From a virus, in IMG/VR virus record IMGVR_UViG_3300042923_001084, positions 1 to 36,924 of that record: 36,924 nucleotides of DNA, one strand, 5' to 3'. The notes under the pieces are model-generated. The model saw nothing but the letters and a program-made list of their open reading frames with translations, did no database searches and was not told the DNA's origin. A program made the position numbers and the translations under genes. The first letter of the stretch is position 1. Each line of letters begins with the position of its first letter. This document shows, piece by piece, positions 1 through 36,924 of this stretch.

Positions 1-127
1 ATAATTAAAATCGTTAGGATAAGATATCCTACGATTAAAATAATAGTCACATGCAGCGTTACCTTGCATCGGGTTTATCTGATATCTTGCTTTAATAAGC
101 CTTCCAATCTTTGTTGTTGAAAATATT
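1..127. repeat. terminal direct repeat, left copy
   Basis: Bases 1-127 are identical to bases 36798-36924. The sequence is therefore one circle of 36,797 bp written with an overlap. An overlap of exactly 127 is a common assembler k-mer length, which favours an assembly artefact of circularity over a biological terminal redundancy. The repeat lies inside an intact open frame, which also argues that the molecule is continuous here. Confidence 0.97.
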
Positions 128-432
128 GTAGGGTATGAATTCCTTTTAAGACTTGTTACTGCTTCATTCATTAGTCGTTTAGCATGCTCAATATTATTAC
201 CACCTTCAAAATAGTATTTCGCATTTTCTATATTGTTACAAATTAAACTAAAAGAACTTCTAATTGCAGCAACTTCACCTGAGATGCATTCTTCCCAAAA
301 GTTTTTTTCCTTTGTGATAAAATCATAAAGCGCTTTAAGGGACTTATAAGTTTTTTTCGTCTTTTCAGGAAATAATATAAATTCAACATTTAATTCCTTA
401 AAATACTCTTCTAGTTCTTTATTAAATTCCAA
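1..432 (-). CDS. junction-spanning two-helix membrane protein, N-terminal part (DUF6161-like)
   Basis: This is the 5' portion of a gene cut by the arbitrary contig ends; it continues from 36797 down to 36033, giving 398 residues in all. The start is a TTG at 432 behind an AGGAGG seven bases upstream; no ATG occurs in frame until residue 122. This N-terminal part is soluble and has no motif I recognise. The rest of the protein carries a coiled coil (about 216-246) and two membrane helices (about 267-286 and 304-324). It sits just downstream of the lysis cassette terminator, the usual place for lysogenic-conversion genes. A role in superinfection exclusion is possible but inferred. Confidence 0.85.
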   Translation of the reverse strand, partial: MEFNKELEEYFKELNVEFILFPEKTKKTYKSLKALYDFITKEKNFWEECISGEVAAIRSSFSLICNNIENAKYYFEGGNNIEHAKRLMNEAVTSLKRNSYPTIFSTTKIGRLIKARYQINPMQGNAACDYYFNRRISYPNDFNY

Positions 433-497
433 TTTTATTCCTCCTAAATAAACTTGAGTAATATAAAGTCTATATATTGGTAACTGAATTAATCAGT

Positions 498-524
498 TTA
501 TTTGTTGTATAATTCAACAAATAA
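498..524 (-). promoter_or_regulatory. perfect 10-bp inverted repeat upstream of the junction-spanning gene
   Basis: Arms 498-507 (TTATTTGTTG) and 515-524 are exact reverse complements around a 7-base loop, about 65 bases ahead of the TTG start at 432. No U-tract follows, so it is not a terminator. It is best read as an operator or leader hairpin. The surrounding AT-rich DNA offers only weak promoter hexamers. Confidence 0.4.
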
Positions 525-551
525 CTATGAAATCCTTCAAAAAAAACAAAA

Positions 552-581
552 AAGCCTAGAGGGAGACGTCCCTCTAGGCTT
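552..581 (-). terminator. intrinsic terminator of the late operon
   Basis: A 13-bp stem (12 bp at 553-564/569-580 plus a closing A-T) with a GACG loop is followed on the minus strand by a T-rich tract (TTTTTTGTTTTTT). It lies directly after the last lysis-cassette gene (stop at 586), so it should end the leftward late transcript and insulate the conversion genes. Confidence 0.93.
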
Positions 582-585
582 ATTA

Positions 586-906
586 CTATTCAATACTTTT
601 ATTCAACTCACCATCATCTAGGTAATCCTTAGCTTTCGAGTATAGATAATGAATCATTTTTCCCATATTTTCTTCTGAAATAAATATAGTGATGGATCTT
701 GGCAAGAACTGATAGGCTTTTTTCACTACCCATTCTTCTTGCTGCTTACCACTCTTAAGCACTGCATCTTTTGCTAAGCTCTTAGCCTGTAGCATTAAAG
801 CATAAGATTTAGTTTTAACCTTCTGCCATTCAAAAGCTGCATAAACAGCAAATGCTATAGCTAGGATAATTATATATCTCCAGTCCCATAATAATTGTTT
901 TAACAT
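586..906 (-). CDS. small membrane protein, possible LL-H-type holin or lysis accessory
   Basis: A 106-residue protein with one N-terminal membrane helix (about residues 10-26) followed by a charged helical domain. It is the last gene of the lysis cassette, 13 bases after the endolysin, with a GGAGG site seven bases before the ATG. The pattern of one helix plus a basic/helical tail recalls the LL-H holin superfamily, but I see no decisive motif. With the better holin candidate at 1791-2114 this could be a second holin, an antiholin or a spanin-like accessory. Confidence 0.75.
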   Translation of the reverse strand: MLKQLLWDWRYIIILAIAFAVYAAFEWQKVKTKSYALMLQAKSLAKDAVLKSGKQQEEWVVKKAYQFLPRSITIFISEENMGKMIHYLYSKAKDYLDDGELNKSIE

Positions 907-919
907 GATATTTCCTCCA

Positions 920-1777
920 TTAACTTAATAATTCTAACCAGGTTATTGGGCCAACAGTATAGTCAACCTCTAGACCATTTGCTTTCTGAAATTTACCTAT
1001 AGCATCGTAGGTTTCATGAAAAGGTGCACTACCATAGCTATTGTCTACTTTTATTCTTAAAATACTTTGTATAACTCCAACTAATGGGCTTCTGTCGCCT
1101 CTCCTTACAACTGCTTTTAATTTCTTTATTGCTTCTCTTGTTTTTGGTCCTAGCTTACCATCTTCATCAAGTCTATTGCCATCATCATCTGCTATTCCCA
1201 TTGCATTACAAGCCTTCTGGAAAGCTAATACATGAGTATTGAAGTGAATATCGTTTTTTTGTGGAGTAACAGGACTTGGTTGTTCTACTACATAAGTAAT
1301 GAACGGGCACTTCATCCAATGAGTCCAGGCGGTTGCTCCTTTTCCTTTCAGTGGTGTTTGTATTACCCCATACTTGGTTCCATGACTTTCAATTACCTGT
1401 CCATTTCCTATGTAGATACCTACATGTCCTTTCTTCCAAAGGATTAATCCTGGTATTTCCGGTAGAGTGCTTATAGATCCTTTTTCAGTAGCTCTATTAT
1501 ACATTCCATCTGCACTTACATCACTGCTGCTATTGTAATTTAAATCACCATTTTCTAACCAATAATAAGATTTTATGAGTCCTACACAGTCAGCAGTCTT
1601 TCTGCCAAGCCAATGTCTCCTAATAAAGCTATCAAAGTTTTTAACGCTAGGGTACTGCTTTAACTTTGCTTTGTACAAAGCTTCAGTTAGTACTTTTCCA
1701 AAAGTCCCCCATACATAGCCCCATTTTTCAGATAAAGCCTTTCTTGCATGTTCTACTAGTCCTTTGTTGTTTAACAT
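920..1777 (-). CDS. endolysin: NlpC/P60 cysteine peptidase with peptidoglycan-binding repeats
   Basis: A 285-residue lysin that cuts peptide cross-links of the host wall at the end of infection. Residues 1 to about 165 form an NlpC/P60-type domain: Cys64 lies in TADCVGL, His118 in GHVGIYIGNG, and His132 follows in ESHG. The C-terminal 110 residues hold two peptidoglycan-binding-like units, one around LGPKTREAIKKL and one around TVGPITWLELLS. There is no signal peptide, so export depends on a holin. It sits between the two holin candidates and starts at ATG behind AGGAGG. Confidence 0.92.
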   Translation of the reverse strand: MLNNKGLVEHARKALSEKWGYVWGTFGKVLTEALYKAKLKQYPSVKNFDSFIRRHWLGRKTADCVGLIKSYYWLENGDLNYNSSSDVSADGMYNRATEKGSISTLPEIPGLILWKKGHVGIYIGNGQVIESHGTKYGVIQTPLKGKGATAWTHWMKCPFITYVVEQPSPVTPQKNDIHFNTHVLAFQKACNAMGIADDDGNRLDEDGKLGPKTREAIKKLKAVVRRGDRSPLVGVIQSILRIKVDNSYGSAPFHETYDAIGKFQKANGLEVDYTVGPITWLELLS

Positions 1778-1790
1778 GAAAAATCCTCCT

Positions 1791-2114
1791 TTAAATTTGA
1801 ATTTCTGTTGGTAAGGCTTTTAGTTTTACTAATATTTCTGTGACAGTCCCATTACCACCTAAGGCATGGTACTGAGTATACAAGGCATTAATATTTTCTA
1901 GAGCATAGATAGGACAAAAGCCTTTCTCTATGTAGTGATTATAGCTTTGAATCAATCTATCTCTTAATAACGCTTGTATACCTAATTTAATTGCTTCTTG
2001 TTCACTTAATTTTCTCTTTAGTTTAGTGGACATAATCCTAAGGCACCAAGCTATCCCGGTAAGAATAGCTCCAAATATAACTTGAAGCCAATACTTAATA
2101 AGCCATTCTTTCAT
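1791..2114 (-). CDS. putative holin, phage minor structural/holin family
   Basis: A 107-residue protein with an N-terminal amphipathic stretch and one membrane helix (about residues 8-27), then a basic and helical cytoplasmic part containing YHALGGNGT. That combination is typical of a small protein found just before lysins in many Clostridium and Lachnospiraceae prophages and annotated as holin. It lies immediately upstream of the endolysin and downstream of the tail genes. It would oligomerise in the membrane and release the lysin. The assignment is by context and recognised sequence style. Confidence 0.7.
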   Translation of the reverse strand: MKEWLIKYWLQVIFGAILTGIAWCLRIMSTKLKRKLSEQEAIKLGIQALLRDRLIQSYNHYIEKGFCPIYALENINALYTQYHALGGNGTVTEILVKLKALPTEIQI

Positions 2115-2149
2115 ATCACACCTACCTTTTCAGAATTAATAATAAAAAA

Positions 2150-2171
2150 GAGAGCAGGGTTTTCTACTCTC
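2150..2171 (-). terminator. terminator or attenuator between tail and lysis genes
   Basis: Arms 2150-2157 and 2164-2171 pair over 8 positions (one G-U) with a six-base loop. The minus strand then reads TTTTTTATT. It would partly separate tail gene expression from lysis gene expression. Confidence 0.6.
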
Positions 2172-2188
2172 AAGAACGTTTTATTTTC

Positions 2189-2338
2189 CTATTCCGTTGC
2201 ACTTTCAGACTTTGAAGGATATACAAATCCTGTTATAGTAAAGTATTCTTCTTTTGTAATTACCTTACCTACCACATTCCAAACCCTGTCTATGTTCCAA
2301 AGACCATTGTCATAATAACCTTTAATCTTCTCGTACAT
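2189..2338 (-). CDS. xkdX: XkdX family tail-associated protein
   Basis: A 49-residue protein beginning MYEKIKGYYDNGLW and containing NVVGKVITKEEY, which matches the XkdX family of PBSX-like and clostridial phages. Its ATG overlaps the stop of the preceding gene (TAATG), so translation is coupled. XkdX proteins occur between tail fibre/baseplate genes and holins; the molecular role is not established. Confidence 0.88.
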   Translation of the reverse strand: MYEKIKGYYDNGLWNIDRVWNVVGKVITKEEYFTITGFVYPSKSESATE

Positions 2339-2517
2339 TACAACTCAACCCCCATCATAATAGCAATATAATCAATATCTGCTCGGTTCCTTTCCTCTAA
2401 ACTTGGCTCTTTAAGTTTGTCTTTGTTTGCAAGCCATTCTTGGTATACCTCTTGTGCTGTTTGTCCTGTTACCTCATTATTTGTAAATATTCCGAATTCT
2501 GTTTCTAACTTTTCCAT
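2338..2517 (-). CDS. small tail-region protein of unknown function
   Basis: A 59-residue acidic protein starting at ATG behind AGGAGG and ending DYIAIMMGVEL; it overlaps the XkdX start. The C-terminal DYIAxMxGV pattern recurs in small proteins in this slot of PBSX-like phages, sometimes as the tail of larger XkdW-like proteins. It is probably part of the baseplate or fibre assembly. Function unknown. Confidence 0.75.
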   Translation of the reverse strand: MEKLETEFGIFTNNEVTGQTAQEVYQEWLANKDKLKEPSLEERNRADIDYIAIMMGVEL

Positions 2518-2530
2518 GGCATTCCTCCTA

Positions 2531-3367
2531 TTATTGTTCCGCTTTAAATATAATTGTACTAATTACTAAAGTATTATTTGCTTTTACACCTGATAAAGTT
2601 ATATTTCCGTTAGGAGCTATAGCAATTAATGCTAGAGCGTCAGTTGTACCATTGTTGTAAGTAACAACGCTGTAGATATATTCTGATGGTCTATATCCGA
2701 CTGGTAAGGTAAATATTATTGTGCTGTCAGCAGTAACACCGTTTTTTAGCACTGCTTTTATGTGCACAAAACCTAATGTACTCTTCATATAACCTGCAAC
2801 CGCATTTGGAGCACCCATGTTAGACCAACCATTTAAAAGTATTGGTGCAATCCAATTTTCTTGCGTTCTATTCGCCTTTTCTGCCAATTGTGCACCAAAT
2901 AGATCTACATTAATACGCTTGTCGGTTATATTAACTTGATTAATTACACTAACATTATTTCCTACATATACTTCAGCCAGTTTAAACTGCATGATAGTTG
3001 AAGTATTGGTTGGTAATGGAGCAGTTGGAGAGCTACTTGGAGTACCTTGAACAGCTTTAAACGTAGTCGCTTTTGTAGTTGTGTTTATTTCTAACACTAT
3101 AATATCTATCCTGTTATAGCCTGAAGTGTTTGCAGCTATAGCTACATTTACTATAGTATCGGAATTAATATAGTATCCTTTTAATTGTGCTGAGCCTATC
3201 TGAACATCTACCGACAGATTGGCTGGAGAATGTGCTAGTACATTAAGAGCTCCACCGGAAACGCTGTATACTCCATCATTAAGTAAGCTCTTCATTTGAT
3301 TAATTAGGTCTTGAGGTAAATAAGATAGGCCATCTAAAAAATTTATTTTAATTGCCAATGTAATCAC
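2531..3367 (-). CDS. baseplate upper protein / receptor-binding tail fibre
   Basis: A 278-residue protein rich in Ser, Thr, Asn and Val with alternating beta-type segments. The N-terminal part (about 1-165) resembles tail-proximal domains of fibre or BppU-like proteins; the C-terminal 100 residues look like a globular beta tip, probably the host-binding part. The longest frame starts at GTG 3367, but the best ribosome site (AGGTGA, 3369-3364) fits a TTG at 3358, giving MAIKINFLDG as the likely true start. Last large tail gene before the lysis module. Confidence 0.75.
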   Translation of the reverse strand: MITLAIKINFLDGLSYLPQDLINQMKSLLNDGVYSVSGGALNVLAHSPANLSVDVQIGSAQLKGYYINSDTIVNVAIAANTSGYNRIDIIVLEINTTTKATTFKAVQGTPSSSPTAPLPTNTSTIMQFKLAEVYVGNNVSVINQVNITDKRINVDLFGAQLAEKANRTQENWIAPILLNGWSNMGAPNAVAGYMKSTLGFVHIKAVLKNGVTADSTIIFTLPVGYRPSEYIYSVVTYNNGTTDALALIAIAPNGNITLSGVKANNTLVISTIIFKAEQ

Positions 3368-4399
3368 CTACTTTCTATAAATTTTTATTTGAGGAGGTTG
3401 GGGCCTATATAAGGTTTGTCCGACAACTACATCCCTTGTGCCATCATCTTCATTATGAGTCATTTCTAATATTCTAAGAGTGTCCTTGAAACTCCAGTAA
3501 GGCACCAAGCTCACAGGAATACTATCTCCAATTTCAATGTCATCATATGGGCATAATGTACTATCCTTTATTTTCAAACTTATACTATTAGGAGGATATG
3601 CCCTTCTTTGCAATTCTCCCTGCGTGTAGTTGTCTAAAGTGCTTTGCAGGACTATTCCACTATTAGCACTAAATGTCCCTTCCATGAGTCCATATACATC
3701 TTGTGAGGTGCTGTCCTGAGCAGTGAATGTATAGCTTACTCCATCAGTTTCTATACTGGAATAAACACTATTGGTCATATTTTGAATGTCTTGTGATAGC
3801 CCAGGGTCTAGAAGAATATTATCTGCATCTCCTCCATACTCAAGCTGATATTGGCTTTTGACAGTTCCTTTTGAGAGATAAAAGTTAAACTGTCTATTTA
3901 CATCAACATCTATATCATAATTTGCATCTTGTATATATTCCTGGATTTTATCCAAGAGCATATCATTATCTTCTACTTTTCTCTGTGTTTTGAGAGCTCC
4001 TGCTTGAATAGTTCCAATGTTTACCCCTGTTCCATATATAGCATTTACATCATTTATCATCTCTTGCAACAGTATGCCATACTCTAAAGTATTATAAGTC
4101 TTAGCTCTAAGTCTTCTCCACTTAAAAAGAGAAAGATAACCGAAACAACAAACTCCTAGCTTGGTTCCTTGAAAGTTTCTAGCAACTAATATACCTCCCC
4201 ATATACACTTTTCACCTTCCCACACTTCAATGTGGTTTCTAAACTCAAAGCTCTTAGGTGTACATTTTTCACTCTCAAGACCTACACTGAATTCAGTTTT
4301 TCCAAGACCGTTCAAAGTCCACGTATATTTTAATCCACTAAACTCGTATATCTCATCTAATACATTGTGAAATCTATCAAATATTTTTAAGTACTTCAA
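3368..4399 (-). CDS. tail hub/baseplate protein, ReqiPepy6 Gp37-like
   Basis: A 343-residue protein in the slot after the distal tail protein. The N-terminus (MKYLKIFDRFHNVLDEI), the central RKVEDNDMLLDKIQ region and the ending NEDDGTRDVVVGQTLYRP fit siphovirus ReqiPepy6 Gp37-like tail proteins, which form the tail-tip hub. No peptidase or lysozyme domain is obvious, so adsorption apparatus rather than wall degradation is the likely role. The start is TTG at 4399 behind AGGTGG. Confidence 0.8.
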   Translation of the reverse strand: MKYLKIFDRFHNVLDEIYEFSGLKYTWTLNGLGKTEFSVGLESEKCTPKSFEFRNHIEVWEGEKCIWGGILVARNFQGTKLGVCCFGYLSLFKWRRLRAKTYNTLEYGILLQEMINDVNAIYGTGVNIGTIQAGALKTQRKVEDNDMLLDKIQEYIQDANYDIDVDVNRQFNFYLSKGTVKSQYQLEYGGDADNILLDPGLSQDIQNMTNSVYSSIETDGVSYTFTAQDSTSQDVYGLMEGTFSANSGIVLQSTLDNYTQGELQRRAYPPNSISLKIKDSTLCPYDDIEIGDSIPVSLVPYWSFKDTLRILEMTHNEDDGTRDVVVGQTLYRPQPPQIKIYRK

Positions 4400-5185
4400 C
4401 TATATCCACCTACTTTGTAGCTCTATAGTGCAATGTTGCTTGGTTTCCAATGAATTTCGTTGGAAGATATAAATATTGTCACCTGGAGGACAACTAAGCC
4501 ATATACCGCTTTTTAAATCCATTCTTTTTGTACCATTAAGGTAAATTCCTCTAGTATTAGGCCTATTGTCAATTATTAAAGTATCAGTATCAAGTAGGCC
4601 AATATTTATATTCATGCTTTCGCCTGTTGTTTCATTTGTAATAGCTAAATCACTGCATGTGCCAACTATGGTTATAATAGGATATGATATTACATTGCCT
4701 ATATTTGCAATAGTACCCTGACCTCCAGTTATAGAACCAAAGGAAATAGGGAAAGTAAGTGGAAAACTTAGTCCATTGTTACTTACAGCTCCTAGGTTTA
4801 TTTCTCTTTCTTCAAGTTCATAAAGAAATGGATCCGGCGCGACCATCTGACAAGATATTTTCCCAGGAACCTTATTATCTTCTGCAAAGTTTAGTAAATC
4901 ACACATAACAAAAACAGTAGGCATATCTTTAGTTCCTACTGTAAGTTTTTTAAGTTCTCCATTAAATAATTTTTGTCTTAATTCATTAACTGCAGCTCTA
5001 CTTTTTATCAGACCATTAAGAAGAAACTTCCTTTCTTTAGTTTTGCTGCGATTGAAAGTTGTTCCATTGTTATATGTTTCATTAGTTTTTATGTCTCTGT
5101 CAGCATCAAAGAAGTTACTAACCCAGCAAAAATAATCACCATCAATTAAGTTCAAGTTGTCTAAATACAAGTAATTAGTTTTCAT
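4400..5185 (-). CDS. distal tail protein (Dit, siphovirus tail component)
   Basis: A 261-residue protein between the tape measure and the hub gene, with the N-terminal pattern of Dit-like tail proteins: a short beta start and then a basic RSKTKERKFLLNG stretch. A C-terminal jelly-roll-like half follows (NTRGIYLNGTKRMDLKSG). Dit forms a ring joining the tail tube to the tip. ATG with AGGAGG. Confidence 0.83.
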   Translation of the reverse strand: MKTNYLYLDNLNLIDGDYFCWVSNFFDADRDIKTNETYNNGTTFNRSKTKERKFLLNGLIKSRAAVNELRQKLFNGELKKLTVGTKDMPTVFVMCDLLNFAEDNKVPGKISCQMVAPDPFLYELEEREINLGAVSNNGLSFPLTFPISFGSITGGQGTIANIGNVISYPIITIVGTCSDLAITNETTGESMNINIGLLDTDTLIIDNRPNTRGIYLNGTKRMDLKSGIWLSCPPGDNIYIFQRNSLETKQHCTIELQSRWI

Positions 5186-5196
5186 AGTGCACCTCC

Positions 5197-6693
5197 TTAT
5201 AACGCTGCTAAGAATTGCAACTGCGCTAGGTTTCTTTCTTCGTCGCCTTTATCTTGCACTATCATATTTTCTATATGAATTTGAGCTTTGCCAAGAATGC
5301 TTCCTCCACTATTGGCATAAGGATTTTCACTCTTTGGTACAATCATTTCACCTTCATGGGCCTGTATAAGCATATCTTTAGGTAAGTATCTTGTTCCAAC
5401 TGCAAAGCTTGGTATCTCTCTGATATTGAATCCAAAGCTTCCACCGCCTATAAGTGGTACCCAGTCTGGCACATCAAAATGCAACTTATTTAAGCCTCTA
5501 ATCATGAAATTCAAGCCTTTGATAACTCCATTAACCATGCTCTTAAATGCATTTTCTATGCCTTCAACTATTGGACTTATAAAGTTTTTAATAGCACCAA
5601 AGACATCCATAGCCTTTGCTTTCACAGTATCCCAATTTTTATATAACAGCACTCCTGCAGTGACTAATAACCCAATTGCAGTGACAACCAGGCCTATAGG
5701 ATTAGCTTTTAATACTGCATTTAATCCTTGTTGAGCAAGTGTAGTGGCAAATGTGCTAGCTTTCCAAGCATTTATTAGACCTGTAACAGTGCTAATTACA
5801 TTTAATGCTAATATAGCTCCGAGTAATCCACCAAGTACAGGTATTAGCCAGTCAGAATTATCTATAACAAATTTAATTGCTTTCCCTAAGAAATTAAACG
5901 TTGTTTCCCCAACTGCTTGTATTGTTGGCATGTTAGTCATTACCCAGTTTAGCATTTGTTGAACTATTGGAAGTAATTCAGTACCTATTTGAGAAATAAC
6001 AGCTCCAGCTTTTTCTTTAACAGTACTCATCGAATTGCCAAACTGCACATTTGCTTTGATGCCACTATCACTCATAACTAGACCCAACTCATTAGCTTTA
6101 TTGGATAGTTCGTTAATTCCTTTACTTCCTTGATCTAAGAATGGTGTTAGCTTTAAGAAACTGTCTCCAAATAACTTAGAACCAATAACATTTCTTTGTG
6201 TTTTGTCATCCATATCCGCAAGTTTCATAATTAAGTCCCGGTATATATCTCCTGAGTTTCTTAACTTTCCATTTGCATCATTAACGCTTATACCTAAATC
6301 TGAGAATATCTTAACCTTATCCTCTGAGCCATCAAGCACATCGCCAATTACACCTGCTAAGTTTTCCACACCATCATTAAAGGCATCAAATTCAATCCCT
6401 GTTTGACTTGCTGCATATTTCCACTCCTGAAGAGTTTTAGCTGCAATTCCTGAACGCTTTGACATATTGTCAATTTCCTTTGCACTCTCGGCCGTTTTAT
6501 CTGCCAAAGCAATTAGTCCAGCTCCTGCAGTCCCTGCTGCTGTTACTATTCCAGCTCCCCACTTAGCAGCAGTTTTTATTCCATTACTAAACTTTTCTGC
6601 TACACCTACTGCTTTTTTATCTGTCTTATCAATACTTGCATTTGCTTCATCATTATTAACCAAGATGGAGCCGAACAGCCTGAATATCTCCAT
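5197..6693 (-). CDS. tape measure protein
   Basis: A 498-residue protein with an N-terminal helical region, several hydrophobic helices (about residues 50-70, 280-312 and 335-355), and Gly/Ala-rich segments. It begins directly after the tail chaperone frames; its ATG follows AGGTGA within the end of the upstream frame. At the usual rule of about 0.15 nm per residue it implies a tail near 75 nm, short for a siphovirus. The C-terminal region holds FAVGTRYLPKDMLIQAHEGE, typical of phage tape measure ends. Confidence 0.9.
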   Translation of the reverse strand: MEIFRLFGSILVNNDEANASIDKTDKKAVGVAEKFSNGIKTAAKWGAGIVTAAGTAGAGLIALADKTAESAKEIDNMSKRSGIAAKTLQEWKYAASQTGIEFDAFNDGVENLAGVIGDVLDGSEDKVKIFSDLGISVNDANGKLRNSGDIYRDLIMKLADMDDKTQRNVIGSKLFGDSFLKLTPFLDQGSKGINELSNKANELGLVMSDSGIKANVQFGNSMSTVKEKAGAVISQIGTELLPIVQQMLNWVMTNMPTIQAVGETTFNFLGKAIKFVIDNSDWLIPVLGGLLGAILALNVISTVTGLINAWKASTFATTLAQQGLNAVLKANPIGLVVTAIGLLVTAGVLLYKNWDTVKAKAMDVFGAIKNFISPIVEGIENAFKSMVNGVIKGLNFMIRGLNKLHFDVPDWVPLIGGGSFGFNIREIPSFAVGTRYLPKDMLIQAHEGEMIVPKSENPYANSGGSILGKAQIHIENMIVQDKGDEERNLAQLQFLAAL

Positions 6694-7005
6694 CTATTTC
6701 ACCTGCCTCTCATATGCCTCAATAACCTTATTCATTTCAGCTTCTATTTCTTCATAAGACTTTTCACTATAATCTTTTCTAAGATGCTTATTCTTAAATT
6801 CACTATAATCAACGAAGTTTTCTTTACTCATATATGGATAAACTGACGCCCATAGCTGCCAAATACGTTTTTCTTCATCGTTATCCTGCGCATCCATAAG
6901 AAGCTTTGTTAATTTATTGAATTTGATATTTGAGTTCCCGGTAATTCCGTAATTGCTATACAATAGTCTTAAAGATTTTGAATATCCTATTGTACAGCTT
7001 GTTTG
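6694..7005 (-). CDS. tail assembly chaperone, frameshifted extension (gpT part of gpGT)
   Basis: This frame has no ATG: the first possible starts are TTG codons near 6963, without a ribosome site. It stays open all the way up to the slippery site at 7005-7011. Entering by a -1 shift makes a 206-residue fusion of residues 1-103 of the upstream protein and 103 residues from here. The sequence (LWASVYPYMSKENF, then EEIEAEMNKVIEAYE) is typical of GT extensions. The fusion protein would bind the tape measure and help recruit tail tube subunits. It lies directly upstream of the tape measure gene. Confidence 0.85.
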   Translation of the reverse strand, partial: QTSCTIGYSKSLRLLYSNYGITGNSNIKFNKLTKLLMDAQDNDEEKRIWQLWASVYPYMSKENFVDYSEFKNKHLRKDYSEKSYEEIEAEMNKVIEAYERQVK

Positions 7006-7313
7006 AAAAAACTCATTGCTTCTTTATTCGAGAATATCTCTTTAAAGCTGTTTATAGTCTCAGAAAAGCTTTGAACCTTAATTTCTTCAACTGATTTTTC
7101 TTGAAAGATTGCAACGATTTCAAACACTTCTTCTTTAACCTTACCTGAGTTCTTTAGAATATATTTAAAAGCATCTATTCCTACTTGATTTTTATCTACA
7201 GTTTCGCCTTTACTCTCATTAGCTATCTTCTTTCTATAGCTGTCTAAATCAAGCTTTTCATAGATATCTACTACACTAGGCAGCATATCGAATACTTTTT
7301 CAGTAGTAAGCAT
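6987..7313 (-). CDS. tail assembly chaperone (gpG equivalent)
   Basis: A 108-residue helical, acidic protein between the major tail protein and the tape measure, in the position of lambda gpG. It starts at ATG after AAGGAGG. Near its 3' end the codons AGT TTT TTC place a T TTT TTC heptamer in the correct phase for -1 slippage into the next frame. Translation without slippage ends at the TAG at 6987, shortly downstream. Confidence 0.88.
   Translation of the reverse strand: MLTTEKVFDMLPSVVDIYEKLDLDSYRKKIANESKGETVDKNQVGIDAFKYILKNSGKVKEEVFEIVAIFQEKSVEEIKVQSFSETINSFKEIFSNKEAMSFFKQAVQ
7005..7011 (-). other. programmed -1 ribosomal frameshift site (T TTT TTC)
   Basis: The heptamer T(7011) TTT(7010-7008) TTC(7007-7005) is in frame with the upstream gene. 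The -1 frame is stop-free from here to 6694, whereas the zero frame stops within 18 bases. This matches the X XXY YYZ consensus used at the G/GT junction of tailed phages. Confidence 0.85.
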
Positions 7314-7334
7314 ATTATTTACCTCCTTAAAAAT

Positions 7335-7358
7335 AAAGGTGAGATTTCTCCCACCTTT
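7335..7358 (-). terminator. attenuator hairpin after the major tail protein gene
   Basis: A 7-bp stem (7335-7341/7352-7358) is followed on the minus strand by ATTTTTAAGG and then the next ribosome site. It would partly reduce transcription after the most highly needed tail gene. Confidence 0.5.
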
Positions 7359-7906
7359 TAAGCTATTGTAGCTACTGTCTCAACTTTGAACAAATCATCT
7401 ATAGTAGCGCCTTCTACATCATCCCAATGAGCATATATCTCTAATGCTATTTCACCTTCTGCCTTAGGCTTAGCAGCTAAAGAAAACTCGTTTTCCGCCA
7501 GTGTATTGAATAAAGTTATTTTTCTGTATTCCCCTTTAGCTGTCTTGCAAAACATTGTAGTATTTTTTAAGTATTTCGATGTTGTAATGACACCGATGCT
7601 TGCTTTATCACAAGTAAGTGTTTTTCCTACTGAGTCATAAGTTGCCCAGGGCATAGCTAAAGCCATGGCCTCTAATGATGTATCTAATATTGTAACTGAT
7701 AGTACAGCATCAACGCTGTCAACTACCTGCATCCCTTTTGTTTTGCCTTTAGCTCCATCATATTCAATATCTCTAATACTGGCTGTTGCTTTAAATTCTC
7801 CTCCACCTCTTGAAGGTCCAATTTGTTTAGTATCAGTTTCGCCATAATTATTATAAACAACGCCATAATCTATTTGTATATTTTCTAGTTGCTGTTGTTT
7901 TACCAT
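7358..7906 (-). CDS. major tail (tube) protein
   Basis: A 182-residue protein with the layout of phi13-type major tail proteins: N-terminal GPSRGGGEFKA, the SIRDIEYDGAKGKTKGM region and a beta-rich core. It builds the tail tube. It follows the tail completion genes, precedes the chaperone pair and is trailed by an attenuator. ATG behind AGGAGG. Confidence 0.88.
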   Translation of the reverse strand: MVKQQQLENIQIDYGVVYNNYGETDTKQIGPSRGGGEFKATASIRDIEYDGAKGKTKGMQVVDSVDAVLSVTILDTSLEAMALAMPWATYDSVGKTLTCDKASIGVITTSKYLKNTTMFCKTAKGEYRKITLFNTLAENEFSLAAKPKAEGEIALEIYAHWDDVEGATIDDLFKVETVATIA

Positions 7907-8277
7907 GTTATTCCCCTCCTAAATAGCTTCCCACTATAGGTATACTTTCTTCTTTTAATACGCTTATCATCATCCGTTAAAGGTATTTTGTTTTCTAAAT
8001 AAAAAACAACCGATATATTATCAGTTGTTAGTACATTTTTATTTATAGAGTTTATAGCTTGCATTAAGTTTTCAATTACTGTAGTATCTCTGGTATTATT
8101 GCAATCCCAACCATCAATATCAAGAGTTACGGTTTCTCCACCTTCCCCATCATCAAATGAGCTTGGAAGGTCATATACGATATACGGAAATACAGCATCT
8201 TCTGGAGCACTTTGAAAATATACTCTTGGATGTATTGTTTTTAAAAATGTACTAACTGCTTTCCTTGTTTCTATCAC
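7900..8277 (-). CDS. tail terminator/completion protein
   Basis: A 125-residue protein between the HK97 gp10-like gene and the major tail gene. It begins MIETRKAVSTFLKTI with PYIVYDLPSS and ends in a basic KRIKRRKYTYSGKLF stretch, the style of DUF3168/Gp17-like tail completion proteins that cap the tube. The start is GTG at 8277, overlapping the previous stop, behind a GGAGG. Confidence 0.75.
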   Translation of the reverse strand: MIETRKAVSTFLKTIHPRVYFQSAPEDAVFPYIVYDLPSSFDDGEGGETVTLDIDGWDCNNTRDTTVIENLMQAINSINKNVLTTDNISVVFYLENKIPLTDDDKRIKRRKYTYSGKLFRRGITW

Positions 8278-8711
8278 TCTTGCTCTTCCTCCTCATTTAT
8301 TAATCCTAAGGCTCGGTTTTCATCCTCAATTGCACTCAAGTATTGTCCTTCAATTCTTCTCAAATCAGCTATATTATTCATTACTGTTTTTCTGAGTATA
8401 TCTCTTTTAGGCTGGTTCTTAGTACCAAGTTCTTGGTGCACGCCATACCATGTATTATGTTTTATGCCTATCTGCAAATCTCCTTCAATTCTTCTAAGCC
8501 AATGCTGATAAGCGGCTTTAAACCTTTTAGACTGCTTTCTCATACCTGGTAGTTTATTAAACTCTTCCCTTATCTTATATTTAAGAAATCTAGCAACATC
8601 TCGTAGTGCTGCTCTGCTAAGCTCAGTGATTAAATACTTAGTTCTATCTACACTAGAGACGTACTGAATACCTTTTTTATTAACTTTAATAACTGACTTA
8701 GGTAGTGGCAT
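8274..8711 (-). CDS. HK97 gp10-like head-tail protein
   Basis: A 145-residue protein with helical N-terminus and the diagnostic segment WYGVHQELGTKNQPKRDILR (tyrosine-glycine then E-x-GT and QP), typical of HK97 gp10-like proteins at the head-tail joint. A longer frame reaches 8825, but ATG 8711 has AAGGAG nine bases upstream and leaves a normal 14-base overlap with the gene before, so I use it. The acidic EEEEQE tail is read just before the next gene starts. Confidence 0.82.
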   Translation of the reverse strand: MPLPKSVIKVNKKGIQYVSSVDRTKYLITELSRAALRDVARFLKYKIREEFNKLPGMRKQSKRFKAAYQHWLRRIEGDLQIGIKHNTWYGVHQELGTKNQPKRDILRKTVMNNIADLRRIEGQYLSAIEDENRALGLINEEEEQE

Positions 8712-9012
8712 TATTGACCACTCCTTGGCATATAAGCTCCATAACCTCGCCAGTAACTTCATAGGTCCGTATAACGTTATAGGTCTTACCGTTGTATTCA
8801 AGCATGCATTCTCCATTGTATTCATATGGATGAATTTCGAAGGTTATCTCTGGCTTTAATCCAACTGCAGCCGCTTGATAGAATTCACTTTGCCTTACTG
8901 ACTTCTTATTTGCGAAAATAAAGTCATTTTTTATAAGCACTTTTATAGGATCTCCTAACTCATTCTCCTCATCAACCAAGTTTATTAGATAAACAATATC
9001 ACACCACGGCAT
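8698..9012 (-). CDS. phage head closure protein (head-tail joining)
   Basis: A 104-residue protein in the head-closure slot between the connector and the gp10-like gene. It contains KKSVRQSEFYQAAAVGLKPE and a later EYNGKTYNVIRTYE, the pattern of SPP1 gp16/HK97 stopper-like proteins. A GTG at 9021 would lengthen it by three residues, but AGGTGAT lies at proper distance from the ATG at 9012. Confidence 0.82.
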   Translation of the reverse strand: MPWCDIVYLINLVDEENELGDPIKVLIKNDFIFANKKSVRQSEFYQAAAVGLKPEITFEIHPYEYNGECMLEYNGKTYNVIRTYEVTGEVMELICQGVVNNATT

Positions 9013-9262
9013 TATAATCACCTGCTAGGCTAAGAGATATTTTTAAAGATTGATAGGAGGCTTTATACCTATCAGCATTATTAATATCTAATTCAGCCTT
9101 ACAATATAGAGTAACAGCTCTCTTTATCAAAGGATCAGTATCTGTAATTTGATTAATACCTGCAAGCTTTAAATCTGCTTTACAAGCTGCTATTAAATCT
9201 GTCACTTCAGTATCTAATGCATTATTTCTAATCCTTAATGTACTTTTAACATCCTCTAGCAC
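8999..9262 (-). CDS. head-tail connector protein (gp6-like)
   Basis: An 87-residue helical protein, MLEDVKSTLRIRN then DLIAACKADLKLAGI and RAVTLYCKAELD. This is the usual sequence of HK97 gp6-like DNA-packaging connectors, which form the ring below the portal. It follows the capsid gene and overlaps the head closure gene by 14 bases. Confidence 0.88.
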   Translation of the reverse strand: MLEDVKSTLRIRNNALDTEVTDLIAACKADLKLAGINQITDTDPLIKRAVTLYCKAELDINNADRYKASYQSLKISLSLAGDYNAVV

Positions 9263-9278
9263 TTTATCACATCCTTAA

Positions 9279-9300
9279 AAGGGAGGAATAATCCTCCCTT
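9279..9300 (-). terminator. hairpin attenuator after the capsid gene
   Basis: A perfect 8-bp stem AAGGGAGG/CCTCCCTT with a six-base loop follows the capsid stop; the minus strand then reads TTTAAGG, a short T-run. It resembles the hairpin after the major tail gene and would trim expression after the most abundant protein. Confidence 0.6.
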
Positions 9301-9307
9301 AAGTTAA

Positions 9308-10507
9308 TTAAGCACCTTTCTTAACGATTATTACACCATTAGGATCTATGAGTTTACCATCAGCTATAAGTATAGCTTTGTCTACCCATTGGTTAGTATC
9401 GTGATCTAACCATCTGAACATTTGCATTTGCATGTTGGAGTTAATACCATAGTCTTTTAAGTTTGCAAAAATAGCAACTATATCTCCAACTGCAGCTGCA
9501 TCGTATGGTGTTACAACATCGTCTTCAACCAACATTACTTCTCTACCGCCAAACCTTTCTTGAGGTCCTTCGGTAATTCCATAATTTATTCTTCCTATTG
9601 GCTGTCCAGTAGTATCTACCATGCCATCAATATAACCTTCAAAAGTTCCAGCAGCCATTATCCATGAACCACCAGCTCTATAAGCTAGAGGTATTTTAGC
9701 AAATACTTTCTTCTTCCATCCATCATACTTAACAAAATCAACAGCTGATAGAGTTATAATTTGTCCAGCAGGTACTCTTGAATCTACTGCAATTCCAAGA
9801 GGTTGTCCTGAACCAGTTCCCTTTATTACAGCAACATCGATAGCCTTTACCATAGCCTCTACTATTAATGTAGCTATAGTTGTTTCAAATGAATCTAGAG
9901 TAACAGTTTCTGCAAGTAATGATACTGCAACCTTGCACTCAAGTCCATAGTAGTTGAAGGATACACTTGTATTTGCAGAAACCTTTTGTCTATCTGATGG
10001 AATTGTTTCATTTATCCAGTTAGCAGTTGGTTTAAGTGATAATATTGGGAATTGGACTCCACCCTTAACATTAAGTAGTCTGATTCTGCTGAATATTTGA
10101 CCATATGTAGTCATCTTTCTGATAACTTCATTCATTATGGTTGTTGGAATAACAGCAGTTGCATCTCCAGTAGTAGTTTGAGCATTAGCTCTTAATTCTT
10201 CTGACATAGTTCCAGTCTTGCAGAACTCCATGAAAGCTTTTCTATATTCAGCTGAGTTGAATTTATCTTCTTCTCTTTCTTCAACTTTTTTCACTCCTGG
10301 TATAAAGACCTCTCTCTTTTCGCCTGCTCCACCATTATTTATTAAGCCAGCTTCAGCTTTAAGCTTTTCTCTTTTCTCAATTTGAGTTTGTAGCTCATTT
10401 AACTCTTTTAATTCTTTTTCTATTGCACCTAAATCTGCTTTAGGGTCCTCAAGCATTGTTCTTAACTCTGCTTTTCTTGCTAATATTTCTTGTACTGTTT
10501 TATACAT
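9308..10507 (-). CDS. major capsid protein, HK97 fold
   Basis: A 399-residue protein. Residues 1 to about 60 form a charged coiled coil (scaffolding delta domain), then a linker, and from about residue 105 the shell domain (TTTGDATAVIPTTIMNEVIR, later IKGTGSGQPLGI). The delta domain is expected to be removed by the protease encoded two genes upstream. Terminal KDYGINSNMQMQMFRWLDH is typical of phage major capsid proteins. ATG behind AAGGTG. Confidence 0.93.
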   Translation of the reverse strand: MYKTVQEILARKAELRTMLEDPKADLGAIEKELKELNELQTQIEKREKLKAEAGLINNGGAGEKREVFIPGVKKVEEREEDKFNSAEYRKAFMEFCKTGTMSEELRANAQTTTGDATAVIPTTIMNEVIRKMTTYGQIFSRIRLLNVKGGVQFPILSLKPTANWINETIPSDRQKVSANTSVSFNYYGLECKVAVSLLAETVTLDSFETTIATLIVEAMVKAIDVAVIKGTGSGQPLGIAVDSRVPAGQIITLSAVDFVKYDGWKKKVFAKIPLAYRAGGSWIMAAGTFEGYIDGMVDTTGQPIGRINYGITEGPQERFGGREVMLVEDDVVTPYDAAAVGDIVAIFANLKDYGINSNMQMQMFRWLDHDTNQWVDKAILIADGKLIDPNGVIIVKKGA

Positions 10508-10524
10508 GATAACACCTTCACTTT

Positions 10525-10674
10525 CTAATTATTATTTTCTTGTTCTTTTTCTAGTTTAGATTCTAGTTTAGTTAACTCTTTAAGTTCATCTTCTAGAGGT
10601 TTGGCTTTCCTCTGAAACTCATTGATTGTATTTTGCAAGTCTACTTTTCTGATTCTGATTTCTTCTAAAGTCAC
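10525..10674 (-). CDS. small coiled-coil protein between protease and capsid
   Basis: A 49-residue, highly charged protein starting at GTG 10674 behind AGGGGTG. It is almost entirely a predicted coiled coil (NEFQRKAKPLEDELKELTKL) with an Asn-rich end. Its style resembles the N-terminal delta domain of the capsid protein that follows, so it may be an accessory scaffold or a split-off remnant of that domain. That role is inferred from position and composition only. Confidence 0.65.
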   Translation of the reverse strand: MTLEEIRIRKVDLQNTINEFQRKAKPLEDELKELTKLESKLEKEQENNN

Positions 10675-10689
10675 TATTTTCACCCCTTT

Positions 10690-11283
10690 TTAAAATAAAG
10701 TTTGAATTAATAATTTCTTTCTTAATTCCTCATGATTTTTAAGGTCTTCCTTGTAGTTCTCTAAACTTCTACAACTTATTTCAGAGCTTTCATAAGCTGG
10801 AAATGTACAAGGACTTACCTCAAAGAGTTCTGCTTCAACAATACTTCTTTTGTAAATTTCTCTACCTTCATATTGAACTTTTGACCAAACATCATTAAGA
10901 CATATAAAGCCAAAAGAGGAACCATCTATATCTCCTCTACTAACGCTCTCGTATGCATCATTGCCCCAAGAGTTATTAGGAGGGTCAACATCATAGTTTA
11001 GTCCAGTTATATCACTGTTGAATCTTAAGGTGCCACTTTTGCAGCTTCCCAAAGGTTTTGAAGTATCGTGATTCCAAAGTGACTTTTGATTTCTATTTTG
11101 AAGTGATTTGTCAAATGCTCCTGAAGATATTTCCTCAAGCCATTCATCACCCCATCTATCCCTCATAAGCGTTGGTGTATTGTATTTCACAGCATAACCG
11201 CCAATGGTTCTCTTACTGCCTTCAAGTGCAGCTCTAACTTCCAATTTTTCAGTTGCTAGCTGTCTAATTTCCTTCTCCTTCAT
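10690..11283 (-). CDS. HK97-type prohead protease
   Basis: A 197-residue serine protease that matures the capsid by removing scaffold regions. The N-terminal half has IGGYAVKYNTPT. His72 lies in LWNHDTSKPLG and Ser122/123 in DGSSFGF, matching the His and Ser of the HK97 gp4 family. Its start overlaps the portal 3' end by 20 bases and uses GGGGTG as ribosome site. Confidence 0.92.
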   Translation of the reverse strand: MKEKEIRQLATEKLEVRAALEGSKRTIGGYAVKYNTPTLMRDRWGDEWLEEISSGAFDKSLQNRNQKSLWNHDTSKPLGSCKSGTLRFNSDITGLNYDVDPPNNSWGNDAYESVSRGDIDGSSFGFICLNDVWSKVQYEGREIYKRSIVEAELFEVSPCTFPAYESSEISCRSLENYKEDLKNHEELRKKLLIQTLF

Positions 11284-12463
11284 CTATATTTTCACCCCCT
11301 TCCAAGTCACCTTTATCATTTACTACAGCTGTATCAAGCCTACGAAGCGGCTTGTCTCCTCCTTCGATTGGTCCAAGATTCATTACCTCTCTCCATTCAT
11401 TTGGAGTTAAAGCTCCTCTGTCTACCATCTGTACAAGACTTAACTTTGTTGACATAGAAGCATATTGTAGACTATTGGCTTCAAAAATGATTGAGTTGCC
11501 AAAGCCTCTTTCTTTTTTACTAAATATTCTTCGAGTAAACTCTCCGCTTAATTGCTTAGAATCAGGCTCAATTTCTGATTCATAATAAGCATTCCATTCA
11601 TCTTCATCAAATTTACTTTGTATAATATTTTCATTAGTATTAAAAAAGCTATATAACCTAAGTACGGTTCTATCCATTTGAGCCGCATTAGGTACATAGC
11701 TTTCATTTTTTATTTGCTCTAAATCATATTTAGGATCTGTTGCTGCAACACCTTTACCATTATCAATACTTAAAAAGGTATCTACAAACTTATTAACTTC
11801 TATATCTCTATCCTCAGGCCTTAACACACTCTTAAATTTCATGAGCCACTTAATGACCATGGAATTTTTAATGGCTTTTACTATTCCTTGGTCAGTTGTA
11901 GTTACTATTTGCATTAAGCTACTAAGGGTTTCGTGAGGCGAATCCCCAAAGAAATCACTTTCATTAAAATCTCTTCTGAGATGTATAACATCTGTATATG
12001 GTACAGTCATTCTCTTTCCAGTAGGGAAATTGAATCTTAGATACAAATCACCCTCTGAGCCTTCTATTAGCTCAACACTAGTTGCTGGAAGTGGATATAA
12101 CTCATTAGCATAACCTAAGTCGTCACGCTTTACATAGATAAAAGCATTGCTATTCAACATAAGCTGAGTAATAACTTTTTCTATCATTACCTGCATTGTC
12201 ATGTATGGATTAGGTTCTTCCAGAATGAATCTCATATACGGCTGGGGATTAACTTTAAACACCTCACCATATTTTAATATATGTTTAGGAACAAGCTTTC
12301 CCATTGCTCTTGCTTTAGGTCTTATTGCACCTCGTATAATATCACTTTTATATAAATTACCATCCCATACATAAAAGCCATTGCCATAGTCAGTAATCAT
12401 TTCAAAGCGTGAGGTAACTTTAGGGGAACTTTTCCCGCCAAATATCTTTTGAAATAAACCCAA
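11264..12463 (-). CDS. portal protein, HK97 family
   Basis: A 399-residue portal subunit: MGLFQKIFGG start, central NSNAFIYVKRDDLGYANELYPL and DVIHLRRDF segments typical of HK97-like portals. The dodecameric portal is the DNA channel and docking site for the terminase, whose genes are directly upstream. The start is TTG at 12463 with GGAGGTG. Confidence 0.92.
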   Translation of the reverse strand: MGLFQKIFGGKSSPKVTSRFEMITDYGNGFYVWDGNLYKSDIIRGAIRPKARAMGKLVPKHILKYGEVFKVNPQPYMRFILEEPNPYMTMQVMIEKVITQLMLNSNAFIYVKRDDLGYANELYPLPATSVELIEGSEGDLYLRFNFPTGKRMTVPYTDVIHLRRDFNESDFFGDSPHETLSSLMQIVTTTDQGIVKAIKNSMVIKWLMKFKSVLRPEDRDIEVNKFVDTFLSIDNGKGVAATDPKYDLEQIKNESYVPNAAQMDRTVLRLYSFFNTNENIIQSKFDEDEWNAYYESEIEPDSKQLSGEFTRRIFSKKERGFGNSIIFEANSLQYASMSTKLSLVQMVDRGALTPNEWREVMNLGPIEGGDKPLRRLDTAVVNDKGDLEGGENIDEGEGN

Positions 12464-12478
12464 GTTCTCACCTCCTCT

Positions 12479-14185
12479 CTAAATCATATTCATATAATCA
12501 TTCCTGTGTCTATCAAGTACTACATAAGCATTAAGCAATGCTGCAGTTCCATCTATACGCCTACGTTGGTTATTAGTTTTACAAGGCTGAATATTTAAAT
12601 TCTTATCAGTCTCAATTGCAGTATTACTTAAACACCATTTATCAATAGGATTGTTATTGTAAACTATTAGCTTACTTGATAAATCTGCTTCTAAAAGCTT
12701 CATTGGAGCACTCAGAGTCTTTTTCCCCTGAATGACAGGCTCCATTGCCTCAGCTCCAAAATAATTTTTCATTTCTTCAACCCAATACTTTGCTGACCAG
12801 CTGTCATATCCTATCCAAGGTAAATAAATACCATATTCATTCATAACCTCAAGGAACCATTCTGTAACATATTTAGGGTGTACACTATTTCCCTCACAAA
12901 CTCTTAATAACCCTTGAGAGTACCAAATGTCATAAGGTATCTTGTCCTCAGCAGTTCTTATATCTAACAAATCTTCTGGAAGCCAGTACATTTGCAATAC
13001 ATGTATCTTATTACTTCCCGGAACCATAAAAATAACCTTTGCTGCAGTCAAGTCAGTAGTTGATGATAAGTCAACTCCTCCAATGCCATACTTAGGTTTC
13101 AAAACTGCTAAATCAAAGGTGCCTGTATTGTTCAACTGTTCAAATGTTAGCCAAGCTTGAGAAGATGTTTCTCTGATATTAAAGTCTTTACATAAAAGAT
13201 TTTTAATAAGCTTGCTATCAGCTAAAGCTTTTTTAACTTTGTTTTCTAACTGGTCTAATTTCTTAATAGTTCCTAGTCCTGGATTAGCCTTTTGCCAACA
13301 TGCAGGATCTGTCCACTCTTCTCTACTATCAAGCTCATAGATAATTGGTAAGAAATGTTCATCATGATATCCGTCAGCGTCATCATATCCATTTATAACT
13401 CTTTCAGCTTCATCATATTTCAAATCATAAACTGATTCTCTTACAGTCCCTGCTGTAGTTGTTATAAATATCAAAGGCTGCTCTCTTGCTGTAGTACCGT
13501 CTACAATAACATCATATAAATTTTTATCATTCCAAGCGTGTATTTCATCAAGTAAAGCTCCATGAACATTTAATCCGTCAAGGGTGTCTGAGTCACTACC
13601 TAAAGGCTTAAAAAAAGAATCGTTAAAATCACTAACCATCTCTCCAACCAAAGGCTTTATCCTTTTTAAGAGAGACTTTGACTTTTTAACCATTCTCTTA
13701 GCTTCTAACCATATTATCTTAGCTTGGTCTTTTTTTGTTGCTACTGCATATATTTCAGCACCCGGCTCACCATCAGCAACCTGCATGTAAAGTCCGATAG
13801 CTGCAGCCAGTGTAGATTTACCATTTTTTCTAGCAACAATCAATAGCACTTCATGGTGTTTTCTAGTGCCATCTAACTTACTTACAATACCGAATGTTAC
13901 AGCAACTAATGCCTTCTGCCACAACTCCATAATAAATGGTTTACCACCCATCTTACCTTTGGAGTGCTTGCAGTAATTTTCTACAAACTCTATAGCATGA
14001 TTTGCTTTCTTATTGTCATACTTCCATTTGCTATTAGGATCATTAATAATACTAACAATGTGTTTGTAAGTCTTATAGACTTTATTACTTACAATAACCT
14101 GCTTAGCTTCTATCTGCTCCCAATACTTTATTATAGGATTGTAGGCTTCTTCATAAATTATTTTTCTTAATGTTGCACTCTTCAT
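12479..14185 (-). CDS. terL: terminase large subunit
   Basis: A 568-residue packaging motor. The ATPase domain has a Walker A-like ARKNGKST (118-125) and Walker B LLDE (211-214) followed by IHAW. The C-terminal nuclease domain begins near GGVDLSSTTDLTA and has a late acidic residue in RRIDGTAALL. The sequence is of the YmfN/HK97 type that goes with P27-like small subunits and an HNH partner, which are encoded just upstream. Its ATG overlaps the TerS stop (ATGA). Confidence 0.94.
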   Translation of the reverse strand: MKSATLRKIIYEEAYNPIIKYWEQIEAKQVIVSNKVYKTYKHIVSIINDPNSKWKYDNKKANHAIEFVENYCKHSKGKMGGKPFIMELWQKALVAVTFGIVSKLDGTRKHHEVLLIVARKNGKSTLAAAIGLYMQVADGEPGAEIYAVATKKDQAKIIWLEAKRMVKKSKSLLKRIKPLVGEMVSDFNDSFFKPLGSDSDTLDGLNVHGALLDEIHAWNDKNLYDVIVDGTTAREQPLIFITTTAGTVRESVYDLKYDEAERVINGYDDADGYHDEHFLPIIYELDSREEWTDPACWQKANPGLGTIKKLDQLENKVKKALADSKLIKNLLCKDFNIRETSSQAWLTFEQLNNTGTFDLAVLKPKYGIGGVDLSSTTDLTAAKVIFMVPGSNKIHVLQMYWLPEDLLDIRTAEDKIPYDIWYSQGLLRVCEGNSVHPKYVTEWFLEVMNEYGIYLPWIGYDSWSAKYWVEEMKNYFGAEAMEPVIQGKKTLSAPMKLLEADLSSKLIVYNNNPIDKWCLSNTAIETDKNLNIQPCKTNNQRRRIDGTAALLNAYVVLDRHRNDYMNMI

Positions 14186-14556
14186 TTGCTCTTCACGAAT
14201 GCTTCAAATTCATCCTCATCAGGAATACTACTTCCTTTGGGAAGTATATCTGTTAATTGCTTCATAGCTGATATAAAGTTTTTAATCATAGTATTATAAA
14301 TTTCAACCTCTGGAGACTTCTTCACTCCAAATTGATTCTCGCCATTTTGATATTCACATGTTAAACCATTCTTAATAAGGTACTCTTGAAGTTCTCTTAA
14401 AGTGACAGCCATGAAAGCAGCATTTTCAACAACAGATTGAACAGCCTTTTTTTTCTTAGGTTCTATATCCTTGAAAAGCTTGTTAAGTTTTGCTATCTCT
14501 TTCTTAATTTCTTGTTGTTTCGCTATCTCTTCATATCTTTGATTTTTATTGTTCAC
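14182..14556 (-). CDS. terS: terminase small subunit, P27 family
   Basis: A 124-residue protein with a basic N-terminus, the LNKLFKDIEPKKKKAVQSVV helix pair and a later EIYNTMIKNFISAMKQLTDIL segment, as in phage P27-type small terminases. It recognises the packaging site and regulates TerL. GTG 14556 is preferred over GTG 14565 because AGGTGA is five bases upstream of it. Confidence 0.86.
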   Translation of the reverse strand: MNNKNQRYEEIAKQQEIKKEIAKLNKLFKDIEPKKKKAVQSVVENAAFMAVTLRELQEYLIKNGLTCEYQNGENQFGVKKSPEVEIYNTMIKNFISAMKQLTDILPKGSSIPDEDEFEAFVKSK

Positions 14557-14565
14557 CTTTTTCAC

Positions 14566-14680
14566 CTCACTCTACTAACTACACCCCCCTTCAATTTTGA
14601 CCTGTGCGTTTTTTGATTGTCCCCACTCGGTCCTTTAGTCTACAAAACACAAGTATTTTATAGGGTGGACTCTACTAACT
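14566..14680. other. candidate cos/packaging region with a 12-bp direct repeat
   Basis: The non-coding gap between HNH and TerS is 92-101 bp and is flanked by an exact 12-bp direct repeat, ACTCTACTAACT at 14569-14580 and 14669-14680, exactly 100 bp apart. Phages with HNH, P27-type TerS and HK97-like TerL usually have cos near this spot. The cut positions cannot be read from the sequence. Confidence 0.4.
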
Positions 14681-14957
14681 CTCCATATTTATTGAACACT
14701 AATCCATCTCTAGTTATCTTATCTTTACATGCATGATGCTCCTTGTTGTGACAGTCTTGGCATAAGTACTCTAGCTTATCCCAATTAAAAGATACATAAG
14801 GATCATTTATATTCTCCGGTATAAGTATTTCTTTATGATGCACTATCTTTCCAGGTTGACCACACCGCTCGCATAGGCCATGTACGATGGTTATATAAGA
14901 TTCTCTACACTCCTTCCATGCTTTACTTTTATAAAACTTTTCCGCCCAACTCTTCAT
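14658..14957 (-). CDS. HNH endonuclease, packaging-associated
   Basis: A 99-residue HNH nuclease with two zinc knuckle pairs, C29-x2-C32 and C66-x2-C69, the catalytic His pair H40-H41, and CHNKEHH after the second knuckle. In HK97-like phages the corresponding protein (gp74) assists terminase cleavage at cos, and its location two genes before TerL supports that role. It starts at ATG behind AAAGGTTGAG. Confidence 0.9.
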   Translation of the reverse strand: MKSWAEKFYKSKAWKECRESYITIVHGLCERCGQPGKIVHHKEILIPENINDPYVSFNWDKLEYLCQDCHNKEHHACKDKITRDGLVFNKYGELVESTL

Positions 14958-14981
14958 TCATCTCAACCTTTCATCTAAAAT

Positions 14982-15020
14982 AAAAAGGAATGTATTATTT
15001 TAAGAAATACATTCCTTTTT
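14982..15020 (-). terminator. strong, nearly symmetrical terminator
   Basis: A 15-bp perfect stem (14982-14996/15006-15020, AAAAAGGAATGTATT) with a short loop has A-runs on one side and T-runs on the other, so it can work in both directions. It ends the leftward membrane-protein gene and lies just upstream of the HNH gene, so late transcription must read through it or start very near it. Confidence 0.9.
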
Positions 15021-15023
15021 ATT

Positions 15024-15857
15024 TTATTCTTTTTCGTTTAGATTTAACTGTGCTGGAAACTTCCGCCTTGGATACGTAAAGTGAAGAAAAGTTGCTGGTA
15101 ATATAAATGTAATCCCCATTATAATAGCCGTCCATTTATTGGCGGTTTCATTAGTTTCAGTAATCCACTTTGGTAACTTTTCATAATTTAATCCCAAATA
15201 TATAAATAATAATCCTATGCATATATATATAACAAAGATAAACTTAGAACTGGCTATTCTAGAGATTTTGTAATAACCTTTAAGTTCATCTTTTGCAACA
15301 AACAAGCCCATAACTTGTCCAAAATGTTTAATGCCTTCTGGAATTCCCTTAATAACCCCTTCAACTTTCATCTTTGACTTCTTAAATGTATGTAATATTT
15401 CAATTACAGCTCCATCAGAAGGATCAAGATAATCAAAATTAATTATTGCCTCATTTCTTTTTATATTATTTATTTCGATTTTAAAATCATTCACTTCCCT
15501 AGTTACTTTAATAACTTTAGCATACAGTATTTCTCCATCATCACTATTAAATACAATTCTCAATCTTTCCTTTTCAACTATATCCTTGCCATCTATTGTT
15601 TTAGTTCCATCATTCCAGAAAATCAAATAAGATTTTGTTAATCTGCATACTTTATTTCCCCTGTATTTAATTTCAATAGAATCCAGGTCAATTTTATTAT
15701 CTAAATCAATTATTCTAATGAAATCTGTTTGATATGCTGGCTTAGCTATAGTCTGTGACTTCCTATAAAAATAATAACTAACTATAGTGCCTATAAAAAA
15801 AGTTATTAACCCAATAACAGTTCCAGCCCAGTTTTTACTTAAAATATCAATGAGCAT
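15024..15857 (-). CDS. three-helix membrane protein of unknown function (moron)
   Basis: A 277-residue protein with one N-terminal helix (about 12-32), a central soluble beta-rich domain (about 45-170) with FWNDGTKTIDGKDI, and two C-terminal helices (about 207-225 and 241-260). I do not assign a function. It has its own promoter (15988-15996), a long leader and its own terminator, so it is an independent unit between early and late genes. This is typical of a lysogenic-conversion or exclusion gene. Confidence 0.8.
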   Translation of the reverse strand: MLIDILSKNWAGTVIGLITFFIGTIVSYYFYRKSQTIAKPAYQTDFIRIIDLDNKIDLDSIEIKYRGNKVCRLTKSYLIFWNDGTKTIDGKDIVEKERLRIVFNSDDGEILYAKVIKVTREVNDFKIEINNIKRNEAIINFDYLDPSDGAVIEILHTFKKSKMKVEGVIKGIPEGIKHFGQVMGLFVAKDELKGYYKISRIASSKFIFVIYICIGLLFIYLGLNYEKLPKWITETNETANKWTAIIMGITFILPATFLHFTYPRRKFPAQLNLNEKE

Positions 15858-15987
15858 TTTATTCCTCCCCTAATTCCCTACAAATTCAAATAGTCTCTGT
15901 AAATTTTTACTTCAAAGTCTACATATACCTAGATATTAATACATATATTTACAAAAACTATTACTAAAAACTTCAAATACTGCTAAA

Positions 15988-15996
15988 ATTATACCA
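15988..15996 (-). promoter_or_regulatory. extended -10 promoter for the membrane moron
   Basis: The minus strand reads TGGTATAAT, a perfect TGn-extended -10, about 130 bases before the ATG at 15857, without a clear -35. The rest of the 367-base gap 15858-16224 is very AT-rich and holds no gene I can support. Confidence 0.6.
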
Positions 15997-16224
15997 CAAT
16001 AATGTAAGGTTTAAAATAATTAATATTAAAAACATCTTGTTTTTTTACACGAATATTAATATTGTTATTCATAAATTCGTTCATTTTTTTTACATTGAAT
16101 GGATCATTTATATATAGAATCACTCTTTCATATCAGAACATTTCTACTAATATATGCACTTAAAATTTTACCCTTGAATAGGCATGTTTCTTAAAATAAA
16201 ACATTCACACTCTAAAAAATAAAA

Positions 16225-16830
16225 TTACCTAAAGAAATCATTAAGTTTAGAACTGTATTGGTCAAACAATTCTCTATCTAAACCAAGATATCTTTGGGTA
16301 ATTTCTCTACTTGCATGTCCTAACATTTCTTTTACTGCATCAATATTCTTGTCACTTTCTATATATATTTTATAAGCATAAGTTTTTCTCATGCTATGAG
16401 CTGTAATATTAGTTAGTCCAAAATTCTTACCAGCTTCATCAAGTATTGCAGAAACTCGACTTACTTTTATTGGACTATTAGAGCCTTTTCTGCTCTGGAA
16501 GAGATACTCATAATCCTTTTTATTCTTTATATAATCCTTAAGGATCTTCCTAAGTTTATCTGGAACCGGAACTTCTCTTGGCTTCATGTTTTCTTTTTTA
16601 ATATTCTTAGAGTTTACTTTTTTACCCTCAAGAATAATAAAATACCCTTCCCTCAATGCGTCTTTAATATCTCTTACTTTTAACTTTACTAAGTCTCCAG
16701 CTCTATAGCCTGTACTTATTCCAATCAAAAACAGCATATAATTTCTTTCGTTCTTATATCTTAAATAGTCCTGAATATCAAAAATTAAGCTTAAATCTTT
16801 TATAGGCTTAGCAGGCTTTTTCTTTTTCAA
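16225..16830 (-). CDS. minimal tyrosine recombinase (catalytic domain only)
   Basis: A 201-residue tyrosine recombinase with the full catalytic set: R43 (TGYRAGD), H145 and R148 (AHSMRKT), H172 (LGHAS) and Y181 (QRYLG). It lacks the N-terminal DNA-binding domain of true phage integrases. It starts at TTG 16830 with AGGTGAG. Because a serine integrase is also present, this enzyme is probably not the integrase. Small recombinases of this kind often precede terminase genes in Firmicute phages; resolution of multimers or a switch role are options. Confidence 0.88.
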   Translation of the reverse strand: MKKKKPAKPIKDLSLIFDIQDYLRYKNERNYMLFLIGISTGYRAGDLVKLKVRDIKDALREGYFIILEGKKVNSKNIKKENMKPREVPVPDKLRKILKDYIKNKKDYEYLFQSRKGSNSPIKVSRVSAILDEAGKNFGLTNITAHSMRKTYAYKIYIESDKNIDAVKEMLGHASREITQRYLGLDRELFDQYSSKLNDFFR

Positions 16831-17051
16831 TCATGTCTCACCTGCCTCAGAGCTCCATTAACTCTTCTATAGCTCTTTTCTTTCATACACTGCCTCAGAT
16901 CATCTGTAGCCTTTTCTTTTGATATATTTTTACTAGAACAGTAAGGACATACTAAATATCTATCCTTACTAACTTTACTTAAATCTTCAGTTAACAGTAT
17001 AAATTCTAACTTACATTTGCTGCATTTATAGCTTGTATACATATTTAGCAT
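16827..17051 (-). CDS. small zinc-ribbon protein
   Basis: A 74-residue protein with two Cys pairs, YKCSKCK and VCPYCSS, about 25 residues apart, forming a zinc ribbon, then a basic tail. A frame extends to 17075, but GAAGGTGA precedes ATG 17051, making that the better start. It overlaps the recombinase gene by four bases and may be a DNA- or RNA-binding regulator. Function unknown. Confidence 0.75.
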   Translation of the reverse strand: MLNMYTSYKCSKCKLEFILLTEDLSKVSKDRYLVCPYCSSKNISKEKATDDLRQCMKEKSYRRVNGALRQVRHD

Positions 17052-17082
17052 GTTTTCACCTTCTTTTATCTTCATAATATAA

Positions 17083-17108
17083 AAAAGAGCCCACTTAAGA
17101 GCTCTTTT
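17083..17108 (-). terminator. terminator overlapping the 3' end of the coiled-coil gene
   Basis: Arms 17083-17090 and 17101-17108 (AAAAGAGC/GCTCTTTT) pair perfectly and are followed on the minus strand by TTTTTATATT. Confidence 0.75.
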
Positions 17109-17406
17109 CTTTCAAAATATATCTTGCACCATATTCCTCAAGATTTGCAAGCTTGTATTCAAGCTTTTTAACCTCGCTTACGATAATATTAATTTTCTCG
17201 TAAACTTCATCAGCAATAATTTGATATCCTTTTCGATCCTCTTCGCCACCCATACAAAACGCTACTTCATTCTGAATGTACTTTTTTAATCTTTTGATTT
17301 CAAGTTTATCATATTCAGCTTTCTTGGCATTTATCTCAGCATTTAATTCATTTACTAATTCATTATATGCTTCTTTAGTTAATGTTTTAGTATCTTTCAT
17401 AATCAT
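17095..17406 (-). CDS. coiled-coil protein of unknown function
   Basis: A 103-residue protein dominated by charged helices (EAYNELVNELNAEINAKKAEY; later IIVSEVKKLEYKLANLEEYG). It starts at ATG 17406 with AAGGAGGTGG and ends within a terminator hairpin. No homologous family is recognised. It follows a predicted small RNA. Confidence 0.7.
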   Translation of the reverse strand: MIMKDTKTLTKEAYNELVNELNAEINAKKAEYDKLEIKRLKKYIQNEVAFCMGGEEDRKGYQIIADEVYEKINIIVSEVKKLEYKLANLEEYGARYILKEKSS

Positions 17407-17477
17407 ACTTATCCACCTCCTTCCATATAATAACTTCTATACAAAAAGGAGGTTTCCTGCTATTGTCGATATATTTT

Positions 17478-17613
17478 TAAAATAAAACACCCTATTTAGA
17501 TTAATAGGGTGTTTCTTAGTACCGTTGCCACACAGTCGCAGTCCCTGCCAGCAACACAATCGAATATGCACAGATACTGTCATGTCAGCTCTGTACTTTG
17601 CAATATATTAACT
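17478..17613 (-). ncRNA. candidate structured small RNA with its own promoter and terminator
   Basis: The minus strand has a consensus TATAAT at 17625-17620, then about 130 bases without an open frame, then a perfect 12-bp terminator stem (17485-17496/17503-17514) and a T-rich tract. In between are two hairpins. One is a 7-bp stem at 17568-17574/17590-17596. The other is 17524-17528/17551-17555 with an inner GCAG-GGA-CUGC stem-loop. The segment is clearly richer in G and C than its flanks. No -35 is obvious. I do not recognise the family. Confidence 0.6.
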
Positions 17614-17680
17614 ATATACATTATATCACTTGTTATACCCTTATTACTGAAGACTTTTATACTTATTTATTGAATTTAGT

Positions 17681-17869
17681 CTATTTGTTTTCCTTCTCAT
17701 AATCAACTATACTAACTATTTTAGCTATAAAATCATACTCTTGGTGTGATACAACTTCGAGTTGCAAAACTATATGATCACTAGTTTCAGATGTTCCTAT
17801 TAATTTTTTTGCATAAATTGAAGTATGATGAAATTGTACTATTTTACTTTTTGGATGAGTTTTAATCAT
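17681..17869 (-). CDS. small protein of unknown function
   Basis: A 62-residue protein beginning MIKTHPKSKIVQF with a beta-type middle (HIVLQLEVVSHQEYDFIAKI). ATG behind GGAGGG. It lies between the small RNA and a 50-residue protein gene. No motif recognised. Confidence 0.6.
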   Translation of the reverse strand: MIKTHPKSKIVQFHHTSIYAKKLIGTSETSDHIVLQLEVVSHQEYDFIAKIVSIVDYEKENK

Positions 17870-17913
17870 TAAATCCCTCCGTTCTTCATATTCTCATAGC
17901 TACTATCTTTAAT

Positions 17914-18066
17914 TTATTCTCTTACGACTTCAAACTTATCCCATAACCACTTTAATATATTTAACAAATCATCTTTTGTAGTTCCATTATGAGTTTCAAG
18001 ATTCACCTCCTCTTGTGCTGCCTTTATTTTTTGTTCCTCTGTCATACTGTCCCACTTATATTTCAA
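17914..18066 (-). CDS. small acidic protein, TTG start
   Basis: A 50-residue protein, MKYKWDSMTEEQKIK then DDLLNILKWLWDKFEVVRE, starting at TTG 18066 behind GGAGTGA. It ends 45 bases before the next gene start. Amphipathic helices suggest a small regulator or binding protein. No family recognised. Confidence 0.6.
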   Translation of the reverse strand: MKYKWDSMTEEQKIKAAQEEVNLETHNGTTKDDLLNILKWLWDKFEVVRE

Positions 18067-18089
18067 CTAAATCACTCCTTCTCCATGTA

Positions 18090-18144
18090 TTTGAATTGCG
18101 ACGTAAAAATACCGTAAAATTCATTTCTGAATAATACGGTATTT
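18090..18144 (-). repeat. cassette repeat A: conserved element with hairpin terminator
   Basis: Starts TTTGAATTG (18090-18098) and contains a hairpin with arms 18107-18116 and 18135-18144 (AAATACCGTA/TACGGTATTT), an inner ATTCA/TGAAT stem and, on the minus strand, a GAAA loop followed by TTTTTACG. It terminates the 18163-18675 gene. It is closely similar to repeat C at 20649-20705 across its whole length, and one arm recurs as repeat B upstream of the same gene. Confidence 0.85.
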
Positions 18145-18162
18145 CACTAATTTATCATTAAA

Positions 18163-18675
18163 TTATTTGACTTCAAGTTCTTTTTTTTTATGCTCTCCTT
18201 TAAGTAAATCCCCAACTTCTTCACCAAATTGATTTCTTAAATCAACATACATTTTGGTATACTTTAAGAGATCTTCTTCTACTAATGAATCATTGTTTAT
18301 TGTATAGAATATAATTTCATGAGCTAAATTACTTAGTCTAAAGGCATAGTTAGCTACATAGTTCATCCTTTTGCCTACTTCCTGGATATTATACCATGAT
18401 GTCAATCCCGTTGATATCGCACTAACAATTAGTGCGATAGATTGTCCTATTTCCCCTAATTTTAAGCCAAGTAAAATGGTAGTGATAGTCGCTAATATTA
18501 TCTGAATTATTGATATTACTTTTCTCTTATTAGCAGCTTTTTTATTTGCTTCATTCATTATTTTACTTTTAGCTTGTATATCGTTTATCAAGAAGTTAAA
18601 CTTTTCTTCAATTTTGTATGACAATATACTCCCCCCATTAGCTATTTTTTCTCTCACTTGAAGAATTAGTGACAT
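18163..18675 (-). CDS. two-helix membrane protein, SLATT-like
   Basis: A 170-residue protein with an N-terminal helical segment, two adjacent membrane helices (about 53-71 and 76-97) and a cytoplasmic helical tail. This is the layout of SLATT two-helix effectors, thought to permeabilise membranes in nucleotide-signal defence systems. No nucleotide cyclase or SLOG partner is adjacent, so the assignment rests on topology. A second start, TTG 18624, has a much stronger ribosome site (GGGGGAG) than ATG 18675 and would give 153 residues. The gene has its own promoter region and terminator inside a repeat-bounded cassette. Confidence 0.7.
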   Translation of the reverse strand: MSLILQVREKIANGGSILSYKIEEKFNFLINDIQAKSKIMNEANKKAANKRKVISIIQIILATITTILLGLKLGEIGQSIALIVSAISTGLTSWYNIQEVGKRMNYVANYAFRLSNLAHEIIFYTINNDSLVEEDLLKYTKMYVDLRNQFGEEVGDLLKGEHKKKELEVK

Positions 18676-18739
18676 TAAAATGTTCTTATCACATATAAAT
18701 TATATCATGCTTTAAATAATTCAATAGTGTTATTTTATT

Positions 18740-18764
18740 ATACCGTATTATTCAGTTTTCAAAG
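18740..18764 (-). repeat. cassette repeat B, upstream of the SLATT-like gene
   Basis: On the minus strand CTTTGAAAACTGAATAATACGGTAT; 23 of 25 positions match repeat D at 21366-21392. It contains the same TGAATAATACGGTAT arm found in hairpins A and C. Downstream, the minus strand has TGATATAAT at about 18710-18700, a probable extended -10 promoter for the gene. Confidence 0.8.
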
Positions 18765-18811
18765 AACATTGTTCGTAATTTAATTTTGAAATTTAAGTCG
18801 GCATATTCTCA

Positions 18812-18848
18812 TGTTACTTCAATTTTGAAGTATATCATTGAGGTAACA
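18812..18848. repeat. 12-bp inverted repeat at the cassette-1 upstream edge
   Basis: TGTTACTTCAAT (18812-18823) pairs with ATTGAGGTAACA (18837-18848) with one G-T pair. No T-tract follows on either strand. It lies between repeat B and the stop of the next gene, so it may be a processing or binding site, or an old insertion boundary. Confidence 0.45.
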
Positions 18849-18860
18849 TTGTCATAAACT

Positions 18861-19313
18861 CTACAGCCTTAATCCCCTATGTAATGCAAATAAGTCTCTA
18901 GCTTTTTTTAACCAGGTATACACGGATCTATCCGTAGTATAATTTTTAATACTTGCCTTCGTAACTCTATCTTTTATATCGCCGGATAAAAGCTCTTTTG
19001 TTGGTTCTTCAAAGTAGACAATTTCTATAGCACTAATTATATAAGGCATGTGTCTGGCATCTAGCTCAGCCAGCACCTTATCAACTGCCTCCATGTCTTG
19101 AACTTCTGATATTCTCTCCATTACTGCATTTTCTGCAGCTATGATAGCAGCTTCAGTTGGCTTGGATATTCCATCTTTAACTTTTGCTTCTTTTTTCTTT
19201 ATCTCTTCAAGTGTTTCTATATAGATTTTCTGTTTAAATTTTTCAGCTGACTTGCCATTCTTAGCATAAAATCTAAAAGCAGCAGTAGCATAATCTCTCA
19301 AATAATCTTTCAT
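18861..19313 (-). CDS. putative late transcription regulator, sigma/ArpU-like C-terminus
   Basis: A 150-residue helical protein whose C-terminal 45 residues look like a sigma region 4-type helix-turn-helix, ending SVYTWLKKARDLFALHRGLRL with a preceding RVTKASIKNY. Proteins of this length and ending, at the late end of the early operon, are commonly late-gene activators in Firmicute phages. It starts at ATG behind AGGAGG. The activator role is inferred. Confidence 0.65.
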   Translation of the reverse strand: MKDYLRDYATAAFRFYAKNGKSAEKFKQKIYIETLEEIKKKEAKVKDGISKPTEAAIIAAENAVMERISEVQDMEAVDKVLAELDARHMPYIISAIEIVYFEEPTKELLSGDIKDRVTKASIKNYTTDRSVYTWLKKARDLFALHRGLRL

Positions 19314-19316
19314 CCG

Positions 19317-19544
19317 CTAGTCCTCCTTACACATTCCTCCGCAGTATCGTGGATCTGCTCCACATAACTTTTGACATTCTTTATTAAGTCCGCATACGCT
19401 GCAACAAGTTCCATAACATCCGCTCTGCTCATTATATCTGCAACCAAACTTCCCAGACTTAACTATCTTAGCGTTTAAATTCTCATTATTTTTTGAGTAG
19501 CAATATAAAGCAGTTATCAAGCTCACTACTGCCACAATAAACAT
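19317..19544 (-). CDS. membrane-anchored cysteine-rich microprotein
   Basis: A 75-residue protein with an N-terminal membrane helix (about 2-16) and a compact domain with nine cysteines at 35, 43, 47, 48, 51, 57, 61, 68 and 72, ending YCGGMCKED. It may be a disulphide-bonded extracytoplasmic domain or a metal-binding cytoplasmic one. The ribosome site before the ATG is weak. It directly precedes the regulator gene. Function unknown. Confidence 0.65.
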   Translation of the reverse strand: MFIVAVVSLITALYCYSKNNENLNAKIVKSGKFGCRYNEQSGCYGTCCSVCGLNKECQKLCGADPRYCGGMCKED

Positions 19545-19637
19545 AATAATATTTTCATAACTCTCTAAGATACCCCTATCTCCTTAGTTTATATTTTTGT
19601 TTATAAACTTGTCCACATTATAAACATACATATACAC

Positions 19638-19892
19638 TTACTTAGGCAAGGTTTTATATTTTCTTAGTTCTGTTTCAAGATGTATAATCTGTGCATCTTT
19701 AACTTTCAATTCCTCTTTTAACTTAGTATTCTCTTCCTTATAGCCTATTCTTTTTTTATATTGGCCCTTTCTATATGCTAATCTTTGTTGGATGCATTGG
19801 CTTGTAACCCCATATTTAATAGCAATTTGACCATAACTCATACCTTTATCTCTAAGAGCTTTAATTTCTTCTAAAGGTATACTTGATTTCAT
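19638..19892 (-). CDS. helix-turn-helix protein with coiled-coil tail
   Basis: An 84-residue protein. Residues 1-45 form a helix-turn-helix (EEIKALRDKGMSYGQIAIKY then VTSQCIQQRL), and residues 55-80 a coiled coil. An ATG at 19901 abuts the AAGGAG directly, so the ATG at 19892, nine bases away, is the better start. It is probably a small DNA-binding regulator. Confidence 0.75.
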   Translation of the reverse strand: MKSSIPLEEIKALRDKGMSYGQIAIKYGVTSQCIQQRLAYRKGQYKKRIGYKEENTKLKEELKVKDAQIIHLETELRKYKTLPK

Positions 19893-19909
19893 GACATCCA
19901 TCTCCTTTT

Positions 19910-20269
19910 TTAAAATTCCTTACCGTGGAGATATTCTCTCTCTTTGTTACGCTGCATTTTAGTCGCAATTTCATTATGAAGCCTTATATCTTCTCCGCCT
20001 GCTAGATCTCCCATCCTAATCATGACATCAGCAAGTTCTTCTTTATAGTTCAGCCAGTCATTATGTCTTAGAGCTTCCATAGCTTCTACCAACTCTGAAA
20101 CAACTAGCAGCAATCTCTGATTTCTAAAGGCATTCATTACCGCCTGAAGCTCATTATCCGTAAATTCTTTATTTTTTCTTACTTTTCTTATTACATTTAA
20201 CTCTGTGTTCCAAAACCCCTTATTGACTGCATTCTCATGTGCTAATTTAACTAGCTCTTTTATTTCCAT
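19910..20269 (-). CDS. MazG-like nucleotide pyrophosphohydrolase
   Basis: A 119-residue all-helical protein with the MazG metal-binding pattern: E59-x-x-E62 in VSELVEAMEAL and E78-x-x-D81 in EELADVMIRMGDL. Such phage enzymes hydrolyse non-canonical or alarmone nucleoside triphosphates and may adjust nucleotide pools or blunt the stringent response during infection. Its start lies inside the 3' end of the preceding 53-residue gene, so translation is probably coupled. Confidence 0.85.
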   Translation of the reverse strand: MEIKELVKLAHENAVNKGFWNTELNVIRKVRKNKEFTDNELQAVMNAFRNQRLLLVVSELVEAMEALRHNDWLNYKEELADVMIRMGDLAGGEDIRLHNEIATKMQRNKEREYLHGKEF

Positions 20270-20408
20270 CTTTCATCCTCCTTAAATCTTCCTGGGCCCA
20301 TTCCCCAAGCTTAATTATTTGTTTTGTAAGCTTCATTTTCTGTTTATCATTTGCTGCATTTATTTTGATGTTAGCTGTTATGTACTGCTCCACATAACTT
20401 AAAGTCAT
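20247..20408 (-). CDS. small basic protein overlapping the MazG-like gene
   Basis: A 53-residue protein (MTLSYVEQYITANIK) starting at ATG 20408 behind AAGGAG and overlapping the next gene by 23 bases. It is helical and basic. No family recognised; the close overlap suggests co-production with the MazG-like enzyme. Confidence 0.65.
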   Translation of the reverse strand: MTLSYVEQYITANIKINAANDKQKMKLTKQIIKLGEWAQEDLRRMKDGNKRAS

Positions 20409-20465
20409 AATTTATCTCCTTTTTAGGGAACTGGAGGCTTGTACCTCAGCAGCTCTCATTTATTT

Positions 20466-20624
20466 TTATAGATTTTCACACAATCTCTTATATAAATTCA
20501 TGTTGTCTTCAATATATCCAAGCACCATAAATTTATTTTTACTTTCTCTAGCTAACATGCCATCATCAGAAACATAGTACTTAAATCTCTTATTCTCCAC
20601 CAAAAGCTTATATTTCTTTTTCAT
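20466..20624 (-). CDS. small basic protein of unknown function
   Basis: A 52-residue protein (MKKKYKLLVENKRFKYYV) starting at ATG 20624 behind TAAGGAGG with correct spacing. It lies just after the repeat-bounded GIY-YIG cassette. No motif recognised. Confidence 0.65.
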   Translation of the reverse strand: MKKKYKLLVENKRFKYYVSDDGMLARESKNKFMVLGYIEDNMNLYKRLCENL

Positions 20625-20648
20625 AATGCCTCCTTAGGTCGCCATATC

Positions 20649-20705
20649 TTTGAATTGAGCACTAAAAAATACCGTATATTCACTGTTTTGAATAATACGG
20701 TATTT
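20649..20705 (-). repeat. cassette repeat C: conserved element with hairpin terminator
   Basis: Begins TTTGAATTG (20649-20657) and contains a hairpin with arms 20667-20676/20696-20705 plus inner ATTCA/TGAAT, followed on the minus strand by TTTTTTAG. Nearly the same as repeat A, with the loop and a few bases changed. It terminates the GIY-YIG gene. Confidence 0.85.
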
Positions 20706-20767
20706 TTACAAGTTTAATATTTAATTTATTCGATACACTAAAATTTGTCGCTATGATAGTATCACCA

Positions 20768-21250
20768 TTAATGTAGATTTCCACGAGTTTTATTATACCC
20801 ATTAGAAAAAGCGTTATATCTAGCTATTGTATTGCGTTCTAATTGATTCAAAGAATTAAAGCCACTGTTTTCTAATGCAATCATTTTTATAGAAAATATA
20901 TCTCCATATTTATAGTCTGCATATACATCTCCATTCCCTTTTCCTGTAAAATGATCATTTACCCTGTTTAAAACCTGTTTACCTTGCCCAACATAGTACA
21001 TATTTTTCGAGCTATTATATAAGATATATACCCCAGCAAAGTTCCGAGTCAATGCATGAGAAGGGCGCCCTCTACCACCAAATGAAGTGTTCCTCATTTT
21101 CATGAATTCTTCTGGTGTCATTTCACTTACATTATTCGCCAAATCATCTATTTGTTTATTTATCTTTCGCTTTTTTAATATCGTAAGTATAATGACACCT
21201 ATCAAAAATAAAATATACAAGATTATCATGAAAGTCATATAATTATCCAT
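20768..21250 (-). CDS. membrane-anchored GIY-YIG nuclease-like protein
   Basis: A 160-residue protein with one membrane helix at residues 5-25, a linker, and a GIY-YIG domain from about 72: GVYILYN (73-79), YYVGQG (85-90), R96, E138 in LERNTIARY, and N153 in the closing NKTRGN. All usual active-site positions are filled. Anchoring a nuclease at the membrane suggests action on DNA entering the cell, such as superinfecting phage. A frame to 21268 exists, but GGAGAA fits ATG 21250. It sits in a cassette with the same flanks as the SLATT-like gene. Confidence 0.82.
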   Translation of the reverse strand: MDNYMTFMIILYILFLIGVIILTILKKRKINKQIDDLANNVSEMTPEEFMKMRNTSFGGRGRPSHALTRNFAGVYILYNSSKNMYYVGQGKQVLNRVNDHFTGKGNGDVYADYKYGDIFSIKMIALENSGFNSLNQLERNTIARYNAFSNGYNKTRGNLH

Positions 21251-21365
21251 AAGCAATTCTCCAATCATATCAGTAAAAATTCTAATTTATCGAGTAGTTT
21301 AATAGCCAACTAACTCACATAATCCAATTATACACTAAACACGCTATAATTTGTATATAGGTTTT

Positions 21366-21392
21366 AAATACCGTACTATTCAATTTTCAAAG
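21366..21392 (-). repeat. cassette repeat D, upstream of the GIY-YIG gene
   Basis: On the minus strand CTTTGAAAATTGAATAGTACGGTATTT, matching repeat B except at two positions over 25 bases. An inverted pair GCCAACTAA (21305-21313) and TTAGTTGGC (21408-21416) surrounds it. A TATAAT-like -10 for the gene lies between repeat and start. Confidence 0.8.
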
Positions 21393-21435
21393 ATCTATGT
21401 CTATTAATTAGTTGGCAATATATTCAAATTCCGTC

Positions 21436-22887
21436 TTATCCTACCTGCCTAACCCTTCCGTTACCTTCACATAATTCTGGAAGATTAGCCCTAACTAATG
21501 CTTCTGCAAATGGTGGAGGTACAGCATTGCCGCAACGTGCCACTTGTGCTGTCTTCGGATACGGTTTGCCAGTAAAGTCACGTTCTATAATATAATTATT
21601 TGGAAACCCTTGAGCTTTAAATAATTCATGTGGTTGCAGCATTCTCATCCCTATATCAACTATCTGGTAGTCTTGGCCCTTAATTGTTACAAGTCCAAAC
21701 CTATCTTTTGTTGTAATAGTATGAAGTGGTTCACTGCAATCCTGGCCGATGTCTGCACCATAATATTTGAGTAAAAAAGCTGTGACGAGTGCATTTTTAT
21801 TTACTGTAGTAACAGTTGCTAAAGGTTTATCTGCTCCATGTCCAATAGAACTTTTAAATTGAGTTGATATAAATGCTGTTACTAATCCAAACCTATTTGA
21901 AGTATCCAAAGTGTGAATTGGCTCATTTATGCTTAATCCCCTTACTTCATTTTCATTTGTTTCTGAATGATAACTTGTTAGAAATGGTGTTACTAATAAG
22001 TGTTCAGCTTTAGTTGTTATCGTAGTTAATGGTTTATCTAAAGGATATTGCAATCTGTCTCCACCAAAGCCAGTCTGACCTATCCTAGCTATAAAAGGAT
22101 TAGGATTATCTAACACAAACTTTTGAAGTCCTTTTGCTATTCTTTTTAGTGTATTTTCAGCAAGTGGCTTTGACCTATCAAATATACTAGGGCATGGAAT
22201 ATTCCAGTCAATTATTCCTGCTGCAGTTTTCCATGGCTTTAGCTTGCCTGACTTTACCTCATCACTATTTGGATCACCATGGGTCGGCTTTGGCCATACT
22301 ATCGGATTACCATCACATCTTGCAACTAGAAAGAATCTTTCCCTTATTGTTGGTGCTCCGTAGTCACATGCCTTAAGTTCTCGCCATTCTACTTCATATC
22401 CAAGTTTTCTAAGATGCTTAACAAACTTTCTAAAAGTCTTTCCCTTCTTTTTAGGATTAGGATAGTAATCACCATCTTTATTTTTTAATAATGGTCCCCA
22501 GGTCTGAAACTCTTTAACATTTTCAAGCATAATAACTCTAGGCTTAACTTTTCCTGCCCATTTTGCAGCTACCCAAGCCAGTCCTCTTATGTTTTTATTA
22601 ACTGGTGTTTTCCCTTTTGCTCTGCTAAAATGCTTGCAGTCTGGACTAAACCAAGCTAGCCCTACAGCTCTTCCTCTAACAGCTTTAACAGGATCTACTT
22701 CCCACACCGATTCACAATAATGTTCTGTTTGCGGATGATTAACTTTATGCATTGCTATTGCTGCTGGATCATGATTGATTGCAATATCAACAGAATGACC
22801 TATTGCTAACTCTATGCCAGTACTAGCGCCGCCGCCACCTGCAAAGTTGTCTACTATAATTTCATCTAACAGACTAATCTGCTTCAT
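21436..22887 (-). CDS. C5 cytosine DNA methyltransferase (orphan)
   Basis: A 483-residue methyltransferase. Motif I is DNFAGGGGASTGIELA (13-28), motif IV SPDC with catalytic Cys84, motif VI ENV (122-124), a TIRERFFLVA motif VIII, and a C-terminal RCGNAVPPPFAEAL motif X. Between about 280 and 400, four degenerate repeats of the form LxTITTK...LVTxFL replace a usual target-recognition domain. No restriction enzyme is nearby, so it probably protects phage DNA from host cleavage. Confidence 0.92.
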   Translation of the reverse strand: MKQISLLDEIIVDNFAGGGGASTGIELAIGHSVDIAINHDPAAIAMHKVNHPQTEHYCESVWEVDPVKAVRGRAVGLAWFSPDCKHFSRAKGKTPVNKNIRGLAWVAAKWAGKVKPRVIMLENVKEFQTWGPLLKNKDGDYYPNPKKKGKTFRKFVKHLRKLGYEVEWRELKACDYGAPTIRERFFLVARCDGNPIVWPKPTHGDPNSDEVKSGKLKPWKTAAGIIDWNIPCPSIFDRSKPLAENTLKRIAKGLQKFVLDNPNPFIARIGQTGFGGDRLQYPLDKPLTTITTKAEHLLVTPFLTSYHSETNENEVRGLSINEPIHTLDTSNRFGLVTAFISTQFKSSIGHGADKPLATVTTVNKNALVTAFLLKYYGADIGQDCSEPLHTITTKDRFGLVTIKGQDYQIVDIGMRMLQPHELFKAQGFPNNYIIERDFTGKPYPKTAQVARCGNAVPPPFAEALVRANLPELCEGNGRVRQVG

Positions 22888-22916
22888 TCCCTCATCCCCT
22901 TACTCTAAATTGAGCC

Positions 22917-23297
22917 CTAGAACAAACTTAGCTGCTCTGATTTTTGATTTCTTCTCTTAAACTCTTCATATCCTACCCATTCTGGATTTTCAAATATCCG
23001 TGCTATATGGAGTTCAAGAGCATACTTGGTTATTTGTTCTTCTCCTGCTTCTTTTAACCAAGCACAATGCAATTTAATGTACTTTTTAAGATCTTCAAAT
23101 ATTTGAATCTCATTATATTTTTCAACCAACTTATATGTCTGTTCGTACCAAAGAGGAGATTCTATGTTACCCTTAGCAGTTTGGAATTCTTCAATCCCTA
23201 CTGTCTTAATTCTTTTTCCTTCAAAATTTCTAATGTCTCTCGATATGAAGAATCTAAGTCTAATTCTGTGATTAGTAAATTCTTTGTATTTATCCAC
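22917..23297 (-). CDS. unknown protein ending in a sliding-clamp-binding motif
   Basis: A 126-residue basic, helical protein starting at GTG 23297. No domain is recognised, but the last five residues are QLSLF, the exact consensus of the pentapeptide by which bacterial proteins bind the DNA polymerase beta clamp. It is placed between the methyltransferase and the Spo0E-like gene, downstream of the replication genes, so a role in recruiting the host replisome is plausible. Confidence 0.7.
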   Translation of the reverse strand: MDKYKEFTNHRIRLRFFISRDIRNFEGKRIKTVGIEEFQTAKGNIESPLWYEQTYKLVEKYNEIQIFEDLKKYIKLHCAWLKEAGEEQITKYALELHIARIFENPEWVGYEEFKRRNQKSEQLSLF

Positions 23298-23310
23298 TTG
23301 AATCAGACTC

Positions 23311-23685
23311 CTAACTCTTTAGAAATTCTGCTATTTCATTTTTTTGAAGTACTGGGCAAAATGCATTATTTTCTTCTAGTAGCTTCTCAGCTTGTCTACA
23401 GCGTTTCATGAAATATACTACTTCAAGCTTTAGCTGTTCAACTTCAACGACTTTATCAAGTTCTTGGCTGCATTCTAAAGTCTTTGGATGCAGTGGTCCA
23501 AACCAGTCAATATTCTTCTGGAGCTCATTCCTCAACTCATCTATACTTTTATTATCATTTTTGCTTCTAGTTAACAGATACTCTATTACTCCTTCTTTTA
23601 CTTCCTCAGCAGAAGTATTTTCTATTTCAATAACATCTGCTTTCTCATTGCTTTTTAAAGCTTCGTAAACTCCCCATCTGTCCAT
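23311..23685 (-). CDS. Spo0E-like domain protein
   Basis: A 124-residue protein. Residues 48-84 contain IDELRNELQKNIDWFG and HPKTLECSQELDKVV, the pattern of Spo0E-like aspartyl phosphatases including the SQELD signature at 73-77. Spo0E proteins remove phosphate from Spo0A and hold back sporulation. Here the domain is embedded between an N-terminal 45 residues of unknown role and a C-terminal helical segment. Starts at ATG behind AAAGGAG, directly after the helicase gene. Confidence 0.72.
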   Translation of the reverse strand: MDRWGVYEALKSNEKADVIEIENTSAEEVKEGVIEYLLTRSKNDNKSIDELRNELQKNIDWFGPLHPKTLECSQELDKVVEVEQLKLEVVYFMKRCRQAEKLLEENNAFCPVLQKNEIAEFLKS

Positions 23686-23697
23686 TTTCTATCTCCT

Positions 23698-25047
23698 TTA
23701 TTCCTTAAATATTTTAGGATCATAGCTCCCGGCATAAGTCATTAGTGGCTTATCAGTAACTAACTGGTACTCAGGCTTATAAGAAAATTCTATAGTGCCT
23801 GTTTTCCCATCCCTTTGCTTAGCAATTATTACTTCAAGTATGTTTTTCTTTTCAGTTTCTAGGTTGTAATATTCATCCCTGTATAAGAGCATTACTAAGT
23901 CTGCATCCTGCTCTATGGTCCCTGACTCTCTCAAATCTGAAAGCATAGGTATTTTGTCTGCTCTCTGCTCCACAGCTCTTGATAGCTGAGAAAGCAATAT
24001 TACTGCAACATCTAAATCCTTAGCCATAATTTTAGCCATACTTGTTATATCGGCTATTTCTAAATCTCTTCTCTCACGCTTCCTAGATGCTGTAATAAGT
24101 GTTAAGTGGTCTATAATCACAACATCAAGACCGTATTTAATTTTTAGCTTTTTACACTTAGCCTTTATCTCTTGCATTGTTATCCCGGCTGTAGTATCAG
24201 TAAACATGTTATTCCTAAAAGCTATTTCATTAGCTTTGGATGCAAGAAGGGCCCATTCCTTATCGGTTATCTTTCCTCTTGGAAGTCTAGTTGCATTAAT
24301 ACAAGTTTGAGCAGCTAGCCTTCTAGCTCCTAGCTTTTCTCCTGACATTTCTAGTTCAAATACTGCAACCTTACTATTTTTAGCTAAATTATCAGCTATG
24401 TTAAGCGCAAACACTGTTTTACCCATTGACGGCCTGCCAGCTATAACAATTAAGTCCCCTTTTACAACTCCGTTTGTTGCTTGATCCAGCGTCTTCAATC
24501 CAGTCTTAAGACCACTAATATCTCCACCATTTTTATAATTTGTTTCTATCATGGTAAGAGTTTTAGCCATTAACCCCTCATCTGTTAGTATTTTTTTCTC
24601 AGTTTCCGTACCTACGTTAAGGAGTTCATCTTCCAGAGCTCCTATAATACCTTTCACTTGATTTTCTTGGTTATAGGCTTTCTGTAGAGCTTCATTACAG
24701 GTCTTTATTACTTTGCGCCTGTCACTCTTCTCTTTAACTATCTCAGCATGCTTTTTTATATTGCTGCTGCTTATTACCGAAGCAGTTAATTGTGCTATGT
24801 AAGTAATGCCGCCTATGCTCTGCACTCTGTCTGCTCCAAGAGTATTTGTTAGAGTAACCATATCTATCGGTATTCTTTTATCGGTCATCTCTAACATAGT
24901 TTTATATAAGATTTGGTGACTGCTCCTATAGAAGTCTTCGGCTCTTACTAGGTCTACAACATCATAAATTGACTCATTATTTGTTAATATGCTGCCTATA
25001 ACCTGTTGTTCAGCTTCAATGCTATGTGGTAATGCTTTTATATCCAT
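23698..25047 (-). CDS. dnaB: replicative DNA helicase, DnaB family
   Basis: A 449-residue DnaB-type helicase: helical N-terminal domain (about 1-100, MDIKALPHSIEAEQQVIG), linker, then a RecA-like ATPase with Walker A GRPSMGKT (204-211), Walker B VVIIDHLTLI and later LLSQLSRAVEQR. It unwinds the phage replication fork. It lies directly after the replisome organizer gene, which is expected to load it. ATG with GGAGGG. Confidence 0.94.
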   Translation of the reverse strand: MDIKALPHSIEAEQQVIGSILTNNESIYDVVDLVRAEDFYRSSHQILYKTMLEMTDKRIPIDMVTLTNTLGADRVQSIGGITYIAQLTASVISSSNIKKHAEIVKEKSDRRKVIKTCNEALQKAYNQENQVKGIIGALEDELLNVGTETEKKILTDEGLMAKTLTMIETNYKNGGDISGLKTGLKTLDQATNGVVKGDLIVIAGRPSMGKTVFALNIADNLAKNSKVAVFELEMSGEKLGARRLAAQTCINATRLPRGKITDKEWALLASKANEIAFRNNMFTDTTAGITMQEIKAKCKKLKIKYGLDVVIIDHLTLITASRKRERRDLEIADITSMAKIMAKDLDVAVILLSQLSRAVEQRADKIPMLSDLRESGTIEQDADLVMLLYRDEYYNLETEKKNILEVIIAKQRDGKTGTIEFSYKPEYQLVTDKPLMTYAGSYDPKIFKE

Positions 25048-25059
25048 GTACTACCCTCC

Positions 25060-25947
25060 TCAACAATCAAACTCGTAAGGTCTGTATGCTGCTGTTCTTG
25101 GAATATTATCTGTTCCAGTTTTACTTCCGCCTTCGTTTTTACATACATCATCATAAGTCATATAGCCCTTATTGATCCAAGTCTCTATAATGCTTAAGCT
25201 GTATTTAAAATTCATGTTTCTATTCTGCTGTTGGCTCCTAACTTTAGTAAGTTCGATAGCAGAAACAATCAACTCTGTATAATCACCTTTTTCTAAAATC
25301 TTTAAAATATCTTGAACATAGTTTGAGGTCATTTGGCGATAGAAAGTGCTAAAGTATGCCTGCTCTATTCTTTTTAAAGCTTCTTTTATATCTAGCTTGC
25401 TAGATATATCTATATCTTTATCTTTATCTATATCTTTATCTATATCTTTATCTATCTCTCTATCTAGATGCGTTAATTCACAGTTACGCAACGTTTCATG
25501 TAACGTTACATCAGCGTTACAATCAGCTGAACAAGTTTCGCCTTGAGCTAGTTGAAGTATTTCTTTTTTCTTGGCTCTATGTTTCTTAACACGTTCATTT
25601 GTAAGGAGTTTAGCTCTTTCCATTCCATCAATATTTTGATATTCTGACCATCCAACTATAGATATAATTTTATTTTCAACTGTAATCATATTAAATCTGC
25701 TAAAAGTCTCTAGGGCCATCTTAATTATGTTTAATTCTAATTCACACTCATTGGCAAGCATTTCAGGAGTATAAGCTATAGTTTCTGTGAATAAAATATG
25801 TCCTTGAGAATTACACTTGCCTGCTAGATTTAAAAGCATTACCCAAAATAAAACCATGTCATTCCCAGCTGGAAGCTTTCTGATCTGCTTAATCTTTCTA
25901 TTGTCAAACATGTCTACGTTTAATTTAATCCACTTAATTTCTGCCAT
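25060..25947 (-). CDS. phage replisome organizer, DnaD-like
   Basis: A 295-residue initiation protein. Residues 1 to about 125 match the replisome organizer N-terminal domain (MAEIKWIKLNVDMFDNRKIK), the middle holds a low-complexity Asp/Ile/Lys stretch (162-186), and the C-terminal part resembles a DnaD/DnaB2 domain, ending with the YMTYDDV helix. It should bind the origin and load DnaB. The gene body itself contains an origin-like repeat block at 25405-25520. Confidence 0.88.
   Translation of the reverse strand: MAEIKWIKLNVDMFDNRKIKQIRKLPAGNDMVLFWVMLLNLAGKCNSQGHILFTETIAYTPEMLANECELELNIIKMALETFSRFNMITVENKIISIVGWSEYQNIDGMERAKLLTNERVKKHRAKKKEILQLAQGETCSADCNADVTLHETLRNCELTHLDREIDKDIDKDIDKDKDIDISSKLDIKEALKRIEQAYFSTFYRQMTSNYVQDILKILEKGDYTELIVSAIELTKVRSQQQNRNMNFKYSLSIIETWINKGYMTYDDVCKNEGGSKTGTDNIPRTAAYRPYEFDC
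25405..25520. other. candidate replication origin inside the replisome organizer gene
   Basis: Ten tandem hexamers of the TATATC/TTTATC type fill 25405-25464, an easily melted block. Next to it GTTAC occurs at 25483, 25505 and 25516 and inverted at 25500, including the 14-bp palindrome ATGTAACGTTACAT (25498-25511). Phage origins often lie inside the initiator gene, as in lambda O and lactococcal phages. Confidence 0.5.
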
Positions 25948-25968
25948 ATCTTATGTATCACTCCCTGG

Positions 25969-26190
25969 TTACTTTATTTCAAATACAAGGTAATCTCCAT
26001 CAACCTTAATATCTGCAGCGTTAACCTTAAATCTTTCAGCAGCCTCAGTAAGCCTTTCGCCTGGTTTAAGCTTATAAATCATATCAAAGCTACTTTTGCT
26101 TGCATAAAAACTCATCAATCTGCACATAATAAGGAATAAAAACATTAGTACTAATATTAAAGTCATAGCTAGTGCTTTTTTATTATTCAT
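25969..26190 (-). CDS. small single-helix membrane protein
   Basis: A 73-residue protein with one membrane helix at about 6-25 and a C-terminal 45-residue domain (KLKPGERLTEAAERFKV then VDGDYLVFEIK) somewhat like a LysM-type fold. ATG 26190 is chosen over 26199 for ribosome-site spacing. It is the first gene after the antisense RNA locus and precedes the replisome organizer. Function unknown. Confidence 0.65.
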   Translation of the reverse strand: MNNKKALAMTLILVLMFLFLIMCRLMSFYASKSSFDMIYKLKPGERLTEAAERFKVNAADIKVDGDYLVFEIK

Positions 26191-26226
26191 CTTCCCCATC
26201 CTTTCTTTATTTGGTATAATGGGGAC

Positions 26227-26301
26227 ATAGGTATTGGCGTACCTACATCCAACACTCCTTCTTGGAACTGCACCCTTTGGCGAGGGTGTATTTTATTTTT
26301 T
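26227..26301 (+). ncRNA. candidate antisense RNA with two UUGGCG loops
   Basis: Rightward promoter TGGTATAAT (26212-26220, extended -10). The RNA would fold into TAGGTA-ttggcg-TACCTA (26228-26245), a 5-bp hairpin exposing CACTCCTTC (26248-26266), and an 8-bp terminator stem around the same ttggcg loop (26269-26290), then TTTTATTTTTT. UUGG fits the YUNR U-turn of antisense RNA recognition loops. The RNA is antisense to the leader upstream of 26190 and the replication genes. The gap 26200-26449 holds no gene I can support. Confidence 0.6.
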
Positions 26302-26449
26302 GCTCAATATTTCTCACCTCCTTGAGTTCTATTCTTATTTTCACAACATAGAATATATTGAGAAGTCTATGCCTTTTGCGCTATGTAAATTTTTTTATAA
26401 GGCTTTGTGGCCTTGCTTTAGTGTAATATTTTTGTATTGTAAACATAAT

Positions 26450-26746
26450 TTATCTGTAATAAATAAGCATTGGTCTATGTCCTAATCTTTCTAATCTGCT
26501 AATCTCTATAGCAAAATCTTCAAATTTTCTAAAATTATCATGGTTACAATCTCTACCATACACAGGAAACTTGTATTGGCTATTGTCTATTTCTTCTAGG
26601 GTGTATTTCTCACAAGCATTGAAATCACTTGTATACCCTCCAAAACTTCTTTTCTTAGCATTATCTTCTGTCTTACTTCCCCAAAACAACAACGATCCAC
26701 CTATACCTTTATGCTCATTGCATACTATTACATAATTCCTCTCCAT
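26450..26746 (-). CDS. small early protein of unknown function
   Basis: A 98-residue protein (MERNYVIVCNEHKGIGGSLLFWG) with a Tyr-rich basic middle and ending LGHRPMLIYYR. It belongs to the early leftward operon, 34 bases after the antirepressor. ATG with GGAG. The length and aromatic/basic composition resemble small phage proteins often found near antirepressors. No family named. Confidence 0.65.
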   Translation of the reverse strand: MERNYVIVCNEHKGIGGSLLFWGSKTEDNAKKRSFGGYTSDFNACEKYTLEEIDNSQYKFPVYGRDCNHDNFRKFEDFAIEISRLERLGHRPMLIYYR

Positions 26747-26780
26747 TCAAACACCTCCAATTAATTTCACAATATTCTCA

Positions 26781-27569
26781 TTAAGCAATCTTATATTTTA
26801 TAGCCAGCTCCTTTACTATAGCTGTATAAATCTCTATGAGTTTCTTATCTTCAGCTATAACATCAAGGTAATTCATATTATCAGATTTACTCTTGCTACC
26901 ACCGTTAAGAAGAAATCTAGCTCTCATATTTTCTAGCCTTCTCTTGAGGTCACATGCTGCACGCTCCTGGACTGCCTTATATAGTTCCTCTTTGGGCTTT
27001 TGATAATCATTAAGCTTAAAGCAAATCTTTCTTACTAAGTTATTAGTCTCAACTCTCCAGTTATCTGATGGTCTTATCTCAACTACTTCCCTGATGGCCT
27101 GAACTTCTTCTTTTGCGGCAGCTGATTCTGCTTTTGCAGCTAGGGCATGGTAATTAACTTGATTAATCTGTTGCCTTAAATCCTTTAAGCTCTGAGCCTG
27201 CATTATTATTAGATCTTCTATACAAGCTGGCTTTTGTTCTTTAACTCTGAAATAAGTTTCTTCAAGTTGTTCATATACTTCCCAAGCTTCATCTGTATCT
27301 AAAATCTTTGCATGTCTGGCAGCTCCTTTTTCAGTCCAGAGTATCAATTCACTAGCATATTTTAGGCTACTATCATTTAGATAGTTAGCTTTAAATTCTT
27401 TTAATTCCTCGCCACATAACTTATAAAAGTGCTTTCCTTCGGTAAATCTTTCTTTGTTTCTAAGAAAGTTCTGTTGTATTCTCACATCCTCTGTCCCAAA
27501 ACTCTCAGCTAAACTCTTTGTTGTTATTATCCTTTGATTGTTTAATTCCATTGGTATTAAGTTACTCAC
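26781..27569 (-). CDS. phage antirepressor, ORF6N-ORF6C type
   Basis: A 262-residue protein. N-terminal ORF6N domain (about 5-95; TKSLAESFGTEDVRIQQNFLRN, later LWTEKGAARHAKIL), a helical linker, and an ORF6C domain (about 175-260). Proteins of this type bind DNA or repressor and favour the lytic cycle. It follows two small regulator genes and precedes the replication genes. ATG with GGAGG. Confidence 0.88.
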   Translation of the reverse strand: MSNLIPMELNNQRIITTKSLAESFGTEDVRIQQNFLRNKERFTEGKHFYKLCGEELKEFKANYLNDSSLKYASELILWTEKGAARHAKILDTDEAWEVYEQLEETYFRVKEQKPACIEDLIIMQAQSLKDLRQQINQVNYHALAAKAESAAAKEEVQAIREVVEIRPSDNWRVETNNLVRKICFKLNDYQKPKEELYKAVQERAACDLKRRLENMRARFLLNGGSKSKSDNMNYLDVIAEDKKLIEIYTAIVKELAIKYKIA

Positions 27570-27589
27570 TTTACATCCTCCTTGTTTAA

Positions 27590-27721
27590 TTACCCAATAG
27601 CAACTTCATTTCTCTTGTTGATAATCTGTGCTACTGCAAGTGTTAAATTAATGCTAGCTTTTTCAAGAGCTGCTGGATTAACTATTCTTACTTTGATTTC
27701 TTCTTTAGCTTTTTTACTCAT
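27590..27721 (-). CDS. small early protein of unknown function
   Basis: A 43-residue protein starting at ATG 27721, overlapping the stop of the preceding XRE gene (ATGA). Sequence begins MSKKAKEEIKVRIVNPAALEK and ends RNEVAIG. Small proteins of this style often sit between Cro-like and antirepressor genes in clostridial phages. Function unknown. Confidence 0.7.
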   Translation of the reverse strand: MSKKAKEEIKVRIVNPAALEKASINLTLAVAQIINKRNEVAIG

Positions 27722-27924
27722 TCTTTCACCTCGCAATCTGTACAATCTACTAATTCATTTGGTGCACAATCTAAAGCATTACATAATTTGCATATAGTTT
27801 TTGTTGGATCATACTTCCCTGACTCTAATTCTGAAATGTAGCTTCTAGAAACCCCCGCCCTCTTACTTAACTGCCTTTGGCTTAGTTTTCTTCTTCTTCT
27901 AAGCTCTTTAAGTTTTAGGGCCAT
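27718..27924 (-). CDS. XRE family helix-turn-helix regulator
   Basis: A 68-residue protein that is almost entirely an HTH domain (KLKELRRRRKLSQRQLSKR, then VSRSYISELESGKYDPT). The basic N-terminus and short tail fit a Cro-like or accessory regulator. A GTG at 27933 would lengthen it, but AGGTGA fits ATG 27924. Second gene of the leftward early operon. Confidence 0.85.
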   Translation of the reverse strand: MALKLKELRRRRKLSQRQLSKRAGVSRSYISELESGKYDPTKTICKLCNALDCAPNELVDCTDCEVKE

Positions 27925-27962
27925 TTTCTTCACCTACTTTTTGATTTTCTACATATACTAGG

Positions 27963-28157
27963 TTAGGCTGTTCTTTCACATATAAGCTTTTTAATTGATA
28001 TATTTAGAGCTTTTGCAATTTGAGTTAAAAGCTTAATGGATGGTTCTTTATGGTTGTTTTCCAATTGAGATAAGTAAGCTCTAGTAATGCCTACTTTTTC
28101 AGCTAATTCCTCTTGCGTGAGCTTTGCCTTTTCTCTTTCTTCTTTTATTCGAAACAC
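27963..28157 (-). CDS. Cro-like XRE regulator, first leftward early gene
   Basis: A 64-residue HTH protein (FRIKEEREKAKLTQEELAEK, then ITRAYLSQLENNHKEPS). The reading frame extends to 28235 across the operators, but the true start is GTG 28157 behind a perfect AGGAGGTGA. It is transcribed away from the repressor gene and expected to bind the two operators upstream, opposing the repressor. Confidence 0.88.
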   Translation of the reverse strand: MFRIKEEREKAKLTQEELAEKVGITRAYLSQLENNHKEPSIKLLTQIAKALNISIKKLICERTA

Positions 28158-28183
28158 TGTAATCACCTCCTGATGTTTAAATT

Positions 28184-28233
28184 GTATACTATCAGTATAC
28201 ACAAAACAAGCACTTTGTATACTGATAGTATAC
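28184..28233. promoter_or_regulatory. twin 17-bp lysogeny-switch operators
   Basis: Two palindromes of form GTATACTNNNAGTATAC, at 28184-28200 and 28217-28233, are exact reverse complements of each other. Their centres are 33 bp apart, about three helical turns, so bound dimers would face the same side. They lie between the Cro-like gene and the repressor promoter. A further half-site GTATACT overlaps the ribosome site of the pre-integrase gene at 29622-29628. Confidence 0.85.
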
Positions 28234-28322
28234 AATTATTTTTAATTAGCTTTTATTTCCTCTGTTTTGCTCTGTATATCTTGATTTTTCAAATAACTTA
28301 TCTTATACTTAATTTATTAATG

Positions 28323-28350
28323 TTTACTGACAGTTTACATTCAATATAAT
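28323..28350 (+). promoter_or_regulatory. repressor promoter
   Basis: Rightward -35 TTTACT (28323-28328) and -10 TATAAT (28345-28350) with a 16-base spacer. Transcription would begin about 16 bases before the TTG start of the repressor, a short leader with GGGGGTGA inside it. Confidence 0.7.
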
Positions 28351-28372
28351 AAAATTTAGGGGGTGATATATT

Positions 28373-28786
28373 TTGAATATAGGATTGAGGATAAGGGAAT
28401 TAAGAAATGCTAAAAACATAACTGCTGAACAGTTGGCGGATGGAACAGGACTTAGCAGAATATATATAACTAAACTTGAAAATAATCCTGAATCAGCTCC
28501 TTCACTTCCTGCATTAGAAAATATATGTAATTATTTAGGTTATACATTGGAGGAGTTCTTTACTTTAAATCTAACACCAGAGCTTAAACAGCTTTTAGAT
28601 AACGCTAAGGGATTATCATCAGACCAAATAAAACCTCTTATAGAGTTTTTAAAAGGTGTTACAGTAATTAAAAAGACTTTGCCTGATGGTACTCAATTAG
28701 AATACGCACAAGCACCAGGCGGCAGGAAATTAACTGAAGAAGAAGAAATGGCAATCCATGAATACCTTAAGAATAAACAGAAATAA
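28373..28786 (+). CDS. putative phage repressor, XRE family
   Basis: A 137-residue protein with an N-terminal HTH (MNIGLRIRELRNAKNITAEQ, then LSRIYITKLENN) and a short acidic C-terminal part ending EEEMAIHEYLKNKQK. It is transcribed divergently from the Cro-like gene across the twin operators, so it is probably the CI-equivalent. No LexA-like peptidase domain is present, so induction is not by RecA-stimulated self-cleavage; the ORF6N antirepressor may do it. TTG start behind GGGGGTGA. Confidence 0.83.
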   Translation: MNIGLRIRELRNAKNITAEQLADGTGLSRIYITKLENNPESAPSLPALENICNYLGYTLEEFFTLNLTPELKQLLDNAKGLSSDQIKPLIEFLKGVTVIKKTLPDGTQLEYAQAPGGRKLTEEEEMAIHEYLKNKQK

Positions 28787-28790
28787 CAAT

Positions 28791-28820
28791 AAAAAGAAGC
28801 TGCAGAATTAGCAGCTTTTT
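28791..28820 (+). terminator. terminator after the repressor gene
   Basis: Stem AAGCTGC/GCAGCTT (28797-28803/28811-28817) is flanked by A-runs and followed by TTTATATA; it separates the repressor from the surface-protein gene. Confidence 0.8.
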
Positions 28821-28862
28821 ATATACACAATTAATCCATATTTTTCTATAAAGGGGTATATT

Positions 28863-29375
28863 ATGAAGAGATACATAAGTATAATATTTATATTGCTTTT
28901 AATTATATTTATTAAAGGACAAGTTTCCGCACATCCAGGTAATACTGATGCTTTTGGTGGGCATTACAACAGAACAACAGGCGAATACCATTATCATAAT
29001 AGTGGTATTTCTACAAGCTCTAATGATACTTACACATACAAAACTGATAACAGTAGTTCTGAAGTTCCCTCATGGCTTATAACTGACCAAAGCAAAGCTA
29101 ATATAACCATTAAGGAACTAACGGAACTAAAAAAACAACTAACAAGTTATCTATCTTCGACGCAATTTCTTGAATCCTCTATCAAAGATAAGAATAAAGA
29201 GATAGATGAATTAAAAGAAACTCTATTGAATAAAGAAAATGATTTTAATATCATAAATTATAAACTTAGTACCCTTCAGAATAATTTTAAAATTTTATTA
29301 GCAGTTCTAATTATTTTATCTATATTTGTAATAGGTCTAACAATAAAAATACTTAAACTAAAAACAAGAGCTTAG
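28863..29375 (+). CDS. secreted/anchored YHYH-domain surface protein (conversion gene)
   Basis: A 170-residue protein: signal peptide (1 to about 23, cleavage after VSA), then HPGNTDAFGGHYNR and EYHYHN (a YHYH-like His-rich motif), a coiled coil (about 85-140) and a C-terminal membrane helix (about 145-165). It should be exported and held at the membrane with the His-rich domain exposed. It follows the repressor in the same direction and is probably expressed in lysogens, so a surface or exclusion role is likely but unproven. Confidence 0.8.
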   Translation: MKRYISIIFILLLIIFIKGQVSAHPGNTDAFGGHYNRTTGEYHYHNSGISTSSNDTYTYKTDNSSSEVPSWLITDQSKANITIKELTELKKQLTSYLSSTQFLESSIKDKNKEIDELKETLLNKENDFNIINYKLSTLQNNFKILLAVLIILSIFVIGLTIKILKLKTRA

Positions 29376-29388
29376 GCTCTTTTTTTAT
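29366..29388 (+). terminator. terminator after the surface-protein gene
   Basis: Stem AGAGC/GCTCT (29367-29371/29376-29380) with a TTAG loop, followed by TTTTTTTATTT. Confidence 0.8.
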
Positions 29389-29529
29389 TTGTCCGTAATT
29401 GTCATAGTTTGTCTAATAATTCGGTATACCGACGCGGGAAATATAATATGAATGGCGAATATTATATATATGGCTAAATTAACCCTTTTTAAATTTACAA
29501 TTTATTCGTATAAATATTTAATAAACTAA

Positions 29530-29558
29530 TTGCAATCGTTGTAAGAAAATAGTAAAAT
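29530..29558 (+). promoter_or_regulatory. promoter of the integrase operon
   Basis: TTGCAA (29530-29535), 17-base spacer, TAAAAT (29553-29558), rightward, about 70 bases before the small gene preceding the integrase. Upstream, the gap from 29389 holds the palindrome TCGGTATACCGA (29421-29432) and otherwise only AT-rich DNA. Confidence 0.6.
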
Positions 29559-29629
29559 AATATCAATCGCTACACGAACGTATGTTTATATTTTCAAAAT
29601 TTGGGGTGTTCTATGAAGGGGGTATACTA

Positions 29630-29785
29630 ATGAATATTGACATTGAAAATCTTCTAAAGGAAGCCAAAGTCCTGTATTGGAAGGAAAATGAAACTTTCCA
29701 ACAAAATCATATCGGTATACAAGACATTAATAAAAGTAAAGATAATGATTTTGAAACTCTTGTATTACAATGTAATAAGGAGTGA
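29630..29785 (+). CDS. small protein upstream of the serine integrase
   Basis: A 51-residue acidic protein (MNIDIENLLKEAKVLYWKEN) starting at ATG 29630 behind GGGGG; the longer frame from 29582 lacks a ribosome site. Its stop is five bases before the integrase ATG. Position suggests co-regulation with the integrase; a recombination directionality role is possible but only inferred. The CI-type half-site GTATACT covers its ribosome site region. Confidence 0.65.
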   Translation: MNIDIENLLKEAKVLYWKENETFQQNHIGIQDINKSKDNDFETLVLQCNKE

Positions 29786-29790
29786 TTAAA

Positions 29791-31356
29791 ATGATTGCCG
29801 CAATTTATGCTAGAAAATCAATTGAAACTAAAACCGGAGAATCTATTGAAAATCAAATTAATATGTGCAGAGAACACGGAAAGACACTTGGTATAAGTGA
29901 GTTTATTATATACCAGGATGAAGGTTTTTCTGGAAGAAATACTGAAAGACCTGAATTGCAAAGAATGATCCAGGACTCTAAAAAGAAAAGGTTTGATATG
30001 CTTATATGCTACAAGCTAGATAGAATTGCTAGGAATGTTTTAGACTTTGCACAGCTGGTAGAACAGCTCAGTAAGGATGGCATAAGTTTTATATCTTTAA
30101 GAGATCAATTTGACACTAGTTCTCCCATGGGAAGAGCTATGATGTACATAACAAGTGTTTTTGCACAACTTGAACGTGAAACTATTCAAGAACGTGTAAA
30201 AGATAATATGATTGAGCTTTCTAAGACTGGAAGATGGCTTGGGGGAGTCCCACCTCTAGGATTTAAAACTGAGCGAATAGTAGAAAATGGTAAAGAAGTT
30301 ACATATCTCGTTCCAGATGAGGATGAGCTTGAAATTGTAAGAATAGTTTTTGAAAAATATATTGAGCTTAAAAGCATGTATAAGGTTATGCAATATTTAT
30401 TAGAGCATAATATAGGCAGTCAATATCGTAAATGGGATATAACCAGAGTGGGTGCTGTCCTTAAAGGTGGATATTATGTTAAATCAAATGGAGATGTAAA
30501 AGCTTATTTAAAAAATAAAGGCTGTGCAGTAGTTGGAAATATGAATGGGAATGGTCTTGTAGTATATAATCAAAAGACAGGCACCAATAAGCGTAAAGAG
30601 TTCACAGAATGGATTTATGCTGCTGGTAGGCATAAAGGTATTCTTGAAGCTGATTTATGGCTAAAAACACAATATATGATTGATAAGCATAAAGATAAAC
30701 ACTACTTCTATAGAGAAGGATATTCAGACTATTCTTTTTTAACTGGTTTAATTAAATGTGGAAAATGCGGAAGTAGCATGAATATTAGGTTTGGTGCTTC
30801 AGACCAGTATGGCGAAAGATTTATTTACTATGGTTGTAGAACAATGGGCACATTTTACAGCTGTAAATCTAAATATATAAGAAAAGAAAAGTTAGATGAA
30901 GCGGTTGTAAAATATCTAGAATATTTATCAACTAATGAAGAACTCTTAAGGTCCCAATTAAAAATGAATGAGGATATCAAAATTAATAAAAATAATAGTG
31001 AAGTCAGTAGAATAAAGAGGCTAATTGATAAGAATAATACTGCAATTAGTAATCTTATTAAAAAACTATCTGTGTTATCTGATGAAGCTGCTACATATAT
31101 AAACGTTGAGTTGGATAGACTAAGTAAAGAAAATGTTGAACTAAAAAACAAACTTCTTTCATTAGAAGTTCAACAGGATAGACAGGATAGCGATAAGGTT
31201 AAAAAGGAAATCAGGTACGATAAAATCAAGAATTTTAAACACGCTTTTGAGATCTGTGAGACAAATGCAGAGAGAAGATTAGTAATAAGTTCGATAGTTG
31301 AAAAAATCACTTGGAATAATGAAATAAAAACAGCTGATATTAAGCTGCTGGAATAG
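29791..31356 (+). CDS. large serine integrase
   Basis: A 521-residue serine recombinase. Resolvase domain: nucleophile Ser10 (YARKS), R8, DEGFSGRN, CYKLDRIARN, and GRAMMYITSVFAQLERE. It continues with the recombinase domain (about 155-290), a zinc ribbon with Cys323, Cys326, Cys349 and Cys358, and a coiled coil (about 380-460). It integrates and excises the phage. ATG 29791 follows AAGGAGTGA. It ends at a terminator followed directly by the candidate attP. Confidence 0.95.
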   Translation: MIAAIYARKSIETKTGESIENQINMCREHGKTLGISEFIIYQDEGFSGRNTERPELQRMIQDSKKKRFDMLICYKLDRIARNVLDFAQLVEQLSKDGISFISLRDQFDTSSPMGRAMMYITSVFAQLERETIQERVKDNMIELSKTGRWLGGVPPLGFKTERIVENGKEVTYLVPDEDELEIVRIVFEKYIELKSMYKVMQYLLEHNIGSQYRKWDITRVGAVLKGGYYVKSNGDVKAYLKNKGCAVVGNMNGNGLVVYNQKTGTNKRKEFTEWIYAAGRHKGILEADLWLKTQYMIDKHKDKHYFYREGYSDYSFLTGLIKCGKCGSSMNIRFGASDQYGERFIYYGCRTMGTFYSCKSKYIRKEKLDEAVVKYLEYLSTNEELLRSQLKMNEDIKINKNNSEVSRIKRLIDKNNTAISNLIKKLSVLSDEAATYINVELDRLSKENVELKNKLLSLEVQQDRQDSDKVKKEIRYDKIKNFKHAFEICETNAERRLVISSIVEKITWNNEIKTADIKLLE

Positions 31357-31376
31357 CCCTTTTAGGGCTTTTTTTA
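31355..31376 (+). terminator. integrase terminator
   Basis: Stem AGCCC/GGGCT (31355-31359/31365-31369) overlapping the stop, followed by TTTTTTTATA. Confidence 0.85.
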
Positions 31377-31377
31377 T

Positions 31378-31425
31378 ATAACTACTTAGTCACATAAGCT
31401 GTCCCATATAACACTAAGTAGTTAT
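31378..31425. other. attP: candidate attP of the serine integrase
   Basis: A 13-bp perfect inverted repeat (31378-31390, ATAACTACTTAGT, and 31413-31425) encloses 22 bases. The total of 48 bp matches the size of serine-integrase attP sites, and the exact centre is the dinucleotide GT (31401-31402), asymmetric as such sites require. It lies two bases after the integrase terminator, the usual place. No T-run follows in either direction, so it is not a terminator. Confidence 0.7.
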
Positions 31426-31492
31426 AGAAATTACTACATATTATATATAAGAAAAAGGAGCCTAAAAATAGATAAAGCTCCAAAGATAAATA

Positions 31493-31981
31493 TTATTTAA
31501 TTATTGTTATATAGTCTTTGGCTGTCTGTGCTTCAAAACTCTTAATTAACTGTATAATTTTTTTGAAGCTGTCTATACTAATATGTGAAGACTTGAGTTT
31601 TGAATAAATCTCATGTGCATCATTTTTAAATTTCATGTATTTGAAGTCATTAAGATAATCGCCCAAAGATTCATTAATGACCTTCTTCAAGTAAAAGATC
31701 TGCTCATGATTAAGGTTTCCGGCCTGAATAGCATCATGAAACAGGTCTTTTGCTATTTGGTAGTAATTTTCTATCTCTTTCCTCAGAAGTATGTCTTCCA
31801 GTTCAAGCTGCTGTTTGATTTTCTTTTGCTGCAGCTCCTGAGCCTTCTGTTTATTGTAATTTTGATAAGCTTTTTCTTTTGTAAGCTTATGCATGAGCCA
31901 GACATTACCTATCTTAATTAAGACCGGTAACATGGCAGCAATTGTTGCATAAATCATGAGTTTTGTTAGTAATGTTTCCAT
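31493..31981 (-). CDS. membrane-anchored coiled-coil protein of unknown function
   Basis: A 162-residue protein with an N-terminal membrane helix (about 5-27), a Lys/Gln-rich coiled coil (about 33-75, KAQELQQKKIKQQLELEDIL) and a helical C-terminal domain. It is the first gene next to attP in the conversion region, expressed leftward on its own. No family recognised; a tethered cytoplasmic binding domain is the plain reading. Confidence 0.7.
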   Translation of the reverse strand: METLLTKLMIYATIAAMLPVLIKIGNVWLMHKLTKEKAYQNYNKQKAQELQQKKIKQQLELEDILLRKEIENYYQIAKDLFHDAIQAGNLNHEQIFYLKKVINESLGDYLNDFKYMKFKNDAHEIYSKLKSSHISIDSFKKIIQLIKSFEAQTAKDYITIIK

Positions 31982-32208
31982 TTGTACATCTTCCTTTCAT
32001 AAATTTGTTTTTTACTTATTTTTCGGTGGTTGCTGGACAGCATCATGTGTGAAAGGGTATATATAAAAATAAGTAAACTATAAGTTGTATGGTGGAAAAT
32101 GCATAAATCTATTTTAAATAGTACGGTTACAGATATATAACTCTATTAAATGCTATATATAAGACTATACTATGAATTCTCCTGCAAATTTTATATACAG
32201 TTGGATTC

Positions 32209-32248
32209 GTGGCTCAGAACCCCCATGTTTCCGTGGTTCCCGAGCCAC
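32209..32248. repeat. GC-rich two-tier hairpin downstream of the FtsK operon
   Basis: GTGGCTC (32209-32215) pairs with GAGCCAC (32242-32248), and GAACC (32217-32221) with GGTTC (32235-32239), giving 12 bp with a small internal bulge and a 13-base loop. No T-tract follows on either strand. Nearby AGTAATA occurs twice (32253, 32274). It could be a replication or transfer origin for the adjacent module or a structured 3' end. The gap 31982-32300 holds nothing else I can support. Confidence 0.55.
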
Positions 32249-32300
32249 AATTAGTAATAAGTAATCAAAGATCAGTAATAGGTATTTAGTATTATATTTA

Positions 32301-32885
32301 TTACCCTAATATCCTATCTTTGAAGTTGTCCATTTTCTCATTCAGATAAGTAATGTCCAAGCAGTTGCTCTCATATTTTAGAGGATTTTCATCTACTGAA
32401 ATCACAGTTATTAATGGAAATATTCCATAACACTTCTTCTGCAGCTCCTCAGTAGAATATAACTTTTCGTAAAGCTGAAACTTTGAAAGTGAAGTTACAT
32501 GAGTGAAATCCACTTCCAGTAAAACAAAATATAGATTTTCTTCATATTCAAATTTAAAGATAGCGTCAGGCCTTACCAAGTCTTTCAAAAATCTCGGCTG
32601 CCTTTTAATCTCTACATTGGTGCAACCATGATAAACAAGTAACGAATAAAATTCATTTATATACAAGTCATGACTTGAAACTTTATCATCAGTGTAATAA
32701 ACCTTTTCATCTGTAAGCTTATTCTTATAGCTTCTTACAAGTCCAAACTCTTCTAGCTGCTTTAGCCTTACTCTAGCTCTATCATATGCATATTTAGCTT
32801 CGTTAAAATACATTCTGGAAGCTTGGGTAATGGTAAGAGCTTTATTATCTTCTAAAAACTTAAGTATTTTTTTATCCCTAGGCAT
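32301..32885 (-). CDS. replication-relaxation family-like protein
   Basis: A 194-residue protein. The N-terminal winged helix (MPRDKKILKFLEDNKALTIT, then LKQLEEFGLVRSY) is followed by a domain with RPDAIFKFEY, LYFVLLEVDFTH and KFQLYEKLY, matching the replication-relaxation type found on plasmids and integrative elements next to FtsK/TraB-like genes. It overlaps the FtsK-like gene by eight bases (ATG 32885 preferred over GTG 32891). It probably recognises a DNA site for plasmid-like replication or transfer. Confidence 0.75.
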   Translation of the reverse strand: MPRDKKILKFLEDNKALTITQASRMYFNEAKYAYDRARVRLKQLEEFGLVRSYKNKLTDEKVYYTDDKVSSHDLYINEFYSLLVYHGCTNVEIKRQPRFLKDLVRPDAIFKFEYEENLYFVLLEVDFTHVTSLSKFQLYEKLYSTEELQKKCYGIFPLITVISVDENPLKYESNCLDITYLNEKMDNFKDRILG

Positions 32886-34218
32886 TAACACTCTTGTTCA
32901 CCTCACTTAATGGTATTGCATGACCTTTGCCACGCTTTGGAGCTTGCATCTGTCCTGCTGGTTCCTGCTTCTCTGGTACATTCATGAGAGGAATAGTGTC
33001 TCTAATAGTTTTCCATTCTTCTGGTGTTGGATTATGCCACCCACCTCTTAAAACTGTTTTGCCTTGAGGTTCTTCTAGTATTTGTTCTTTCACCTTAATG
33101 CCTAGTGAACTATTTATAATTGAATTGTCTATATAAGGTGTTTTTAGGTGTACATATTCATGGCCTGTGAAAACTATGCATTCCTGCGCCAGTAACCCGT
33201 GAGCATCAGTAGTACCTATGATATTCTCTGAATCCCTTGCACTTAATTGAGCAAAGCTACAGCGACACATCTGGCTTTTTATTAATGAATTTATCTCTGT
33301 AACAGTGCTTCTTTGAAGTCCGCTTATAAAAAATATTCCTACTGAACGGCCTAGCTTAGCAATTTTCTTAAGTACACTTTCAATAACTTCCTTATACTTA
33401 GTTTCTTCCTCGCAGTCATTTTCATCTTTCATGAAGAGACTATATTCATCTGCAAATATATAAATGTACTTTAGCTTGTTTTTAGCTATTTTGTTATACT
33501 CATATATATTTTCACTATTCATAGCATCAATTTTTTCTGCCCTTTTTTCAATTGCTTTCTCAATCTTTTCAAGAATTATCTTACAGTGCACCAATTCATC
33601 CATAAATAACTTAACCTGCTTCAAGTCCTTAAATTTCTTAAGGTCTTTTTTCAACAACTCCATTAGATATAGTTCAATTTCGCTTTCGTCGTGATTATGA
33701 AGCAATGTAGTTAAAGCTATAAATTGAAGTCTGCTCTTCCCAGATCCACGGATGCCTCCAATAAGTAAGTGTGAATCTTCAACCATATTTAATTTGTAAG
33801 GTGTTCCGTCATACTTATAGCCCAAGAAGAGTTCATAAGGCTTAGTTTCTACTAATTCATAAGTTAAGTTATTAAGAGGATTGTTAATAATTTTTACATT
33901 GGCATATGGAGCAAATTTATATTTTTCTATTTCACATAGACAATTCAAGTTTGTCTCAATAACCTGCTTTTGCTTTTCCAAGTCCTCGAAACTTTTTCTA
34001 AATGGTATGCTAACTTTACAGTCGAACCCGTACTCTTTTTGATTTATAGACACTATTTCAAATGTTGAGAATGTGTCATCTTCATTTTTTACAGCAACTC
34101 CAGCCATAGCTGCATTCCATTTAGATATCAAATTTCTTTCTTCTTTATGTTCTTTTATATTTTTAATCTTTCTGTAAGCAACTGTGGTTAAGCCAGCTAT
34201 TAGCAGTTCACTTACCAT
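32878..34218 (-). CDS. FtsK/HerA-type DNA translocase ATPase
   Basis: A 446-residue ATPase with Walker A GGIRGSGKS (154-162), Walker B IYIFADE (252-258) and a GIFFISGLQRST sensor segment (294-305), in the FtsK/SpoIIIE-TraB style. It lacks the long membrane domain of true FtsK; two membrane microproteins encoded directly upstream may supply anchoring. The C-terminus is Pro/Gln-rich. Translation is coupled to the 47-residue gene (TAATG) and to the replication-relaxation gene. Confidence 0.85.
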   Translation of the reverse strand: MVSELLIAGLTTVAYRKIKNIKEHKEERNLISKWNAAMAGVAVKNEDDTFSTFEIVSINQKEYGFDCKVSIPFRKSFEDLEKQKQVIETNLNCLCEIEKYKFAPYANVKIINNPLNNLTYELVETKPYELFLGYKYDGTPYKLNMVEDSHLLIGGIRGSGKSRLQFIALTTLLHNHDESEIELYLMELLKKDLKKFKDLKQVKLFMDELVHCKIILEKIEKAIEKRAEKIDAMNSENIYEYNKIAKNKLKYIYIFADEYSLFMKDENDCEEETKYKEVIESVLKKIAKLGRSVGIFFISGLQRSTVTEINSLIKSQMCRCSFAQLSARDSENIIGTTDAHGLLAQECIVFTGHEYVHLKTPYIDNSIINSSLGIKVKEQILEEPQGKTVLRGGWHNPTPEEWKTIRDTIPLMNVPEKQEPAGQMQAPKRGKGHAIPLSEVNKSVNA

Positions 34219-34361
34219 TACTTCTTACCCCTTTTCTTGATCTTCATATCCAAAATAGGACTAGCAATTGCAGAAATACCTAATACTAAACAAAATAACT
34301 TTTCGGGGCTTAATATTAATCCCTTTAGAGCTGTAAGTATGACTAGATCTAAACCCATCAT
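34218..34361 (-). CDS. membrane microprotein in the FtsK operon
   Basis: A 47-residue protein (MMGLDLVILTALKG) with a central membrane helix and a basic end (MKIKKRGKK). ATG 34361 follows AGGAGG, and its stop overlaps the FtsK ATG. Its tight coupling suggests it works with the translocase, perhaps as its membrane anchor. Confidence 0.75.
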   Translation of the reverse strand: MMGLDLVILTALKGLILSPEKLFCLVLGISAIASPILDMKIKKRGKK

Positions 34362-34366
34362 TTGCT

Positions 34367-34447
34367 TTACCTCCTCATCTGGTCCACATTGTAATTAATA
34401 ACAATTGTGCCAATAATAATAGTTGAAACATAAAGAATAATACTCAT
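34367..34447 (-). CDS. 26-residue membrane microprotein, first gene of the FtsK operon
   Basis: A 26-residue peptide (MSIILYVSTIIIGTIVINYN) that is essentially one membrane helix plus DQMRR. ATG 34447 is behind AGGAGG and its stop is inside the ribosome site of the next gene. Too short to be sure from sequence alone, but the ribosome site and spacing support it. Confidence 0.55.
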   Translation of the reverse strand: MSIILYVSTIIIGTIVINYNVDQMRR

Positions 34448-34514
34448 AGAACCTCCTATTAACTAAATTATTTAATCTACTAATATACTATGAGGTGTAC
34501 TATGAAAACTTTCC

Positions 34515-34556
34515 ATTTTTCATAATATTTTTTCATTATTTATGATATTTTTTCAT
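34515..34556. repeat. 12-bp direct repeats with 20-bp spacing
   Basis: ATATTTTTTCAT occurs exactly at 34525-34536 and 34545-34556, and a shorter ATTTTTCAT at 34515-34523. They lie between the terminator of the XRE gene and the start of the FtsK operon, in its promoter region. A 20-bp period (two helical turns) suggests an operator array or iterons. Confidence 0.6.
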
Positions 34557-34557
34557 A

Positions 34558-34590
34558 AAAAAAGATATGGCTATTCTTCATACCATATCT
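34558..34590 (-). terminator. terminator of the XRE regulator gene
   Basis: Stem AGATATGG/CCATATCT (34563-34570/34583-34590) with a 12-base loop, followed on the minus strand by TTTTTTTTATG. It overlaps the end of the HTH gene and directly precedes the repeat array. Confidence 0.8.
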
Positions 34591-34771
34591 CATCTATCTT
34601 CTTATTCAATATACGTGCTATTTCAACTGCTTTTTGTAGCGTTGGATTATTTACTCCACTTTCCCATTGCGAATAAGTAGATTGCTTAATCCCCAATAGT
34701 TTTGCAAACTCTACAGCACTCATCATGTACTCTCTCATCCGTATCTCTTTAAGCCTATTCTTTACCCCCAT
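34571..34771 (-). CDS. XRE regulator of the FtsK module
   Basis: A 66-residue HTH protein (KNRLKEIRMREYMMSAVEFA, then IKQSTYSQWESGVNNP), of the short plasmid/ICE-type kind, distinct from the phage switch regulators. It is separated by a strong terminator and a repeat array from the FtsK operon it probably controls. ATG with GAGGTGG. Confidence 0.85.
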   Translation of the reverse strand: MGVKNRLKEIRMREYMMSAVEFAKLLGIKQSTYSQWESGVNNPTLQKAVEIARILNKKIDEIWYEE

Positions 34772-34958
34772 ATAACCACCTCATTTTGTAAATATTCTCC
34801 AAATGTTTTTAAAATCCTTCTGGTCTAAGTATATTAAAAAATATATATAATAATATTGAGGTCTTACGCAGTACAACTAATCTATTTGAAGGAGTGAGTT
34901 GAAATGGGCTTCCATAATCTTCTTATTATATTTATTTGCCCGTTGAAAGGAGATATGA

Positions 34959-35129
34959 ATGGATACAAAGCTACTTATTTTAACAGTTGTATTATGCGTA
35001 ATAGGGAACGACTTAACCAATATTCTAGATAATTTTGCTACACATTTATCAAATCATCCATGTATTTCAACTAAGATAATCAAACTACTAATCGTGGCTA
35101 TTGTCTTATTAGTATTATTACATCAATAA
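34959..35129 (+). CDS. small hydrophobic protein with own terminator
   Basis: A 56-residue protein (MDTKLLILTVVLCVIGNDL) with two membrane helices and an ending LLVLLHQ. It starts at ATG 34959 with AAAGGAG. An overlapping 42-codon frame from ATG 34904 also has a ribosome site and may be a leader. A rightward terminator follows. The hydrophobic small-protein-plus-terminator layout recalls type I toxins, but no antitoxin RNA is evident. The rest of the gap 34772-35230 has a TATAAT-like -10 at 34846-34851. Confidence 0.55.
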   Translation: MDTKLLILTVVLCVIGNDLTNILDNFATHLSNHPCISTKIIKLLIVAIVLLVLLHQ

Positions 35130-35136
35130 CCTCACC

Positions 35137-35167
35137 ATAGGAGTTACATTTTAACAGTAACTCCTAT
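35137..35167 (+). terminator. terminator of the small hydrophobic protein gene
   Basis: Perfect 11-bp stem ATAGGAGTTAC/GTAACTCCTAT (35137-35147/35157-35167) with a nine-base loop, followed by CTTTATTTATT. It lies eight bases after the stop codon. Confidence 0.82.
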
Positions 35168-35230
35168 CTTTATTTATTCAAATATGTTTAAGGTTTTCTA
35201 TTGTGTCAACAATAGAAGCGAGGTGTTTTT

Positions 35231-35416
35231 ATGGAAAATAGCGAAAAATATAAAGCAAATGATAGGATTAATATAATTGAATTAAATATGGTTAAACTAA
35301 CCATTACAGACAGCAATAAGGCTAGACTTCACGAGATTGTTAGGGAGCTACTTAGGCTTGGAGCTTTAGATAAGATTGATGCTGAGGGGTTGCTGGTATG
35401 TTGTGAAATATTATAA
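35231..35416 (+). CDS. small helical protein of unknown function
   Basis: A 61-residue protein (MENSEKYKANDRINIIELNM, later LHEIVRELLRLGALDKI) starting at ATG behind GAGGTG, alone on the plus strand. A palindrome CTATTGT-gtca-ACAATAG (35198-35215) lies just upstream, probably an operator or leader hairpin, and includes a minus-strand TTGACA. Ends at a strong GC-rich terminator. No family recognised. Confidence 0.6.
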   Translation: MENSEKYKANDRINIIELNMVKLTITDSNKARLHEIVRELLRLGALDKIDAEGLLVCCEIL

Positions 35417-35430
35417 GTCTAAGAAATTTG

Positions 35431-35456
35431 TACGACGCCTTCTAGAAGGCGCCGTA
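35431..35456. terminator. GC-rich palindromic hairpin between convergent genes
   Basis: CGCCTTCTAGAAGGCG (35436-35451) is a perfect palindrome; with one mismatch the stem extends to TACG/CGTA (35431-35456). It lies between the plus-strand 61-residue gene and the minus-strand PH-domain gene. Followed by TAGTTTGTTGTT on the plus strand. It stands out as GC-rich in AT-rich surroundings. Confidence 0.65.
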
Positions 35457-35464
35457 GTTTGTTG

Positions 35465-35836
35465 TTAAACTATTTTGGTTATTAAAGTGTTATATACTTC
35501 CTTAATATTTGTACCCTTTAAAAACTTTAAATCATGTGTCTTACCTTTTGTCACAATGATAAGCTCATCAGTAAATGCGAAAGCTTTCTCATTCTTTTCT
35601 AATCCCACGCCTGTTATCTGGCTAAACGGATAAGAAAAAATGGTAGTCTTAGGTTCTTTAAAGCTTAATTCCTTATCAACAAATATTAATCTTTTATTTG
35701 TAATACACATAAAGTCAAGAAACAATCCATAAACTTGTTCTATTTGCTCATCTGGTAATAAAAATTCTTTTATCTGTTCCTCATAGATTTGTCTAGGATC
35801 CTTCTTTTCTTTTTCTTCTTTTGAGAATATTCCCAT
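35465..35836 (-). CDS. bacterial PH-domain protein
   Basis: A 123-residue protein with a charged N-terminus and a bacterial PH-like domain from about residue 30: LPDEQIEQVYGLFLDFMCIT then NKRLIFVDKE, IFSYPFSQITGVGLEK and a C-terminal helix. Such proteins bind membranes, proteins or lipids; function here unknown. It has a clear promoter (35867-35895) and ATG with AAGGGGTG. Confidence 0.82.
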   Translation of the reverse strand: MGIFSKEEKEKKDPRQIYEEQIKEFLLPDEQIEQVYGLFLDFMCITNKRLIFVDKELSFKEPKTTIFSYPFSQITGVGLEKNEKAFAFTDELIIVTKGKTHDLKFLKGTNIKEVYNTLITKIV

Positions 35837-35866
35837 AAAATCACCCCTTATATTACAGTTATGTAA

Positions 35867-35895
35867 ATTATAGTTTAACTTACATGAAATTACAA
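35867..35895 (-). promoter_or_regulatory. promoter of the PH-domain gene
   Basis: Minus-strand -35 TTGTAA (35895-35890), 17-base spacer, -10 TATAAT (35872-35867), about 30 bases before the start codon at 35836. The remaining gap to 36032 is AT-rich without other features I can support. Confidence 0.72.
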
Positions 35896-36032
35896 TAGAT
35901 TACAGGTAATATTTGAACATCTTAAATCTTCTTATCTATCTAATATTTGATAATAAGAAAATTTAGAAATGCATTCTTTATGATTAGATAATCTCTCTTT
36001 AGACGTTCGAATAACTTTATTAATTTGTGTTA

Positions 36033-36924
36033 TCAGTTCTTAATATTTTTAAATACTTGAGACATTACACCTTCAGGTAATGTTGGGCTGGAATCTCCTT
36101 TAAGTAATCCAGTATCAGCTCTACTAAAGATTGACTGTATTACAATACTTCTTTCCTGATCAGCAACACCTTTTTCTTTGAGTAAAGATAAAAATACACA
36201 AGTCAGTTGATATCTTTCCTTAGCATCAGTTGATAAATGGTATGCACTAGTTGATAGCTTCACAAACAGACGTATAATGTATATTCCTACTGATGAAATA
36301 AGTGCTAAAATAATACTTCCTCTAAGGTTTTCTGTACTAAAAACTCCTTTATATTCGAATATTGTTTGTGGTATACTAAACAATAATGCTGTTAAAAATA
36401 ATATAAATACTGTAGAAGTTATCACCGCCCACATTCTCCACCTATCTCCATTTACCTTGTATTCTGTCTCTAAATTTTTCCAATGTTTAGCTGGGCCTTC
36501 TAATCTTAATTGTTCATTATAATACTTTTCTAATTCCTCTAACTTTTTCTCTTTTTCATCCAAAACTTTATTTATCTTTTCTTCTGTTTCTGATTTCCAT
36601 GTCATTAATCCATTCTTAAAGATATCTACTTCGTCATTTACCTGGTTCTTAACGCTAACATATTCATTATATATAGTGTCTACCCCTTCTGAATATATTT
36701 TATGTAAATCATTTAGACAACCCTTCTCGGCATCCGTATTTATTTTATTAGCATATGAGAACTCATCAACAATAATACAATTCATCAATCCAATGGAATA
36801 ATTAAAATCGTTAGGATAAGATATCCTACGATTAAAATAATAGTCACATGCAGCGTTACCTTGCATCGGGTTTATCTGATATCTTGCTTTAATAAGCCTT
36901 CCAATCTTTGTTGTTGAAAATATT
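36033..36924 (-). CDS. junction-spanning two-helix membrane protein, C-terminal part (DUF6161-like)
   Basis: Continuation of the gene that starts at TTG 432 on the other side of the circular join (398 residues in all). This part carries the coiled coil (whole-protein residues about 216-246, VLDEKEKKLEELEKYYNEQL), two membrane helices (about 267-286 and 304-324) and a C-terminal segment, LSTDAKERYQLTCVFLSLL then IQSIFSRADTGLLKGD, resembling the DUF6161 family ending. An ATG at 36866 is internal, not the start. The protein probably sits in the inner membrane with both termini cytoplasmic. Function unknown; conversion gene by position. Confidence 0.85.
   Translation of the reverse strand, partial: IFSTTKIGRLIKARYQINPMQGNAACDYYFNRRISYPNDFNYSIGLMNCIIVDEFSYANKINTDAEKGCLNDLHKIYSEGVDTIYNEYVSVKNQVNDEVDIFKNGLMTWKSETEEKINKVLDEKEKKLEELEKYYNEQLRLEGPAKHWKNLETEYKVNGDRWRMWAVITSTVFILFLTALLFSIPQTIFEYKGVFSTENLRGSIILALISSVGIYIIRLFVKLSTSAYHLSTDAKERYQLTCVFLSLLKEKGVADQERSIVIQSIFSRADTGLLKGDSSPTLPEGVMSQVFKNIKN
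36798..36924. repeat. terminal direct repeat, right copy
   Basis: Identical to bases 1-127; see the left copy. Removing it yields a closed 36,797-bp circle with an uninterrupted reading frame across the join. Confidence 0.97.

Follow-up and report, generated by a model that had tools for sequence, protein, structure and literature searches.

Motors of the FtsK type that are paired with a replication-relaxation (Replic_Relax) protein are widespread in phages that infect Gram-positive bacteria and have many times been annotated as "plasmid" genes. The Bacillus phage 268TH007 carries a 2,525-bp block of four genes, for FtsK, a replication-relaxation protein, an HTH regulator, and one more product, that is missing from its 96%-identical sister 268TH002 (PMC9476937). 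Phage SpaA1 has XRE, membrane protein, FtsK, and HTH protein genes (PMC3398947). Novomoskovsk and Bolokhovo, virulent according to their authors, encode TrbC/VIRB2, Replic_Relax, FtsK, and RHH proteins, and these genes were taken there as remnants of life as a plasmid (PMC9658697). Thrax phages combine ParM, a T4SS-type protein, and a replication-relaxation protein (PMC9703825), and for phage Pony a role in DNA injection was proposed (PMC3853050). In work on two streptococcal IMEs (PMC5357655), the partner's Pfam family, PF13814, served as the relaxase signature (MobC). A functional test of the FtsK-Replic_Relax pair was not found in the literature.

The DNA analyzed here, referred to as the window, is a viral stretch of 36,924 nt whose genes include those for terminase, portal, major head protein, tape measure, DnaB helicase, and endolysin; a search of the phage collection found no near match to the whole phage. 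A module at 32209-34771 had been proposed to make this phage a phage-ICE hybrid. That claim goes well past the evidence, and the block is a real, selected, and mobile accessory cassette. Almost certainly it represents, in a Clostridia-type form, an accessory cassette already known from Firmicutes phages, among which it moves horizontally.

Genomic Context and Organization of the Module

Comparison of the two ends of the window reveals an exact repeat of 127 bp, so the contig is circular, with 36,797 bp when the repeat is counted once, and the FtsK-Replic_Relax module therefore lies inside the phage genome and not in flanking host DNA. Host flanking DNA past the integrase was also considered and is ruled out by the terminal repeat together with a DUF6161 gene that spans the join. 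The contig is circular, but headful, induced, or excised DNA would look no different from a stable extrachromosomal circle. On the circle, the module is located between the lysis end and the serine integrase, a slot that is usual for accessory genes of Firmicutes phages. Upstream of the module are the DUF6161/AbiZ-like gene (AbiZ E 1e-27) and a bacterial PH-domain gene.

The five genes of the original prediction (XRE, 26 aa, 47 aa, FtsK, and Replic_Relax; Table 1) all lie on the minus strand in that order. Two membrane microproteins, a replication-relaxation-type protein, and an XRE regulator of the module's own are all present by ORFs, domain matches, and TM prediction, with one TM segment predicted in each microprotein. 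The anticipated translational coupling is likewise borne out, as an RBS (AGGAGG) falls within the 3' end of the 26-aa ORF, the stop of the 47-aa ORF overlaps the FtsK start as TAATG, and the FtsK and Replic_Relax genes overlap by 14 nt (32878-32891). Small TM proteins and an XRE/HTH regulator accompany the pair, as in SpaA1 and 268TH007. The limits first given to the module hold for the genes inside them but leave out the 162-aa gene. This gene and the intergenic DNA travel with the module in two close relatives, IMG/VR L018 and L019, to which a Replic_Relax scan led, and the unit thus extends past 32209-34771.

Table 1. Features of the module and of its immediate context in the window.
Feature	Position	Strand	Basis or remark
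XRE/HTH_3 regulator, first module gene	34571..34771	-	HTH_3 59.9 bits
Two perfect 18-nt direct repeats (ATGAAAAAATATYATRAA), operator-like	34519-34536 and 34539-34556	-	Between XRE and microproteins
26-aa microprotein, single TM	34367..34447	-	TM prediction; homologue in L019
47-aa membrane microprotein	34218..34361	-	TM segment; homologues of 52 aa in L018 and L019
FtsK/TcpA-type P-loop translocase, 446 aa	32878..34218	-	PF01580, phrog_1358; conserved C-terminal tail
Replic_Relax protein, 196 aa	32301..32891	-	PF13814; gene overlaps FtsK
Hairpin, 16 pairs	32199..32257 (paired region about 32207-32250)	-	Fold and conservation in three phages
Strongly conserved leader DNA	31982..32090	-	Upstream of 162-aa gene; bounded by TTTACTTATTTTT / AAAAATAAGTAAA inverted repeats
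162-aa protein, N-terminal TM and charged/coiled-coil body	31493..31981	-	Co-inherited; last module gene
Large serine integrase	29782..31356	+	Adjoins module; context, not a module part
Lysis-end genes: endolysin (920-1777) and small membrane protein	586..1777	-	Upstream of module on circular map; context

The Translocase and Its Partner

The translocase matches PF01580 at 34.7 bits (cut-off 24) and phrog_1358 at 179 bits. Its ATPase motifs are intact, with GGIRGSGKS as Walker A, YIYIFADE as Walker B, and an LQR motif, and motif decay, which had been named as telling against the hybrid reading, is absent. The Pfam scan gave no match to an FtsK-gamma (KOPS-reading) domain. Among solved structures, TcpA comes closest to the motor (profile E 2.1e-21; Foldseek fold E 2.0e-21, with a structure model of modest confidence, pLDDT 64), a match slightly better than that to the solved FtsK motor. 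The protein had been described as an FtsK/HerA ATPase without a membrane domain. No TM segment is found at a mean hydropathy of 1.2 or 1.6, in agreement with that description, but the ATPase is of the FtsK/TcpA type rather than the HerA type.

The partner matches PF13814 at 40.5 bits (cut-off 25.3) and belongs to a PHROG family of its own, phrog_9996. In its structure model, residues 1-69 fold as a winged helix that matches winged-helix regulators at a Z of about 9.6, and the second half is an alpha-beta-beta-beta-alpha domain with conserved D109, E126, D128, K137, and Y141. The elements of this domain follow the order of a PD-(D/E)XK nuclease, but E-x-D replaces E-x-K. Matches in the Foldseek/VIA fold search fall chiefly on the winged helix and barely cover the nuclease-like half, a putative domain that may nick DNA or simply hold it. 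Against close relatives, dN is 0.12-0.15 with dS at 2.5 or saturated, and by this measure Replic_Relax is under strong purifying selection. For comparison with an experimentally known MOBC relaxase, the CloDF13 record was scanned; it gave no PF13814 match, and mobC is unannotated in that record.

The two proteins appear to be bound to each other through the end of the motor. Compared with L018, motor residues 191-250 of FtsK are 28% identical, tail residues 381-446 are 53% identical, and Replic_Relax is 80% identical. A single protein of about 625 aa combines FtsK and Replic_Relax in Sarcina plasmid p1 and in phage contig L011. The greater conservation of the tail and the existence of these fusions suggest that the FtsK tail holds its partner. 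Judged from their sequences, relatives in which both are one protein show the FtsK-Replic_Relax linkage to be tight.

Repeats, Hairpin, and Leader DNA

The expected repeat array exists only in reduced form, as merely two perfect 18-nt copies, 20 bp apart, with a partial third. Their chance figure of 0.15 is optimistic, because the pattern was drawn from the copies themselves. The DNA around the repeats (34452-34564) is 78% identical to that of L019.

The predicted hairpin downstream of the pair is real, with an MFE of -23.4 kcal/mol and a z of -5.6, and is conserved in the two related phages. All 16 pairs are kept in the window, L018, and L019, and 3 of them are changed on both sides. With three sequences the covariation is non-significant (88 of 500 column shuffles reach it), although slid controls collapse and no pair is lost, and the conservation of pairs is suggestive, not significant. 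A search with the hairpin model found no match outside these three close phages, and the other carriers searched lack the element. It has no T-run and is no canonical terminator. Neither the hairpin nor the leader matches an Rfam family above the gathering score.

The leader is nearly invariant among the three phages, and its 26-nt core is found elsewhere only in L018 and L019 among 2.9 million viral contigs. Since its fold is no better than that of shuffles (z -0.2 to -0.8), the leader may be conserved at the level of DNA. A short ORF was considered for this region and is ruled out by a one-base insertion in L019.

Close Relatives and Mobility

The whole gene order is found in L019, with identities of 53% for XRE, 46% for the 26-aa protein, 41% for the 47-aa protein, 41% for FtsK, 78% for Replic_Relax, and 58% for the 162-aa gene. 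L018, which is cut by the contig end, retains the second microprotein, FtsK, Replic_Relax, and the 162-aa gene (60%). From the 162-aa gene through the intergenic region and Replic_Relax into the final part of FtsK, DNA identity is 71-73%, and beyond that point it ends. L019 is a sister phage (terminase 67% identical) with a tyrosine integrase in place of the serine integrase, and the terminase, portal, and tail of L018 are unrelated or barely related to those of the window. Presence on both a sister backbone and an unrelated one indicates that the module moves between backbones. Direct tblastn against phages gave no close relatives of FtsK or Replic_Relax; relatives were reached by way of Sarcina and Pony. 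The sole match in the scan of genome contigs was one distant Patescibacteria sequence.

Proposed Mechanism

The best explanation overall, with about an even chance of being right, sees the cassette as a dsDNA translocase, tethered to the membrane, that acts on circular phage DNA together with a docked subunit for DNA recognition and perhaps cleavage. The XRE protein would repress the operon via the 18-bp repeats. Once expressed, the two microproteins would anchor an FtsK/TcpA-like hexamer at the membrane, standing in for the TM domain that TcpA itself possesses, and the C-terminal tail of FtsK would dock Replic_Relax. The winged helix of Replic_Relax would then select a site on phage DNA, which its nuclease-like domain would nick or merely hold, and at the membrane the motor would shift the circular phage genome as dsDNA. 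Such movement could aid an extrachromosomal phase through positioning, resolution, or maintenance. A role of the cassette in extrachromosomal DNA is a tentative assignment, placed somewhat below even. The TcpA-like motor and the carriage of the pair by phage genomes that occur as circular plasmids speak for it; the small share of carriers with par genes speaks against it. The window has no match to ParA or ParM (PF13614, PF17989), where other replication or partition types could remain, and the presence of an integrase together with the absence of a ParA/ALP match counts against a role in extrachromosomal maintenance.

The main rival to the extrachromosomal-DNA reading is superinfection exclusion or defence, in which the tethered translocase and its nuclease-like subunit would attack the DNA of other phages as it enters the lysogen. 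The moron-type position beside the DUF6161/AbiZ-like gene would suit this role, as would the presence or absence of the cassette between near-identical phages and the fast divergence of the motor relative to the conserved tail and partner. HerA-nuclease defence complexes are also among the more distant structural matches of FtsK. However, no PADLOC model matches Replic_Relax, FtsK has only low-scoring matches, to the motor domains of SspH/mad8/HerA, and the pair is carried by phages described as virulent and by plasmids with par genes. These points count against defence, the less likely of the two readings.

Distribution among Phages

A tailed phage had been thought to have no need of such a translocase module, and the distribution of the pair contradicts this. 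Searching with Pony Replic_Relax yielded 57 phage records (some genomes twice, as GenBank and RefSeq copies), and 51 of them overlap an annotated FtsK. Four further records are FtsK-adjacent by other evidence, namely 268TH008, PM1 (two records), and vB_BhaS-171, the last counted through its RefSeq copy. An overlapping or adjacent FtsK is thus present in at least 55 of the 57, among them phages described as virulent; two Staphylococcus records lie outside this count. The corresponding search with Pony FtsK gave 158 phage and 409 plasmid records; at greater distance these are FtsK-like motors of any sort. Commonness in ordinary prophages with an unrelated role had been offered as grounds for abandoning the hybrid; the block is indeed common, but no demonstrated role was found.

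The occurrence of the pair in pageviruses and Andromedaviruses, along with the DNA-injection proposal of the Pony authors (PMC3853050), favors a motor that acts in infection, on DNA uptake, replication intermediates, or packaging, and not in lysogeny or as a plasmid function. This lytic-cycle role is nevertheless improbable, given that the cassette is dispensable between the sister phages 268TH002 and 268TH007 and that in the window it occupies a position typical of lysogenic conversion and is accompanied by an XRE regulator of its own. For the translocase acting on circular phage DNA, carriage by phages described as virulent does not fit maintenance of a plasmid-prophage.

Possible Plasmid or Conjugative Character

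The pair is also found in CP026602 and pGspE55-2, complete phage genomes that were deposited as circular plasmids. The layout of pGspE55-2, with lysis genes, FtsK-Replic_Relax, and a serine recombinase, is that of the window, and CP026602 encodes an actin-like ParM besides the pair. Both are typed non-mobilizable. Par genes are present in only 4 of 18 carriers, and a plasmid collection was the source of three of the four. In Bacillaceae, a TrbC/VirB2-like membrane protein follows the pair, according to sub-threshold Pfam matches.

These plasmids, the TcpA-like motor, and the PF13814 relaxase signature leave a plasmid or ICE flavor to the module, but no conjugation pore or partition gene is recognized in the window. 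It contains no T4SS genes (VirB4 ATPase etc.), and no TrbC-like gene is recognized in the module. The largest ORF is the terminase, at 568 aa, and the other large ORFs identified are phage or integrase genes; with no ORF above that size, the window has no VirB4-type ATPase.

A phage-ICE hybrid would use the motor as coupling protein and Replic_Relax as relaxase to mobilize the excised phage circle, IME-like, through a pore given in trans. The resemblance to TcpA, the use of PF13814 as the MobC signature in the two streptococcal IMEs (PMC5357655), and the TrbC/VirB2-like protein of Bacillaceae speak for such transfer. It is very improbable in view of the missing VirB4-type ATPase and TrbC-like gene, the non-mobilizable typing of the plasmid carriers, and a hairpin that is confined to close relatives and has no demonstrated nick motif. 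The block is also common in ordinary tailed phages, and the cassette alone does not make this phage a conjugating hybrid. Similarly remote is a broader proposal, that FtsK, Replic_Relax, and membrane protein form a minimal DNA-transfer or DNA-anchoring machine common to phages, phage-plasmids, and plasmids, with the hairpin and leader (31982-32300) as a loading or nicking site, by which the phage circle would persist or pass from cell to cell without virions.

The window, L018, and L019 define a compact Clostridia version of the cassette, consisting of motor, partner, two microproteins, the 162-aa gene, and a conserved hairpin, that is small enough for cloning and testing. A module that proved to stabilize circular phage DNA would help to account for the plasmid form in which some integrase-bearing phages are found, and one that kept out other phages would represent a new system of exclusion.

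Comparison with Known Systems

TcpA, the coupling protein of the C. perfringens conjugative plasmid pCW3 (PDB 6o1w-6o1z), is like the window FtsK in the motor domain. TcpA has its own N-terminal TM domain, whereas the window FtsK is without one and is accompanied by separate microproteins. The window FtsK also has a different partner protein, and no conjugation machinery surrounds it in the window. MOBC/Replic_Relax relaxases share with the partner the Pfam family PF13814 and the combination of a winged helix with a nuclease-like alpha/beta domain. The window protein is short by comparison (196 aa) and has E-x-D, not E-x-K, and a relaxase role for it is putative.

Besides L018 and L019, other Clostridia relatives carry the pair in different arrangements. 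FtsK and Replic_Relax are fused in plasmid p1 of Sarcina sp. JB2 and in L011 and abut in CP026602, whereas they are encoded by separate overlapping genes in the window. An RHH gene is upstream in all three, in place of the XRE gene of the window, and CP026602 and Sarcina p1 have partition genes too.

The Bacillus phage cassette (268TH007, SpaA1, Pony, Andromedavirus, and 276BB001; phrog_1358 and phrog_2190) differs in sequence and in accessory parts. Its FtsK is only 19-23% identical, its Replic_Relax belongs to phrog_2190 instead of phrog_9996, it has one microprotein where the window has two, and a TrbC-like protein (phrog_5422) takes the place of the 162-aa protein. The conserved hairpin is part of the window module and not of the Bacillus cassette. 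What the two have in common is the overlap of the FtsK and Replic_Relax genes, one or more small TM proteins, a nearby XRE/HTH regulator, presence or absence as a block, and, frequently, placement behind the lysis genes.

Contig ends and leader DNA

The window carries an exact terminal repeat of 127 bp, with positions 1-127 identical to 36798-36924, and its contig is therefore circular, with a length of 36,797 bp. One gene spans the join of the contig (table).

Features of the window and of related elements
Feature	Position	Strand	Setting
DUF6161/AbiZ-like gene	36033-36924 joined to 1-432	minus	window, spanning the contig join
FtsK-Replic_Relax fusion gene	L002 7881-9758		Sarcina plasmid
FtsK-Replic_Relax fusion gene	L011 3637-5511		phage contig related to the Sarcina plasmid

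The leader located 5' of the 162-aa gene (window 31982-32090) is nearly without variation, and its arms TTTACTTATTTTT and AAAAATAAGTAAA flank TGCTGTCCAGCA. Among viral contigs, its core is matched only in L018 and L019, the two relatives with the same module, and as RNA the leader folds no better than shuffled sequences.

Neighboring and small proteins

The module is adjoined by a GHKL-ATPase protein in the sister phage L019 (6179-7768) and by a protein resembling a nuclease, by eye only, in L018 (5182-5838), for which Pfam and PADLOC gave no match. Both are possible defence cargo. Within the window, the 170-aa product of 18163-18675 has a hydrophobic segment in its middle and resembles, by eye, SLATT/DUF4231-type membrane effectors. 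A second 170-aa protein (28863-29375), predicted to be secreted or membrane-anchored, adjoins the repressor genes and contains a YHYH-like HPGNTDAFGGHYNRTTGEYHYHN motif.

The FtsK-Replic_Relax pair in plasmids and phage-plasmids

A Sarcina plasmid and a phage contig related to it each encode FtsK and Replic_Relax as one fusion protein of ~625 aa. In Bacillaceae (L012, L014, L015, L016, and L027-L029), the pair is followed by a TrbC/VirB2-like membrane protein of 137-170 aa, assigned to phrog_5422, with Pfam TrbC/T4SS_pilin scores under the cut-off. Two circular "plasmids" carrying the pair, CP026602 (L030; 38,815 bp) and NZ_AP022559 (L034/L035; 43,187 bp), are complete phage genomes, that is, phage-plasmids, and CP026602 additionally encodes an actin-like partition gene.
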